Origin: an uncultured Gammaproteobacteria bacterium
GTDB lineage: Bacteria; Pseudomonadota; Gammaproteobacteria; Pseudomonadales; Pseudohongiellaceae
Direction of reading: 5' to 3'
NCBI GenBank assembly: GCA_913058135.1
Contig: CAJXPR010000001.1
Location: 24,113 to 88,112 of the forward strand
DNA length: 64,000 nucleotides
Positions 1 through 64,000 of the stretch are shown here, piece after piece. Both the position numbers and the translations under genes were made by a program. The notes below the pieces were generated by a model that was not told the origin of the DNA, searched no databases, and worked only from the letters and a program-made list of their open reading frames with translations. Within the stretch, counting starts at the first letter, position 1; the number at the start of each line of letters is the position of its first letter.

Positions 1-4
1 AAGC

Positions 5-511
5 ATGAAGGATTCAATACACGATCTGCTGCCCGAGCTGTGTGACCACTTCCCTGATCAGGTGCGGGTGGCCGAGGCCATGTTCATCAATTTTGGCGGA
101 CGGGAAGCATTCGGCGGCGAGATCGTGACGGTAAAGGCCTGTGAGGATAACTCCCTGGTCAAGGAACAACTGGGCAAACCCGGTTCCGGTAAAGTACTGG
201 TCGTGGATGGTGCCGGTTCCATGCGTCGCGCCATGCTGGGTGACATGATCGCCGAGTCGGCAGTCGATAATGGCTGGGAAGGCGTCATCATCTACGGCTG
301 CATTCGTGACGTCAATGCCATCAGCCAGTTGGACCTGGGTGTGCAGGCCCTGGGTGCCCACCCGCTGAAAACGGTGCGCAAGGGCGTGGGTGAACTTAAC
401 GTGGAAGTCAGTTTCGCAGGCATCACCTTTACCCCTGGCCAGTATGTCTATGGTGATAACAACGGCCTGCTGGTGTGCGCGCAGCAGCTCGTGCTGCCGG
501 GCTTGCACTAG
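5..511 (+). CDS. rraA: Ribonuclease E activity regulator RraA
   Basis: RraA binds RNase E and inhibits its mRNA-decay activity in the cytoplasm. The 168-residue product is close to the usual family length and carries the family blocks '[20 protein letters not shown]' near residues 29-48 and '[12 protein letters not shown]' near residue 91. Family members were once misnamed MenG (a methyltransferase), and no methyltransferase motif is present here. The ATG lies only four bases inside the window, so the ribosome-binding site and promoter cannot be seen and a slightly longer N-terminus cannot be excluded. It is followed after 17 bases by a RIO-type kinase on the same strand, probably co-transcribed. 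Confidence 0.93.
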
Positions 512-528
512 ATGAAGCGGGTACTGTC

Positions 529-1389
529 ATGAAAACACCAGCACGATTGCAACCCCTGATGGACGATGGCCTGGTCGACGAGGTCGTCAGCCAGTTGATG
601 AGCGGCAAGGAAGCACAGGTCTATGTTGTGCGCTGCGGCACCCAGCTGCGCTGCGCCAAGATATACAAGGAAGCCAACAACCGCAGCTTCAAGCAGGCGG
701 CGACATACCAGGAGGGGCGCAAGGTTCGCAACAGCCGCGATGCCCGTGCCATGGGACGACGCAGCAAATATGGCCAGCGCGGCCACGAAGAGGCCTGGCT
801 GAACGCGGAAGTGGATGCCCTGCGTCGGCTGCACCAGGCCGGTGTCCGGGTACCCAAAACGCACGGCTTTGTCGATGGCGTGCTGTTGATGGATATGATC
901 ACTGATGGCGAAGGTGATGTTGCGCCACGGCTTAATGACGTGGAACTGACACACGAACAGGCACTGCTTTTTCATGCCCGGCTGATGGAGGACGTGGTGA
1001 AGATGCTGAGCGTCGGCCTGATCCACGGCGACCTGTCCGAGTTCAATGTTTTACTCGCCAGTGATGGCCCTGTCATCATTGATCTTCCGCAAGCGGTCAA
1101 CGCCGCGGGCAACAACAATGCTGCCGCCATGCTGATGCGTGATGTGGAAAACATGACCCGCTATTTTGGCCGGTTTGCGCCTGAACTGCTCAATACCTAC
1201 TACGGTCCGGAAATCTGGGATCTGTATGAACGCGGCCGCCTGCGTCCGGGCGTCACCCTGACCGGCAAGTTCGAGCGGCGCGCGGAAAATGCCAATATTG
1301 ATGAAATCCTGCAGGTCATCGAGCACGCCCGTGCCGAGGCCCAGGAAGCGGAGGAACGTCGCCTGGCCGCTGAATCGGGCGATGAGTAA
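529..1389 (+). CDS. RIO1-family serine/threonine protein kinase
   Basis: Atypical protein kinase of the RIO family, 286 residues from the chosen ATG. Visible motifs are a nucleotide-binding loop 'SGKEAQVYVV' (residues 25-34), the lysine in 'CAKIYK' (42-47), the catalytic loop 'HGDLSEFNVLL' (166-176, catalytic Asp168 and Asn173) and the metal-binding 'IIDLPQAV' (Asp185). The ORF track starts at 475, inside rraA; the ATG at 529 removes that overlap and places the start just before the conserved 'LMDDGLVDEV'. The C-terminal 25 residues are Glu/Ala-rich and probably helical. Bacterial substrates of this family are poorly defined, so a role in ribosome or RNA metabolism is inferred only from eukaryotic RIO proteins. 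The stop overlaps the next gene by eight bases. Confidence 0.85.
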   Translation: MKTPARLQPLMDDGLVDEVVSQLMSGKEAQVYVVRCGTQLRCAKIYKEANNRSFKQAATYQEGRKVRNSRDARAMGRRSKYGQRGHEEAWLNAEVDALRRLHQAGVRVPKTHGFVDGVLLMDMITDGEGDVAPRLNDVELTHEQALLFHARLMEDVVKMLSVGLIHGDLSEFNVLLASDGPVIIDLPQAVNAAGNNNAAAMLMRDVENMTRYFGRFAPELLNTYYGPEIWDLYERGRLRPGVTLTGKFERRAENANIDEILQVIEHARAEAQEAEERRLAAESGDE

Positions 1390-2764
1390 ATCTGCGTTGA
1401 CGATGCAGGCACCGCTGCGCCGAACTGAAATATTGCGACGTGCCTGGCCGGTGATGCTGGCCAATGCTTCCGTTCCCCTCCTCGGTCTGTCTGATACTGC
1501 TGTCATTGGCAACACCGGCTCACTGGCAGCACTGGGTGCGATTGCCTTTGGCGCCATCATCTTCAGTTTTGTTTATTGGGGTTTTGGTTTTCTGCGCATG
1601 GGCACCACCGGTTTTACTGCCCAGGCAGTGGGCGCCGGTGATGAGGCAGAGGTACGCACTGTCCTGTGGCGTGCAATGCTGCTGGCAGCGGGACTGGGCC
1701 TGCTGCTGATCGCCCTGCAGCAGCCCATCAGCGCCGTGTCACTGTCACTGATGAACGGCAGCGACAGCGTTGATGCGCTGACCCGTGATTATATTGCCAT
1801 GCGCATCTGGGGCGCACCGGCCGCACTGGCGCTGTTTGCATTGATGGGGTGCCTGATTGGTCTGGGCCACAGCAAAACCCTGTTGCGGGTGCAGGTATTC
1901 CTGAACGGCCTGAATATTACCCTGGACATCTGGTTTGCCGGGTTTCTGGGCATGGGTGTCGAGGGCATCGCGCTGGGCACGGCGGTGGCGGAATGGAGCA
2001 GCGTCGGCCTCGCCCTGTTTCTGGTATTGCGCATTCTGCGTCAGCGCCACAATGACGGGGAAGCTTTTGTCCCTCTGCCACGCCTGCGTGACTGGACGCG
2101 TTTGCGCCACACGCTGAGCGTGAACAGCCGCATCATGATCCGCACGCTGTTATTGGTGTTCAGTTTCGCCTGGTTTGTCAGACAAAGCGCCCAGTTTGGT
2201 GATGATGTGCTGGCCGCCAATCATATCCTGCTACAGCTGATCTCCTTTTCCGCGTTTTTTCTGGATGCCTATGCCTACGTCACAGAAGCACTGGTGGGCG
2301 AAGCTGCCGGCGCGAAAAACGGGCGACGTTTTGATGAAGCCGTGCGCAAAAGCAGTGAGCTGGCAATAGTCAGTGCGGTCGCGCTGGCGGTGATCATTCT
2401 GGTGGGCGGCGAGTTTGCTGCGCAACTGCTGAGTACGCACGAACAGGTCTGGTATCAGGTGTCACTGGTACTGCCCTGGGCGGCACTGTATGTGTTGTTG
2501 GCGGTAGTCGCGTTTCAGCTTGATGGCGTGTTTATTGGCACGACACGTACTCGCGAGATGCGTAACGCCGCCGTGGTCGGTACCGTCATTTTTCTGCCAT
2601 TGAGTGTGTTGATGACTGACCTGGCAGCCAATCACGGCCTGTGGCTGTCGTTCGTTATTTATGTGTGTCTGCGCGCCATCTGTTTACTGTTCTACCTGCC
2701 GGCGCTGCGGCGGTCGGTGCGCGGCTCTCAGAACTCAGTCGGGGCTCCTGATCAGCTGGGGTAG
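1382..2764 (+). CDS. MATE-family efflux transporter, DinF-like
   Basis: Inner-membrane multidrug/toxin exporter of the MATE family, 460 residues with about twelve hydrophobic segments. The first repeat has 'LGLSDTAVIG' and the second block 'FGFLRMGTTGFTAQAVG', both typical of the DinF branch. The ORF-track start (1289) lies deep inside the kinase gene; the ATG at 1382 ('MSKSALTM') gives an eight-base overlap with the kinase stop and the expected N-terminus, implying translational coupling. Substrate is unknown. The 3' end overlaps the convergent ACR3-like gene by 30 bases. Confidence 0.85.
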   Translation: MSKSALTMQAPLRRTEILRRAWPVMLANASVPLLGLSDTAVIGNTGSLAALGAIAFGAIIFSFVYWGFGFLRMGTTGFTAQAVGAGDEAEVRTVLWRAMLLAAGLGLLLIALQQPISAVSLSLMNGSDSVDALTRDYIAMRIWGAPAALALFALMGCLIGLGHSKTLLRVQVFLNGLNITLDIWFAGFLGMGVEGIALGTAVAEWSSVGLALFLVLRILRQRHNDGEAFVPLPRLRDWTRLRHTLSVNSRIMIRTLLLVFSFAWFVRQSAQFGDDVLAANHILLQLISFSAFFLDAYAYVTEALVGEAAGAKNGRRFDEAVRKSSELAIVSAVALAVIILVGGEFAAQLLSTHEQVWYQVSLVLPWAALYVLLAVVAFQLDGVFIGTTRTREMRNAAVVGTVIFLPLSVLMTDLAANHGLWLSFVIYVCLRAICLLFYLPALRRSVRGSQNSVGAPDQLG

Positions 2765-3709
2765 CCAGCGCAGATAGATAATCATGCCGAACAGTTCGAC
2801 CAGAGACTGCAACACGATAACCACGACCGCCAGATGCCAGGCCTCTGGCAAGGACAGTGCCAGTGGCAGCATGACAAAGGAGTTGCGCGTGCCAAAGCTG
2901 AAGGTTAGTGTAAGGCCGACCGGCGCACCGAAACCGAAAAACCTGCTCAGCCCCGTTCCGATGACCGCAGCAGAAATCAGGTAAAAAATGAAAACCAGCA
3001 GTACCGGCCAGAAGAAGTTGCCAATATCTGACACCAGTCTGACCTGGGAGCCAGCGATCAGGAATACGACCACAGTAAGTAGCGGCACCGGCAACCAACC
3101 CAGCACACCAATCAACGCGCTCGCTTTCGCATGCCCATCCGATAACCATTGTGTCAACGCCGCCAGTATCAGCGGCAGCACTATCAGTCCAAAGAAAGCT
3201 GGCAGCAGGTAACTGCCGACTGCCAGTTGAACCGCCAGGTCACCCATAAAAAGCCAGAGGTAGACGGGCAACAGGATTAGCTGTGCGATCAGCAGGATTG
3301 GCGCGGCGGCAACGGCCCTGGCGTTGTCACCGCCGCCGAGGTGAGTAAAACTTATAAACCAGTCGGTACAGGGCACCAGCAGTACCAGTAGCACGCCGAG
3401 GCGGATGGCAGGGTCGTCCGGCAATAGCAGCAGCAATGCGCCGATCACCAGGGGAATCAGAACAAAGTTTCCGGCCAGCAAGGCGCTCAGAAAGCTCCGA
3501 TCGCCTAACGCAGAAGACACGTGTGTCAACGGCACCTGCGTAAAGGTTGTGTAAAGCAGAACTCCCAATACCGGCCACAGCAGTAACTCCCAGCTTTGGG
3601 TCTTCTCTGGCGACATCCAGCCAACGGCCATGCCGACGACAATGGCAATCAGATAGAACCAGACCTGATGTCGTTCAAGAGATTTAGCCGTGTCCATAAA
3701 CCACATCAT
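2735..3709 (-). CDS. ACR3/bile-acid:sodium symporter family permease (putative arsenic resistance protein)
   Basis: Integral membrane protein of 324 residues with about ten transmembrane segments, in the ACR3/BASS superfamily. The segment 'LVPCTDWFISFTHLGGGD' (near residues 110-127) resembles the conserved cysteine-containing helix of proteins annotated as arsenite exporters, and 'LTFSFGTRNSFVMLPLAL' resembles the second crossover helix. No arsR, arsC or arsH lies next to it, so arsenite as substrate is an inference from family alone. The gene is read leftward and tail-overlaps the MATE gene. Its ATG region overlaps the last recognisable codons of a decayed czcD copy, so it may once have been downstream of that gene. 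Confidence 0.65.
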   Translation of the reverse strand: MMWFMDTAKSLERHQVWFYLIAIVVGMAVGWMSPEKTQSWELLLWPVLGVLLYTTFTQVPLTHVSSALGDRSFLSALLAGNFVLIPLVIGALLLLLPDDPAIRLGVLLVLLVPCTDWFISFTHLGGGDNARAVAAAPILLIAQLILLPVYLWLFMGDLAVQLAVGSYLLPAFFGLIVLPLILAALTQWLSDGHAKASALIGVLGWLPVPLLTVVVFLIAGSQVRLVSDIGNFFWPVLLVFIFYLISAAVIGTGLSRFFGFGAPVGLTLTFSFGTRNSFVMLPLALSLPEAWHLAVVVIVLQSLVELFGMIIYLRWLPQLIRSPD

Positions 3710-3710
3710 G

Positions 3711-4036
3711 CCGATGGCTGTAGTCCGGGTGTGCGAATCTCAACGCCGAATGCAGTATGTTCAATCCTGCCTCCAGAATCATCATTTTCCGATGGTTAGT
3801 TTGCTCAAAATGATCCCGGGCCTTGGCATCGACGAGTGCACGGGCGTAAAGCGAAGCTTAGTGCTCGCCCATTTGCCAATAGTGTACATGATGAACGTCA
3901 ACGACACATTCAATCCGGATTAACGCCGCTGCCGCCCTGTCCAAAAAGTTGTGCAAGGCATCGGCGATAAGTGCCAGGCTAGCCGCACGATGCCGACCTC
4001 GACTTGGGCAAGGGTCACAATAGCATTAGCCCAGAT
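3711..4036 (-). pseudogene. Decayed czcD (CDF transporter) copy with internal deletion
   Basis: Reading the minus strand, about 3925 down to 3711 gives 'RIECVVDVHHVHYWQMGEH', a stop, then 'ASLYARALVDAKARDHFEQT' and 'HPDYSH'. This matches the C-terminal cytosolic domain of the intact CzcD at 6701-7609 (RIEGVVDVHHVHCWQMGEHEASL...). The adjoining 3926-4036 gives 'GIWANAIVTLAQV' and, after a one-base frame change, 'SLALIADALHNFLD', matching the CzcD N-terminus. The transmembrane middle, about two thirds of the gene, is missing. A premature stop, a frameshift and the deletion make this a clear pseudogene. It sits directly downstream of the TonB receptor and upstream of the ACR3-like gene. Confidence 0.85.
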
Positions 4037-4038
4037 GC

Positions 4039-5994
4039 CTAGAACAACACTTTAATCCCTCCGTTTACAATAAAACCATCAAGCGGGGCGTAAATATCCC
4101 TGAACTGAGGATTCGATAGGCTGCCGGTGTAGATAGTATCGAACCGTGTTTGACGGGTATCACCAAAGTTTTCGAAATTAAGGAATAGCTTTACGTTTTC
4201 CGCCAAAGTCTTCTCTGTCATCACACCTGTGACCCAATAGCTTTTACCTCTAGCACCGTCGCTCAGACGCTGCGGTCCATAGTAATAAGCTTCAAGTCCT
4301 ATCCTGAAATCATCTTCGCGCTCATAGATTAGAACATTGTTGAGCCGGTGTTCTGACACCAGCGGCGCTCTGGATACCGTACCCGCATAGTGCTCGCGCA
4401 CATTCGCATGCGTATAACCCAGAAACAGCTTGAAGTCGCCGTATGTGGCTGTAGCAGTGATCTCTACGCCCCGTGTATCGACATATCCACCGGGTTGCGT
4501 AAATTCAAGGTTATCTCCCTGCTCCTGCAACTCCAGTGGATCGTCCACGCGTGTGTAAAACAGCAGCGAATTTAGCGTAATAAGGTTACCGTTACTCTGG
4601 GGTATCCGATAGGTCACATCCATGTTGACACCTTTGGACTGCTCCTCATTCATTGAGCTGCGGTCCAACGGTAATACATTGCGGAACTGCACACTCTCTG
4701 CTTCTTCAATGAATAATGAAGGCAAACGATAGCCCAGACCACCACCAGCGCGAACAGTGATGTCAGTCGTCGGCTCGTACAAAAACGCGACACGCGGCAG
4801 AGTAATGGTACCGTGATCATCGTTGTGGTCTACACGAACGCCTGCTTCAATACTGACGGTGTCGGTCAGCGGTCGGGAGTTTTGAATGAATGCACCCAGC
4901 GTATACTGAGAGAAATCCTGATTAAAGCCCGGTACGGCGTCCTGTTGTTCAAATTCTTCAGTGATCAGGCTCAAGCCCGTTATCCATTCGGCAGCACCCT
5001 TCGGCAGCGCGTAGTGCAGCTCGCTGAAGCTTGATTTTTGTACCCCCGCAAATCCAAAGTCGGCCATTTCAAGCTCTCGATCAAAGTGTCCCAGACTGTT
5101 TCGGAAATTTAAAGTCCCCTCTCCCAGCGGCCGACTATATTCGAGCTGACTTGACAACCGCTTGGTACGATTGTCTTCGTAATAGGGCTCGGCGACCGGC
5201 CTGTCTTTGATGTAATCCATATTGCCGCCGAGGCGATCTTCCACAACGGCGGTAATGCCGATGCTCAGCTCGCTTGAATCATCCAGATAGAAAAATGCGC
5301 GCGGATTCAGCGTCCATCGCTCAAATTGAGGAATAGCTGACAAGCCGACATCCGACGGATCATAGGCAGTGTTTTCGTTCCATGAAGCGAAAAGTGTGGT
5401 ACCTACCTTGTCGCTGCGCGAAGCGTGAAAAGCACTGGCATCGAGTCCTCCCGCCGAAGTTCGATTTAGTAACATGCTGGTCTCAGGCTCGTAATCTGGC
5501 ACTTTGGTGATCAGATTCACTAAACCCGCTATTGCGCCGCCTCCATACAAGGTAGAAGACGAGCCCTTGATGACCTCAACTGCCTGCAGATCCAGAGGCG
5601 CGATCTGGAGCAACCCAAGTCCACCGGCAAAACCTGAATACAATGGCAAGCCATCGCGCAACATTTGTGTGTAGCGGCCGTCCAGCCCCTGGATACGGAT
5701 ACTCGAGTTAAATGTGGTCGCCGAAGTCTGTTGAACCTGAATGCCGGTGCTTTCATTCAACAACATCCTGATGTCACCAGGTTTCATGTTCACCTTTTCA
5801 CCAAGCTCTTCACCCGAGATTAATTCCACTCGTGTTGGCAAATCTTCCAATGAACGACGGCTTCTGGTAGAGGTCACCAGGATTTCTTCGACCGCCTCTT
5901 CCTGGGTATCATCATCAGATTGGCCATAAGCATCAGGTTGAACGATACAGAATACTAATACTCCACACACTAACGGGGACCAAAAAGACTGCAT
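4039..5994 (-). CDS. TonB-dependent outer-membrane receptor, MerR-promoter controlled
   Basis: Outer-membrane beta-barrel receptor for energised uptake of a metal, metal chelate or other ligand. The 651-residue product has a signal peptide (residues 1-25, 'LVCGVLVFCIVQPDAYGQ'), a TonB-box-like 'EEILVTSTR' (36-44), a plug domain (about 45-165 with 'IRIQGLDGRYTQMLRDGLPL') and a barrel ending in phenylalanine. The ORF track proposes 706 residues from 6159, but that codon lies in the -10 element of the promoter described next. The ATG at 5994 follows 'AAGGAG' at good spacing and gives a clean signal peptide. Setting beside czc genes and a MerR-type promoter suggests a metal-related ligand; the ligand itself cannot be read from sequence. 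Confidence 0.9.
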   Translation of the reverse strand: MQSFWSPLVCGVLVFCIVQPDAYGQSDDDTQEEAVEEILVTSTRSRRSLEDLPTRVELISGEELGEKVNMKPGDIRMLLNESTGIQVQQTSATTFNSSIRIQGLDGRYTQMLRDGLPLYSGFAGGLGLLQIAPLDLQAVEVIKGSSSTLYGGGAIAGLVNLITKVPDYEPETSMLLNRTSAGGLDASAFHASRSDKVGTTLFASWNENTAYDPSDVGLSAIPQFERWTLNPRAFFYLDDSSELSIGITAVVEDRLGGNMDYIKDRPVAEPYYEDNRTKRLSSQLEYSRPLGEGTLNFRNSLGHFDRELEMADFGFAGVQKSSFSELHYALPKGAAEWITGLSLITEEFEQQDAVPGFNQDFSQYTLGAFIQNSRPLTDTVSIEAGVRVDHNDDHGTITLPRVAFLYEPTTDITVRAGGGLGYRLPSLFIEEAESVQFRNVLPLDRSSMNEEQSKGVNMDVTYRIPQSNGNLITLNSLLFYTRVDDPLELQEQGDNLEFTQPGGYVDTRGVEITATATYGDFKLFLGYTHANVREHYAGTVSRAPLVSEHRLNNVLIYEREDDFRIGLEAYYYGPQRLSDGARGKSYWVTGVMTEKTLAENVKLFLNFENFGDTRQTRFDTIYTGSLSNPQFRDIYAPLDGFIVNGGIKVLF

Positions 5995-6157
5995 GATAAG
6001 AGCTCCTTTATAAACTGCAATTTTGGCTGACATCTGAATCAATGACGGAAGTGTCAGCTTTGTAGAACGCCGCTTTGGTGGTAACCGCAACAGAGTGATA
6101 CTCGCGCTTTGCCTATGGATATTAACTATATTCACTCTTGAACTGACAAGAGCCGAC

Positions 6158-6188
6158 ATTTAAAACCCTGTAGCTACTCCAGGGTCAA
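6158..6188 (-). promoter_or_regulatory. MerR-family promoter/operator driving the TonB receptor
   Basis: On the minus strand there is a -35 'TTGACC' (6188-6183), a 19-base spacer and a -10 'TTAAAT' (6163-6158). The over-long spacer contains a dyad, ACCCTG-(9)-CAGGGT (6165-6185), of the type bound by CadR/PbrR/ZntR proteins. The elongated spacer with a central dyad is the hallmark of promoters that MerR-family activators untwist. Its orientation points to the TonB receptor, with a leader of about 150 bases. The divergent merR-like gene starts 35 bases to the right, so the same site probably also autoregulates it. Confidence 0.75.
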
Positions 6189-6222
6189 TAGGGTATTATC
6201 TGGAAAAATTATAGAGGTGAGC

Positions 6223-6603
6223 ATGCGGATAGGACAGCTAAGCCAAGCAACTGGCATAGGGATTGAAACCATTCGCTACTATGAGAAAGTTGGGTTGCTG
6301 CCCGACCCTGCACGATTGCCGAATGGTTATCGCGATTATGGCCCTGGGCACCTGGACAGATTGGCATTCATTCGCCAATGCCGGTCTCTGGATATATCAA
6401 TCGCTGATATAGCGCGTTTGCTCGATTTTCGACATGGTAGTCCAACAGATTGCGATGCGATCAATCAGCTGGTCGATGAACATCTGGCTCAGATTCGTGT
6501 TCAAATTGTCAGCATGCGTGCGCTAGAGAGCCAGCTCATTGAGTTGCGTAAACGCTGTTCAAAAGGAAGAGAACGCCTGATTGCGGTATTCTCAATGAAT
6601 TGA
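6223..6603 (+). CDS. MerR-family metal-responsive regulator, CadR/PbrR-like
   Basis: DNA-binding activator of 126 residues, similar in layout to Cd(II)/Pb(II)-responsive CadR/PbrR. The N-terminal winged helix-turn-helix ('RIGQLSQATGIGIETIRYYE') is followed by a dimerisation helix. With the ATG at 6223 (preceded by 'AGAGGTGAGC') the cysteines fall at 53, 77 and 112. Cys77 and Cys112 match two of the three CadR metal ligands, but the third, expected near residue 119, is absent because the tail is short and reads 'SKGRERLIAVFSMN'. The ORF-track GTG at 6217 adds two residues. It is divergent from the TonB receptor and convergent with czcD; the operator between them is its likely target. Confidence 0.85.
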   Translation: MRIGQLSQATGIGIETIRYYEKVGLLPDPARLPNGYRDYGPGHLDRLAFIRQCRSLDISIADIARLLDFRHGSPTDCDAINQLVDEHLAQIRVQIVSMRALESQLIELRKRCSKGRERLIAVFSMN

Positions 6604-6700
6604 CAACCTCAGCCCGTGGCAAAATGGCAATCAAACGGTTCCCTTCACATTGACTAGCAACTGATCAACCTCACAGCCAATCACAGTCTATGGTGTCATT

Positions 6701-7609
6701 CTATCCGTGCCCATATACCTTGGTATCCTGGTGACAGTGATCAGGGTGTTCAAACTCCAGCGTGGAATGTCGTATGTTGAATTCCGCCTCCAGCGCCATT
6801 TTTAGGCGATGTTTGGTCTGCTCAAACTGATCCCAGGCGCCGGCATCAATCACTACATGAGCGTCCAGCGAGGCTTCATGCTCACCCATTTGCCAGCAAT
6901 GCACATGATGAACATCAACTACACCTTCGATCCTGGTGAGTACCAGAATGACAGCGTCCGTATCAATATTCAAAGGGCTCCCCAGCATCAATGTTCTGAT
7001 ACTCCCACCGATTTCTGTCAGGCCAAGATAAAGAATATAGCTTGCGATGACGATGGTGATGACAGGGTCAACCCAGCGCAGGTCGTAGAGCAGGATGAAA
7101 ACTCCGCCAATGATCACGGCGACTGATGCGAGCGCATCGGACAGATTATGCAGAAACAGCGCACGGATGTTGACGCTGTCTTTCTGCATTGAATAGGTGA
7201 GTAAGGCCGTCAGCGCATCCACGGCCAGAGCAATACCGCCCAGCCAGATGACCCACCAACCTTTGACTTCCGGGGGATCCAGTATCCGCATGCCACCTTC
7301 GTATATCAGATACATCCCGATGATAATCAAGGTGGTGTAGTTTATCAGGGCTGCAACTACCTCAATTCGCCCATAACCAAAGGTCATCCTGGCGTCCGCC
7401 GGACGACGCGAAATTTTCCGGGCGGCAAACGCAATGACCAGAGCTGCCATGTCCGAAAAGTTATGCAAGGCATCGGCAATAAGCGCCAGGCTGCCGGCAA
7501 AAATACCGCCCCCGATTTGCGCAAACGTCAGAATAGCATTGGCCCAGATGGCGATGGCAACGCGCTTATCCTTCGATTCCGGGGACATATGGTTGTGTTC
7601 GTGACTCAT
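6701..7609 (-). CDS. czcD: Cation diffusion facilitator CzcD
   Basis: Inner-membrane proton-coupled exporter of zinc, cobalt or cadmium; 302 residues. It has a His-containing N-terminus ('MSHEHNHM'), six transmembrane segments and a cytosolic C-terminal domain ending in His/Cys-rich 'HPDHCHQD'. The transport site is the canonical HxxxD pair: 'LHNFSD' in TM2 and 'LHNLSD' in TM5. The ORF track uses a TTG at 7672; the ATG at 7609 is preceded by 'GAGGGTGATCC' and starts at the expected residue. It is the last gene of the leftward czc operon, 63 bases after czcA, with a hairpin in the gap. A decayed paralogue lies at 3711-4036. Confidence 0.92.
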   Translation of the reverse strand: MSHEHNHMSPESKDKRVAIAIWANAILTFAQIGGGIFAGSLALIADALHNFSDMAALVIAFAARKISRRPADARMTFGYGRIEVVAALINYTTLIIIGMYLIYEGGMRILDPPEVKGWWVIWLGGIALAVDALTALLTYSMQKDSVNIRALFLHNLSDALASVAVIIGGVFILLYDLRWVDPVITIVIASYILYLGLTEIGGSIRTLMLGSPLNIDTDAVILVLTRIEGVVDVHHVHCWQMGEHEASLDAHVVIDAGAWDQFEQTKHRLKMALEAEFNIRHSTLEFEHPDHCHQDTKVYGHG

Positions 7610-7635
7610 TGGATCACCCTCGTCCTGGTCGCTGG

Positions 7636-7667
7636 AAAATTGCCCCCGGCAAGGTCGCCAGGGGCAA
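7636..7667 (-). terminator. Hairpin between czcA and czcD, possible attenuating terminator
   Basis: Read on the minus strand, 'TTGCCCC' and 'GGGGCAA' pair around a 14-base loop and are followed by TTTTCC. This has the form of a weak intrinsic terminator. It would lower czcD expression relative to czcCBA if functional. The loop is long and the T-tract short, so activity is uncertain. Confidence 0.45.
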
Positions 7668-7672
7668 AACAA

Positions 7673-11805
<4,133 letters not shown>

Positions 11806-11820
11806 GGTCATTGTCCTTTT

Positions 11821-13116
11821 TCAGCGATCAGCCAGCGGCTGGGCTGTCAGTTGTTCGATAAAGGCCTGGTTCAGCAGTGCTGTTGCTGCGGTGTCGACCA
11901 GAGCACGCTGTGCGGCGAGTAATTCACGTTGTGCGGCCATCCATTCCACATAGCTGTAGCGCCCGCTTTCATAAGCTTGGCGGGTTTGAGTTAGTGCCTC
12001 GCTCAGATCAGGTAGCATCTCGTTGCGGATCCGCTCTACGGCGGCTATGCTTTGCTGCCTTAGTTGATAGGCATCAAACAGATATGAATGCAGGTTCAGC
12101 AGCGTGGTCTCGCGTCTAAACCTGACTTCGTCGCGGGCCGCTCGTGCCGCGCGAACTTCGCCACGGTTACGTTGGACTGGGAACAGTGGCACGGAAAATC
12201 CAGCTGTAAATGCGAAGTCATCCGTATCTTCCCTGCGTCGGACACCCACTTGCCAGCCGATGTCGCTTTCAGACTGGCTACGAGCCAATTGAATCTCTGC
12301 TTCGCGCACTCGCTGTTCACTGGCATAGACCTGAATGGCAGGGCTGTCGCTGACGCGCTCAAACAGGGACTCAAAACTGTCAGAGGACCCGAATTGAAAC
12401 AAATCACCCTGCAACTGACCGAACTCTACCGAGGTGTCCCCCCACAACAGAGCCAATGCCATCTTTCGGCTAACCAGCTCCGATTGCAGGCGTGACTGTT
12501 CAATCTGGCTCTGCGTCAGCGCAGCCTTGGCCCGCAATACCTCAGCCTGGGATGTAGCGCCTTGATTGGCGCGCCGGGTAACGATATCAAGTGTCGACTG
12601 AGTCAGTGAAACTGCATCAGCAGCAAGCTGAAGCTTCTCCTGCAATGCCAGGGTAGCAACAAAGCGTTGAGTGACTTGCCCCAGCAGATCAAGGGTTTCC
12701 ACCCGACGCTCCGCCTCTACAAGCTCTAGCCGCGAATCGACTGCACTGACTCGTGCCTGCCGCTGCCCGCCAAGTTCGAGGGTTGACGACAGTGTCAAGG
12801 TAAGCTCCGCGCCCACCAGGCCGCGCGCATCGGCGGTACCAAGAAAGTTCTCGACCTCAGCACCGACTTCCAGTGCCGGGTTCAGGTTGGCCGTGATTCG
12901 GCGTCCCTGAAGCCCATCAAGACGCAGGTCAAAGACCTGTAACCGCGGGTTTTGCGCCATGGCGCGGGACATGGCATCGCTCAGGGTGAGCATGCTATCT
13001 GCCGCCTGGACGGCGGTGACATTGAGCGGATATACAATAGCCGCCCACAACAATAGGTAAAAAATGCGATACGGCAATGCGCATCTCCCCGCATACACGG
13101 ACAATATGGAAGGCAT
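11821..13116 (-). CDS. czcC: Outer-membrane efflux channel CzcC
   Basis: TolC-like outer-membrane factor of the Czc exporter, 431 residues. It has an N-terminal hydrophobic export signal, the opening 'LTLSDAMSRAMAQNPRLQVF' typical of the family, two OEP repeats with long coiled-coil helices (about 150-230 and 355-425), and 'SVPLFPVQRNRGEV' near the equatorial domain. The ATG is preceded by 'AGGAG' at seven bases. It is the second gene of the leftward operon, 63 bases after the small His-rich protein gene, and is followed by czcB after 15 bases. Confidence 0.9.
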   Translation of the reverse strand: MPSILSVYAGRCALPYRIFYLLLWAAIVYPLNVTAVQAADSMLTLSDAMSRAMAQNPRLQVFDLRLDGLQGRRITANLNPALEVGAEVENFLGTADARGLVGAELTLTLSSTLELGGQRQARVSAVDSRLELVEAERRVETLDLLGQVTQRFVATLALQEKLQLAADAVSLTQSTLDIVTRRANQGATSQAEVLRAKAALTQSQIEQSRLQSELVSRKMALALLWGDTSVEFGQLQGDLFQFGSSDSFESLFERVSDSPAIQVYASEQRVREAEIQLARSQSESDIGWQVGVRRREDTDDFAFTAGFSVPLFPVQRNRGEVRAARAARDEVRFRRETTLLNLHSYLFDAYQLRQQSIAAVERIRNEMLPDLSEALTQTRQAYESGRYSYVEWMAAQRELLAAQRALVDTAATALLNQAFIEQLTAQPLADR

Positions 13117-13179
13117 GAGAATGCTCCTACGAAAGTCTGAAAAACAGCTATTCCCTGATCAGGGAAGATATAAGCAGTG

Positions 13180-13524
13180 TCAGGCGATCGGAGGGCGCAG
13201 CAGTGGGGGGTGGATGCCTTTCAGCAAGCTGGCTCGATAAACCAGTACAACTGAAGTTTCGGCAGTAGCGGGAAGAGATGTCTGTGGTATCACCAAACCC
13301 ATATGAAAACAGTTATGGTTGTGATGACAATCAGCGCCGGAGTGATGAGACTCATTTTGAAAGGGATTGCTTTTATGCACTTCTCTTTCGATATCAGCCG
13401 ACGCCAATGAATGCTCATGGTGAGGCGCTGACGCGTGATGAAGCTGTTCTTCATAGGCAATAGAGGCCACTGACTGCAAAGCAATCATTAGCGTTATTGC
13501 GATAATGAAACAGCGTTTAATCAT
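13180..13524 (-). CDS. Small exported His-rich CzcI-like protein
   Basis: Protein of 114 residues with a signal peptide ('FIIAITLMIALQSVASIAY') and a His/Cys-rich middle ('HHASAPHHEHSLA', 'HHSGADCHHNHNCFH'), ending in a Pro-rich 'LLRPPIA'. Small periplasmic proteins of this architecture head many czc operons and are grouped with CzcI, thought to bind metal or modulate efflux; function here is by position and composition. It is the first gene of the czcI-like/C/B/A/D operon. A decayed copy is visible at 14493-14592. Confidence 0.65.
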   Translation of the reverse strand: MIKRCFIIAITLMIALQSVASIAYEEQLHHASAPHHEHSLASADIEREVHKSNPFQNESHHSGADCHHNHNCFHMGLVIPQTSLPATAETSVVLVYRASLLKGIHPPLLRPPIA

Positions 13525-13754
13525 AAACTCCGCCTAAACACATTGGCGAGTCTAACAGAACCACAATACTAATGAAAGGTCTTCACATTTTACAAGACTC
13601 CGGCAGTCAGGGTTTGACCCAGCCTTGAGCGCGGTGATGAGGTCGTCGACGCGACATTCCTGTTGATAATGAATCTCGTACCCTAAAACTTGAACTTTTC
13701 GTCGTTAAAACACATAGTATAAAAATTAAGGACAATCTAACAGAGAGTCGAACA
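13525..13754 (+). promoter_or_regulatory. Divergent promoter region between the czc operon and a CDF gene
   Basis: This 230-base divergent spacer must carry the czc operon promoter. A possible minus-strand pair is TTGTAA / TAGTAT with 18 bases between (about 13594-13565). On the plus strand TTGAAC (13690) and TAGTAT with a 19-base spacer precede the CDF gene, but no clear MerR dyad lies in that spacer. Both assignments are tentative. Confidence 0.3.
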
Positions 13755-14390
13755 ATGGAAGACTGTTGCACCGACAAGGGCAATGAGCTTACTCAGTTGC
13801 GTGAACGGCAGGGTCACGTACTCTATATAGCTTTTGCGATCAATGCTGCGATGTTCATCGTTGAATTCACGGCAGGTTGGATCTCTAACTCAACTGCGCT
13901 ACTTGGCGACTCGCTTGATATGTTCGGCGATTCCGTTGTGTATGCCATCACACTCTTTGTATTGCACCGGGGTGTCCGAGCCAGGGTGGGAGCTGCGCTC
14001 TTCAAGAGTGGATTCTTGCTGTTTTTCAGCGTGCTGATCATCGCCGAGGCAATCCGCAATAGCTTCATAGGCACAGTGCCCGAGGCGGGATGGATGGGGT
14101 TGATTGGCGGCGTCGCCCTAATCGCAAATCTTATCTGTCTGCTGCTGCTTTACCGCCATCGCAGCGACGACATCAATATGAACTCCACTTGGCTGTGTTC
14201 GCGCAATGATGTCATAGCCAACGTCAGTGTTCTGGTAGCCGCAGGACTGGTCATGATCACTGAGTCGCTATGGCCGGATTTGATAGTCGGTGTGGGTCTA
14301 GCATTACTATACTTGCACACCTCGATGAAGGTGGCGAAAGATGCCCAGTATCAGTGGCGCAGTCAAGATAAACGGCCTGTTGCCAGATGA
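13755..14390 (+). CDS. Short CDF-superfamily cation transporter without C-terminal domain
   Basis: Integral membrane protein of 211 residues with six predicted helices and only a short tail. It aligns with the membrane half of CzcD but lacks the cytosolic C-terminal domain. The TM2 site reads 'GDSLDMFGD' (DxxxD instead of HxxxD). The TM5 site aligned with 'HNLSD' reads 'CSRND', so the TM5 histidine is replaced by cysteine. The N-terminus starts 'MEDCCTDKG', a possible soft-metal Cys pair. It is transcribed away from the czc operon. Substrate is unknown; the site differs from canonical zinc CDFs. Confidence 0.75.
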   Translation: MEDCCTDKGNELTQLRERQGHVLYIAFAINAAMFIVEFTAGWISNSTALLGDSLDMFGDSVVYAITLFVLHRGVRARVGAALFKSGFLLFFSVLIIAEAIRNSFIGTVPEAGWMGLIGGVALIANLICLLLLYRHRSDDINMNSTWLCSRNDVIANVSVLVAAGLVMITESLWPDLIVGVGLALLYLHTSMKVAKDAQYQWRSQDKRPVAR

Positions 14391-14798
14391 GTGATAGTAG
14401 CTCCAAAAATCATGTGGCCAAACAGACCATGACAGTACCACTGAAACTAGTCGACGAGTTACAATAGATTTTTTCAAACAATGGCAGAAATTAGATATGT
14501 CAGCCGGCGCCAATGAATGCCCCATGACGAATTAATGGCGCGTATTGAAGCTGATCTCCTTCGGCAATAGGTATCAGTTACTGCAAAGCCTTTACCAGCA
14601 GCGGCTAACTGCCATGATCGACGGTATCGACCCTCCGCTCAGGGCGCCGCCCCTCACCAATCGTCGGAGTACAAAAACAGCTACAAAGGAGATCAGCAGC
14701 GTACCCTTCCAAAAAAATATGGATTAGCTGTCCTTCTTAAAACAAGCCGACAGAATTACGTTAACCTGTTAGTATGTTGTGATAAATTGTCAATCACG
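14391..14798. other. 408-base intergenic stretch holding a decayed gene remnant
   Basis: Between the two convergent short CDF genes. About 14493-14592 is a recognisable remnant of the czcI-like gene (separate entry). No intact ORF, RNA gene or clear terminator was recognised in the rest. Confidence 0.6.
14493..14592 (-). pseudogene. Remnant of a czcI-like gene
   Basis: The plus-strand run 'cagccggcgccaatgaatgc' is nearly identical to 'cagccgacgccaatgaatgc' inside the intact czcI-like gene, and similarity continues to 'actgcaaagc'. Translation on the minus strand gives '...NTRH', a stop, 'FVMGHSLAPADI', matching 'HHASAPHHEHSLASADI' of the intact protein. In-frame stops and loss of the rest of the gene make it non-functional. 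Confidence 0.7.
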
Positions 14799-15416
14799 CT
14801 ATTCACCATGCTGGGTGCCTCGTTCCTCGTGAATGTCCATGTGGGCATCGCGCAGAATATCGATGCCTCCATAAAGTGCAATGCCTGCGACGGCGATTCC
14901 CACAAGCAAGTCGGGCAGGTTTGAGCCTGTCCAGATAACGACAATACCTGCCAGGATGACGCCGCCATTTGCGACAAAATCATTTAGACTAAAAGTGGTC
15001 GCAGCACGCAGATTCACATCATTATTTTGTAATTTTTTCAACAGATAGAGTGACAAAAGGTTCACCACCGCTGCGACCGCGGCCATTGTCATCATCATTG
15101 CGCCGACGGGGTCCGAGCCCTCAAAATAGCGACGAATTGCATCTAGAATGACGCCGCCTGCGAATATCAAGAGCATAACACCGGAAAAACGGGCCGCGCC
15201 GCGCTTCCAGGAGCGTGAACGGCTTAAAGCAAGCAGGCTTATTCCGTAGACAATAGCGTCGGAGGAGTTATCAAGCCCATTCGCGATCATGGCGTTGGAA
15301 TCACCGATAAGACCCGACATCAAAAATCCAGCTGCGATAGCCACATTCAACCAGAGCACAATCCAAAGCGTGCGACGTTTTTTAGCTGAATCGAGATTAA
15401 AATTCGCTTCACTCAT
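14799..15416 (-). CDS. Second short CDF-superfamily cation transporter
   Basis: Protein of 205 residues with six predicted helices and no C-terminal CDF domain, related to the 13755-14390 product. TM2 reads 'NGLDNSSD' (DxxxD). The TM5 region 'FSLNDFVAN' keeps the aspartate but has phenylalanine where HxxxD transporters have histidine. The ORF-track start at 15449 lacks a ribosome-binding site; the ATG at 15416 has 'AAAAGGT' nine bases upstream and begins 'MSEANF'. The C-terminus has a few His residues ('HMDIHEERGTQHGE'). Just upstream lie remains of a TonB-receptor gene, so this CDF may once have been the downstream partner of a receptor. Confidence 0.72.
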   Translation of the reverse strand: MSEANFNLDSAKKRRTLWIVLWLNVAIAAGFLMSGLIGDSNAMIANGLDNSSDAIVYGISLLALSRSRSWKRGAARFSGVMLLIFAGGVILDAIRRYFEGSDPVGAMMMTMAAVAAVVNLLSLYLLKKLQNNDVNLRAATTFSLNDFVANGGVILAGIVVIWTGSNLPDLLVGIAVAGIALYGGIDILRDAHMDIHEERGTQHGE

Positions 15417-15493
15417 GGGTAATACCTTTTTGACCCAATATCGGCCCATAACTTAACTTTTCGATTTCGCCTGGGCCAACAAAGCGAACTTCA

Positions 15494-15604
15494 TTAGATA
15501 GACACAGCTAGTCGGAGATAAAACTCATCCACCGGAGCAAATATGTTCCTGTACTTAGGATTCAGACAGGTTTCTTGTATGGATAGTTCCGAACTTGGTT
15601 CGAC
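15494..15604 (-). pseudogene. C-terminal remnant of a TonB-dependent receptor
   Basis: On the minus strand one frame reads 'RRTKFGTIHTRNLS' and, after a one-base frame change, 'LNPKYRNIFAPVDEFYLRLAVSI' then a stop. The intact receptor at 4039-5994 ends 'RQTRFDTIYTGSLSNPQFRDIYAPLDGF...'. Order, spacing and residues correspond, so this is the last ~37 codons of a decayed paralogue. No further upstream receptor sequence was recognised. Confidence 0.8.
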
Positions 15605-15640
15605 GAGGGCCTCACACGCCCTCGAGGCTGAGGAATGGGG

Positions 15641-15685
15641 ACATACTTCCCCCGAACACCTTTCCAGCCATCAAGGACGTGAACC
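15641..15685. repeat. 45-bp direct repeat, left copy
   Basis: Shares 38 of 45 positions (hand count) with 17382-17426, in the same orientation, including an identical 'acttcccccgaacacc' core. The two copies bracket the CaCA exchanger gene. The surrounding 15605-15962 stretch holds no recognised gene. Confidence 0.6.
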
Positions 15686-15962
15686 AACTGCATGATCGTG
15701 ATGTATATTTCTGCGCCGCGAGTATCAGCAATGTGAGCTGGCTGGACAACGAGACTCGCTATCAAGGCGGTCATTAGAACCGAACCAGATCGATCAGGAC
15801 GGCGTCGACAATAGAGGCGACCTGGTCGCCTCTATTGTCCAGTCTATTTTCTTGTTAGGATTCAAGTTCGGATAGGAGTTGATGCCGGATGAGACCGAAC
15901 AACACCTCTTATCGCGCCGAACGCGACCGTACACAGCAGTTGCAGATGGAGCGGAGGCAAGG

Positions 15963-16976
15963 ATGAGTTCTGACAGCAGTTGGTGGAATCTTCTGCCGTG
16001 GGCGGCGGTTTTGTTGGGTTCGCTCTGGACGGCTCACTGGGGCGCGGAGCAGTTTGCGCGCCCGCTCAGGAAGCTGCGCCGGCAGTGGGGTATCTCCGTC
16101 GCCGCTGGTGGGGCTCTGGTTGGACTTGCTGCCGCAAGCCCTGAGATCGGCATCAACGCTAGCAGTGCGTGGCGAGGCTCTGCCGATGTCGGGTTTGGCG
16201 TTACACTCGGCAGCAACATCCTCGCCATTCCGCTGATGGTGGCGACTGCCTATTTGGCCTCGCGCACCAAGAGACTACCCGGCGATAGCGAGCACCGCGA
16301 GCATTTACAGCAGCGGCTGCTCAGAGTCGAGCGTAGCGCCGCGACTGTGCAGGCATTGCCCTACCTTGCCATTATCGGGCTCTTCGCCCTACTAACCGTG
16401 CCCGCACCTTGGCGAGGGCTGCAGCCGCTCGATGCGCTAATTCTTCTCGGCGCCTACGCCATCTATCTGGCTCAGGCGCTGTTTCGGAAAAAAGAGCGCG
16501 GCGAGCGCGTGGAATGGCAAGGCAAGGAGATTGCCTTCGCCATCGGTGGTGTGGCGGCAGTGGCGGGCGGCACCTACTTTGCCGTCATGGCGACCGAGCG
16601 CATCGTCGAGACTTTGGGCATTTCAAGAATCATTGGCGGCCTGTTCATTACTTCGCCGGTGGCGATGATGCCGGAGATGGTAGCGACCTGGACACTGGTG
16701 CGTAGCGGCCAGACCACCTCCGGCGTCACTAGCGTGGTAGGCGATCACGCGGTAGTGTTGACGCTGGGGCTAATGCCATTAGCATTGGTCTCGCTGCCCA
16801 TTGAGAATATGGGACTCTTTGTTACGAGCCTCGTCTTCATGTTTGCGATGGGCGCATCCTACGGGGGATTCATCCACTTCGGCGCGTCAACGCACGGATT
16901 TCTGCGCTGGCAGGTGCTGACGCTTCTCGGTTTGGGTCTTTGTTACGTCGCCGCAGCCATCGCCTGGGCACAATAG
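15963..16976 (+). CDS. CaCA-family sodium/calcium exchanger-like membrane protein
   Basis: Inner-membrane cation/H+ or Na+ exchanger of 337 residues with about ten helices and two inverted alpha-repeats. The first is 'AAASPEIGINASSAWRG...GVTLGSNI', matching the family pattern G(T)S.PE...GSNI; the second is 'ITSPVAMMPEMVATW...GDHAVVLTLGL', in which the usual GSN is GDH. A TTG/ATG pair at 15879/15882 would add about 28 non-conserved residues; the ATG at 15963 has 'GGAGGCAAGG' before it and starts next to the first helix. The cytosolic loop between halves is Arg/Glu-rich. It stands alone between two copies of a 45-bp repeat; the transported ion is unknown. Confidence 0.75.
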   Translation: MSSDSSWWNLLPWAAVLLGSLWTAHWGAEQFARPLRKLRRQWGISVAAGGALVGLAAASPEIGINASSAWRGSADVGFGVTLGSNILAIPLMVATAYLASRTKRLPGDSEHREHLQQRLLRVERSAATVQALPYLAIIGLFALLTVPAPWRGLQPLDALILLGAYAIYLAQALFRKKERGERVEWQGKEIAFAIGGVAAVAGGTYFAVMATERIVETLGISRIIGGLFITSPVAMMPEMVATWTLVRSGQTTSGVTSVVGDHAVVLTLGLMPLALVSLPIENMGLFVTSLVFMFAMGASYGGFIHFGASTHGFLRWQVLTLLGLGLCYVAAAIAWAQ

Positions 16977-17205
16977 GGCTCCGCGGAGATCCAACGAGCG
17001 CAGCAGTAACGACTGTTGGCACCTCCTCCCGCTCCGGTCCCCCAAACTGAGGGCTGGTCGTTGCCTTGAAGACCGTATGTGCACAAGCCACGCCCATGGG
17101 GACCGCCGCCGACAGCACATGATCGCTCCCCGTTCGGAGGATATGGCAGTTCTGAGGAATTCATTCTTAAGTTTGAACGGACACTTATAATTATGTATCG
17201 GCTTA

Positions 17206-17246
17206 CAGGGAAGGCCGGAGAATTCTCAGGGAAGGCCGGAGAATTC
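17206..17246. repeat. Tandem duplication of about 21 bases
   Basis: Two adjacent copies of 'cagggaaggccggagaattc' separated by one base. No coding role is seen. Confidence 0.9.
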
Positions 17247-17381
17247 GATGTGTCAATCTCCTGATCCTGCGTCGGTACGTACCGAACCCGGCGCCACAGT
17301 CACCTGGGCGGTTTGAGCCCAGAGGCCTTTGAGGCAGCCTCAGCGTGAGGCTTCAAAGTGTCCAAAAATCGGGGGCATTCC

Positions 17382-17426
17382 ACACACTTCCCCCGAACAC
17401 CATTCGGGCCACCAAGCCCGTGAACC
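17382..17426. repeat. 45-bp direct repeat, right copy
   Basis: Right-hand partner of 15641-15685, same orientation, 38 of 45 positions identical by hand count. The distance between copies is about 1.74 kb and spans only the CaCA gene. Confidence 0.6.
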
Positions 17427-17621
17427 GATAGCTCTCGCCAGCAGTACCATCGATAAGCGGCTGAGGGCTGTGGTAGTAAGCTATAAGTCAGACTCTCGGG
17501 TCCGAACATAAGCACACTTTGTCACAGCGGCGTTGAATATAGGCATTGGCTCTGACGTTTCGTGGGCAACGGTGGCGATGGGCAGAATTGTCTCGTCAAC
17601 GTTTTTAAAACTTTATCAGTA

Positions 17622-19037
17622 TTACCTGCGTTGTGTCGGCTTGTACATGGTGGGGCTGGGATTGAACCACGACAGCTCCCGGTGCAGCTTAACCACCTGC
17701 CCGATAATGATAATTGCGGGGGCTTTCAATTGTGCCGATTCAACTTTTCCCGCAATGTCCTGCAATGTGCCGGTGACAACCCGCTGTTGCGGCAGGGTGC
17801 CCTGCTCGACTATGCCTACCGGCATGGCGGCGCTCATGCCGTGGGCCTGCAGCTGCTCGCATATCACTGACAGGGTGATCAGCCCCATGTAAATCACCAG
17901 CGTCTGGTCTTCTTTGGCCAGCGCGGGCCAGTCCAGATCTGGCAAATCGTTTTTCATGTGGCCAGTGACAAAGCGCACGGATTGTGAATAGTCACGGTGC
18001 GTGAGAGGAATGCCGGCGTAGGCGGCACAGCCCGATGCCGCAGTGACACCGGGCACTACCTGGAAAGGCAGGCCGGCGGCAGCCAGTCGGTCGATCTCTT
18101 CACCGCCGCGGCCAAATATAAACGGGTCGCCGCCTTTCAGGCGCAACACCTTGTTGCCCTCGCGTGCCAGGCGCACCAACAGGTCGTTGATCTGCTCCTG
18201 TGGCACCGGGTGATGCTTGGCTTCCTTGCCCACAAAGATACGTTCGGCGTCAGGTCGCACACGCTTCATGATCTCCGGTGATACCAGCCTGTCGTACAGT
18301 ACAACATCGGCCGCGTACATCAGTCTCAACGCCTTCAGTGTTAACAGGTCCGGATCGCCGGGGCCGGCGCCGACCAGGTAGACTTCGCCCTGCAGCGAAT
18401 CGTTGTCAGCGTCTGCCAGGCTCGCCTCGAATATCTGCATGGCTTCCTGCTCGCGACCGGACAGCATCAGTTCGGGCATGGGGCCCGACAACAGTTTTTC
18501 CCAGAACCGGGTACGTTTGCGAAAATCGCTAACCCCGTGTTTTACCCGGTCACGCAGGCTGCCCAGTACCGCTGCCAGACGGCCGTAGGCGGCAGGCAGC
18601 ATGATGTCGATTTTTTCCTTGAGCTGGCGGGTCAGCACCGGCGAGCTGCCACCGGTAGAAATAGCTACGACCACAGGCGAGCGATCGACAATGGCCGGCA
18701 CGATAAAACTGCACAGTTCGGTCTGGTCGACGACGTTGACCGGCAATTTGCGTTCGCGCGCCAGTACCGATACGTGCCGGTTAACTGCGTCATCGTCGGT
18801 GGCCGCAATAGCCAGTACCACGTCATCCAGATCCTGGTCGGCAAAACCGCGTTCGTGAATCTCGCCACCGTGTTCGCTGACCAGCTCACGCACGGCATCG
18901 CTGACCCATGGGGCTACCACGATCAATGTGGCGCCGGTGCGCACCAGCAACGCCGCCTTGCGGCTGGCCACCTCGCCTGCCCCGACCAGCAGGCAGCGCT
19001 GGCCACGTACGTTCATGAAGACCGGTAGATAATCCAT
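17622..19037 (-). CDS. cysG: Siroheme synthase CysG (trifunctional)
   Basis: Makes siroheme, the cofactor of sulphite and nitrite reductases, from uroporphyrinogen III. Full-length at 471 residues. The N-terminal half is precorrin-2 dehydrogenase/ferrochelatase with the NAD-binding 'VGAGEVASRKA' (18-28) and 'STGGSSPVLTRQLKEKID'. The C-terminal half is SAM-dependent uroporphyrinogen methyltransferase with 'VYLVGAGPGDPDLLTLKALR' near residue 220 and 'LKGGDPFIFGRGGEE' near 300. It follows serS on the same strand after 77 bases. Its product supports the assimilatory sulphate pathway represented by cysH and cysB near 43 kb. It marks the right border of the metal island. Confidence 0.96.
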   Translation of the reverse strand: MDYLPVFMNVRGQRCLLVGAGEVASRKAALLVRTGATLIVVAPWVSDAVRELVSEHGGEIHERGFADQDLDDVVLAIAATDDDAVNRHVSVLARERKLPVNVVDQTELCSFIVPAIVDRSPVVVAISTGGSSPVLTRQLKEKIDIMLPAAYGRLAAVLGSLRDRVKHGVSDFRKRTRFWEKLLSGPMPELMLSGREQEAMQIFEASLADADNDSLQGEVYLVGAGPGDPDLLTLKALRLMYAADVVLYDRLVSPEIMKRVRPDAERIFVGKEAKHHPVPQEQINDLLVRLAREGNKVLRLKGGDPFIFGRGGEEIDRLAAAGLPFQVVPGVTAASGCAAYAGIPLTHRDYSQSVRFVTGHMKNDLPDLDWPALAKEDQTLVIYMGLITLSVICEQLQAHGMSAAMPVGIVEQGTLPQQRVVTGTLQDIAGKVESAQLKAPAIIIIGQVVKLHRELSWFNPSPTMYKPTQRR

Positions 19038-19114
19038 GATCCTGTTGTCCTTTTACCCTTTTTACTCTTTTGCCTTTTTAATTGGCGAAGACGATGTTGC
19101 GCCAGCCTGGACGA

Positions 19115-20443
<1,329 letters not shown>

Positions 20444-20821
20444 TTACGCCAGCAGACGCGCAAGCGCCATGCCGAGCCATGTCGCCAGCACACAAACCAT
20501 GACGCTGGTGAGCATGTATCCGATGGCCTGCAGCAGCCAACCCTGCTGGATCAGCAGCATGGTATCCAGCGAAAACGTGGAAAACGTGGTGAAGGCGCCG
20601 AGAAAACCGACCATTAGCAGTGCCCTGGCATCGGCGGACAGCAGCATTTTTTCGCTGACCAGCACATACAGCACACCGATGAGTAAGGAGCCACTGATGT
20701 TGACCAGCAAGGTGCCCCAAGGCAACCGATTGCCCAGCAGGGATGCCACCAGATTCATCAGTCCGAAACGCGATAGCGCGCCGGCGGCGCCGCCCAGTGC
20801 GATGGCCAGCCAGGTAATCAT
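20444..20821 (-). CDS. crcB: Fluoride channel/exporter CrcB (FluC)
   Basis: Small dual-topology membrane protein, 125 residues, four helices, forming dimeric fluoride channels. Family segments '[12 protein letters not shown]' (10-21), '[15 protein letters not shown]' (35-49) and '[13 protein letters not shown]' (72-84) are all present. Its ATG overlaps the rarA stop by four bases (ATGA), so it is translationally coupled to rarA. No fluoride riboswitch is possible at this internal position. Confidence 0.95.
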
Positions 20822-22257
20822 GGCTTATCCCGGTGGCGCTTGACTGAACCAGGTTTGACTGTACTGGGGCTAACCGAATCGCGTTTGCCGGCATAGCGTT
20901 TTACCGGGCTGTCTGCATCCCGCTGACGCAGCCATTGCAGTTTTTCGCTGATCTTCTGCTCCAGGCCATTGTCGCCCGGCTGATAATAACGTGTGTCTTT
21001 TAAGGCTTCGGGGAAATAGTTTTCACCGGCGGCATAGGCGCCCTCTTCGTCGTGGGCATACCGGTACTGGGCGCCATAGTCCAGGTCTTTCATCAGACTG
21101 GTGGCGGCGTTGCGCAGGTGCAAGGGCACTTCATGCGAGGGCTGGTTGGCAACATCGGCCCTGGCCGCATTAAAAGCCATATACACCGCGTTGCTCTTGG
21201 GTGCGCAGGCCAGGTAAATGACCGCATGGGCCAGTACCAGCTCCCCTTCCGGACTGCCCAGCCGGGTTAGTGCATCCCAGGCTGAAAGCGCCATCTGCAG
21301 GCAGCGTGGATCTGCATTGCCAATATCTTCACTGGCCATGCGGACGACCCGGCGGGCGACATACAAAGGGTCACAGCCGCCATCAAGCATGCGAATCAGC
21401 CAGTACAGCGCGGCATCCGGCGATGAGCCTCTGACCGCCTTGTGCAGGGCCGAGATCTGGTCATAAAACAGGTCGCCGCCCTTGTCAAAGCGGCGCGGGC
21501 TGCCAAACAGAACCTGATCCAGTATGTCATCCCCGATGGCTTCGCCATCAGACACCAGGTCGGCTGCGATTTCCAGCAGGTTCAGAGACTTGCGGGCATC
21601 CCCGTCGGCGGCTGCCGCGAGTCGGTCAAGTGCCTTGGCATCAAGTTGCAGTTTGCGCTGACCCAGACCCCGGAGCGGGTCCTCACACGCCTGAGTCAGT
21701 ACTTCCATCAACTCCGCATCGGTGAGGCTTTTTAATACATACACGCGTGCGCGCGACAACAGTGCATTATTAAGTTCGAATGAGGGGTTCTCCGTGGTGG
21801 CGCCGACAAAAATCAGTGTACCGTCTTCGATATGGGGCAGAAAGGCGTCCTGCTGGCTCTTGTTGAAGCGATGCACTTCATCCACGAACAGAATCGTGGC
21901 CTGGCCATTGTGCTGCTTGCGCTGGTGCGCCCGTTCGACGGCGGCGCGGATTTCCTTGACGCCGGATAACACGGCAGAGATGCTCTCAAAACTGGCGTCA
22001 CTGGCAATGGCGACCATGCGTGCCAGCGTGGTTTTGCCGGTGCCCGGTGGTCCCCACAGGATCATCGAGTGCGGCAGGCCGCGGCTGATGGCCTCTCTTA
22101 GCGGTTTGCCGGGGCCGAGAATATGGGCCTGTCCGATGTATTCATCAAGCGAGCGCGGACGCATGCGCGCAGCCAGCGGCTGCGACTGCAGCGGCGCTCC
22201 GTCATTGTCGGTCGCGGCGCTGCCCCCGGTCAGGTCTTCAAAGCTGGTCTGTTTCAT
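20818..22257 (-). CDS. rarA: Replication-associated recombination protein A (RarA/MgsA)
   Basis: AAA+ ATPase related to clamp loaders and eukaryotic WRNIP1, acting at stalled replication forks; 479 residues. Walker A '[11 protein letters not shown]' and Walker B '[16 protein letters not shown]' are clear, followed by sensor 1 '[12 protein letters not shown]' and the C-terminal tetramerisation domain ('[16 protein letters not shown]'). The ORF-track start at 22344 lies inside lolA; the ATG at 22257 ('MKQTSFEDL') overlaps lolA by 20 bases and matches the usual N-terminus. The last ~30 residues are basic and probably disordered. Confidence 0.95.
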
Positions 22258-22948
22258 CAGCGTCTGGGGAGCGATTGTCGATGATATCCAGGAAGTCATC
22301 TTCCGGCGGTTCGAAGGTAAACACAGCATCGTCGATGGGCTCATTGACCCGTCGATTGTTAAATTCCCACAAGGTGCGCTGGCCGTTGGTATTGATCAGC
22401 AGGATGGATTCCAGAAGGCCGTCAGCGAAGTAAAGCATGACGCGATCGTAAAGACTGGCCGGATCCAGCGGACGCAACACAAACTCCCAGTCATTGCTGG
22501 CCACCGGCACAGCTTCAATGCTGTATTCGTCAGCGATGGCTTCAGTCTCGCCGCCCAGCAATTGTGCAGCCAGTTCCGATTCATCGGGATCCCAGTCTTC
22601 AATGGTGAGCTGAAGCAGATCCGGCTGGTAGTTCCACAATGTATCGCCGTTGGTGACAATCAGCTCCGGAAATGGTGCCAGTGTCTCCCAGTAAAACCCA
22701 TGCGGACGTTTGAGCATAAACAGAATGGTGCTTTCTTCCAGCACCCCGCCGCTGGATTCGGTAATCAGTTGTCTGACGTCGGCTCGAAACGTGGTCAGGC
22801 TGGCAAGCAGGTCTGCCAGACGTTCAGCTGGCGCGACCGAACCCTGCTCGACAGGCGCTGGCTCAGCAGCATTGGCGCTGGCCGGCAACAGGGTCGGTGC
22901 CGCCGACAGACTGAGCCCAAATACACAAAACAGGAGGTAGGATTTCAC
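22238..22948 (-). CDS. lolA: Outer-membrane lipoprotein carrier protein LolA
   Basis: Periplasmic chaperone that carries lipoproteins from LolCDE to LolB. 236 residues including a signal peptide ('[23 protein letters not shown]'). The family core '[33 protein letters not shown]' is recognisable near residues 79-111. The start is GTG at 22948, preceded by 'AAGGA' at eight bases. The acidic tail ('[19 protein letters not shown]') is longer than usual. It lies between ftsK and rarA, with the stop overlapping the rarA start. Confidence 0.93.
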
Positions 22949-23008
22949 GGTCAGTCCTTTTACACAATGGATTGCGATCAGTCTGAGGGATGACTGGTTA
23001 ACGGTTGC

Positions 23009-25336
23009 TTAACGCGGAGGCGGCGGCGCCAGTACTTCGCGGCTGCCATTGGTGCCCATTTCCGACACCACGCCCGCGGCTTCCATCGCTTCAATCATGC
23101 GCGCAGCGCGGTTGTACCCGATACGCAATTTGCGCTGAACGGCAGAAATCGAGGCCTTGCGCGATTCACAGACAAACGCCACTGCCTCGTCGTAAAGCGC
23201 GTCGTCTTCTTCGCCGCCTTCTCCGCCACCGTTGCCGCCCATGTTCATGTCGCGTTCTTCGACGCCCTGGGTGATTTCGTCGATGTACACCGGTTCGCCA
23301 CGGGATTTCCAGTCGGCCACTACACGGTGAACTTCCTCATCGCTGACAAAGGCGCCGTGCACGCGCCGGGCCAGGCCCCCGCCCGGTGGCAGAAACAGCA
23401 TATCGCCGTTGCCCAGCAGTTGCTCGGCACCGCCCTCACCCAGGATGGTGCGCGAGTCCACCTTGGACTGCACCATGAATGACAATCGGGTCGGGATATT
23501 GGCCTTGATCAGGCCGGTGAGCACATCTACCGAAGGACGCTGGGTTGCCAGTATCAAGTGAATACCAGCCGCGCGCGCCTTTTGCGCGATGCGAGCGATC
23601 AGTTCTTCGACCTTCTTGCCGACTACCATCATCATGTCGGCAAGCTCATCCACGACCACCACAATATTGGGCAAGGCTTCCAATGGCGGTGCTTGCTGAT
23701 CGTCCTGCAAAGCCATGGGGTCGGGTCGCCAGATCGGGTCGATGATGGGTTCGCCGGCCTTGATGGCATCCTGCACCTTCTTGTTGTAGCCGGCCAGGTT
23801 GCGCACGCCCAATGCCGACATCAGTTTATAACGACGCTCCATCTCCGCCACGCTCCAGCGCAAGGCGTTGGCTGCGTCCTTCATGTCCGTGACCACCGGC
23901 GTCAACAGGTGCGGGATACCGTCGTAAACAGACAACTCCAGCATCTTCGGGTCGATCATGATCATGCGCACATGTTCGGGCGTGGACTTGTACAGCAGGC
24001 TAAGAATCATGGCATTGATGCCTACTGACTTACCCGAACCGGTTGTTCCTGCTACCAGTAAGTGAGGCATTTTGGCCAGGTCGACAATCACCGGTTTGCC
24101 GACGATATCGTGACCCAGTGCCATGCTCAGCGCCGATTGTGCCTTGTCGAATTCCGGCGAAGCCAGTACCTGACTGAGCATGATCATTTCGCGGTGTTCA
24201 TTGGGTATTTCAATGCCGATGACAGTTTTGCCGGGAATCACCTCTACCACCCGCACGCTAACAACAGCCAGGGAACGTGCCAGATCCCTTCCCAGGCCAG
24301 TTATCCGGCTGGCCTTGACCCCCGGCGCCGGCTGTACCTCAAAGCGTGTGATGACGGGCCCGGGGTTAACGGCAGTGACTTCGATTTCAATGCCAAAGTC
24401 TTGCAATTTGAGTTCCAGCAGCTTCGACATGGCTTCCAGGGATTCGGTTGAATAACCCTTGTTGCCGGTATTCTTGTGTTCGTCCAGCAGGCTGACTGCG
24501 GGCAGATCACCGGGTGCGCTTTCAGTAAACAGTTTGGTTTGTCGTTCTTTTTCGACACGCTGGCTGCGTTGTGGTGGTGTGCTGAGAACTGGCTCAATGC
24601 GGGGTGGGACGCGTTTCTTATCTTTTTCGATGCGGACATCCAGGGCCTTTTTACGTTTTTCGACGCCCTGCCGTACTTTGTTGGCTTCGTCGCGTTTTTC
24701 CCGCCAGGCGCGCATGGCATCAGCAGCCTGTGAAACGCCGTTCAGGGTCCAGTAACCGATACGATCGACGACTTTCAGCCAGGAAATTTCGAAGGTGACT
24801 GTCAGGCCAAACAGAAAGATGCTCAGATACACCAGCGTGCTGCCGAACAGGGCCAATACCGGAACACTGGCGTCAGCCATGGCGGATCCGATAAGCCCGC
24901 CCGCCGGCCAGGTGCTGCCCTCGGGCATGGCAAAGTGCAAGGTGGCCAGTGTGCATGCACCGATGACCAGCAAGATGATGCCCATCACCTTGAGAGAGAC
25001 AACCATCCAGGAAAATTCGCGGTCGCGGTTCGACTCGCGGAACAGGGTAAATACCTTGAAGCCCAACGCTAACGGGAAAATGTAGGCAAAATAGCCGAAC
25101 ATGTGCAGCAAAACATCTGCTAACCACGCACCCATGTGGCCAATGGCGTTTTCTACCGGATCGCCAGAGCCGGTCGTGGTAAAGCCGGGATCCTGGGGTG
25201 AATAGCTCAGCAGCGCTACCAGCAGCACCAACCCCAGCAAAAACGCGCTGATCAAGGCGCCTTCGCGCATGATACGTTGCGACAGGCTGCTGAGCCGGTC
25301 GTCCGTTACCGTTTTTTGTTTTGACGCATTTTTCAA
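23009..25336 (-). CDS. ftsK: DNA translocase FtsK
   Basis: Septal DNA pump that clears the chromosome terminus and activates XerCD at dif; 775 residues. Four to five N-terminal membrane helices (about 25-190), a short charged linker (about 200-290), then the RecA-like motor with Walker A '[14 protein letters not shown]' and Walker B '[12 protein letters not shown]', and the winged-helix gamma domain at the end ('[23 protein letters not shown]'). The linker is much shorter than in E. coli FtsK, similar to SpoIIIE-length proteins. The start is TTG with no evident ribosome-binding site; an internal ATG at 25270 is the alternative. Divergent from trxB. Confidence 0.95.
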
Positions 25337-26580
<1,244 letters not shown>

Positions 26581-26601
26581 GCCGGGTATCACTGACAGCC
26601 C

Positions 26602-27315
26602 ATGAAATCCATCGTCTGGCTAAGAGCGGACAACCTGGAATTCCCGCCGGTAGACCAGGCCTTTGACGATCCGCCAGGTCTGCTCGCCGCAGGCGGTGAC
26701 CTGCGGCCTGAGCGCCTGCTGGCGGCCTATTCGCGCGGCATCTTCCCCTGGTATGACGATGACAGCCCGATTCTGTGGTGGTCGCCGGACCCGCGCATGG
26801 TCCTGCGACCGGATGAGGTGCATGTATCTCGCAGTCTGGCCAAGCTGATTCGACAAAACCGGCATGTGATCCGCATGGATACTGCATTTGCCGAGGTCAT
26901 CCGCCAATGTGCAGACTTGCGCGCCGATCGCGAAGGCACCTGGATAACCGATGAGATGCAGGCGGCATACGTGACCCTGCATGAAACGGGACATGCCCAC
27001 TCAGTAGAAGTCTGGCAGAATGACTGTCTGCTGGGTGGCCTGTATGGCATTGCCATGGGCAAGCTGTTCTTTGGCGAATCCATGTTCAGTCTGGCACCAA
27101 ACGTCTCCAAACTGGCTTTTGTTGCCCTGGCACGCCAGCTGCAGGACTGGGGCTTCGCCATGATTGATTGCCAGATGCCCACTGATCACTTACGCAGCCT
27201 GGGTGCGCGCGCGATGAGTCGGGCAGATTTTCAGGCAGTTCTACGTCAATGGTCTGCCGGCGAGAATCAGACTTTTCCGTGGGTATTCGACATGAACGTG
27301 CTGAAAAAATACTAA
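26602..27315 (+). CDS. aat: Leucyl/phenylalanyl-tRNA-protein transferase
   Basis: Adds Leu or Phe to N-terminal Lys/Arg of proteins, marking them for ClpS/ClpAP. The 237-residue protein has the family blocks '[26 protein letters not shown]' (28-53), '[10 protein letters not shown]' and '[19 protein letters not shown]'. ATG 21 bases after trxB. In Pseudomonas-type clusters the arginyltransferase gene bpt/ate follows; here it is absent and infA comes next. ClpA and ClpS are encoded just beyond. Confidence 0.96.
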
Positions 27316-27383
27316 TGCTTTGCCAAACAAGCTGATATCAGGCAAAATACGCGCTTAATTTTCGCAGTGAGAAATTCTTTTAG

Positions 27384-27602
27384 ATGGCTAAAGAAGACCA
27401 GATAGAAATGGAAGGCGAAGTGGTAGATACACTTCCCAACACCATGTTCCGTGTGAAACTGGAAAACGGTCATATCGTGACCGCGCACATCTCCGGCAAA
27501 ATGCGTAAGAACTATATTCGTATCCTCACCGGGGACATGGTCAAAGTGGAATTGACACCGTACGACCTGACCAAGGGCCGTATCACCTACCGCGCCCGTT
27601 AA
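27384..27602 (+). CDS. infA: Translation initiation factor IF-1
   Basis: 72-residue OB-fold initiation factor that occupies the 30S A site. The sequence '[20 protein letters not shown]' and '[19 protein letters not shown]' match the highly conserved family. It is 68 bases downstream of aat and convergent with clpA. A possible imperfect hairpin lies just after the stop (27613-27642), without a T-tract. Confidence 0.98.
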
Positions 27603-27671
27603 TTCGCCACCCTGCTGACGTTGACCGTGGTCAACAATCAGCGGGCGCCGTTGAGCGACAGGCAGCCGTGT

Positions 27672-27711
27672 GCTAAGAACAGCCCTGAGCTAAGAACAGC
27701 CCTGAGCTAAG
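27672..27711. repeat. Tandem 17-base repeat between infA and clpA
   Basis: Two perfect copies of 'gctaagaacagccctga' followed by a six-base partial third copy, ending seven bases before the clpA stop codon. Probably replication slippage. Confidence 0.9.
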
Positions 27712-27717
27712 CAAAGC

Positions 27718-30030
27718 TCAGCTGTCCGCTGAGCTCAATTCCTTGCCTTCCGATTTTTCCGCTTTACTTCGGATCTCCAGTTCGACCTCGTTATTGCGGA
27801 TAGACACCAGAGCCTCGCCACCGCTGCTCAGTCGGCCAAACAGAATTTCCTCGGCCAGCGCCTTCTTCAGTTTCTCCTGAATCAGACGACCCATGGGGCG
27901 TGCGCCCATGGCCGGGCTGTAACCATGTTCGGCAAACCACTCGCGGGCGCTTTCGTCGACATGCAGCGTGACCTTCTTGCTGTCGAGCTGGACCTGCAAC
28001 TCGACCAGGAACTTGTCCACGACCGTGCGGATAGTTTCCCTGTTGAGCGGACCGAATTGCACCACCGCGTCGAGGCGGTTGCGGAATTCAGGTGAAAAGC
28101 TCTTCTTGATAACTTCCATGCCGTCAGTGCTGTGGTCCTGATGGGTAAAGCCAATCGAGGCCCGGGACATTTCCTGCGCGCCCGCATTGGTGGTCATGAT
28201 CAGAATGACGTTGCGGAAGTCAGCCTTGCGACCGTTATTGTCGGTCAGCGTGCCATGATCCATGACCTGCAGCAGTATGTTGAAGACATCCGGATGTGCC
28301 TTTTCGATTTCGTCGAGCAGCAGCACGCAATGCGGATGCTTGGTGACTGCCTCGGTCAGCAGACCGCCCTGGTCAAAGCCAACATAACCAGGAGGTGCCC
28401 CAATCAGTCGCGATACCGTGTGACGTTCCATGTATTCAGACATGTCAAAGCGGAGCAATTCAATGCCCATGATGCGGGCCAACTGGCGGCTGACTTCTGT
28501 TTTGCCGACGCCGGTGGGGCCTGAGAACAGGTAGGACCCGATGGGCTTGTCCGGTGTATTAAGACCGGCCCGCGACAATTTGATGGCGGTGGCCAGTGAG
28601 CCGATAGCCTCATCCTGCCCGAACACGACCATCTTGAGGTTGGACTCCAGTGTTTTCAGGTTTTCCACATCGGAGGTGGTCACATGCTGCGGCGGAATAC
28701 GCGCAATGGAGGCCACCACCTTTTCCATGTCGGTTGCCTGAATGAGCTTTTTGCGACGGCTTTCCGGCAATAGTCGTTGCCAGGCGCCAGCTTCGTCGAT
28801 CACATCAATGGCCTTGTCAGGCATAAACCGGTCATTGATATATCGTCCTGCCAGTTCCGAGGCGGCCCGCAGCGCATTATCGCTGTAGCGCAGCTCATGG
28901 TGTTCTTCAAAGCGCGACTTGAGGCCTTTGAGAATCTTGTAAGTGGTTTCAACATCTGGCTCTTCCACATCTATTTTCTGGAAACGACGTGACAAAGCCC
29001 GGTCTTTTTCGAAAATACCGCGATATTCCTGATAGGTGGTCGAGCCGACACAACGCAGATCACCAGAAGTCAGGATGGGTTTAAGCAGATTGGAAGCATC
29101 CATGACGCCGCCCGAGGCCGCGCCGGCACCTATGATGGTGTGAATCTCGTCGATAAAAAGCACGGATTCCGGCTTTTTCTTCAGTTCCGCCAGCAGGGTT
29201 TTAAAGCGCTTTTCAAAATCGCCGCGGTATTTGGTGCCGGCCAGCAGTGCACCCAGATCCAGCGAATAGATAACACTGCCTTTTAATACGTCAGGTACCT
29301 GGTCTTCAACGATCTGGCGTGCCAGACCTTCGATAACCGCGGTCTTGCCTACGCCCGACTCGCCTACCAGCAGCGGGTTGTTCTTGCGGCGCCGGCACAG
29401 TACCTGAATGACCCGGGTCACTTCCTTTTCACGACCGATCAATGGATCTATCTTGCCCTGCCGCGCCATTTCGTTGAGATTGGTGGCGTAGGCTTCCAGT
29501 GCGCTGGCGGCCGTACCGCCCTCGTCGTCACTGTCCTGGCCTTCATGCTGCTGACCGTCCTGGGCGCCCTGGCCCGGGCCACTGTCGCCTGCAGCATGCC
29601 GGCTGATGCCATGGCTGATGTAGTTCACCACGTCGAGGCGGGCAATATCCTGCTGGCCCAGCAGATAGACGGCCTGGCTCTCCTGTTCGCTGAAGATGGC
29701 AACCAGCACATTGGCGCCGCTGACTTCCTGGCGTCCTGACGACTGTACGTGAAATACGGCACGCTGCAGTACGCGCTGGAAGCCGAGCGTGGGCTGGGTT
29801 TCGCGTTCGGTTTCCTCTTCCGGCACCACCGGTGTGGTGCTGTCTATGTAGTCAACCAGATTGGCTCGCAAACGGGCCAGATCAGCGCCGCAGTGCAGCA
29901 GCACGTCAACAGCCACGTCATTGTCGAGCAAGGCGAGCAACAGGTGCTCAACGGTCATGTATTCATGACGCCTGCCACGAGCGCTGGAAAAAGCACTGTT
30001 CAGGGTTACTTCTAAATCCCGACTTAACAT
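27718..30030 (-). CDS. clpA: ATP-dependent Clp protease ATPase subunit ClpA
   Basis: Hexameric AAA+ unfoldase that feeds substrates to ClpP; 770 residues. The N-terminal double repeat binding ClpS (1-145) is followed by a Gly/Gln/Asp-rich linker ('[21 protein letters not shown]' region). Two ATPase modules follow, with Walker A '[15 protein letters not shown]' and '[15 protein letters not shown]'. The C-terminus has acidic and basic clusters. It is 64 bases downstream of clpS. No clpP is in the window. Confidence 0.97.
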
Positions 30031-30094
30031 CGCTTTGTTCTCCCGGGCGATACGATAAGCGCACGCCTAATAGTCAGCATAAGCCCAACTGAAC

Positions 30095-30430
30095 TCACTG
30101 ATCAACCTCAACGTGACATAGCAGCGGCTGATTGTTCTCGCGCGAAAAATCATTCACCTGCTGTGCCTTGGTTTCTGCTACATCCCTGCTGTATACACCA
30201 CACACGGCTTTTCCCTCGGTGTGGATCTTGAGCATGATTTGGGTGGCTTTCTCTGTCGGCATGTGGAAAAACTCCACCAGAATGACCACCACAAAGTCCA
30301 TGGGCGTATAGTCGTCATTAAAAATGAGGACCTTGTATAAAGGCGGCTTGGCCAATTTCGGTTTGCTGGCCGCCGTGGCCAGATCACCGTCGCGGCCGTC
30401 ACCGGGATGATTGAACTTCTCGTCAGACAT
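30095..30430 (-). CDS. clpS: ClpS adaptor of the N-degron pathway
   Basis: Recognises N-terminal Leu, Phe, Tyr and Trp and hands substrates to ClpA. 111 residues from the ATG at 30430 ('MSDEKFNHPG'); the ORF track is 23 residues longer and lacks support. The core 'LYKVLIFNDDYTPMDFVV' (ligand pocket Asp residues) and 'GVYSRDVAETKAQQV' are present. With Aat and ClpA encoded next door, the whole leucine branch of the pathway is clustered. Confidence 0.96.
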   Translation of the reverse strand: MSDEKFNHPGDGRDGDLATAASKPKLAKPPLYKVLIFNDDYTPMDFVVVILVEFFHMPTEKATQIMLKIHTEGKAVCGVYSRDVAETKAQQVNDFSRENNQPLLCHVEVDQ

Positions 30431-30526
30431 AGTGTTTACAACCATTTCACGGCTAACGTGAGTGTTATATGGGGATGAATCTAGGGTATCACAAGCCACT
30501 TTAGTCTACTGCGGGATTACAACCTG

Positions 30527-30658
30527 TTGCAATTAGACAAAAATGGTGAATAATACGTTTTGACAGGGACGGGAAAACCCGTTAAGGATAACACTTAGGG
30601 TCGAAGAACCCGACGTGTACGACAATTAAAATAAAATAACGTAGAGCGGAGTATTACA
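30527..30658 (+). promoter_or_regulatory. cspD promoter and leader
   Basis: A TTGCAA (30527) and TAATAC (30551) with an 18-base spacer give a plausible sigma-70 promoter. The ~95-base leader contains short hairpins ('acgggaaaacccgt', 'gggtcgaagaaccc'), as is common for cold-shock mRNAs, and ends in an A/T-rich stretch and 'GCGGAGTATTACA' before the ATG. Temperature control is inferred from family only. Confidence 0.4.
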
Positions 30659-30880
30659 ATGGCTACGGGGCAAGTAAAGTGGTTTAACAACGCAAAGGGT
30701 TTTGGTTTCATTCTGCCGGACGACGGTGGCAGCGATCTGTTCGCACACTACTCGGCTATCGGTATGGAGGGCTACAAAACTCTCAAAGCGGGACAGCCCG
30801 TTGAATTCGAAACTCTGGAAGGGCCCAAAGGCCTTCACGCCACCAACATCAGACCTGCGGAACAAGAGCAGCAAGCCTGA
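30659..30880 (+). CDS. cspD: Cold-shock-domain protein CspD
   Basis: 73-residue OB-fold nucleic-acid-binding protein. RNP1 'KGFGFI' and RNP2 'DLFAHY' are present, and '[19 protein letters not shown]' is the CspD-type sequence. Position divergent from clpS and next to icd is the conserved Pseudomonas order. Followed by a strong intrinsic terminator. Confidence 0.93.
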
Positions 30881-30912
30881 GTCTGTTGGTCTTAGCGACG
30901 TGATGCAATCGG

Positions 30913-30947
30913 CGGCGGTAGCCAGGTAGAGTGGCTATCGCCGTTTT
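30913..30947 (+). terminator. Intrinsic terminator after cspD
   Basis: Stem CGGCGGTAGCCA / TGGCTATCGCCG (12 pairs with one G-U) around a seven-base loop, followed by TTTT. It lies between the convergent cspD and icd genes. Confidence 0.8.
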
Positions 30948-30966
30948 GCGTCATCCTGCCGAAGAT

Positions 30967-32223
30967 TTATTGCATACGCGCAATGACGTCCTCGCCAAAC
31001 CCGGAGCATGTGCGCAGCGTTGCGCCGTGCATCAGGCGGGCGAAGTCATAGGTCACCGTGCGCGCCCCAATGGCGCCATTCATGCCAGTGACGATGAGGT
31101 CAGCGGCTTGGTTCCAACCCATATGTCGCAACATCATCTCAGCTGACAGTATCAGTGAACCGGGATTGACCTTGTTCTGCCCCGCGTATCTGGGTGCCGT
31201 GCCATGAGTGGCTTCAAACAGAGCCACCGTGGCGCCGATATTGGCGCCCGGCGCGATACCGATGCCTCCGACCTGTGCCGCCAGGGCGTCGGACAGGTAA
31301 TCACCGTTCAGGTTCAGAGTGGCGATCACCGAATATTCTTCCGGCCTCATCAGCACCTGCTGAAGCATGGCGTCAGCGATGACATCCTTGATGATGACAG
31401 GCTGCCCGGTGTTGGGATTGTGCAGCTGCAGCCATGGCCCTCCGTCCAGAGGCCTGGCGCCAAATTCCCGGACCGCCAGGGCATAACCCCAGTCCTTGAA
31501 AGCACCCTCTGTGAATTTCATGATATTGCCCTTGTGCACCAGGGTCAGCGAGCTGCGGTTCTGATCGATGGTGTATTGAATGGCAGCACGGATCAGCCGT
31601 TCTGAGCCCTCCCTGGACACTGGCTTCACGCCGATGCCACAGTCCTGAGGAAAGCGGATCTTGTTAACCCCCATTTCATTTTCCAGAAAATCGATGACTT
31701 TTTGCGCCTCCGTTGAGCCAGCCTGCCATTCAATGCCTGCGTAGATATCCTCGGAATTTTCCCTGAATATCACCATGTCGGTCTTGTGTGGTTCGCGCAG
31801 TGGCGATGGCACTCCCTCGAACCATTTCACTGGTCGCAGACAAGTGTACAGGTCAAGCTCCTGGCGCAGGGCCACATTCAGGGAGCGGAAACCGCCACCC
31901 ACCGGCGTTGTCAGCGGGCCTTTGATGCCCACCACAAACTCTTTCAGGGCAGTCAGGGTTTCTGCGGGAAACCAGTCGCCGTCATAGGTGGCTGCGGCTT
32001 TTTCACCGGCGAAGATCTCCATCCATTTGATGCTGCGCTGGTCACCATAGGCTTTGTCGACCGCGGCATCGACCACCCTGATCATGACCGGCGTGATGTC
32101 CACCCCGATACCATCGCCCTCTATAAACGGGATGATCGGGTTGTCGGGCACCGTCAGGGAGGCATCGGCGTTGATGCGGATTCTGCTGCCGTCGACCGGC
32201 ACCGATGCGTGTTGGTAGGCCAT
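30967..32223 (-). CDS. icd: Isocitrate dehydrogenase (NADP+)
   Basis: TCA-cycle enzyme converting isocitrate to 2-oxoglutarate; 418 residues, the E. coli-type homodimer. Substrate-site '[19 protein letters not shown]' retains the serine that AceK phosphorylates in E. coli, and '[10 protein letters not shown]' follows. NADP-site '[20 protein letters not shown]' is near residue 335. The ATG at 32223 is preceded by 'AGGAGAATGAC'. It is divergent from rluE and convergent with cspD. Confidence 0.97.
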
Positions 32224-32308
32224 GTCATTCTCCTGCTCAACTCACCTGTTGAGGACGCGGAGTATAGCATCGTGCTGCGTGCTGCCCAATTCCGCTATAA
32301 TGCGCCGC

Positions 32309-32878
32309 ATGCCACAACTCATCCTGTTCAATAAACCGTTTAATGTGCTCTCGCAATTTACCGGCGCTGCACCTGAAGAGACCCTGGCGCACTATTTGCA
32401 AGCGCCCGGTTTTTATCCGGCCGGCCGTCTGGACAAGGATTCTGAAGGACTCCTGCTGCTGACCGATTGCGGTGAAACCCAACAACGGATCAGTAATCCC
32501 CGACACAAACTGGGCAAGATATACTGGGCGCAGGTGGAAGGCCTGGTTTCCGACGAGGCGCTGCAGCGTCTGCGCCAGGGAGTTCAGCTCAAGGATGGCA
32601 TGAGTCTGCCCGCAGGCGCTGAGTGTCTGCCGGTGCATCAGGTGGATGAGTGTATCTGGCCACGCACGCCGCCCATCCGTGAGCGCAAACTCATACCGAC
32701 CTCATGGCTGGCATTGACTCTGTATGAAGGCCGTAATCGTCAGGTGCGCAGAATGACCGCCGCTGTTGGCCTGCCGACCCTGCGGCTGATCCGGCAGCGT
32801 ATCGGGAGCTGGCATCTGGGTGACCTGAAACCGGGTGAGCACCGGCTCATCACCCTGCCCCCGCGTTGGTGGCGCTAG
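32309..32878 (+). CDS. rluE: 23S rRNA pseudouridine(2457) synthase RluE-like
   Basis: RsuA/RluB/E/F-family pseudouridine synthase, 189 residues, without the N-terminal S4 domain, as in RluE. The catalytic motif '[16 protein letters not shown]' contains the essential aspartate, and '[19 protein letters not shown]' is the family motif III. An ATG nine bases earlier (32300) is an alternative start; neither has a strong ribosome-binding site. The ORF-track start at 32222 overlaps icd and is rejected. The stop overlaps moaE by four bases tail to tail. Confidence 0.88.
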
Positions 32879-33366
32879 CCGTTATCCGGATTCGAACGCG
32901 GTTGCCAACGGGCTGCCGCCTGATGATCCGATTCCCGGCTTTCAACCCAGTAATCCTGTTCCCTGGTCGTCTGCTTTTTCCAGAACGGCGCGGCGGTCTT
33001 CAGGTAGTCCATCACGAAGTGCGCGGCATCAAAGGCGGCGTCACGATGCTCACTGGCAGTGGCTACCAGCACTATCTGCTCGCCCGGCATCAAGGTGCCG
33101 ACCCGGTGAATGATGCGGCATACCGACAGGGGCCAACGGTCTGCGGCCTGTTCGGCTATTCCTTGCAAGGCTTTTTCGGTCATGCCCGGGTAGTGCTCCA
33201 GGGTCAGACTCTGTCCGGCTGACGTGCTGTTCTGCAGTTCGCGTACCAGACCACTGAATATCGTGATTGCCCCGGGGTTGAGGGCGATGTCACGCACCAG
33301 GGCGTACTCGGCGGCCAGGTCAAAGTCGTGCTGTTGTACATCAACACGTATCATGGTGGTCATCAT
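32875..33366 (-). CDS. moaE: Molybdopterin synthase catalytic subunit MoaE
   Basis: Large subunit of molybdopterin synthase, which adds two sulphurs from MoaD thiocarboxylate to cyclic pyranopterin. 163 residues with '[11 protein letters not shown]', '[12 protein letters not shown]', '[19 protein letters not shown]' and the catalytic lysine region '[12 protein letters not shown]'. Its ATG overlaps the moaD stop (TGATG). Last gene of moaC-moaD-moaE; moaA and moaB are not in the window. Confidence 0.95.
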
Positions 33367-33617
33367 CAGCCTCCGGTCATCGGCGGGAAGAATGCGATTT
33401 CTTCGTTGCCGGACAATGTGCGGGAGCGATCAACGACAGCCTGATCGACCGCGACCAGAACGGCATGCTGATCCTCCAGCAATTTCCAGGCACCGCCGCG
33501 GGCGGCGAGCAAGGCAGTCAGGTCGGCTACGGTGCTGATGTCTGCGCTGGCTTGCAGCGTTTCACCGTCACTGTCCAGTTGCTCTCTGATGCTCGCGAAA
33601 TAATGAATACTAAACAT
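33366..33617 (-). CDS. moaD: Molybdopterin synthase sulphur carrier MoaD
   Basis: Ubiquitin-like carrier of 83 residues ending in the required 'MTGG' whose C-terminal Gly becomes a thiocarboxylate. 'FFPPMTGG' is the standard end. The start is ATG 33617; a GTG directly before it (33620) is the ORF-track choice. It begins about five bases after moaC and overlaps moaE. Confidence 0.94.
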   Translation of the reverse strand: MFSIHYFASIREQLDSDGETLQASADISTVADLTALLAARGGAWKLLEDQHAVLVAVDQAVVDRSRTLSGNEEIAFFPPMTGG

Positions 33618-33622
33618 CACAG

Positions 33623-34105
33623 TTAATCTACCTTTCTCTTGTAGTGGCCTGATTTTCCGCCTTTTTTCTCTGTTACACGGATATCGCCAATGACCATGTT
33701 CTTATCCACGGCCTTGCACATGTCATAGATGGTCAAAGCGGCCACGGACGCCGCTGTCAGGGCTTCCATTTCCACCCCGGTCTTGCCGTCCAGGGCGCAG
33801 CTGGCGCTGATCAGTACCCGGCTATTGGCGGTGTCGAGTTCAAATGCCACGCTGACGGAGGTCAGCATCAGCGGGTGACACAAGGGGATCAGGTCGGCGC
33901 ATTTTTTTGCGGCCTGAATGCCGGCAATTCGCGCTACGGCAAGGACATCACCCTTTTTGTGGCCACCCCCGGCGATCAGCGCCAGCGTATCCGCATGCAT
34001 ACGGATCTCAGCCTCGGCGGTAGCAACACGGGAGGTGACTGTCTTGCCACCGACGTCGACCATGTGGGCATTTCCCTGCGCATCCAGATGGGTTAGTTCA
34101 GTCAT
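33623..34105 (-). CDS. moaC: Cyclic pyranopterin monophosphate synthase MoaC
   Basis: Converts the MoaA product to cyclic pyranopterin monophosphate. 160 residues from '[12 protein letters not shown]'; the ORF-track start at 34357 adds 84 unconserved residues over the nudJ promoter region and is rejected. Conserved '[29 protein letters not shown]' and '[26 protein letters not shown]' contain the active-site residues. First gene of the moaCDE operon and divergent from nudJ. Confidence 0.95.
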
Positions 34106-34288
34106 TGTCTTTCCATTATCGGGTGTGTGGTTCGGCGCTACCATTATCACCTGTATCGCCGACGAAGTGGAGGCATTTTCCGGTGTTTTCCGGTACAATG
34201 CCCGCCCTGTTGATGAGCCATCCAGGATATTGCCGCCGCTCGCGGTGCATGCCTCGAAATCTGACTGGACACGCCGAAAGAGCCCTGT

Positions 34289-34756
34289 ATGACATGGTAT
34301 CCCCACCAGACCGTCGCTGTTGTTGTTGAAAAGCCGGACACCAGCGGCCCGCCGCAATTTCTTGTTGTGGAAGAATTAAAGAATGGCCGGGTGGTATTCA
34401 ATCAGCCCGCCGGACACCTGGAAGCCAATGAGTCTCTGGCCCAGGCCGCCGTGCGCGAAGCGCTGGAAGAAACCGCCTGGCATGTTGAGTTGACCGGCTT
34501 TTTGGGTGTCTATCAAAGTGAATCAGCAGCCACGGGGATCTGTTATATCCGCAACTGTTTTGTTGCGCGGGCGCTGCACCTGGACGCCGGACGCACACTG
34601 GACACCGATATTGTGCGCACGCACTGGTTCACCCTGTCTGAACTGCAGACGCGACAGGCGCAGTTGCGCAGTCCGGCCGTGATCACCGTCATCGAGGACT
34701 ACCTTGGCGGTCACGTGTATCCCTTAAACCTGGTCCGCAATCTGGGGCGCGCATGA
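34289..34756 (+). CDS. nudJ: Nudix hydrolase NudJ
   Basis: Nucleoside tri-/diphosphatase of the Nudix family, 155 residues; in E. coli NudJ acts on thiamine pyrophosphate precursors and nucleotides. The Nudix box '[26 protein letters not shown]' matches GX5EX7REUXEEXGU except for Ala/Trp near the end. Conserved 'HQTVAVVVE' start. The stop overlaps the mnmA ATG (ATGA), the usual nudJ-mnmA-hflD-purB order. Confidence 0.92.
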
Positions 34757-35859
34757 ACAGCAGCACCAAGGTCATCGTTGGCATGTCCGGCGGCGTCGAT
34801 TCGTCGGTGGCGGCCCTGCTGCTGATAGAACAGGGTTACCAGGTGGAAGGCCTGTTCATGAAGAACTGGGAAGAGGATGACGACACCGAATACTGCACCG
34901 CCAAAGCCGACCTTGCTGATGCCCAGGCAGTCTGCGAGCGTCTGGGCATACGGTTACATACCGCCAACTTTGCCGCTGAATACTGGGATGGTGTGTTTGA
35001 GCATTTTCTGGCGGAATACCGGGCCGGCCGCACGCCGAATCCCGATATTCTGTGTAACCGGGAAATCAAGTTCAAGGCATTTCTGGAATATGCGTTGATG
35101 CTGGGCGCCGATTTTATTGCCACCGGGCACTATGTGCGTCGTCGCCAGGACAATGGCGAAACGCTGCTATTGAAAGGTCGGGATGACAACAAGGACCAGA
35201 GTTATTTCCTGTCCGCTGTCAGTGAGGACTGCCTTGCACGCAGTCTGTTTCCCGTTGGTGATCTGGAGAAACCTGCGGTGCGGGCACTGGCCGCCCAACA
35301 TGGCTTTGTCACCAGCGACAAAAAAGACAGTACCGGTATCTGTTTTATTGGTGAGCGCAAGTTCAGGGACTTCCTGCAAAAGTATCTGCCCGCACAACCG
35401 GGTGATATTGTGACCGTTGATGGCGAGACCATCGGCAAGCACCATGGACTGATGTATCATACCTACGGACAACGTCAGGGTCTGGGCATTGGTGGCCTGC
35501 AGAATCATGATGACGCGCCGTGGTATGTGGTGGGCAAAGATCTGCAGCGAAATCGCCTGATCGTGGCCCAGGGCAATGACCACCCTGCCCTGTTTTCGAC
35601 AGCGCTGCAGGCCAGCCAGGTGATGTGGATCAATCACCGTGCGCCTGCGCTGCCACTGCGCTGTACCGCCAAGATACGCTATCGGCAGACTGATCAGACA
35701 TGTCTGGTGGAAGCTGATCCGGCGGCGGACGCCAACAGTAGTCACATCCGGGTGAGTTTCGACAAACCTCAGCGGGCGGTCACGCCCGGGCAGGCGATTG
35801 TATTTTATCAGGACGATATCTGTTTGGGAGGGGCCGTCATTGAGCAGTACTACCGCTGA
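34753..35859 (+). CDS. mnmA: tRNA-specific 2-thiouridylase MnmA
   Basis: Forms 2-thiouridine at U34 of Glu, Gln and Lys tRNAs using sulphur relayed from IscS/Tus. 368 residues. PP-loop '[15 protein letters not shown]' at the N-terminus, catalytic cysteines in '[12 protein letters not shown]' and '[14 protein letters not shown]', and 'GHYVRRR' motif. Start overlaps nudJ by four bases; 3' end overlaps hflD by 20. Confidence 0.97.
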
Positions 35860-36511
35860 ATTTTCCGATTGGGAATATCGCAATATTGCCCTGGCTGCAG
35901 TGACCCAGTGTGCAGTGCTGGTACATGAGCTGGCCACCGAAGGAAGTGCCTCTCGACATACCATGCGTGCATGTCTGCGGCCGGTGTACCTGATGAATCC
36001 GGACTCGGTCGAGCAGCTTTTCCCAGACATAGCCGACTTCAATGAGGGCATCAAGACACTTCAGCACAGCTTTGACAGCGCCGGCCTGAAAGAAAACGCG
36101 GAGGTGGTCCGCTACATGCTCGGCATGCTGGTCCTGCAGCAGCGCCTGGCAGGTGAAAAAGCCATGCAGGCCACCATCGCTGAGCGTTTGCAGCAGCTAT
36201 TACCGGACGAACCGGGTGTCGAGCCCATGGCCGAAGACATGCCTATCCAGGCCCTGCATGCAGACTGTTCTGCGCTGGCCCGGTTATATCAGGACACCAT
36301 CAGTAAATTGAGTTTCCGTATCCATGTGGCGGGGAACCCCGAGCATCTGCGCGACCATGTGGTCGCGGATCAGATTCGGGCGTTGTTGCTGGCAGGCATT
36401 CGCTCTGCTTTCCTGTGGCATCAATTGGGTGGCCGACGCTGGCATCTGTTTTTCTATAAAAAGCATATCCGCGAAACCCTGAGCGGCATCCGGCGCAAAC
36501 TGATCAGCTGA
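35840..36511 (+). CDS. hflD: Lysogenization regulator homologue HflD
   Basis: Peripheral inner-membrane protein, 223 residues, known in E. coli for binding lambda CII; its native role is unclear. The ATG used in the ORF track (35798) has no support. The TTG at 35840 has a strong 'GGGAGG' eight bases upstream and gives an N-terminus starting directly before '[19 protein letters not shown]', as expected for the family. The gene overlaps mnmA by 20 bases and precedes purB by 53. Confidence 0.88.
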
Positions 36512-36522
36512 GTGGCGGCTGA

Positions 36523-37932
<1,410 letters not shown>

Positions 37933-37952
37933 GGCGACATTGAGGAAACTTC

Positions 37953-39164
37953 GTGATTGAATCTTTATTGCCTGCCGATTTCGATCGGCAGCGTTTTTTG
38001 CGTGACTACTGGCAAAAAAAGCCGCTGTTGATCCGTGCCGGGGAACTGGCTTTTGTTGACCCCATTACTCCGGAAGAGCTTGCCGGCCTGGCCTGCGAAG
38101 AAGAAGTGGAGTCGAGACTTGTTCAGGTCAATGCGGCGCAGGACGCCTGGCAGCTGCGGCATGGCCCGTTTACCGAAGCCGAGTTTGAAGCCTTGCCACA
38201 GACCCACTACAGCCTGCTGGTGCAGGCCGTTGATCAATGGGTGGACGAAGTCAGTGCATTGCTGGCCGATTTCGATTTCATTCCGTCCTGGCGAATCGAT
38301 GACGTTATGGTGAGTTATGCCACGGACAGCGGTAATGTTGGCCCCCATTTTGATTACTATGACGTGTTCCTGATTCAGGGCATGGGGCAGAAACGCTGGC
38401 AGATTGGTGCCATGTGCAACAGCATGACGCCGCGCAGGGACGAAAGTGGCCTGCGCTTGCTGAAAGACTTCAAGGCGGAACAGGAGTGGATAGTAAATCC
38501 GGGTGATATTTTGTATCTGCCGCCAGGTGTCTCGCATTACGGTCTGGCCATCGGCAACAGCATGACGTATTCGATCGGCTTTCGCGCGCCTGCGCTGGCC
38601 GATATCGTCGGCGGGCTTGCCGACCAGATCCTTGATGGCTTGACGCAGGACCAACGCTATGTCGACGTGTATCCCCAGCTACCGTTGCATCCGGGCGAGA
38701 TATCGGCAGATGTTGTTCAGCATGTACGTGACCGGGTTTTGAGCCTGCTTGACCGGCCCGAGCAGATCCGCCAATGGTTTGGCAAGACCATGACCACGCC
38801 CAGATACGTCAACGATGAAACTGCAAGCTGCTGTGACCATCATGAGCATGCCGACCATGACCATGACGCACCTGCTATCAGTGACATAATTACACTGCGC
38901 AGTGCGCTGGACGGAGGCGCGGAAGTGTTCAAGGTGCCCGGCTCCCGTTATGCCTATGCGCTGGATGATACACATGCCGAGCTGTTTGTTGACGGCGAGT
39001 GTTATCAGTGTCACTGGCGTCTGCTGACATTGCTGCAGGCCCTGAGTTCACCCGGGCATACTGAAGCACTGGACCCTGATGTGGTGGCGGCCTGCAACGC
39101 GGATGAGGAAGCAGCACAGTTGCTTCTTACGTTGTACAATCGTGGTTGCCTGATTATTGGATAA
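37953..39164 (+). CDS. roxA: Ribosomal protein uL16 arginine hydroxylase RoxA (YcfD)
   Basis: Fe(II)/2-oxoglutarate JmjC-type oxygenase that hydroxylates an arginine of ribosomal protein L16. 403 residues. Iron ligands are in 'GPHFDYYDVFLIQGMGQKRW' (HxD, near 128-147) and 'LPPGVSHYGLAIGNSMTYSIGF' (His near 194). The winged-helix C-terminal domain follows. A His/Asp-rich insert 'CCDHHEHADHDHD' near residues 292-304 interrupts the segment between dimerisation and C-terminal domains; it is not a feature I know from E. coli YcfD. Start is GTG with 'GAGGAAACTTC' upstream. 21 bases after purB. Confidence 0.92.
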   Translation: MIESLLPADFDRQRFLRDYWQKKPLLIRAGELAFVDPITPEELAGLACEEEVESRLVQVNAAQDAWQLRHGPFTEAEFEALPQTHYSLLVQAVDQWVDEVSALLADFDFIPSWRIDDVMVSYATDSGNVGPHFDYYDVFLIQGMGQKRWQIGAMCNSMTPRRDESGLRLLKDFKAEQEWIVNPGDILYLPPGVSHYGLAIGNSMTYSIGFRAPALADIVGGLADQILDGLTQDQRYVDVYPQLPLHPGEISADVVQHVRDRVLSLLDRPEQIRQWFGKTMTTPRYVNDETASCCDHHEHADHDHDAPAISDIITLRSALDGGAEVFKVPGSRYAYALDDTHAELFVDGECYQCHWRLLTLLQALSSPGHTEALDPDVVAACNADEEAAQLLLTLYNRGCLIIG

Positions 39165-39217
39165 ACTGTGGCTGAACTGTTTTTGCCAGCTGACAACGTT
39201 ACTGACCCGGAAAAGTT

Positions 39218-39880
39218 ATGACAGCCTGCTTACGATCGATCGCCCTGTTCCTCACCACGTCTGTTGCCGGCAGCCTGCTGCTGGCTTCGGGTCCGTCGGC
39301 GCTGGCCCAAACCCAGGCCCAGGAGGCCTCGGCGGAGCGTGCAGTCATTGAAATTATCCAGATCCGGCATCGTAGCCCGGCGCGGGTTCGTGACGCAGTG
39401 ACCGCCGCGCTGGACCCCCGAGGGCGCGTCGGCGTGATCGACGACAAGCTGGTTATTGCCACCACTGCGGCGAATCTGCAACAGCTGAGGGATATCATCG
39501 CTGACGCCGACAGCCTTCCCAAACGTCTGATCGTCGGTGTGGATTTTGCCTTCCAGGCCGACGCCACTGACGGCAGCACGCAACAACAGAGCCAGGCAAT
39601 TGAGGGTGAATCGCTGGTATTTGTAAGCCGTTCCGCAGAACCGGCGCAGGAGCCGGAAACAGAAACGGAAACCGTGCCTGCGGAAAGCCCGGATCAGCTT
39701 GCCGACAATGTGCCGCGTGTCACCATCGCCGCTGAGATTGTGGCGCCCGAAATTGCGCTGGTCAACGTCAACCTGAGTAATCCTGACGGTCTTTCGGACA
39801 ATCATATCGTTCGTGTCCCGCTGGGTGCCTGGCAGCTCATTACGCCAGCGGTCGCTGTCCGAATCGACGTAGTACCCTGA
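39218..39880 (+). CDS. Exported protein with a secretin-type short domain
   Basis: 220 residues with a signal peptide ('LFLTTSVAGSLLLASGPSALA'). Residues about 40-110 ('EIIQIRHRSPARVRDAVTAAL', 'IDDKLVIATTAANLQQLRDI') resemble the N1-type domains of type II secretion and pilus secretins, which form periplasmic rings. The secretin channel itself is absent. A Glu/Thr/Pro-rich linker and a small beta-rich C-terminus follow. It lies between roxA and pabB, 12 bases before pabB. Function unknown. Confidence 0.6.
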   Translation: MTACLRSIALFLTTSVAGSLLLASGPSALAQTQAQEASAERAVIEIIQIRHRSPARVRDAVTAALDPRGRVGVIDDKLVIATTAANLQQLRDIIADADSLPKRLIVGVDFAFQADATDGSTQQQSQAIEGESLVFVSRSAEPAQEPETETETVPAESPDQLADNVPRVTIAAEIVAPEIALVNVNLSNPDGLSDNHIVRVPLGAWQLITPAVAVRIDVVP

Positions 39881-39892
39881 AGGAGTAACCTG

Positions 39893-41347
39893 ATGGAGTG
39901 CGCTGATGGCGCAGAGCTCATTCTGCAACCGCTACCCTATCAGCGTGACAGCAGTGACCTGATTCGGTGTATCGCTGCCCTGCCCGGTGCTGCCTGCCTG
40001 GATAGCGGCCTCGGCGATCAGCCTGAAGGGCGTTTTGATATCCTGACCGCACTGCCCTCCCGTCAATTGCGTCTGCGCACAACAGCCGCAGCAGCCATCA
40101 GTGTTGAACATCGCTGGCGCCACGAATCCGACTGGCAGGTACTGCCGGCTCAGACGTGTATCTTTTCGGCCGCAGAAGCTCTTTTGCACGAGACAAAACC
40201 TGGTAGTTCCGCCGTTGCTGATCTGTCACATCTGCCATTTTGTGGCGGTGTCATCGCCTGTTTCGGCTACGAATCTGCGTCTACAGCATCGGCCGTTCCA
40301 GCGCAAGAAAACGGACTCGCCGCCTTGCTGCGGCAGACGCCGATTGCGACCTGTGGGCTTTACCAATGGGCCGTTATTGTCGATCACCAACGTGCATCCA
40401 CGGTACTGTTCATCCTGCCGGAATGCCCGGAGGAGATTCGCCAACAGGTTGTGCGAACACTGCAGAACAATGGCGGTGCTACGTCGCCTGTCGCTGATAA
40501 CTTCAGGCTGGTCAGCGCATTCCAGGCACAACTTGGTCCAGCTCAGTATGAGGCGGCGTTTGATCAGCTGAAATCCTACATTATCGCGGGCGACTGCTAC
40601 CAGGCCAATCTGGCGATCCCCTTTGTGGCGCGCTATCGGGGCGACCCGTTGCAAGTCTACCTGCGTTTACGACAGGCCAGCCGAAGCCCGTTCTCGGCTT
40701 TTATTGCCATGGATGATACGCAGGTATTGAGCCTGTCTCCGGAACGGTTTGTGTCGGTTCACGATCGTCAGGTTGTCACCCAGCCTATCAAGGGCACGCG
40801 CAGACGTTCGTCTGATCCGGTGGTCGACAGACAGCTCAGTGACGAGCTCCAGGCCAGCGACAAAGACCGGGCCGAGAATCTGATGATCGTTGACCTGCTG
40901 CGCAACGATCTGGGCAGTGTCTGTGAAACCGGGACAGTGCGCACCCGGGATCTGTTCAAACTGCACAGTTTCAGTCAGGTACATCACCTGATCAGCACCA
41001 TCACCGGCACCCTGCCGGCGAGCGTCAGCCCGTTCACCCTGCTCCGGCGATGTTTCCCGGGTGGCTCGATCACAGGTGCGCCGAAGATCAGGGCCATGGA
41101 GATCATTGCAGAACTGGAGCCACTGCCGCGCGCTGTGTATTGCGGCAGCGTTGCCTACTGCGACTACCGGGGCCACATGGACAGCAGTATCAGTATCCGC
41201 ACCCTGCTGTGCCAGCAGGACCACATATTCTGCTGGGGAGGCGGAGGTATCGTGGCTGACTCTGAGATGGCGCACGAATACCAGGAGGCGTTCGATAAAG
41301 TATCTGCCCTGCTGGACCTGGTATCGGCGCAGTCCGATCTACAGTAG
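39893..41347 (+). CDS. pabB: Aminodeoxychorismate synthase component I
   Basis: Chorismate-utilising enzyme of folate synthesis, making 4-amino-4-deoxychorismate with ammonia from PabA. 484 residues. 'PIKGTRRR' (the Lys of PIKGT marks PabB rather than anthranilate synthase), 'DRAENLMIVDLLRNDLG', 'PGGSITGAPKIRAMEII' and 'GSVAYCDYRGHMDSSISIRT' are the catalytic blocks. Start ATG preceded by 'AGGAGTAACCTG'. No pabA or pabC lies in the window. The stop is next to a short tandem repeat and convergent thrH. Confidence 0.93.
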   Translation: MECADGAELILQPLPYQRDSSDLIRCIAALPGAACLDSGLGDQPEGRFDILTALPSRQLRLRTTAAAAISVEHRWRHESDWQVLPAQTCIFSAAEALLHETKPGSSAVADLSHLPFCGGVIACFGYESASTASAVPAQENGLAALLRQTPIATCGLYQWAVIVDHQRASTVLFILPECPEEIRQQVVRTLQNNGGATSPVADNFRLVSAFQAQLGPAQYEAAFDQLKSYIIAGDCYQANLAIPFVARYRGDPLQVYLRLRQASRSPFSAFIAMDDTQVLSLSPERFVSVHDRQVVTQPIKGTRRRSSDPVVDRQLSDELQASDKDRAENLMIVDLLRNDLGSVCETGTVRTRDLFKLHSFSQVHHLISTITGTLPASVSPFTLLRRCFPGGSITGAPKIRAMEIIAELEPLPRAVYCGSVAYCDYRGHMDSSISIRTLLCQQDHIFCWGGGGIVADSEMAHEYQEAFDKVSALLDLVSAQSDLQ

Positions 41348-41354
41348 CGCTCGG

Positions 41355-41380
41355 AGCGCTCTATAGTAGCGCTCTATAGT
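41355..41380. repeat. Tandem 13-base repeat between pabB and thrH
   Basis: Two perfect copies of 'agcgctctatagt'. The second copy contains the thrH stop codon. A near-copy 'agtagcgctc' overlaps the pabB stop, so the repeat may have grown out of the 3' ends of these genes. Confidence 0.85.
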
Positions 41381-41991
41381 AACAACGCGCGGTTGCTGGC
41401 CTTGAGAAACTCCTGTTTGAGTTCTTCGTATTCATGCACGGCGGGGAATTGCGGAAACTCGCGAATCACATTGTCGGGCGCGCGGAACAGAATACCGGCT
41501 TCCGCCTCGGACAGCATGGTGGTGTCGTTGTAGGAGTCGCCGGCGGCTATAACGCGGTATTTCAGACTGTGGAAAGCCTTGACGGATTCGCGTTTGGGAT
41601 CTTTCTGACGCAAATGATAATTGACGATCATGCCACTGTCGTTACTCTCCAGGCGGTGGCAGAACAGCGTCGGGAATCCCAGCTGCCGCATCAGAGGCTG
41701 CGCAAATTCATAGTAGGTGTCAGACAGGATGACAACCTGAAAACGTTCACGCAGCCAGTCAACGAATTCGCGGGCACCGGGCATGGGAGCCATTCCGGAA
41801 ATCACTTCCTGAATGTCCGGCAGGCCCAGATTGTGTTCACGCAGAATGCGCAGTCGCTGTTGCATCAACACATCGTAGTCCGGGATATCGCGTGTGGTAG
41901 CCCGCAGCTCGTCAATACCAGTACGTTCCGCAAAATCAATCCAGATTTCCGGAATCAGCACACCTTCTAGATCCAGACAGGCGATCTCCAC
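41374..41991 (-). CDS. thrH: Phosphoserine phosphatase / homoserine phosphotransferase ThrH
   Basis: HAD-family enzyme, 205 residues, first described in Pseudomonas as both phosphoserine phosphatase and phosphoserine:homoserine phosphotransferase. HAD motif I is 'CLDLEGVLIPE' (DxEG form of ThrH), motif II 'VILSDTYYEF', motif III lysine in 'QKDPKRESV' and motif IV 'AAGDSYNDTTM'. Start is GTG at 41991 with 'GAGGT' eight bases upstream. Faces pabB tail to tail and diverges from cysH. Confidence 0.95.
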   Translation of the reverse strand: MEIACLDLEGVLIPEIWIDFAERTGIDELRATTRDIPDYDVLMQQRLRILREHNLGLPDIQEVISGMAPMPGAREFVDWLRERFQVVILSDTYYEFAQPLMRQLGFPTLFCHRLESNDSGMIVNYHLRQKDPKRESVKAFHSLKYRVIAAGDSYNDTTMLSEAEAGILFRAPDNVIREFPQFPAVHEYEELKQEFLKASNRALLL

Positions 41992-42226
41992 GCAAATACC
42001 TCGCTTCAGTGTTCATCAGTTCAGGGTCGGACAACATCGTTGCCAGTGCAAGGCGGCAATTTTATAGATACCAGGACCGACATACCAGCGTGGCAGTGTC
42101 TGTCGACTGACAAAAACGTGCATGCCATGCCTTTGCGCCCTACAATACGGCGTCAGCACTGGCCGGGCGCCGTCGCAGTGCCGCCGAATCACCATCAGAT
42201 GAACCGCAGAGAGTTAAAGGTTGCAC

Positions 42227-42949
42227 ATGATAAACGCCGAAAATATCCTTGAAATCAATGAAAAATTCAGCAGCATGGAGCCGAAGGAAATCCTGCGGCA
42301 GGTGCTCGCGGATATCCCCAATATTGTGGTTTCTTTCAGTGGTGCTGAAGATGTGGCTCTGGTGGTCATGGCGTGGAAACTGAAAAAAGATATCAAGGTA
42401 TTCACGCTGGATACCGGGCGTCTGCATGCGGAAACGTATCAGTTCATTGACAGGGTCCGGCAGGATTATGATCTTGACCTGGATTTTCTCTATCCCGACA
42501 CTGAAGCTATCCAGAAACTGACCAGTGACAAAGGCCTGTTCAGTTTTTATCAGGATGGGCATGAGGAATGCTGCTCGATTCGCAAGACCGAGCCGCTGCG
42601 CCGCAGGCTGGCAAGTGTGGATGGCTGGCTTACTGGCCAACGCAAGGACCAGAGCCCGACCCGTACCGATGTCCCCGTAGCACAATTGGACACCGGGTTT
42701 GCGGCGCCAGGCAAAACCCTGCTGAAGTTTAATCCTTTTGCCAATTGGCGCTCAAAGGATGTCTGGGACTATATACGGATGTTTGACCTGCCCTATAACC
42801 CGCTGCATGACCAGGGTTTTGTGAGCATTGGTTGTCAACCGTGCACCAGGCCCATCGGCCCCCATCAGCACGAGCGTGAAGGTCGATGGTGGTGGGAAGA
42901 GGCTACTGCCAAAGAGTGCGGATTGCACCGGGTCAATATTATCGGGTAA
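42227..42949 (+). CDS. cysH: Adenylyl-sulphate (APS) reductase CysH
   Basis: Reduces activated sulphate to sulphite. 240 residues. The paired cysteines in '[14 protein letters not shown]' and '[23 protein letters not shown]' are the 4Fe-4S ligands of the APS-reducing type, absent from E. coli PAPS reductase. '[13 protein letters not shown]' is the PP-loop. The catalytic 'ECGLH' cysteine is close to the C-terminus. The ATG at 42227 has 'AAAGG' upstream; the ORF-track TTG adds two residues. Tail-overlaps cysB by 11 bases. Confidence 0.95.
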
Positions 42950-43937
42950 CCGTAGGCATACTGTGGAGTTCGGGCAGTACCGTATCGGAAAACAGCGAAT
43001 CTATTTCCGACTGATTGTGGCACTGGATGACCTGTTCTACTGACGGAGCGGACTGATGCCCGGCAAACATGCGCATGAATTCGATCATGTAGGCGCGCAA
43101 CAGGGTACCGCGGCGGAAGCCGATGCGGGTGATGCTGTAGTCAAACAGCGCATTGGCATTGAGTGCGACGAGGTCATCGTCCCGAAGCGGATCATAGGCC
43201 ATATTGGCGATAATACCCACGCCCAGCCCCAGACGGACGTAGGTCTTGATCACGTCAGCGTCAACAGCGGTAAACACCACCCTGGGGCTAAGGCCGGCAT
43301 TGCTGAAAGCAAGATCCAGCCGCGCGCGACCGGTAAAGCCGACCACGTAGGTAACCAGCGGATACGCTGCGACATCGGCCAACGTCAACTTTTCCAGCTG
43401 CGCCAGTGGGTGTCCGCGCGGCACCAGCACCGACCTGTTCCAGCGATAACAGGGCATCATCAGCAGGTCGCTGAACTTATCAATGGCTTCAGTCGCGATG
43501 GCAAAATCTGCCGCGCCCTTGGCGGCCATCTCGGCGATCTGGAGAGGCGTCCCCTGATGCAACTGCAGGGAAACGTCAGGGTATTTCCCGATGAATGCAG
43601 AAATGACCGGGGGCAGCACATATCGGCTCTGCGTGTGTGTGGTCGCAATGACCAGGCTGCCTGAGCTCTCGTCACAAAATTCCGCTGCCAGCCGGGCGAT
43701 ATTCTCGGTTTTCTGCAGCACCTCCCCCGCCATCGCAACGATCGCCTGACCGGCCTCGGTCATGCCTGCCAGATGCTTGCCGTTACGCATGAAAATTTTC
43801 ACTCCCAGCTCTTCTTCCAGCGCGAGGATCTGTTTGCTCATGCCGGACTGAGACGTGAACAGATGCTGGGCCGCTGCTGACACGCTGAGATTTTGGCGGG
43901 ACACTTCCCAGATGTAGCGTAATTGCTGCAGTTTCAT
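42939..43937 (-). CDS. cysB: LysR-family sulphur regulator CysB
   Basis: Transcription activator of sulphate assimilation responding to N-acetylserine. 332 residues. N-terminal helix-turn-helix '[29 protein letters not shown]' (17-45) and the effector-binding block '[16 protein letters not shown]' (97-112) are the CysB signature. Preceded by 'AGGGGT'. Convergent with cysH; start lies two bases after the 5'-nucleotidase stop, so the two are likely co-transcribed. Confidence 0.95.
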
Positions 43938-43939
43938 GC

Positions 43940-44887
43940 TTACCCCTGCCTGCCGGGTGTGATGACCGGCTTGACATCCGCGAGGGGGGGCTCGTTGGCT
44001 ACACCATGCGGAACATGCCCCGTTGCTACGTGGTGACGGGCAGAATCACAATGTCCTTCCTGGTCATCAAAGAAAACGTCAGCATCAAACGCCTTGAGGA
44101 ATACCCCTTTGTCCATGCCGCCCAGGAAGAGCGATTCGTCAATTCGAATATTCCATGCCCGCAGTGTCCGCACCACCCGCTCATGGGCCGGGGCCGAGCG
44201 CGCGGTGACCAGACAGGTCCTGATCGGCGACTCGCCGGGTGCGAACTCCATTTGTAAATGCTGCAAGGCCGCCAGGAATGGTTTAAAGGGACCACCGGAC
44301 AAAGGTTGATTGGCTGATTGTTTCTCGCTGCGGGCGAACGCTTCGAGGCCCTCACTTTTGTAAATACGTTCTGCTTCATCAGAAAACAGCACTGCATCGC
44401 CATCAAATGCAAACTTGACTGTATCGTCGCTGGCCATCGCCGGCGCGGAAGGCAGAATGGTGGCCGCTGCGACCCCCTGCTCCAATGCGTGTCGTACATC
44501 CGCTCCATCCATGGACAGGAACAGATGGCTGTTAAAAGCGGAAATATAACGGTACGGGCTGGCACCGCCGGAGAACGCCGCACGGGTGATGGACAGACCA
44601 TAGTGTTCAATGGAGTTGAAGATGCGCAGGCCGGTATCGGCACTGTTTCTGGACAGCAGAATGACTTCGACCCGCTGGGTATTCAGCTGGCTATTGAGGT
44701 GCAGCAGTTTCTTGACCAGGCTGAAAGCGCCGCCGGGCTGAAGCGGCTCGCTTTCGTGGGCTATCTGATACTGTTGATATGCTTCCAGTCCCTGCTCTTC
44801 ATAAACCCGGTGACTCTCATCGAGATCGAACAGGGCACGCGACGATATGGCGATTACCAGCTTGTCGATATTCTTTTTGTCAGACAT
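43940..44887 (-). CDS. Cytosolic 5'-nucleotidase-family protein
   Basis: 315 residues of the family defined by mammalian cytosolic 5'-nucleotidase I (Pfam 5-nucleotidase). Blocks are 'LVIAISSRALFDLDESHRVY' (10-29), 'VEVILLSRNSADTGLRIFNS', 'FAFDGDAVLFSDEAERIY' (HAD-like DGD) and 'VFFDDQEGHCDSA' near the end. Start ATG 44887 ('MSDKKNIDKL'); the ORF-track extension to 45022 runs into the patatin promoter. Likely hydrolyses nucleoside monophosphates; substrate not determined. Confidence 0.85.
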   Translation of the reverse strand: MSDKKNIDKLVIAISSRALFDLDESHRVYEEQGLEAYQQYQIAHESEPLQPGGAFSLVKKLLHLNSQLNTQRVEVILLSRNSADTGLRIFNSIEHYGLSITRAAFSGGASPYRYISAFNSHLFLSMDGADVRHALEQGVAAATILPSAPAMASDDTVKFAFDGDAVLFSDEAERIYKSEGLEAFARSEKQSANQPLSGGPFKPFLAALQHLQMEFAPGESPIRTCLVTARSAPAHERVVRTLRAWNIRIDESLFLGGMDKGVFLKAFDADVFFDDQEGHCDSARHHVATGHVPHGVANEPPLADVKPVITPGRQG

Positions 44888-44989
44888 GCAGCAAATCCTG
44901 TATGGCGCTGTTATTTCAGCGCTGTCGGGGTAGAATTCTACGCTGGAATCGCCGCGCAGGCAAAGCGGCCTGACGAGGAAAAAAACAAC

Positions 44990-46120
44990 ATGCAATCGCC
45001 ACATCCGGACACTGATGTTCACACCCAGAGAGCGCTGGTTCTGTCAGGCGGCGGTGCTCGCGCCGCCTATCAGGTTGGGGCTCTGCGAGGAATCGCGACG
45101 GTCCTGGGGAAGGATGCGCCCAATCCGTTTGCCATCATCTCCGGTACCTCTGCGGGTGCGCTCAATGCCGTTGGCATAGCCGCCCAGGCACACAAATTTC
45201 GCACCGGCATACGTATGCTCGAGTATGTCTGGGGAAACATGCGCAGCGATCAGATCTACAAGCTCGATTCTGTAGGCCTGATCAGCAGTGCGTCAAACTG
45301 GGTGTTTTCCGTGTTGTCCAACCGGCGCAGGCGGACACCGGCATCGCTGCTAGACAATTCTCCGCTGGAGAGTCTGCTGCAGGAAGTGCTGCGTCTGGAA
45401 CGCATCAACAGCAATATGGCCGCCGGCCATCTGGACAGCCTGGTGGTTACCGCCTCCGGGTACACCAGCGGTGAATCTGTCTCCTTCTTTCAGAGCACCC
45501 GGGATATACCCAACTGGCACCGCCCGCACCGGTTGGGTATCCGGACTGATCTTCGTCACCGGCACCTGCTCGCGTCCACCGCCATACCGACGCTGTTCCC
45601 GGCGGTGCGCATTAATCGTGAATTCTTTGGCGATGGCGCCATTCGACAGCTCGCACCCTTGAGTCCGGCAATACATATGGGGGCGCAAAAAATTCTCGCC
45701 ATTGGGGTCAGTGGCAGTTCAACCCGACGTCCGGCCAAAGGTGACCAGATCAATCATCCATCCCTCTCCCAGATTATCGGGCATGTGTTGAACAGCGCGT
45801 TTGTGGACACACTGGAAAGTGATATGGCAGTTCTGCGTCGTTACAATGCCATGATTCCCAATTGTCAGCCATCTGCACAGCTGGATGTGCGTCCAGTCGA
45901 ATTGTTGGATATTACGCCCAGCCTCGACCTTAACCGGATTGCTGAAGACCACTACAGCTCATTGCCTCGCTCCATCAGATTGTTCATCCGGGATACCAAT
46001 GCCAGTTCCATTGCCAGTCTGCTGATGTTCGAGAAAGACTATTGCCAGGAACTCATGGATCTGGGTATTGCTGATGCCATGGCCAAGCGCGAGCAGATCC
46101 GGGCATTTTTCCATGACTGA
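44990..46120 (+). CDS. Patatin-like phospholipase
   Basis: Ser-Asp dyad lipid acyl hydrolase, 376 residues. Oxyanion loop 'GGGARAAYQVGAL' (about 21-33), nucleophile elbow 'GTSAG' (about 55-59) and catalytic 'DGAIR' (near 211) are present. No signal peptide, so it is probably cytoplasmic or membrane-associated. The ORF track begins 672 bases upstream, antisense to the nucleotidase; the ATG at 44990 has 'GAGGA' upstream. It is divergent from the nucleotidase gene. Confidence 0.9.
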   Translation: MQSPHPDTDVHTQRALVLSGGGARAAYQVGALRGIATVLGKDAPNPFAIISGTSAGALNAVGIAAQAHKFRTGIRMLEYVWGNMRSDQIYKLDSVGLISSASNWVFSVLSNRRRRTPASLLDNSPLESLLQEVLRLERINSNMAAGHLDSLVVTASGYTSGESVSFFQSTRDIPNWHRPHRLGIRTDLRHRHLLASTAIPTLFPAVRINREFFGDGAIRQLAPLSPAIHMGAQKILAIGVSGSSTRRPAKGDQINHPSLSQIIGHVLNSAFVDTLESDMAVLRRYNAMIPNCQPSAQLDVRPVELLDITPSLDLNRIAEDHYSSLPRSIRLFIRDTNASSIASLLMFEKDYCQELMDLGIADAMAKREQIRAFFHD

Positions 46121-46216
46121 TCGGTTTTTACGATTGTGTCATGACAGTGACACCGTTGTTGCACTAGACTTGCAGCAGCAAATTTACAACAGAGCTTATA
46201 AAGGAATCGCATCTGT

Positions 46217-47554
46217 ATGAAAGTCACAATTTTTGGCACCGGCTACGTCGGTCTGGTATCGGGAACCTGTCTAGCGGAGTCGGGGCATCAGGTGATGTGC
46301 ATGGATGTTGACGCAGCCAAAATCGCCAGGCTGCGGCAGGGCATCATTCCCATCTATGAACCCGGGCTGGAGCCAATGGTGGCTGAAAACAGCAAGCAGG
46401 GTAATCTTCATTTTACCGCTGATGCGGGCGAAGCGGTGGCATTTGCCGAACTGCTGTTTATCGCCGTTGGCACACCGCCCGACGAAGATGGCTCAGCCGA
46501 TCTGCAATATGTCCTGGCAGTAGCATCCGAGATCGGGCGCCTGATGACCGGCAACAAAACCGTTGTCACCAAATCAACAGTGCCAGTCGGCACCTCGGAA
46601 AAAGTTCGCGAAGCGGTTCAGGAGCAGCTCGATGCCCGGGGTTCGGCGCTCACTGTGCAGATAGCCTCGAATCCTGAATTTCTCAAGGAAGGGGCAGCCA
46701 TCAATGACTTCATGAAGCCCGATCGCATCATCGTGGGTACTGATTCGGCCCGGGTCCGCAAACAGATGGCAGAGTTGTATGCCCCCTTCAACCGTAACTC
46801 GGATCGCATGATTGTCATGGATATCCGTGCTGCTGAACTGACCAAGTACGCAGCCAACGCCATGCTGGCGACCAAGATCAGCTTCATGAACGAGATTGCC
46901 AACCTGGCGGAATTGCTCGGTGCAGATATCGAACAAGTGCGACATGGCATCGGCTCTGATCCCCGCATTGGTTACCAGTTTATTTATCCTGGTATCGGTT
47001 ATGGGGGATCCTGTTTCCCCAAGGATGTTCAGGCGCTAGAGCGCACCGGCCGTCAGCACGGCATGCAGATGAGTGTTCTGCAAGCCGTCGAATCGGTCAA
47101 CAACCGTCAGAAACAGCGACTGGTGGAATTGATCAGCCAGCATTATCAGGAAGGTCTGAAAGGCAAAATCTTTGCCATGTGGGGGTTGTCCTTCAAGCCC
47201 AAAACCGATGATATGCGTGAGGCGCCCAGCCGGGTCATCATGGAAGCACTGTGGCAGGCGGGCGCCATCGTTCAGGCTTATGACCCTGAAGCCATGCAGG
47301 AGGTTGAGCGTCTCTACGGCCAGCGCAGTGATCTGCGTCTGGTAGGAACACGTGATGCCGCTCTGGTGGGTGCCGATGCGCTGATCGTGTGTACTGAATG
47401 GCAGCACTTCCGTGCAGCCAGTTTTGACTGGCTGGCAGAAACATTGACAGACAAAGTCATATTCGACGGGCGAAATCTCTATGACCCGGAAACCGTAACG
47501 GAAGCCGGCCTGACCTACTACGCGATAGGACGCGGGGCCTCCCTGCGCCGCTGA
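46217..47554 (+). CDS. ugd: UDP-glucose 6-dehydrogenase
   Basis: Oxidises UDP-glucose to UDP-glucuronate with two NAD+. 445 residues. '[17 protein letters not shown]' NAD site, '[14 protein letters not shown]' and catalytic cysteine in '[16 protein letters not shown]' are present. The product is the substrate of the UDP-glucuronate 4-epimerase encoded at 50344-51396, so the two probably supply UDP-galacturonate for surface polysaccharide. Its stop codon abuts the stop of the convergent DUF533 gene with no gap. Confidence 0.95.
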
Positions 47555-48241
47555 CTATTCGCCCGTCACCTGGTGATCCAGATGGGCCACCAGGTCGGCC
47601 GGCAGATCCAGGCGGTGGGCCAGCGCCTGGAGGTAGCTGCGTTCTGCCGGATGATCGACATCCAGCACTGATCGCGATACCAGATAGACCTCCGCTGCCT
47701 GCTCGATACCCTGGACCTGGCTGGCAATCTGCGCCAGGTCAGCGGGTTGACGCAGCGCGTCAAAAACAAATCCTTTGCTCTCGGAATCCAGGGACATCTT
47801 CTCTACCTGTTCAAAGATGTGGGTCTGCTCCTGGGCATCAATATGGCCGTCGGCCTTGGCTGCCGAAATCATGGCCATCACCAGGGTCAGTGCAAAGTTG
47901 CCGCCGTTTCCGGTGCTGGCAGTCTGCTGAGGCAGAAAGCGAGCATCAACGTGCCGCATGTCCTGCTCCGTGGCTACCGGCGCGGTTGCCACCTGCTTAC
48001 CTTGCTGCCAGTTCTGATAGGCCTTGAACGCCAGCGCGCCGGCGGCAGCCGTGCCACCGTAAGCCAGCATGCCGCCGCCCATTTTTCTGACTTTCTTGTT
48101 GCCCACCAGTAGCCCGAGCACGCCACCGGCGACAGCGCCTTTGACAAAACCACCACCGGTACCAGGTGCTTTGCCGGCACCCTGCCCGGCGCCGGCATTA
48201 CCGCCCATAAACTGTTCCAGGAATTTGTTAGCGTCTATCAT
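47555..48241 (-). CDS. DUF533/TerB-like family protein (YebE-like)
   Basis: 228 residues. Gly/Ala-rich N-terminal half with a hydrophobic segment ('GAVAGGVLGLLVGNKK', 'LAYGGTAAAGALAF') and a helical TerB-like C-terminal domain ('MISAAKADGHIDAQEQTHIFEQ'), the arrangement of DUF533 inner-membrane proteins. Start preceded by 'GAGGT'. Function unknown. Confidence 0.85.
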   Translation of the reverse strand: MIDANKFLEQFMGGNAGAGQGAGKAPGTGGGFVKGAVAGGVLGLLVGNKKVRKMGGGMLAYGGTAAAGALAFKAYQNWQQGKQVATAPVATEQDMRHVDARFLPQQTASTGNGGNFALTLVMAMISAAKADGHIDAQEQTHIFEQVEKMSLDSESKGFVFDALRQPADLAQIASQVQGIEQAAEVYLVSRSVLDVDHPAERSYLQALAHRLDLPADLVAHLDHQVTGE

Positions 48242-48330
48242 GGTGACCTCACGGGAAGTGGCTTAAGCCTTGGATTGTATCCAAACAACAGTCGGCCACC
48301 AAGCTTTACTCGTGCTTCCCCGTTGCACCG

Positions 48331-49722
48331 TCAAAGTTTGCGCACGCGGAACGAACGGCCCTTCAGTTTGCCTTCACTGAGCTTGTTTTGCGCCAATCTC
48401 GCAATGTCATGACGTACAGCGACATAGGTACTGTTGTCGGTGACGGTGATCTTGCCAATCTGTTCAAAGGTGATTTCGTTACCATTGGTCAGCGCCCCTA
48501 CAACATCGCCAGGTCGCAGTTTCTGCTTTTTGCCACCGTCAATCTGCAGGGTACGCATGCTCGGGTACGGTGTCTTTATATCCAGCAAGGAAAGATCGGG
48601 TAATGGATGCGGATGTCTGACCGGATCGCCCGGCGCTGCCAGCCTGGAAATTTTGTGGGCATCAGACTCGGCAAACAGTGTACAGGCCAGACCGCGGCTA
48701 CCCGCCCTGCCGGTCCGCCCGATGCGGTGTATGTGCGTATCGGTGTCCCGGGCCGGATGATAGTTGACCACCAGGTCCAGGGCGTCGATATCGAGGCCCC
48801 GGGCAGCCACGTCTGTGGCGACCAGCACGGAAACGCTGTTGTTGCTGAACAGAATCAGCGTCCGGTCCCGGTCGCGCTGTTCCATGTCACCATGCAGGGC
48901 CAGAGCGCTAAAGTTGTTGTTCTGAAGCTGCTTGCAGACATCGTCGACATCACGTTTGGTGGAGCAGAAGACAAGTGCCGACTCGGGCCGGATCTGCTGC
49001 AACAACAACCGCAGGGCCGTCAGCCGGTCCATGTCGGCGCTCACTTTATGGAAATGCTGCTCGATACTCGAAATATCCTCATCCGCTTTCACCTCAACCA
49101 TCACCGGGTCGCGCATCATGCCCTTGGCGATGCGTTGTATGTCTTCGGCGAATGTGGCGCTGAACAACAGGGTCTGACGGGCGGCAGGAATACGCGCCAC
49201 GATAGCTTCAAGAGAGTCCTGAAAACCCATTTCCAGCATGCGGTCAGCTTCATCGAGTATCAGCGTGTCTACATCTTCCAGCTTCAGTGTGCCCTTGCGC
49301 AAATGATCTTCGATGCGGCCCGGTGTGCCAACCACGATATGTGCACCATGCTCCAGGGAGCCGATCTGTGGGCCGATTGGCGCGCCACCGCATAAGGTAA
49401 GCACTTTGACATTGTGCAGGCCGCGGCCAAGCTTGCGTATTTCCCCTGCCACCTGGTCGGCCAGCTCGCGAGTCGGGCACAGTACCAGGGTCTGGATACG
49501 GAAGCGTTTGACATCCAGCTTCTGCAACAGACCAAGTCCGAACGCAGCGGTCTTGCCAGAGCCGGTTTTACCTTGCCCGATGACATCACGTCCGGCCAGA
49601 ACTGCCGGCAGACTCAGGGTTTGTATTGGCGTCATTTGCTCGTAGCCGAGCGATGCCAGATTGGCGAACAGTTCAGGTTTGAGCTGCAGCGATGCAAAAT
49701 CGGTAGTCGATATCTTATTCAA
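48331..49722 (-). CDS. dbpA: ATP-dependent RNA helicase DbpA
   Basis: DEAD-box helicase for 50S assembly that recognises 23S hairpin 92; 463 residues. Motifs Q 'GYEQMTPIQ', I 'GKTGSGKTAAFG', II 'DEAD', III 'SATF' and VI 'HRIGRTGRAG' are in order, and the C-terminal RNA-recognition-like domain ('KLRPGDVVGALTNGNEITFEQIG') is the DbpA type. No suitable ATG exists; the TTG at 49722 overlaps the GST stop by eight bases and gives the expected N-terminus. The ORF-track start at 49785 lies inside the GST gene. Confidence 0.9.
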   Translation of the reverse strand: MNKISTTDFASLQLKPELFANLASLGYEQMTPIQTLSLPAVLAGRDVIGQGKTGSGKTAAFGLGLLQKLDVKRFRIQTLVLCPTRELADQVAGEIRKLGRGLHNVKVLTLCGGAPIGPQIGSLEHGAHIVVGTPGRIEDHLRKGTLKLEDVDTLILDEADRMLEMGFQDSLEAIVARIPAARQTLLFSATFAEDIQRIAKGMMRDPVMVEVKADEDISSIEQHFHKVSADMDRLTALRLLLQQIRPESALVFCSTKRDVDDVCKQLQNNNFSALALHGDMEQRDRDRTLILFSNNSVSVLVATDVAARGLDIDALDLVVNYHPARDTDTHIHRIGRTGRAGSRGLACTLFAESDAHKISRLAAPGDPVRHPHPLPDLSLLDIKTPYPSMRTLQIDGGKKQKLRPGDVVGALTNGNEITFEQIGKITVTDNSTYVAVRHDIARLAQNKLSEGKLKGRSFRVRKL

Positions 49723-50332
49723 CTGCGCGCTCGATCGCGGAAATCCACGCTGGCCGATTCTGGTTGCGGCCGAGATAGGCCTCAAGTGTCGGATACTGCG
49801 CCGAGACGCCGAGACGCTTGGCCATCGATATCATGTAGCTGATGCCGATATCGGCGGCACTAAACGTGTCACCCAGTATGAATTCATTGTCCCCCAGTTG
49901 GGTGGCAATGTGGTTCATGTGCAGGGCAATCTCCTTGTCGCTGAACCCTTGTAAAAACTCGTGTGGCTGGCCGCTGCGCATCAGCAACATACGGATCAGC
50001 AAAGGTGTGAAAACCGACCCCTCGGGATAGTGCAGCCAGCGGGTGAACGTCCCCCACTGTTTGAGGTCCGAGCGCGGCGGGGAAAACCGGTTGTCCAGAT
50101 CAAATTTTTCCAGCAAATAGGAAGTAATGGCCCCTGACTCGGAGACAATCAGGCCGTCATCTTCGATAACCGGTGACTTGCCCAGTGGATGAATCTGCTT
50201 CAGATCATCCAGGGCGCGCATGGTCTTTGGATCGCGATGGTAGACTTTCAGTTCATAGTCAACGCCCAGTTCTTCCAGCAGCCAGACTGTAAAGATCGAA
50301 CGCCCGATGCGTAAATGGTGCAGAGTAATCAT
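49715..50332 (-). CDS. Glutathione S-transferase family protein
   Basis: 205 residues: N-terminal thioredoxin-like domain with 'GKSPVIEDDGLIVSESGAITSYLLE' (51-75, cis-Pro and SNAIL/ESGA glutathione contacts) and an all-helical C-terminal domain ('FSAADIGISYM'). Start preceded by 'AAGGAG'. Eleven bases after the epimerase and coupled to dbpA. Substrate unknown. Confidence 0.9.
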   Translation of the reverse strand: MITLHHLRIGRSIFTVWLLEELGVDYELKVYHRDPKTMRALDDLKQIHPLGKSPVIEDDGLIVSESGAITSYLLEKFDLDNRFSPPRSDLKQWGTFTRWLHYPEGSVFTPLLIRMLLMRSGQPHEFLQGFSDKEIALHMNHIATQLGDNEFILGDTFSAADIGISYMISMAKRLGVSAQYPTLEAYLGRNQNRPAWISAIERAVE

Positions 50333-50343
50333 AAGGTTCTCCT

Positions 50344-51396
50344 TCAGACGTTAAAAAAATCGCGGTACCAGCGGACAAAATTGTCAATGCCCTGCTGGAC
50401 AGGCGTCGCCGGTTTATAGTCCATGTCCTCGACCAGGTCATCAACATCGGCAAAAGTGGCGGGAACATCACCGGCTTGCAAGGGCAGCATGGTTTTATTA
50501 ATGGGTTTGCCTATTGCTTTTTCGATGGCGTCAATAAAATCCATCAGCTTTACCGGGTTGTTGTTGCCGATATTGTAAACCCTGTACGGCGCTGAGGAAG
50601 ACCCCGGATCAGGTTGTGCCGGATTCCAGTCAGCATTGACGCGCGCCGGATTGTCAATAACACGCACCAGGCCTTCGACAATGTCATCAATATAGGTGAA
50701 ATCACGCAGCATGTTGCCATTGTTGAACACCTCGATCGGCTCTCCTGCCAGCGCCGCTTTGGTGAACAGAAACAGGGCCATGTCCGGGCGTCCCCATGGG
50801 CCATACACAGTGAAAAACCGCAGGCCGGTGGTGCGGATGCCGAACAGATGGGCATAGGTATGGGCCATCAGTTCATTGGATTTTTTACTGGCAGCATAAA
50901 GACTGATCGGATGGTCGACATTGTCGTGAGTGGAGAATGGCAGGCTTTCGTTGAGACCGTACACGGAAGAGCTGGATGCGTAGCAAAGATTGCTGACCCC
51001 GTGATGACGACAGGCCTCGAGAATATTGAGAAACCCTACGATGTTGGCGTCGACATAGGCACGCGGGTTTTCCAGGGAGTAGCGCACGCCAGCCTGTGCT
51101 GCCAGATTGCACACTGCATCAAAGCGTTCTGCCTTGAACAGTGCTTCAATCGCGCCGGCATCTTCAAGTTGCATACGAACAAACCGATAGCCGGACATTG
51201 TTTCCGATTGCAACAAGGTATTGAACGGGATGTCGGCTGACGTGATACCGGCCTTTGCAAGGCGACCATACTTGACCTTTGGGTCATAATAATCATTAAT
51301 GCTGTCCAGACCGACCACTTCATTGCCCCGGGCAAGTAACCGCAGTGCCAGATGCGAGCCGATAAATCCGGCCGTCCCTGTTATCAGAATTTTCAT
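50344..51396 (-). CDS. UDP-glucuronate 4-epimerase (extended SDR)
   Basis: 350 residues. NAD site 'GTAGFIGSHLALRLL' (7-21), catalytic Ser in 'ASSSSVYG' and 'YAASK' (YxxxK), with 'FFTVYGPWGRPDMALFLFTKA', the sequence typical of UDP-glucuronate 4-epimerases. Uses UDP-glucuronate made by Ugd to give UDP-galacturonate. The ATG overlaps the VanZ-like stop by four bases. No glycosyltransferase lies nearby. Confidence 0.88.
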   Translation of the reverse strand: MKILITGTAGFIGSHLALRLLARGNEVVGLDSINDYYDPKVKYGRLAKAGITSADIPFNTLLQSETMSGYRFVRMQLEDAGAIEALFKAERFDAVCNLAAQAGVRYSLENPRAYVDANIVGFLNILEACRHHGVSNLCYASSSSVYGLNESLPFSTHDNVDHPISLYAASKKSNELMAHTYAHLFGIRTTGLRFFTVYGPWGRPDMALFLFTKAALAGEPIEVFNNGNMLRDFTYIDDIVEGLVRVIDNPARVNADWNPAQPDPGSSSAPYRVYNIGNNNPVKLMDFIDAIEKAIGKPINKTMLPLQAGDVPATFADVDDLVEDMDYKPATPVQQGIDNFVRWYRDFFNV

Positions 51397-51839
51397 GGAA
51401 GTCCTCGGAAAATCAGTGCGCCGACCAGAATGCCGAGCGTGTCAGCGAGCATGTCCCCAAGGCTCATGCTGCGACCGGGAACAAGATATTGTACGATTTC
51501 GGTAAAACCGGCAAACACAAGCAATAACAGTATAATAGACCATGTTTTTAAGGTGGTGTGCCATGCCTTGAGCGCCAGTATCGCACACATGGCAAACAGC
51601 ATCAGGTGGATGATCTTGTCCACGGCCAGGTTACTGTCGCCTGCGTTGGTGGCTGGCCAGGGCCACCAGCTGTTTTGCCAGTGGCGCACTGCCTCCAGTG
51701 CAGGCTCGGCGAGCGACAGTATCGTGGCGACGACCGGCCCCGGCATCAGCAGCGCCACGGCCGTAATTGCCAGAGCCAGCCAGGCCATGATTTGTTCGCG
51801 CGCTGCGTCTGGCCGTCCCCCAAGCTGTTTCAGCCCCAC
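51393..51839 (-). CDS. VanZ-like small membrane protein
   Basis: 148 residues, four predicted helices, with the VanZ-family 'DKIIHLMLFAMCAILAL' and 'FTEIVQYLVPGRSMSLGDMLADTLGILVG'. Such proteins occur with polysaccharide genes; role unknown. Start is GTG 51839 with a possible 'GGA' upstream; ATG 51788 directly before the first helix is the alternative. Coupled to the epimerase. Confidence 0.78.
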   Translation of the reverse strand: MGLKQLGGRPDAAREQIMAWLALAITAVALLMPGPVVATILSLAEPALEAVRHWQNSWWPWPATNAGDSNLAVDKIIHLMLFAMCAILALKAWHTTLKTWSIILLLLVFAGFTEIVQYLVPGRSMSLGDMLADTLGILVGALIFRGLP

Positions 51840-51917
51840 CTGTTCCGTCCATTATGCCTGCTGGCTACCGCGATCCGGGGGCAGCCATTTCCCGGGTGCC
51901 ATGATACACCAGGTCGC

Positions 51918-53906
51918 TCACACAATGATGTCAGTTTGCGGGATTCGTGCGGCTGCCCAGCTTTGATGTGCGTCGGCCTTGATTCCGTCGAGCAGAGACT
52001 GTTCTACCGCTTCCGTATTGCCCGGTTCCAGCGGATCGTAATGGAAAATGTACAGCCGCGAAGCAAACTGTTCGAATGGCAAAGATGCCTCACCAAAGCG
52101 TTCTCCCCTGCCTGCGGTACTGACCACGACCCCATGTCCCCAGTCCTGGCCGCTGTCATTGTTCGGGTTATAAAAATACACCCGCATCACCTGCTCCGGA
52201 TCCAACCCCACACGTTGTATGGTGATGGCATGCCAGCCGATAAAGCGGCCGGCTGTATCAGTCACCGCGATACCTGCCGGTTGCGGATGAATGACGGGCT
52301 GATTGTCATTAAAAAATGGATGGTATGAGGCGTAAAAATAGCGCAGGAATTCGTCAAACCTTTGCAATTGCCCGGTGGCGATGTCAACGGCAATCCGGAA
52401 GCCACGGCCGGTCCACCAGCCATGGAACTCCGGATTAATCCAGCGATGCGGATCTTCATCGCGACCGACGCAGCGGCGGCCCATTTCCGCGTAGATGCGG
52501 TCCAGGTGAGGTACCACCAGCAGCGACACCGGATCCAGATCCAGGACCAGTCCCGAAGCCAGCCCGGCCTGACTGTGTCGGGACGAGATGGGCTGGCCTT
52601 CAAAGTGCATCACAATTTCATCATCACGCGCGGCCCAAACCACCATTTGCAGCAGATAGTCCGGATCATTGTAGGCCCACATTGATAGCGCCCTGGCAGA
52701 CTGGCAGGTGGGGTTGTTGCCCTGTCCCACACCCAGCGGCAGGCCCAGCATACACAGTACGCCCTCCAGGAGGCGAACGCGTGGCGGTTGCGCGTCACCG
52801 TAAGCCAGGTTCAGTCGGTCCTGCGCGACCGGGTTGAGTGCCAGTGACAGCTGACGCCACAAGGCAGGCGCGACGGGTGACTGATACAGGATGCCACGCT
52901 CCAGCATCAGCGTCAGGCCATAAAGCGCCTGCGCCGTTTCTACGTGAATCGCCTGCTCGATCAGTTCGGTCACCAGGGGCCGATAACACATCAGGCACTC
53001 ACGGCCGGTGCTGGACAGTCCCATGGCATCGTGTACCAGATGGGCAAAGTCGTCACAGGCGCACAGATGTCTGAGCAGCATCACATGATAGGCGGAGACC
53101 AGTCCGGTATCGTGCATGGCTCTGGCCATGCCAGTGGCCTCTGACTGCAGGGCGCCCTGGTCCATGCGCTTAAGGCGCTCCAGGTAAGTATCCAGGCCCG
53201 GATCTTCGCGACTGGCTTCGGTCGGACCGAACAGAGCGCTGACCAGCCGGTCGGCCCCCTGCCCGCTGCTGCGAAATTCTATATCGGGATTCACCTGACA
53301 GACGGCTATCTGGGTAATCATCTGCTTGACCGTATCCACCTGAATCGGTCTTTGTTTCAGCACCCGCCAGATCTCCTCGATAAGGCTGTCAATGATATGT
53401 TCATAACCAATACGTTCGGCCAGGTGGCGTAGCAGGTAGTCGGGAATAACAGCGGCCCGTCCCTGCGCGGTGCGCTGTGACTCACTGACTCCCTGAAACA
53501 TCAGTTCCAGATTCAGGGCGAGTACCTGCGTCAGAAAGTGATGTGCCTGTACCGATGATATCGACGCACGCACATAATCGCTGCGTGCGATGGCCAGCAA
53601 TCTCAGTTCACTCAGCGCTTCCAGCACCAGCACGTCAGGATCACGGGTCTGAAATGCGTGGCGGGTCAGTGACGCGACGAGTATTTCCGGAGTCTCCCAG
53701 TCAGTGCCCAGGAACACACCGCTGGCGTCGATTTTCTGGGCACGTTGCTCCAGTGCCTCGCAACCTCCGGGCTGCATAAGAATACGCCGCGCAGTATCGA
53801 GCACGCGGCGTATCTTCAGGGTTTTGCTCAGTGCCGGCGTATCCGCCAGCACCTGCAACGATTCATCCATGCGCGGCAGCAAACCTGCCAGTTGCGTGTC
53901 AGACAT
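51918..53906 (-). CDS. Unrecognised 662-residue protein with a papain-like cysteine-protease signature
   Basis: I do not recognise a named family. Residues 1-375 look all-helical. In the C-terminal half 'GQGNNPTCQSARALSMW' has Gln395 and Cys401, six apart as in papain (oxyanion Gln and nucleophile Cys). 'GRFIGWHAITIQRVG' (His559) and 'VYFYNPNND' (Asn580) then supply the remaining members of a Gln/Cys/His/Asn set, in the order of clan CA peptidases and transglutaminase-like enzymes. 'WGHGVVV' follows. No signal peptide, so cytoplasmic. The ATG overlaps the ATP-grasp stop by eight bases, so the two proteins are co-translated. Whether it cleaves, transfers or only binds peptides is not known. 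Confidence 0.6.
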   Translation of the reverse strand: MSDTQLAGLLPRMDESLQVLADTPALSKTLKIRRVLDTARRILMQPGGCEALEQRAQKIDASGVFLGTDWETPEILVASLTRHAFQTRDPDVLVLEALSELRLLAIARSDYVRASISSVQAHHFLTQVLALNLELMFQGVSESQRTAQGRAAVIPDYLLRHLAERIGYEHIIDSLIEEIWRVLKQRPIQVDTVKQMITQIAVCQVNPDIEFRSSGQGADRLVSALFGPTEASREDPGLDTYLERLKRMDQGALQSEATGMARAMHDTGLVSAYHVMLLRHLCACDDFAHLVHDAMGLSSTGRECLMCYRPLVTELIEQAIHVETAQALYGLTLMLERGILYQSPVAPALWRQLSLALNPVAQDRLNLAYGDAQPPRVRLLEGVLCMLGLPLGVGQGNNPTCQSARALSMWAYNDPDYLLQMVVWAARDDEIVMHFEGQPISSRHSQAGLASGLVLDLDPVSLLVVPHLDRIYAEMGRRCVGRDEDPHRWINPEFHGWWTGRGFRIAVDIATGQLQRFDEFLRYFYASYHPFFNDNQPVIHPQPAGIAVTDTAGRFIGWHAITIQRVGLDPEQVMRVYFYNPNNDSGQDWGHGVVVSTAGRGERFGEASLPFEQFASRLYIFHYDPLEPGNTEAVEQSLLDGIKADAHQSWAAARIPQTDIIV

Positions 53907-55122
53907 AAAAATCCAGTTCTTCCTGTTTTTTCAGCAGATCGCGCATCTTGTACGGATCATCACCGGTGAAATAGATCAGCCCCCAGTGGGTCCCGAACGC
54001 TGTACGCTTGGTGACCGTCTCTTCCAGCGGCTGGGTCAGCTCGTGCGACTCGAAATATGGGTGATCCTCGGTCTCCTCGGGCAGCTCCATGCGGCTGACC
54101 ACCCGACGGCGAGGATAGACACCAAAGCAGCCGGCATGACATTTGGCATCGTCAATTTCGCGGGGGAAAAATGCGGTTATTTCTTCTTCCGTGGTCTTGG
54201 GGTCAAAAGACACGATCAAGGCCTGGTAGGCGTTAAAACCGTAGACCCGTTCCAGCAGTTCAAACACCTTGAAGCCCGGGGGCCGGTAAGCGACCTCGCC
54301 AAAGTACATCTCGTTATCACTGGTGACAAAGTATTCCGGATGTACAAAACCGAACTGGATATCAAAGGTCTTGATCAGTTTTTCGACCTGCTGGACGATT
54401 TGCGGGCGGTATTTTTCCAGATCCGGCGTTGCCGGCACAAATACCGAGTAGCCCAGCGTGACATATTCGGAAATGTTCAGAAACCTGATTTTGCCATCGT
54501 GAATCCAGGCCTCGACGGCGAACTCCCAGCCGTCCAGATGGCTTTCCATCAATATCGGAAATTCTTCATCCGGGATCGCGTAAACATCGTCCGGAGTACG
54601 TACCACGCGGTGGCCCAGACAACCGGCCTTGTCGAATGCCTTCAGGTGAATCGGGTCGTTGGGGTCGCCGTCCAGTTTCAGCAAAGTCTGGTTGACCCGC
54701 TTCAGGAAGCGTACGACATCATCCTTTTCGTGGGCCTCCTCGAAGATACCGACACGGATACCGCCTAGCTGGGCACGTCGCTTCATCAGGGATTTGTCGC
54801 GGAACAGGATGGATTGCCCGAACAGGCGGGGATTATCCATCAGCACGGCGTTAATGGCGCCCGCCCATTCGACAGTTTCTTCAAACAGGGGAATGGCCAC
54901 ATCAACGCCCTTCTCCTGCAGCAATTGCGCTATCTCCATGGAGCGATCATTGAGACGCTCGAAGTTCCACGGAATATAGGGGATGCCGTGTTTGTCACAG
55001 TACTCCTGAGCCCAGTCAGGCGCGACCACGACATAGCGCCGGTCAAAGCCCTCTGCCGCTTCCACGGCTGCCAGACTCCAACCCAATAATGCTACGTAAC
55101 CTTTACTTGTATCTTTTTTCAT
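53899..55122 (-). CDS. ATP-grasp enzyme, carboxylate-amine ligase-like
   Basis: 407 residues. ATP-grasp features are 'RDKSLMKRRAQLGGIRVG' (108-125), a nucleotide-binding lysine in 'HLKAFDKAG' (161), 'MESHLDGWEFAVEAWI' (192-207) and the metal-binding end 'FGFVHPEYFV...MYFGEVAYRPPG' (257-283). The N-terminal part resembles a pre-ATP-grasp Rossmann domain. Such enzymes join a carboxylate to an amine or thiol through an acyl-phosphate. Preceded by 'AGGAG'. First gene of a leftward group and overlapping the papain-like gene. Substrate cannot be inferred. Confidence 0.82.
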   Translation of the reverse strand: MKKDTSKGYVALLGWSLAAVEAAEGFDRRYVVVAPDWAQEYCDKHGIPYIPWNFERLNDRSMEIAQLLQEKGVDVAIPLFEETVEWAGAINAVLMDNPRLFGQSILFRDKSLMKRRAQLGGIRVGIFEEAHEKDDVVRFLKRVNQTLLKLDGDPNDPIHLKAFDKAGCLGHRVVRTPDDVYAIPDEEFPILMESHLDGWEFAVEAWIHDGKIRFLNISEYVTLGYSVFVPATPDLEKYRPQIVQQVEKLIKTFDIQFGFVHPEYFVTSDNEMYFGEVAYRPPGFKVFELLERVYGFNAYQALIVSFDPKTTEEEITAFFPREIDDAKCHAGCFGVYPRRRVVSRMELPEETEDHPYFESHELTQPLEETVTKRTAFGTHWGLIYFTGDDPYKMRDLLKKQEELDFYV

Positions 55123-55290
55123 TTGTTGCTCCTGTCAGGAAATGCCTATACTGGAGTTGATACATGCTAGCATTTCTGGCCCGCAACTTCACGGCGGGGT
55201 CCGACACAGCCAAACGCGGTGCCGGTTTGCTCTGGCACTGCATAGCTCTTACAATACGCGCTCTGCCTGTTCCATCTTAGAGAGACCGTC

Positions 55291-56064
55291 ATGCCTGTCA
55301 GCCTGAAATCCCCCGACGAGATAGAGAAAATGCGCATTGCAGGTCGTCTGGCCGCGGATGTGCTGGAGATGATCGGACCGCACGTCAAACCCGGTATCAG
55401 TACCGGCGAACTGGATCGCATCTGCCACGATTACATCGTAAATGTGCAACAGGCCATTCCGGCGCCGCTGAACTACAACGGCTTCCCGAAATCGATTTGC
55501 ACCTCCCTGAACCAGGTGGTCTGTCACGGCATACCCAGCGACGCCAAGATTCTGAAAAACGGCGATATTCTGAATATCGACATCACCGTCATCAAAGATG
55601 GTTTTCACGGAGACACCAGCAAGATGTTTTTTGTCGGTGATGTCGCACCGCACGCGAAGCGTCTGGTCAAAGTCACCCAGGAATGTCTGTACAAGGCCAT
55701 TGAAATCGTTCGCCCCGGCGCTCAACTGGGTGACATCGGGCACATCATCCAGACTCACGCCGAAGCCAACAATTACTCCGTCGTACGCGAATACTGTGGC
55801 CATGGTATCGGCCGAGTGTTTCATGAAGACCCTCAGGTCCTGCATTACGGCAAGCCCGGTACCGGCCTGAAGCTGGAAGAAGGCATGACGTTCACCATTG
55901 AGCCCATGATTAACCTTGGGGAACGTCACACCAAATTGTCCAAGGCCGATGGCTGGACCGTTACTACCCGCGATCGGCGCCTGTCAGCGCAGTGGGAACA
56001 TACCCTGGCGGTTACTTCTGCTGGCGTCGAGGTGTTGACCCGACGCCCTGATGAATCATTCTGA
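55291..56064 (+). CDS. map: Methionine aminopeptidase type I
   Basis: Removes N-terminal methionine from nascent proteins. 257 residues. Metal ligands are visible: two Asp in 'NIDITVIKDGFHGD', His in 'CGHGIGRVFHEDP', Glu in 'FTIEPMI' and Glu in 'QWEHTLAV'. Followed after 49 bases by glnD. rpsB, a usual neighbour, is not next to it here. Confidence 0.97.
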   Translation: MPVSLKSPDEIEKMRIAGRLAADVLEMIGPHVKPGISTGELDRICHDYIVNVQQAIPAPLNYNGFPKSICTSLNQVVCHGIPSDAKILKNGDILNIDITVIKDGFHGDTSKMFFVGDVAPHAKRLVKVTQECLYKAIEIVRPGAQLGDIGHIIQTHAEANNYSVVREYCGHGIGRVFHEDPQVLHYGKPGTGLKLEEGMTFTIEPMINLGERHTKLSKADGWTVTTRDRRLSAQWEHTLAVTSAGVEVLTRRPDESF

Positions 56065-56113
56065 GCCAGGCGGCGACAGCGAGACATCAACCAGTTCCCC
56101 GAGGTAGTAAACG

Positions 56114-58825
56114 ATGAGTGAAATCAGACCGGTCGATGTCGACACCCTGGCAGATGCACAATTGTTCGATCCGGAGGCGTTTGCGCAACGGCTGCAAACC
56201 GGCGAGTCTGCGGTTCAGGTCTTCAAGGATGCGCTTGCCCATGCGCAGCAGGAGCTGGATACGCGTTACCGTGCCGGGGCCGATATCAGGACGCTGGTGC
56301 TTGGTCGCGCCTGGTTCATGGACCAGATACTGCAGCGTGCCTGGACACAGTTTGACTGGGTCAATGCCGATCATCTGAGTTTGCTGGCGGTAGGCGGTTA
56401 TGGTCGCGGTGAACTGCATCCGCATTCGGATATTGATCTATTGTTTCTGATGCGTGATGACCAGGCTGCTGCCAATCGCGATGCGCTCAGTGGCTTTTTT
56501 GCCTTCCTTTGGGATATTAATCTGGAGATCGGCCAGAGCGTGCGCACCATCGCCCAGTGTCGCGATGAGGCGGTCAAGGACATTACCGTGACCACCAGTC
56601 TGATGGAGTCACGCACCATTGTGGGGCCACCTCATGACCCGGACTGTCTGCGCGAGGAGATGATTCAGGTCACCCAGGCCGATGATGTGTGGCCGGCACG
56701 CGAATTTTTCACGGCCAAACGTGACGAACAGATTGCCCGGCACAACAAATATTATGATATCGACTACGCTCTGGAACCCAACGTTAAGACATCCCCCGGT
56801 GGACTTCGTGACATTCAGACCATAGGCTGGATTGCCAAGCGTCACTACGACGCCAATAACCTGGCTGACCTGGTCAAACTGGGGTTCCTGCTGCCCTCAG
56901 AATACGAGCAGTTGATCAAGGGTGAGAAGCTGCTGTGGAAGTTGCGGTATGGCCTGCATTTGCTCGCGGGGCGCAAGGAAGATCGGCTGCTGTTTGACAA
57001 ACAGCGAGAACTCGCCGCCATGTTTGGTTATCGCGATGACGACAAGAGCCTGGCTGTAGAAAAGCTGATGCAGGAATATTACCGGGTGGTCGCGACTCTG
57101 CGCGAGCTCAACGATATGTTGCTGCAGCTGTTTGACGAAGCCATTCTGCGCGCCGGTGAAAAAGTTGAAGTTACCGAGATCAATAACCGGTTCCAGGTTC
57201 GTAACCGATATATTGAAGTGCGCACTGGTGACGTGTTCAAGCGCTTCCCGTTTGCGTTAATGGAAATTTTTGTACTGATGGCTCAAAACCCTGAAATCAA
57301 GGGTGTACGTGCCTCCACCATTCGCCAGATTCGGGAAAACCGATCGCTGATCGATGATCAGTTCCGGCATGATATTCGTAACACCTCGCTGTTTATGGAG
57401 TTGCTGCGCTCACCGCATGACCTGACCTCGCAGTTGCGTCGTATGGCCCGCTACGGTGTGCTGGGACGGTATCTGCCCGAATTCGGTGCCATCACCGGAA
57501 AAATGCAACATGATCTGTTCCACATATACACGGTCGACGCGCACACACTGCAGGTAGTGGAAAATATGCGACGCTTCCGGTTGCCGGAGGCAGAGGAAAA
57601 TTTTCCGATTGCAGCGCATATCGTCGACAAATTGCCAAAAATCGAACTGTTGTATATTGCCGGCCTGTATCACGATATTGCCAAAGGCCGGGGTGGCGAT
57701 CACTCGACACTGGGTATGGAGGATGCAAGGCTGTTCTGCCAGCGTCACCATCTGAGCGCCTGGGATGCCAAACTGGTATCGTGGCTTATTGGCAAACATC
57801 TGCTGATGTCGATGACCGCACAGCGCAAGGATATATCGGACCCGGAAGTTATCCACGACTTTGCCCTGGAAGTCGGTGACAAACTCCACCTGGACTATCT
57901 TTACGCCCTGACCGTCGCCGATATCAATGCCACCAATCCGACCTTGTGGAACGCCTGGCGAGCGTCGCTGCTGCGACAGCTGTACCTGAACACCAAAAAG
58001 GCCTTGCGGCGGGGCCTGGAAAACCCCATCGACCGTGCCGACAGGATCAAGGACAAACAGGAAAGTGCGTTGGAGAAACTCCACGCCAAGGGCATTGCAG
58101 ATGCAGATGTGCTGGCGATATGGGAGAACACGGACGACGAGTACTTTGTACGCGAGTCGGCGGCCAATATCGTCTGGCATACCGAGTCCATAGCTCGTCA
58201 CAAGGCATCAAAATCGGCAGATGAAACGCTGGTACTGGTACAGGACACCACTGACACACTGGCAGAAGGCGCCACCCATATTTTCATTTATACGGTGAAC
58301 CGGAACCACCTGTTTGCCAGCAGTGCTGCGGCCATGGAGCAACTGGGCCTCAACATTCAGGACGCGCGTATCTTTACTTCCAGTAAAAACTATTGCATGA
58401 ACACCTATTCGGTGCTGCAAAGTGACGGCACTTCAATCGGCGACAATCCGCGCCGTATTGATGAAATCAAGAAAGTGCTTCGGCAATACCTGGCCGAGCC
58501 ATCTGCACACCTGCGCGTTTCCAAAAAACGGGCGTCACGCAAACTCCAGCATTTCGGACAACAGGTGGAAATGGACATTATCAACAAAGAGGGACAGCCC
58601 TGGTCGACACTGGAACTCAATTGTATCGACAAGCCGGGGATTCTGGCGGCGATCGGCAAGGTGTTTGCGGAACAGGACATACAGTTGCTCAATGCTCGCA
58701 TTGCCACACTGGGCGAGCGCGTAGAGGATCTGTTCTTTATCGCTGATGCTCACGACCAGGCCATCACTGACCCGGAACAGATAGAGCGTTTGCAAAAAGC
58801 GCTGTCACAGGAATTGGCGGCCTGA
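56114..58825 (+). CDS. glnD: Bifunctional uridylyltransferase/uridylyl-removing enzyme GlnD
   Basis: Senses glutamine and modifies PII proteins. 903 residues. Nucleotidyltransferase site 'GGYGRGELHPHSDIDLLFL' (about 93-111), an HD hydrolase site 'GLYHDIAKGRGGDHS' (about 516-530) and two C-terminal ACT domains ('HIFIYTVNRNHLFAS', 'LELNCIDKPGILAAIGKVFAEQDI'). Start has 'GAGGT' upstream. Confidence 0.97.
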   Translation: MSEIRPVDVDTLADAQLFDPEAFAQRLQTGESAVQVFKDALAHAQQELDTRYRAGADIRTLVLGRAWFMDQILQRAWTQFDWVNADHLSLLAVGGYGRGELHPHSDIDLLFLMRDDQAAANRDALSGFFAFLWDINLEIGQSVRTIAQCRDEAVKDITVTTSLMESRTIVGPPHDPDCLREEMIQVTQADDVWPAREFFTAKRDEQIARHNKYYDIDYALEPNVKTSPGGLRDIQTIGWIAKRHYDANNLADLVKLGFLLPSEYEQLIKGEKLLWKLRYGLHLLAGRKEDRLLFDKQRELAAMFGYRDDDKSLAVEKLMQEYYRVVATLRELNDMLLQLFDEAILRAGEKVEVTEINNRFQVRNRYIEVRTGDVFKRFPFALMEIFVLMAQNPEIKGVRASTIRQIRENRSLIDDQFRHDIRNTSLFMELLRSPHDLTSQLRRMARYGVLGRYLPEFGAITGKMQHDLFHIYTVDAHTLQVVENMRRFRLPEAEENFPIAAHIVDKLPKIELLYIAGLYHDIAKGRGGDHSTLGMEDARLFCQRHHLSAWDAKLVSWLIGKHLLMSMTAQRKDISDPEVIHDFALEVGDKLHLDYLYALTVADINATNPTLWNAWRASLLRQLYLNTKKALRRGLENPIDRADRIKDKQESALEKLHAKGIADADVLAIWENTDDEYFVRESAANIVWHTESIARHKASKSADETLVLVQDTTDTLAEGATHIFIYTVNRNHLFASSAAAMEQLGLNIQDARIFTSSKNYCMNTYSVLQSDGTSIGDNPRRIDEIKKVLRQYLAEPSAHLRVSKKRASRKLQHFGQQVEMDIINKEGQPWSTLELNCIDKPGILAAIGKVFAEQDIQLLNARIATLGERVEDLFFIADAHDQAITDPEQIERLQKALSQELAA

Positions 58826-58829
58826 TGCA

Positions 58830-59174
58830 ATGATTACACTTTATGGTATCAGCAATTGCGACAGCATGCGTAAATCCGGAAAATGGCTGGATTCACAGAA
58901 CATTGAATGGTCTTTGCATGATTACCGCAAACACGGAATTGATCATGCTCTGGCCGCCGAGTTGCTGGCCGTTTTCGGCAGTGAACGGCTGATCAACAAA
59001 CGGGGAACCACCTGGCGACAGCTGCCTGCCGACCAGCAGGCCCGTATCGCCGATCCTGCAGCAACGGTAGCCTTGATACAGGCCTACCCTGCGCTTATCA
59101 AGCGTCCGGTTGTCAGCAGTGGCACAAAGGGCTGGGCGCTGGGTTATGAAGAACTGACAAACTTGTCGGGTTAG
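58830..59174 (+). CDS. yffB: ArsC/Spx-family protein YffB
   Basis: 114-residue thioredoxin-fold protein. 'YGISNCDSMRKSGKWLD' has the single conserved cysteine, and 'RPVVSSGTKGWALGYEE' is the C-terminal signature. It lies between glnD and dapD as in related bacteria and lacks arsenic-gene neighbours, so it is YffB rather than arsenate reductase. Function is not established. Four bases after glnD. Confidence 0.88.
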   Translation: MITLYGISNCDSMRKSGKWLDSQNIEWSLHDYRKHGIDHALAAELLAVFGSERLINKRGTTWRQLPADQQARIADPAATVALIQAYPALIKRPVVSSGTKGWALGYEELTNLSG

Positions 59175-59229
59175 CACTGGGCCAACCGGACTATATGTAT
59201 CAGAATATTCCATGGAGACATTGTCACTT

Positions 59230-60270
59230 ATGAGCACACCGCAATTGCACAGTTTCGGGCTGGGTATCGCAACCACCGATGCCCGACAGGAAGTCATCGA
59301 AGTTTACTACCCGCAACCGATACTGAATCCTGCCCCGGACTTTATCTCTGATCTGGCTCATCAGTGTGGCTACACTGGCGGCAATCAGATTGTCACGCTA
59401 ACACCTGCACAACTGCAGGCTTTGCAAAGCGCTCCCGCCATCAAGACCGATCCCACAGTGGCCGCCATTGTTGAAACCCTGGCGGCCAGTAGCCAGACTG
59501 TTGTCGCTACCTTTATCGCCGACGATATCGCTCCGGCCAGCGTGGCAGAAGTATACTTGAAGCTGCAGCTCCTTTCGCATCGCCTGGCCAGGCCTCATGC
59601 CTTGAATCTGCAGGGTGCATTCGGCATATTGCGCAATATCGCCTGGACCAATCAGGGGGCGATAGCACTGGAGGATTTGCCCGCCCGGCAACTGCTGGCC
59701 CGTGCGCAGGGTCAGCTGCTTGACGTCATGTCCGTCGATAAATTCCCCAAAATGACCAACTATGTTGTACCGGCCGGTGTGCGTATCGCAGATACAGCCC
59801 GTGTCAGGCTGGGGGCCTATGTTGGTGAGGGCACCACCGTCATGCATGAAGGGTTCATCAATTTTAATGCCGGCACCGAAGGCACCGCTATGATTGAAGG
59901 TCGCATCTCCGCAGGTGTCATGGTCGGCGAAGGCAGCGATCTGGGCGGCGGTTGCTCTACCATGGGCACCCTGTCCGGAGGCGGCACCGCGATCATTTCA
60001 GTCGGTCGTGACTGTCTCATTGGTGCCAACGCCGGTATCGGTATCGCGCTCGGCGATCGCTGCATTGTAGAGGCGGGCCTGTATGTGACAGGCGGCACCA
60101 AAGTCAGTCTGCTGGACAACGAAAACAATCTGGTGGAACTAGTCAAGGCAAAATCACTGTCGGGTAAGAACGACCTGTTGTTCCGACGCAATTCGCAAAC
60201 CGGGGCAGTTGAATGTAAAAGCAACAAAACCCGCATCGCACTTAATGCCGAATTGCATTCGAACAACTGA
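59230..60270 (+). CDS. dapD: Tetrahydrodipicolinate N-succinyltransferase
   Basis: Lysine/diaminopimelate pathway enzyme, 346 residues, of the longer Pseudomonas-type DapD. The left-handed beta-helix hexapeptides ('[27 protein letters not shown]') and '[14 protein letters not shown]' are present. Start is ATG 59230 ('[10 protein letters not shown]') preceded by 'GGAGA'; the ATG at 59212 adds six residues. dapE follows after 29 bases. Confidence 0.95.
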
Positions 60271-60299
60271 ACCGTGCCCATCTACAAGAGCCAGAACAC

Positions 60300-61469
60300 A
60301 TGAGCCAGAATTTTGACGAACAGCAACTGTCACCCACCGCCAGGCTTGCCGTGCAGTTGTTGCGGATACCATCGGTCACCCCTGATGACAAAGGCTGCAA
60401 CCAGCTACTGATCGATCGGCTCGAGGCATTGGGTTTCAGGTGCGAGGTGATGCGTTTCGGCGAGGTCAATAATTTCTGGGCGCGCCTGGGCGATTCAGGC
60501 CCGGTGCTGTGTTTCGCCGGCCACACAGATGTTGTACCCACTGGCCCGGAGGAAAACTGGCAATCCCCCCCCTTCACACCTACGCTGCGCGATGGCCTGT
60601 TGTATGCCCGTGGTGCTGCGGATATGAAAGGCAGTCTCGCGGCGATGGTGACAGCGTGTGAAAACTTTGTTGCCTCCTGCAAGTCGGAACAGCGTCAGCC
60701 GGAGGGGTCGATTGCCTTTCTAATCACCGGTGACGAGGAAGGCGCGGCCACCAACGGCACCCGCAAGGTCATTGATGCGCTGGAAGCCCGCAACGAAAAG
60801 ATCAACTGGTGTATCGTCGGTGAGCCGAGCAGCACCGAAACCCTGGGCGATGTGGTCAAAATAGGTCGCCGCGGTTCACTTCACGGGCTGTTGACGGTAC
60901 GTGGTGTGCAGGGGCACGTGGCATACCCGCATCTGGCCAGGAATCCCATCCATCAGGCGATGCTGCCTTTGGATGCGCTGGCACGCGAAATCTGGGACGA
61001 GGGTAATGAAGCATTCCCACCTACCACGTTTCAGATTTCCAATATCAGGTCCGGCACCGGCGCAGACAATGTTATTCCTGGCGAGCTGACCGCCGCATTC
61101 AATTTCCGGTTTTCAACCGAACTTGGTGAGACCGACATTCGTAAGCGAACGGAAGCGATCCTGGACGGGCATGGGATCGATTATGACCTGGAATGGAAGC
61201 TGTCTGGACTCCCCTTTCTGACTCGCAGCGAACGTCTGATTCAGGCGGTCAGGGACAGTGTGCATGCCGTCAACGGTGTCAGCACACACGTATCCACTGC
61301 CGGTGGCACCTCCGACGGCCGGTTTATCGCGCCAACCGGCGCGGAGGTTGTCGAGCTCGGTCCGTGCAACGCCACTATCCACAAGGTCGATGAACATGTG
61401 CGGATAACAGACCTGGATGACCTGTCGCTAATGTACGAGGGGATTATCCGACGCCTGCTAGGCAGTTGA
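60300..61469 (+). CDS. dapE: Succinyl-diaminopimelate desuccinylase
   Basis: Zinc peptidase-family enzyme giving LL-diaminopimelate. 389 residues. Metal ligands in '[11 protein letters not shown]' and '[13 protein letters not shown]', catalytic Glu pair in '[12 protein letters not shown]', and '[13 protein letters not shown]' near the end. Stop overlaps rsmJ by 12 bases tail to tail. Confidence 0.96.
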
Positions 61470-62261
61470 TTGGTCAGGATGGCCGACATAGATATCGAAG
61501 CGACTGGTTTTTCCCGTCAGACTGGCAGCTGGCTGCAGTTCCTCCAAGGGTCTGGCAAGTCTGGGCCGTTTGACGACAACTTTGGCTGCCAGTGATAACG
61601 CAAGCGGTAACAGGCCGTCACCTGCACCCTGATCGCCGTGCAGATACTGCAACAAGAACCTGTTTTTCTTCACTCGTGCCGCCTTTTCCCGGGCTGGAAA
61701 CATAGGGTCGAGGTAGATTACCGAGGCTCGCGGCAGGGTTGGCAACACGGCGAGACTGTCGCCGGGTGCAAGCAAGTGCAGGCGCGGCAGTATTTTTTGC
61801 AGGAAGCGTTGATGTTGCGGTGCGGAAGCCGCAATACGCGCGCGTTGCAGGCCATCCTCAAGCAATGCATGAATGACCGGAGACTGTTCGAGCATTGTGA
61901 CTTCCCAGCCCGCCGCCGCCAGTATGAAAGCATCCTGTCCCAGGCCGGCCGTTGCATCTATCAGGCGTGGCGCAGATTCCGTAAGCAGAGTTTTCGGCAC
62001 GCAGCCACCCACTGCCTTGACCACGGCTTCGCGTGACAGCGCCTGGGCAAGGCGGAAGGTCAGCCTGCTGTCACAGAAATCAACGCTGACAGAGCCGGCA
62101 TCCCGAGCCATCGGCTGACTCAGCGTCAGCCTGTTATGTTGGTATGACAGCAACAGGCCTTGGTGTTGCCCGATTGACCTGATCAAAGGCAGGTTCAGCC
62201 GTTGCGCAAGTGCCTCACTGGCGGCGTTTCCGGGCTCGTACTGGATGGCAAGAGTGGTCAT
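61458..62261 (-). CDS. rsmJ: 16S rRNA (guanine1516-N2)-methyltransferase RsmJ
   Basis: SAM-dependent methyltransferase, 267 residues. '[28 protein letters not shown]' (about 99-126) is the SAM site and '[15 protein letters not shown]' the DPPY-like catalytic motif. ATG overlaps the tsaB stop (TGATG). Convergent with dapE. Confidence 0.93.
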
Positions 62262-62977
62262 CAGGATTTCCGGTAGGACATGTCTTCCTTGAGATAGACC
62301 GGTAATGCCTGCTCTGCTGTGTCAATTTGACCGGCAGCCAGCGCATACTTGCCAAGGTCACACAACGTGATCGCATTACCGGCGACGTCGGTAAATCGGA
62401 CCGGGGCTGCTACTTCCTGAGTAGTATTCCGCAGGGCGGGTTGCAACCAGCCGCTGCCTGCACAAAAAATTCGCCGGGATGCATTGTTGCCGGAAGCCAG
62501 GCTGTCCAGAATCGACGCTGCATCACCGATCTGATCGGGAACCAGGACAGAGGGCAAGGAAATACCATCATCGAGGTAGACGGCAAAGTAGTATTCATCT
62601 TCACGAGCGTGCATACAGGTATAAAAGACACATTCAGTGCCAGGGTTGTGGCTGCTGGCTAAAAAAGCGGCGCGTGCCAGCATCATCAGCGAAGAAATGC
62701 GGATAACGGGAATGTCGGCACCGAAGGACAAGCCTTGAGCAACAGCGCTTCCAATTCTCAAACCGGTAAAGGAGCCTGGGCCACTGACCATGACAATTGC
62801 GTCAATGTCCGCGAGCGTCACATTGGTATCGTCGAGAAGTGATTGTATTATCGGCAAGACATCGGCTGCGTGTTTACGAACACCCGGACTGGCCCGGTGA
62901 CGGAGCGTATCTCCCCGGCTAATGGCAACGGAGCAAATATCAGCTGCGGTATCGATAGCCAATAACGTTGTCATCAT
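62261..62977 (-). CDS. tsaB: tRNA threonylcarbamoyladenosine synthesis protein TsaB
   Basis: Partner of TsaD/TsaE for t6A37 formation. 238 residues. ASKHA-type N-terminus 'LLAIDTAADICSVAI', 'HAADVLPIIQSLL' and 'VSGPGSFTGLRIGSAVAQGL' (about 63-82) are diagnostic. Two consecutive ATGs; the second, 62974, may be the true start. Upstream is a perfect palindromic terminator. Confidence 0.94.
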   Translation of the reverse strand: MMTTLLAIDTAADICSVAISRGDTLRHRASPGVRKHAADVLPIIQSLLDDTNVTLADIDAIVMVSGPGSFTGLRIGSAVAQGLSFGADIPVIRISSLMMLARAAFLASSHNPGTECVFYTCMHAREDEYYFAVYLDDGISLPSVLVPDQIGDAASILDSLASGNNASRRIFCAGSGWLQPALRNTTQEVAAPVRFTDVAGNAITLCDLGKYALAAGQIDTAEQALPVYLKEDMSYRKS

Positions 62978-63021
62978 CTGAGTAACCGCGAGGGAATCTT
63001 AAATCGACCATCTGCAAAGGA

Positions 63022-63059
63022 AAACCGTGCCGGTCAGCTGACCGGCACGGTTTCTTTTT
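63022..63059. terminator. Perfect 32-base palindrome with T-tract
   Basis: Arms 'AAACCGTGCCGGTCAG' and 'CTGACCGGCACGGTTT' pair completely, with 'tttcttttt' on the plus side and TTTTCCTTT on the minus side. It can act in both directions and would end rpsA transcription. Confidence 0.85.
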
Positions 63060-63063
63060 GGGG

Positions 63064-63953
63064 TCAGGCTAGTGCAGGTGCCGGCGCGCTGGTTGCGGCT
63101 TTCTTGCGCTTGGCTGGAGCCTTTTTGGCGGCTGCCTTTTTAGCTGGTGCTTTTTTGGCAACGGCTTTTTTAGGCGCTGCTTTTTTTGCTGCAGCTTGCT
63201 TAACTTTTGCTAAGTCAAGGGATGCACCAAGGATGTCGCCAAGGCTTGCCCCACTGTCAGAAGATCCAAATTCTTTCATGGCTGCGCGTTCTTCAGAAAG
63301 CTCACCTGCTTTAATTGACAACATAATTTTGCGTGTTTTACGATCAATTGAAAGTACTTGTGCATCAACTTTTTCACCAGCGGCAAAACGATCAGGACGT
63401 TGTTCAGAACGATCTCTGGACAATTCTGGCTTGCGGATAAATCCTTTCAAGTCATCATTGATAGAAACTTCGATTCCATTGTCCAAAACTTGGGTAATTA
63501 CACATGTTGCGATGCTGCCTGGTTTCAAGTCACCAATGGCGCCATCGAATGGATCATTACTTAGTTGTTTGATACCAAGGGCAATACGTTCATTTTCAGA
63601 ATCAATTTCAAGGATTTTTGCTTTAACAACATCGCCCTTGCTGATTGATTTCAAGGCTTCGTCGCCACTTTTTTCCCAAGAAAGGTCTGAAATGTGAACC
63701 ATGCCATCAACGTTATCCAACATGCTGACGAAGACACCAAATTCTGTGATGCTTTTGACTTCGCCTTCAACAATGTCGCCAACTTTGAATTTATCGTTAA
63801 GAACATCCCAAGGGTTTTCAGTTGTTTGACGTAGGCTTAAGCTGATGCGGCGTTTATCCATATCAACATCAAGAACTTTAACTTCGATTTTTTCACTAAC
63901 AGAAACAATTTTGTTTGGGTGAAGGTTTTTCTTCATCCAACTTAGTTCTGATA
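63064..63953 (-). CDS. rpsA: Ribosomal protein bS1, 3' fragment (5' end lost at adapter)
   Basis: C-terminal ~295 residues of ribosomal protein S1. At least two full S1 domains are visible: 'VGDIVEGEVKSITEFGVFV...GMVHISDLSWEKSG' and 'KPGSIATCVITQVLDNGIEVSI...GFIRKPELS', plus a third partial one. Reading continues upstream of the ORF-track methionine as 'VSELSW-MKKN', so that methionine is internal and coding sequence runs up to 63953, where adapter begins. The end 'FGSSDSGASLGDILGASL' resembles alphaproteobacterial S1, not the gammaproteobacterial tail. A Lys/Ala-rich extension ('KKAAPKKAVAKKAPAKKA') follows. A/T content is much higher than elsewhere (20 G/C in the 60 bases 63301-63360). Confidence 0.88.
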
Positions 63954-64000
63954 CTGTCTCTTATACACATCTCCGAGCCCACGAGACAGGCAGAAATCTC
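63954..64000 (+). other. Illumina Nextera adapter (artefact, not genomic)
   Basis: Starts with the 19-base Tn5 mosaic end 'CTGTCTCTTATACACATCT', continues with the Nextera read-2 adapter 'CCGAGCCCACGAGAC', then 'AGGCAGAA' (i7 index N703) and 'ATCTC', the first bases of the P7 side. It is sequencing read-through left on the contig end. Confidence 0.98.

Follow-up and report, generated by a model that had tools for sequence, protein, structure and literature searches.

In the window (the whole 64,000-nucleotide stretch of Pseudohongiellaceae DNA analysed here), a promoter of the CadR/PbrR type points at the gene of a TonB-dependent outer-membrane receptor. The best reading, and in our opinion a reasonably probable one given the sequence comparisons, is that the receptor comes from an exporter/receptor cassette, is regulated by metal and forms the target of a CadR/PbrR-type regulon. 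CadR-type sensors normally turn on pumps, and TonB receptors are usually metal-repressed (by Fur or Zur).

On the minus strand, positions 6188 to 6158 read TTGACC-CTGGAGTAGCTACAGGGTT-TTAAAT. The -35 (6183-6188) and -10 (6158-6163) hexamers are thus separated by a 19-bp spacer, and the operator dyad, ACCCTGGAG-TAG-CTACAGGGT (6165-6185, 9-bp arms with one mismatch), is centred in it. Opposite the promoter lies the divergent gene of a CadR/PbrR-like regulator, merR (6223-6603, plus strand). All the marks of a CadR/PbrR-type promoter (a TTGAC -35, a spacer of 19-20 bp, a -10 and a mid-spacer dyad) are found here, and the divergent regulator, the TTGAC-type -35 and the 19-bp dyad spacer are those of CadR-cadA in Pseudomonas putida and PbrR-pbrA in Cupriavidus metallidurans. 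The native -10 of PpbrA is likewise TTAAAT (PMC3431237). The sequence-only reading had described a -35/-10 pair with a 19-base spacer and a central dyad oriented to the receptor, and this observation holds because: (i), the 31-base promoter query, with three or fewer mismatches allowed, matches once in the window and never in 100 shuffles; (ii), in 20 mononucleotide-shuffled versions of the window, a generic CadR-type consensus has no match within four mismatches; (iii), the hexamers with a 19-bp spacer are read only toward the receptor, the opposite reading having 5 mismatches; (iv), a sigma-70 scan of the intergenic minus strand (5994-6222) detects no promoter with a 16-18 bp spacer; and (v), all 31 bases are identical in the window genome (G000) and in four relatives, G020, G022 (UBA2675), G026 (HyVt-330) and G027 (Pseudohongiella sp. 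O18), which share the merR/operator/receptor arrangement. By its sequence, the 6158-6188 site is a working-type CadR/PbrR promoter, at which regulator binding and induction would be expected.

At two or fewer mismatches, G000, G022, G026 and G027 have no operator other than the receptor site. G020 has one extra operator, next to an HMA-CDF exporter gene and a second CadR-like gene of its own, and matches with three mismatches are no more frequent than the control rate. Behind the receptor, G020, G022, G026 and G027 carry a convergent HMA-CDF gene, ahead of which no CadR-type operator was recognised. Directly past this gene lies a mer-like operon with MerR, MerT/P-like, MerA-like and MerC-like genes (locus L023, 9595-12670).

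The receptor gene (4039-5994, minus strand) encodes a 651-residue protein with a plug (Pfam Plug), a 22-strand barrel (Pfam TonB_dep_Rec) and, as judged by eye, a signal peptide and a TonB-box-like EEILVTSTR. Translation is assigned to the ATG at 5994, the next start codon to be preceded by a Shine-Dalgarno sequence (AAAGGAG, 6003-6009); a 706-residue reading frame opening at 6159 was ruled out, as it overlaps the -10 and has no Shine-Dalgarno sequence. With the transcription start placed from the -10, the predicted leader spans about 157 nt (5995-6151). Foldseek matches the fold to Cir, BtuB and OprC (probability 1.00, the plug of the predicted model being of low confidence); the fold gives no indication of the cargo, as siderophore receptors score no differently from these three, and every match to the NCBIfam metal and siderophore receptor subfamilies falls far below cut-off. 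A search of the class (368 other genomes) found no close homologue. The receptor is, by its Ka/Ks values (0.026-0.067), under strong purifying selection.

The start of merR likewise borders on the dyad, and the operator might mainly serve merR autoregulation, with the receptor transcribed from another promoter in its leader, for example a Fur- or Zur-controlled one. In Mangrovibacterium, a Fur-family gene (L037, 5198-5617) lies directly 5' of a receptor homologue, a hint that other kinds of metal regulation serve the receptor family elsewhere. We nevertheless find this explanation quite improbable: the correctly spaced hexamers face the receptor only, the intergenic region is free of sigma-70-like sites on the strand of the receptor, and in three relatives a 65-bp deletion of the leader just 3' of the -10 has spared the operator without loss of the receptor.

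How unusual such a target is can be seen from 392 genomes of the order, which were searched for the pattern TTGACYYTRNAGTNRCTAYRGRNT, the first gene downstream of each site being classified. The search yielded 57 sites in 53 genomes; the reversed pattern gave no site in the same 392. Outside Pseudohongiella, exporters stand behind 50 of the 54 sites (counts that are phylogenetically non-independent), namely 33 CDF or HMA-CDF genes, 16 P-type ATPases and one CzcC operon, in agreement with the earlier statement that these operators normally serve export. The other four sites face MerC (two), an FTR1-cytochrome gene (PbrT-like, one) and a contig end (one), so that inner-membrane importers account for three of the 54 and a receptor for none. 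That leaves three of the 57, which are the sites facing the receptor in the window genome and in two of its Pseudohongiella relatives. A TonB receptor under a CadR/PbrR-type promoter was not found described in the main texts of open-licence papers, and TonB is absent from the main text of a comparative-genomics paper on CadR/PbrR regulons.

The sequence-only reading had also held that activation of an outer-membrane importer by metal would be unusual. This stands for the receptor, which is exceptional among the surveyed targets, but control of import by MerR-type regulators is in itself not new: such sensors can switch on uptake of the very metal that they sense, as in mer operons and with PbrT (PMC9909328, PMC3431237), and NimR controls nickel uptake (PMC9909328). 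As the targets in these precedents (MerT/MerC, PbrT in pbr, the nickel uptake under NimR) are all inner-membrane, the surprise lies in the outer-membrane, TonB-energised nature of the target described here; in CadR-cadA and PbrR-pbrA the corresponding target is an ATPase or a CDF exporter.

The best structural-database match of the regulator itself is CadR (PDB 6jgf, E=5e-32), and TIGR02047 is by far its best family, with 140.3 bits against an equivalog cut-off of 151.45. Since even the full-length proteins of relatives (149.6 and 147.7 bits) stay just under this cut-off, the right label is "CadR/PbrR-like". Compared with each of its close relatives, the window gene carries a frameshift, which the sequence-only reading had not noted: a 1-bp deletion at 6568-6569 has turned GGAAAGAG, present in four relatives, into GGAAGAG, so that the frame is lost after CSKG and the 126-residue product ends at a stop at 6603. 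The codons of the loop's second half (TPDCGILNEL...) and of the tail persist out of frame at 6573-6653 (TPDCGILNELTTSARGKMAIKRFPSH, stop), where G020, G022, G026 and G027 have them in frame, and the break also appears as a two-piece match in similarity searches. In CadR structures, cadmium is bound by Cys112, Cys119 and Cys77' (PMC9909328). Of the metal-site cysteines expected at 77, 112 and about 119-121 in the C-terminal loop, the window protein keeps Cys77 and Cys112 (and also Cys53) but has lost Cys121 with the loop, unlike CadR and PbrR; all three are present in G020, G022, G026, G027 and the more distant congener G030, so that the intact proteins resemble CadR/PbrR in their conserved Cys77, Cys112 and C-terminal cysteine.

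Over the roughly 9 kb compared, no other frame-breaking coding indel consistently sets the window apart from all four relatives, which makes generally poor sequence quality unlikely, although the deletion might still be a single error. Programmed -1 frameshifting that would restore the loop was considered and rejected: TCA AAA GGA is no standard slippery heptamer and the extra A is in frame in four relatives, making a simple deletion more likely. Metal sensing has thus probably been lost in the window strain, unless the deletion is an assembly error, and with the metal-binding loop gone metal activation there is doubtful; the truncated protein, whose helix-turn-helix and dimer helix are intact, would probably bind DNA without sensing and hold the receptor at a basal or repressed level. 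One could go further and suppose that the regulator is altered rather than broken: blind to metal, it would repress or activate constitutively, and would have been selected because it fixes receptor expression. The preserved DNA-binding and dimer helices, the retained Cys77 and Cys112 and the continuing purifying selection on the receptor agree with this proposal, but it rests on a single indel in an A-run of one genome, for which drift or assembly error would do equally well, and no second such allele occurs among five relatives; we consider it very improbable.

Immediately 3' of the receptor lies a decayed remnant (3687-4066, minus strand) of a full-length CDF exporter, likewise absent from the sequence-only reading, seen as tblastn pieces matching the CDF product of 6704-7612 and interrupted by stops in all frames. 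The next intact gene downstream on the receptor strand encodes an SBF-family permease of the sodium/bile-acid symporter superfamily (2735-3709, minus strand; Pfam SBF). On the other side, convergent with merR, the CDF exporter gene at 6701-7612 (minus strand; TIGR01297 above cut-off) ends a czcCBA operon whose czcC, czcB and czcA genes (7673-13116, minus strand) encode an RND efflux system with a CzcA/CusA-family pump. Upstream of czcC, the gene at 13180-13524 (minus strand) encodes a short secreted protein rich in histidine, methionine and cysteine and without Pfam family; a similar one follows the G030 receptor (L131, 12916-13230, plus strand), and both are possible periplasmic metal binders. 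At the far end of the czc cluster, fragments of a receptor C-terminus lie beside short CDF genes (15497-15686, minus strand, in the window; 18069-18203 in L132), suggesting that receptor/CDF pairs were repeatedly duplicated and decayed in this island. A frame-broken HMA-CDF gene is present on contig C119 of the window genome (8300-8996, L130), where no intact one was found.

The history of the unit is best approached through G030. Its divergent merR is 68% identical to that of the window and its promoter, TTGACC-19-TCTAAT, is of the same operator class, as are those of the CadR-operator/HMA-CDF operons found elsewhere in the order (L059-L079, L110, L111). In G030, the promoter reads an HMA-CDF exporter, then a receptor 75% identical to that of the window, then the small Met/His/Cys-rich secreted protein; in the window clade, no exporter separates promoter and receptor. 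A phage-integrase-family gene and several large genes resembling those of recombinases (L131, 1894-7488 and 13342-15553) flank the G030 cassette, which is therefore probably mobile-element cargo. A simple inversion of the HMA-CDF/receptor pair from the G030 order does not explain the convergent HMA-CDF of the relatives: it differs from that of G030, with only about 47% identity, so that the exporter was exchanged and not merely flipped. We infer that G030 keeps the older gene order; no outgroup carrying these three genes was found. The sequence-only suggestion that the receptor replaced an earlier efflux gene at this promoter is thus half right: promoter and receptor seem once to have had an exporter between them, since lost, in a unit to which the receptor already belonged.

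One may object that rearrangement of the island simply brought the receptor next to an exporter promoter, leaving a metal regulation without benefit and a switch in decay. The heavily rearranged surroundings, with the CDF remnant behind the receptor and the receptor fragments at 15497-15686 and in L132, the swapped HMA-CDF genes and the merR frameshift of the window genome are what such a relic would predict. It predicts less well that four relatives have preserved both the operator and an intact merR, that receptor Ka/Ks lies well below 0.1, and that in G030 the receptor already follows the exporter, apparently in one transcription unit. On balance we judge the relic scenario unlikely, and the receptor has probably not strayed into this position at random.

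Receptor homologues outside the genus point to a recurrent, though not universal, link with exporters. On some Bacteroidota plasmids, a homologue is followed by a Cd-family P-type ATPase (pOR1), an HMA-CDF or a cation transporter, and one lies near CzcA; three other plasmid homologues, and most chromosomal ones of Gammaproteobacteria and Bacteroidota, adjoin no recognised exporter. The plasmid cassettes (pOR1, Flavobacterium N2155), ordered DUF6660-like gene, receptor, then HMA-CDF or Cd-type P-type ATPase, have a receptor about 50% identical to that of the window, placed next to a metal exporter, but differ from the window locus in that no CadR-type operator or MerR gene was recognised and the receptor precedes the exporter. 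A small Cys-rich DUF6660-like gene usually lies just 5' of the Bacteroidota homologues (L026, L029-L034, L038-L041). The earlier proposal that the receptor handles a metal complex agrees with its closeness, in several loci, to CDF, Cd-type P-type ATPase and RND genes.

A mechanism consistent with these data may be suggested. CadR and PbrR are known to activate transcription by untwisting DNA at an over-long spacer. Similarly, a dimer of the divergent MerR-family protein would sit on the dyad within the over-long 19-bp spacer, the promoter being shut without metal, and a Cd-, Pb- or Zn-like metal bound at Cys77', Cys112 and Cys121 would untwist the DNA and turn on the receptor. By analogy with the known sensors, metal-dependent activation is the most economical reading for the relatives with intact regulators, in which a single-site regulon would yield a metal-inducible receptor. 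The receptor would then be a recruited part of a metal-resistance cassette that became the first gene in the window lineage through loss of the exporter between it and the promoter. It would probably carry across the outer membrane either a metal complex or some compound that the cell requires under metal stress, the exporters serving the cytoplasmic side.

It is tempting to speculate further, and we regard this as possible though rather doubtful, that the whole recognisable CadR/PbrR-type regulon has been rewired to one TonB-dependent receptor, such that an excess of metal in the cytoplasm raises energised transport at the outer membrane and the receptor acts in detoxification, not in nutrition. 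Such detoxification could consist, for example, in the recapture of metal complexes, or in taking up a metal that protects or that replaces another. The window genome, from which the loop has been lost naturally, provides a ready-made test of the loop's role. If our reading is correct, a conserved CadR-type switch with the receptor as its only recognisable target would bring outer-membrane uptake into the heavy-metal stress response, and would offer a genetic handle on a receptor family that is common to Pseudomonadota and Bacteroidota and stands beside exporters on some plasmids.
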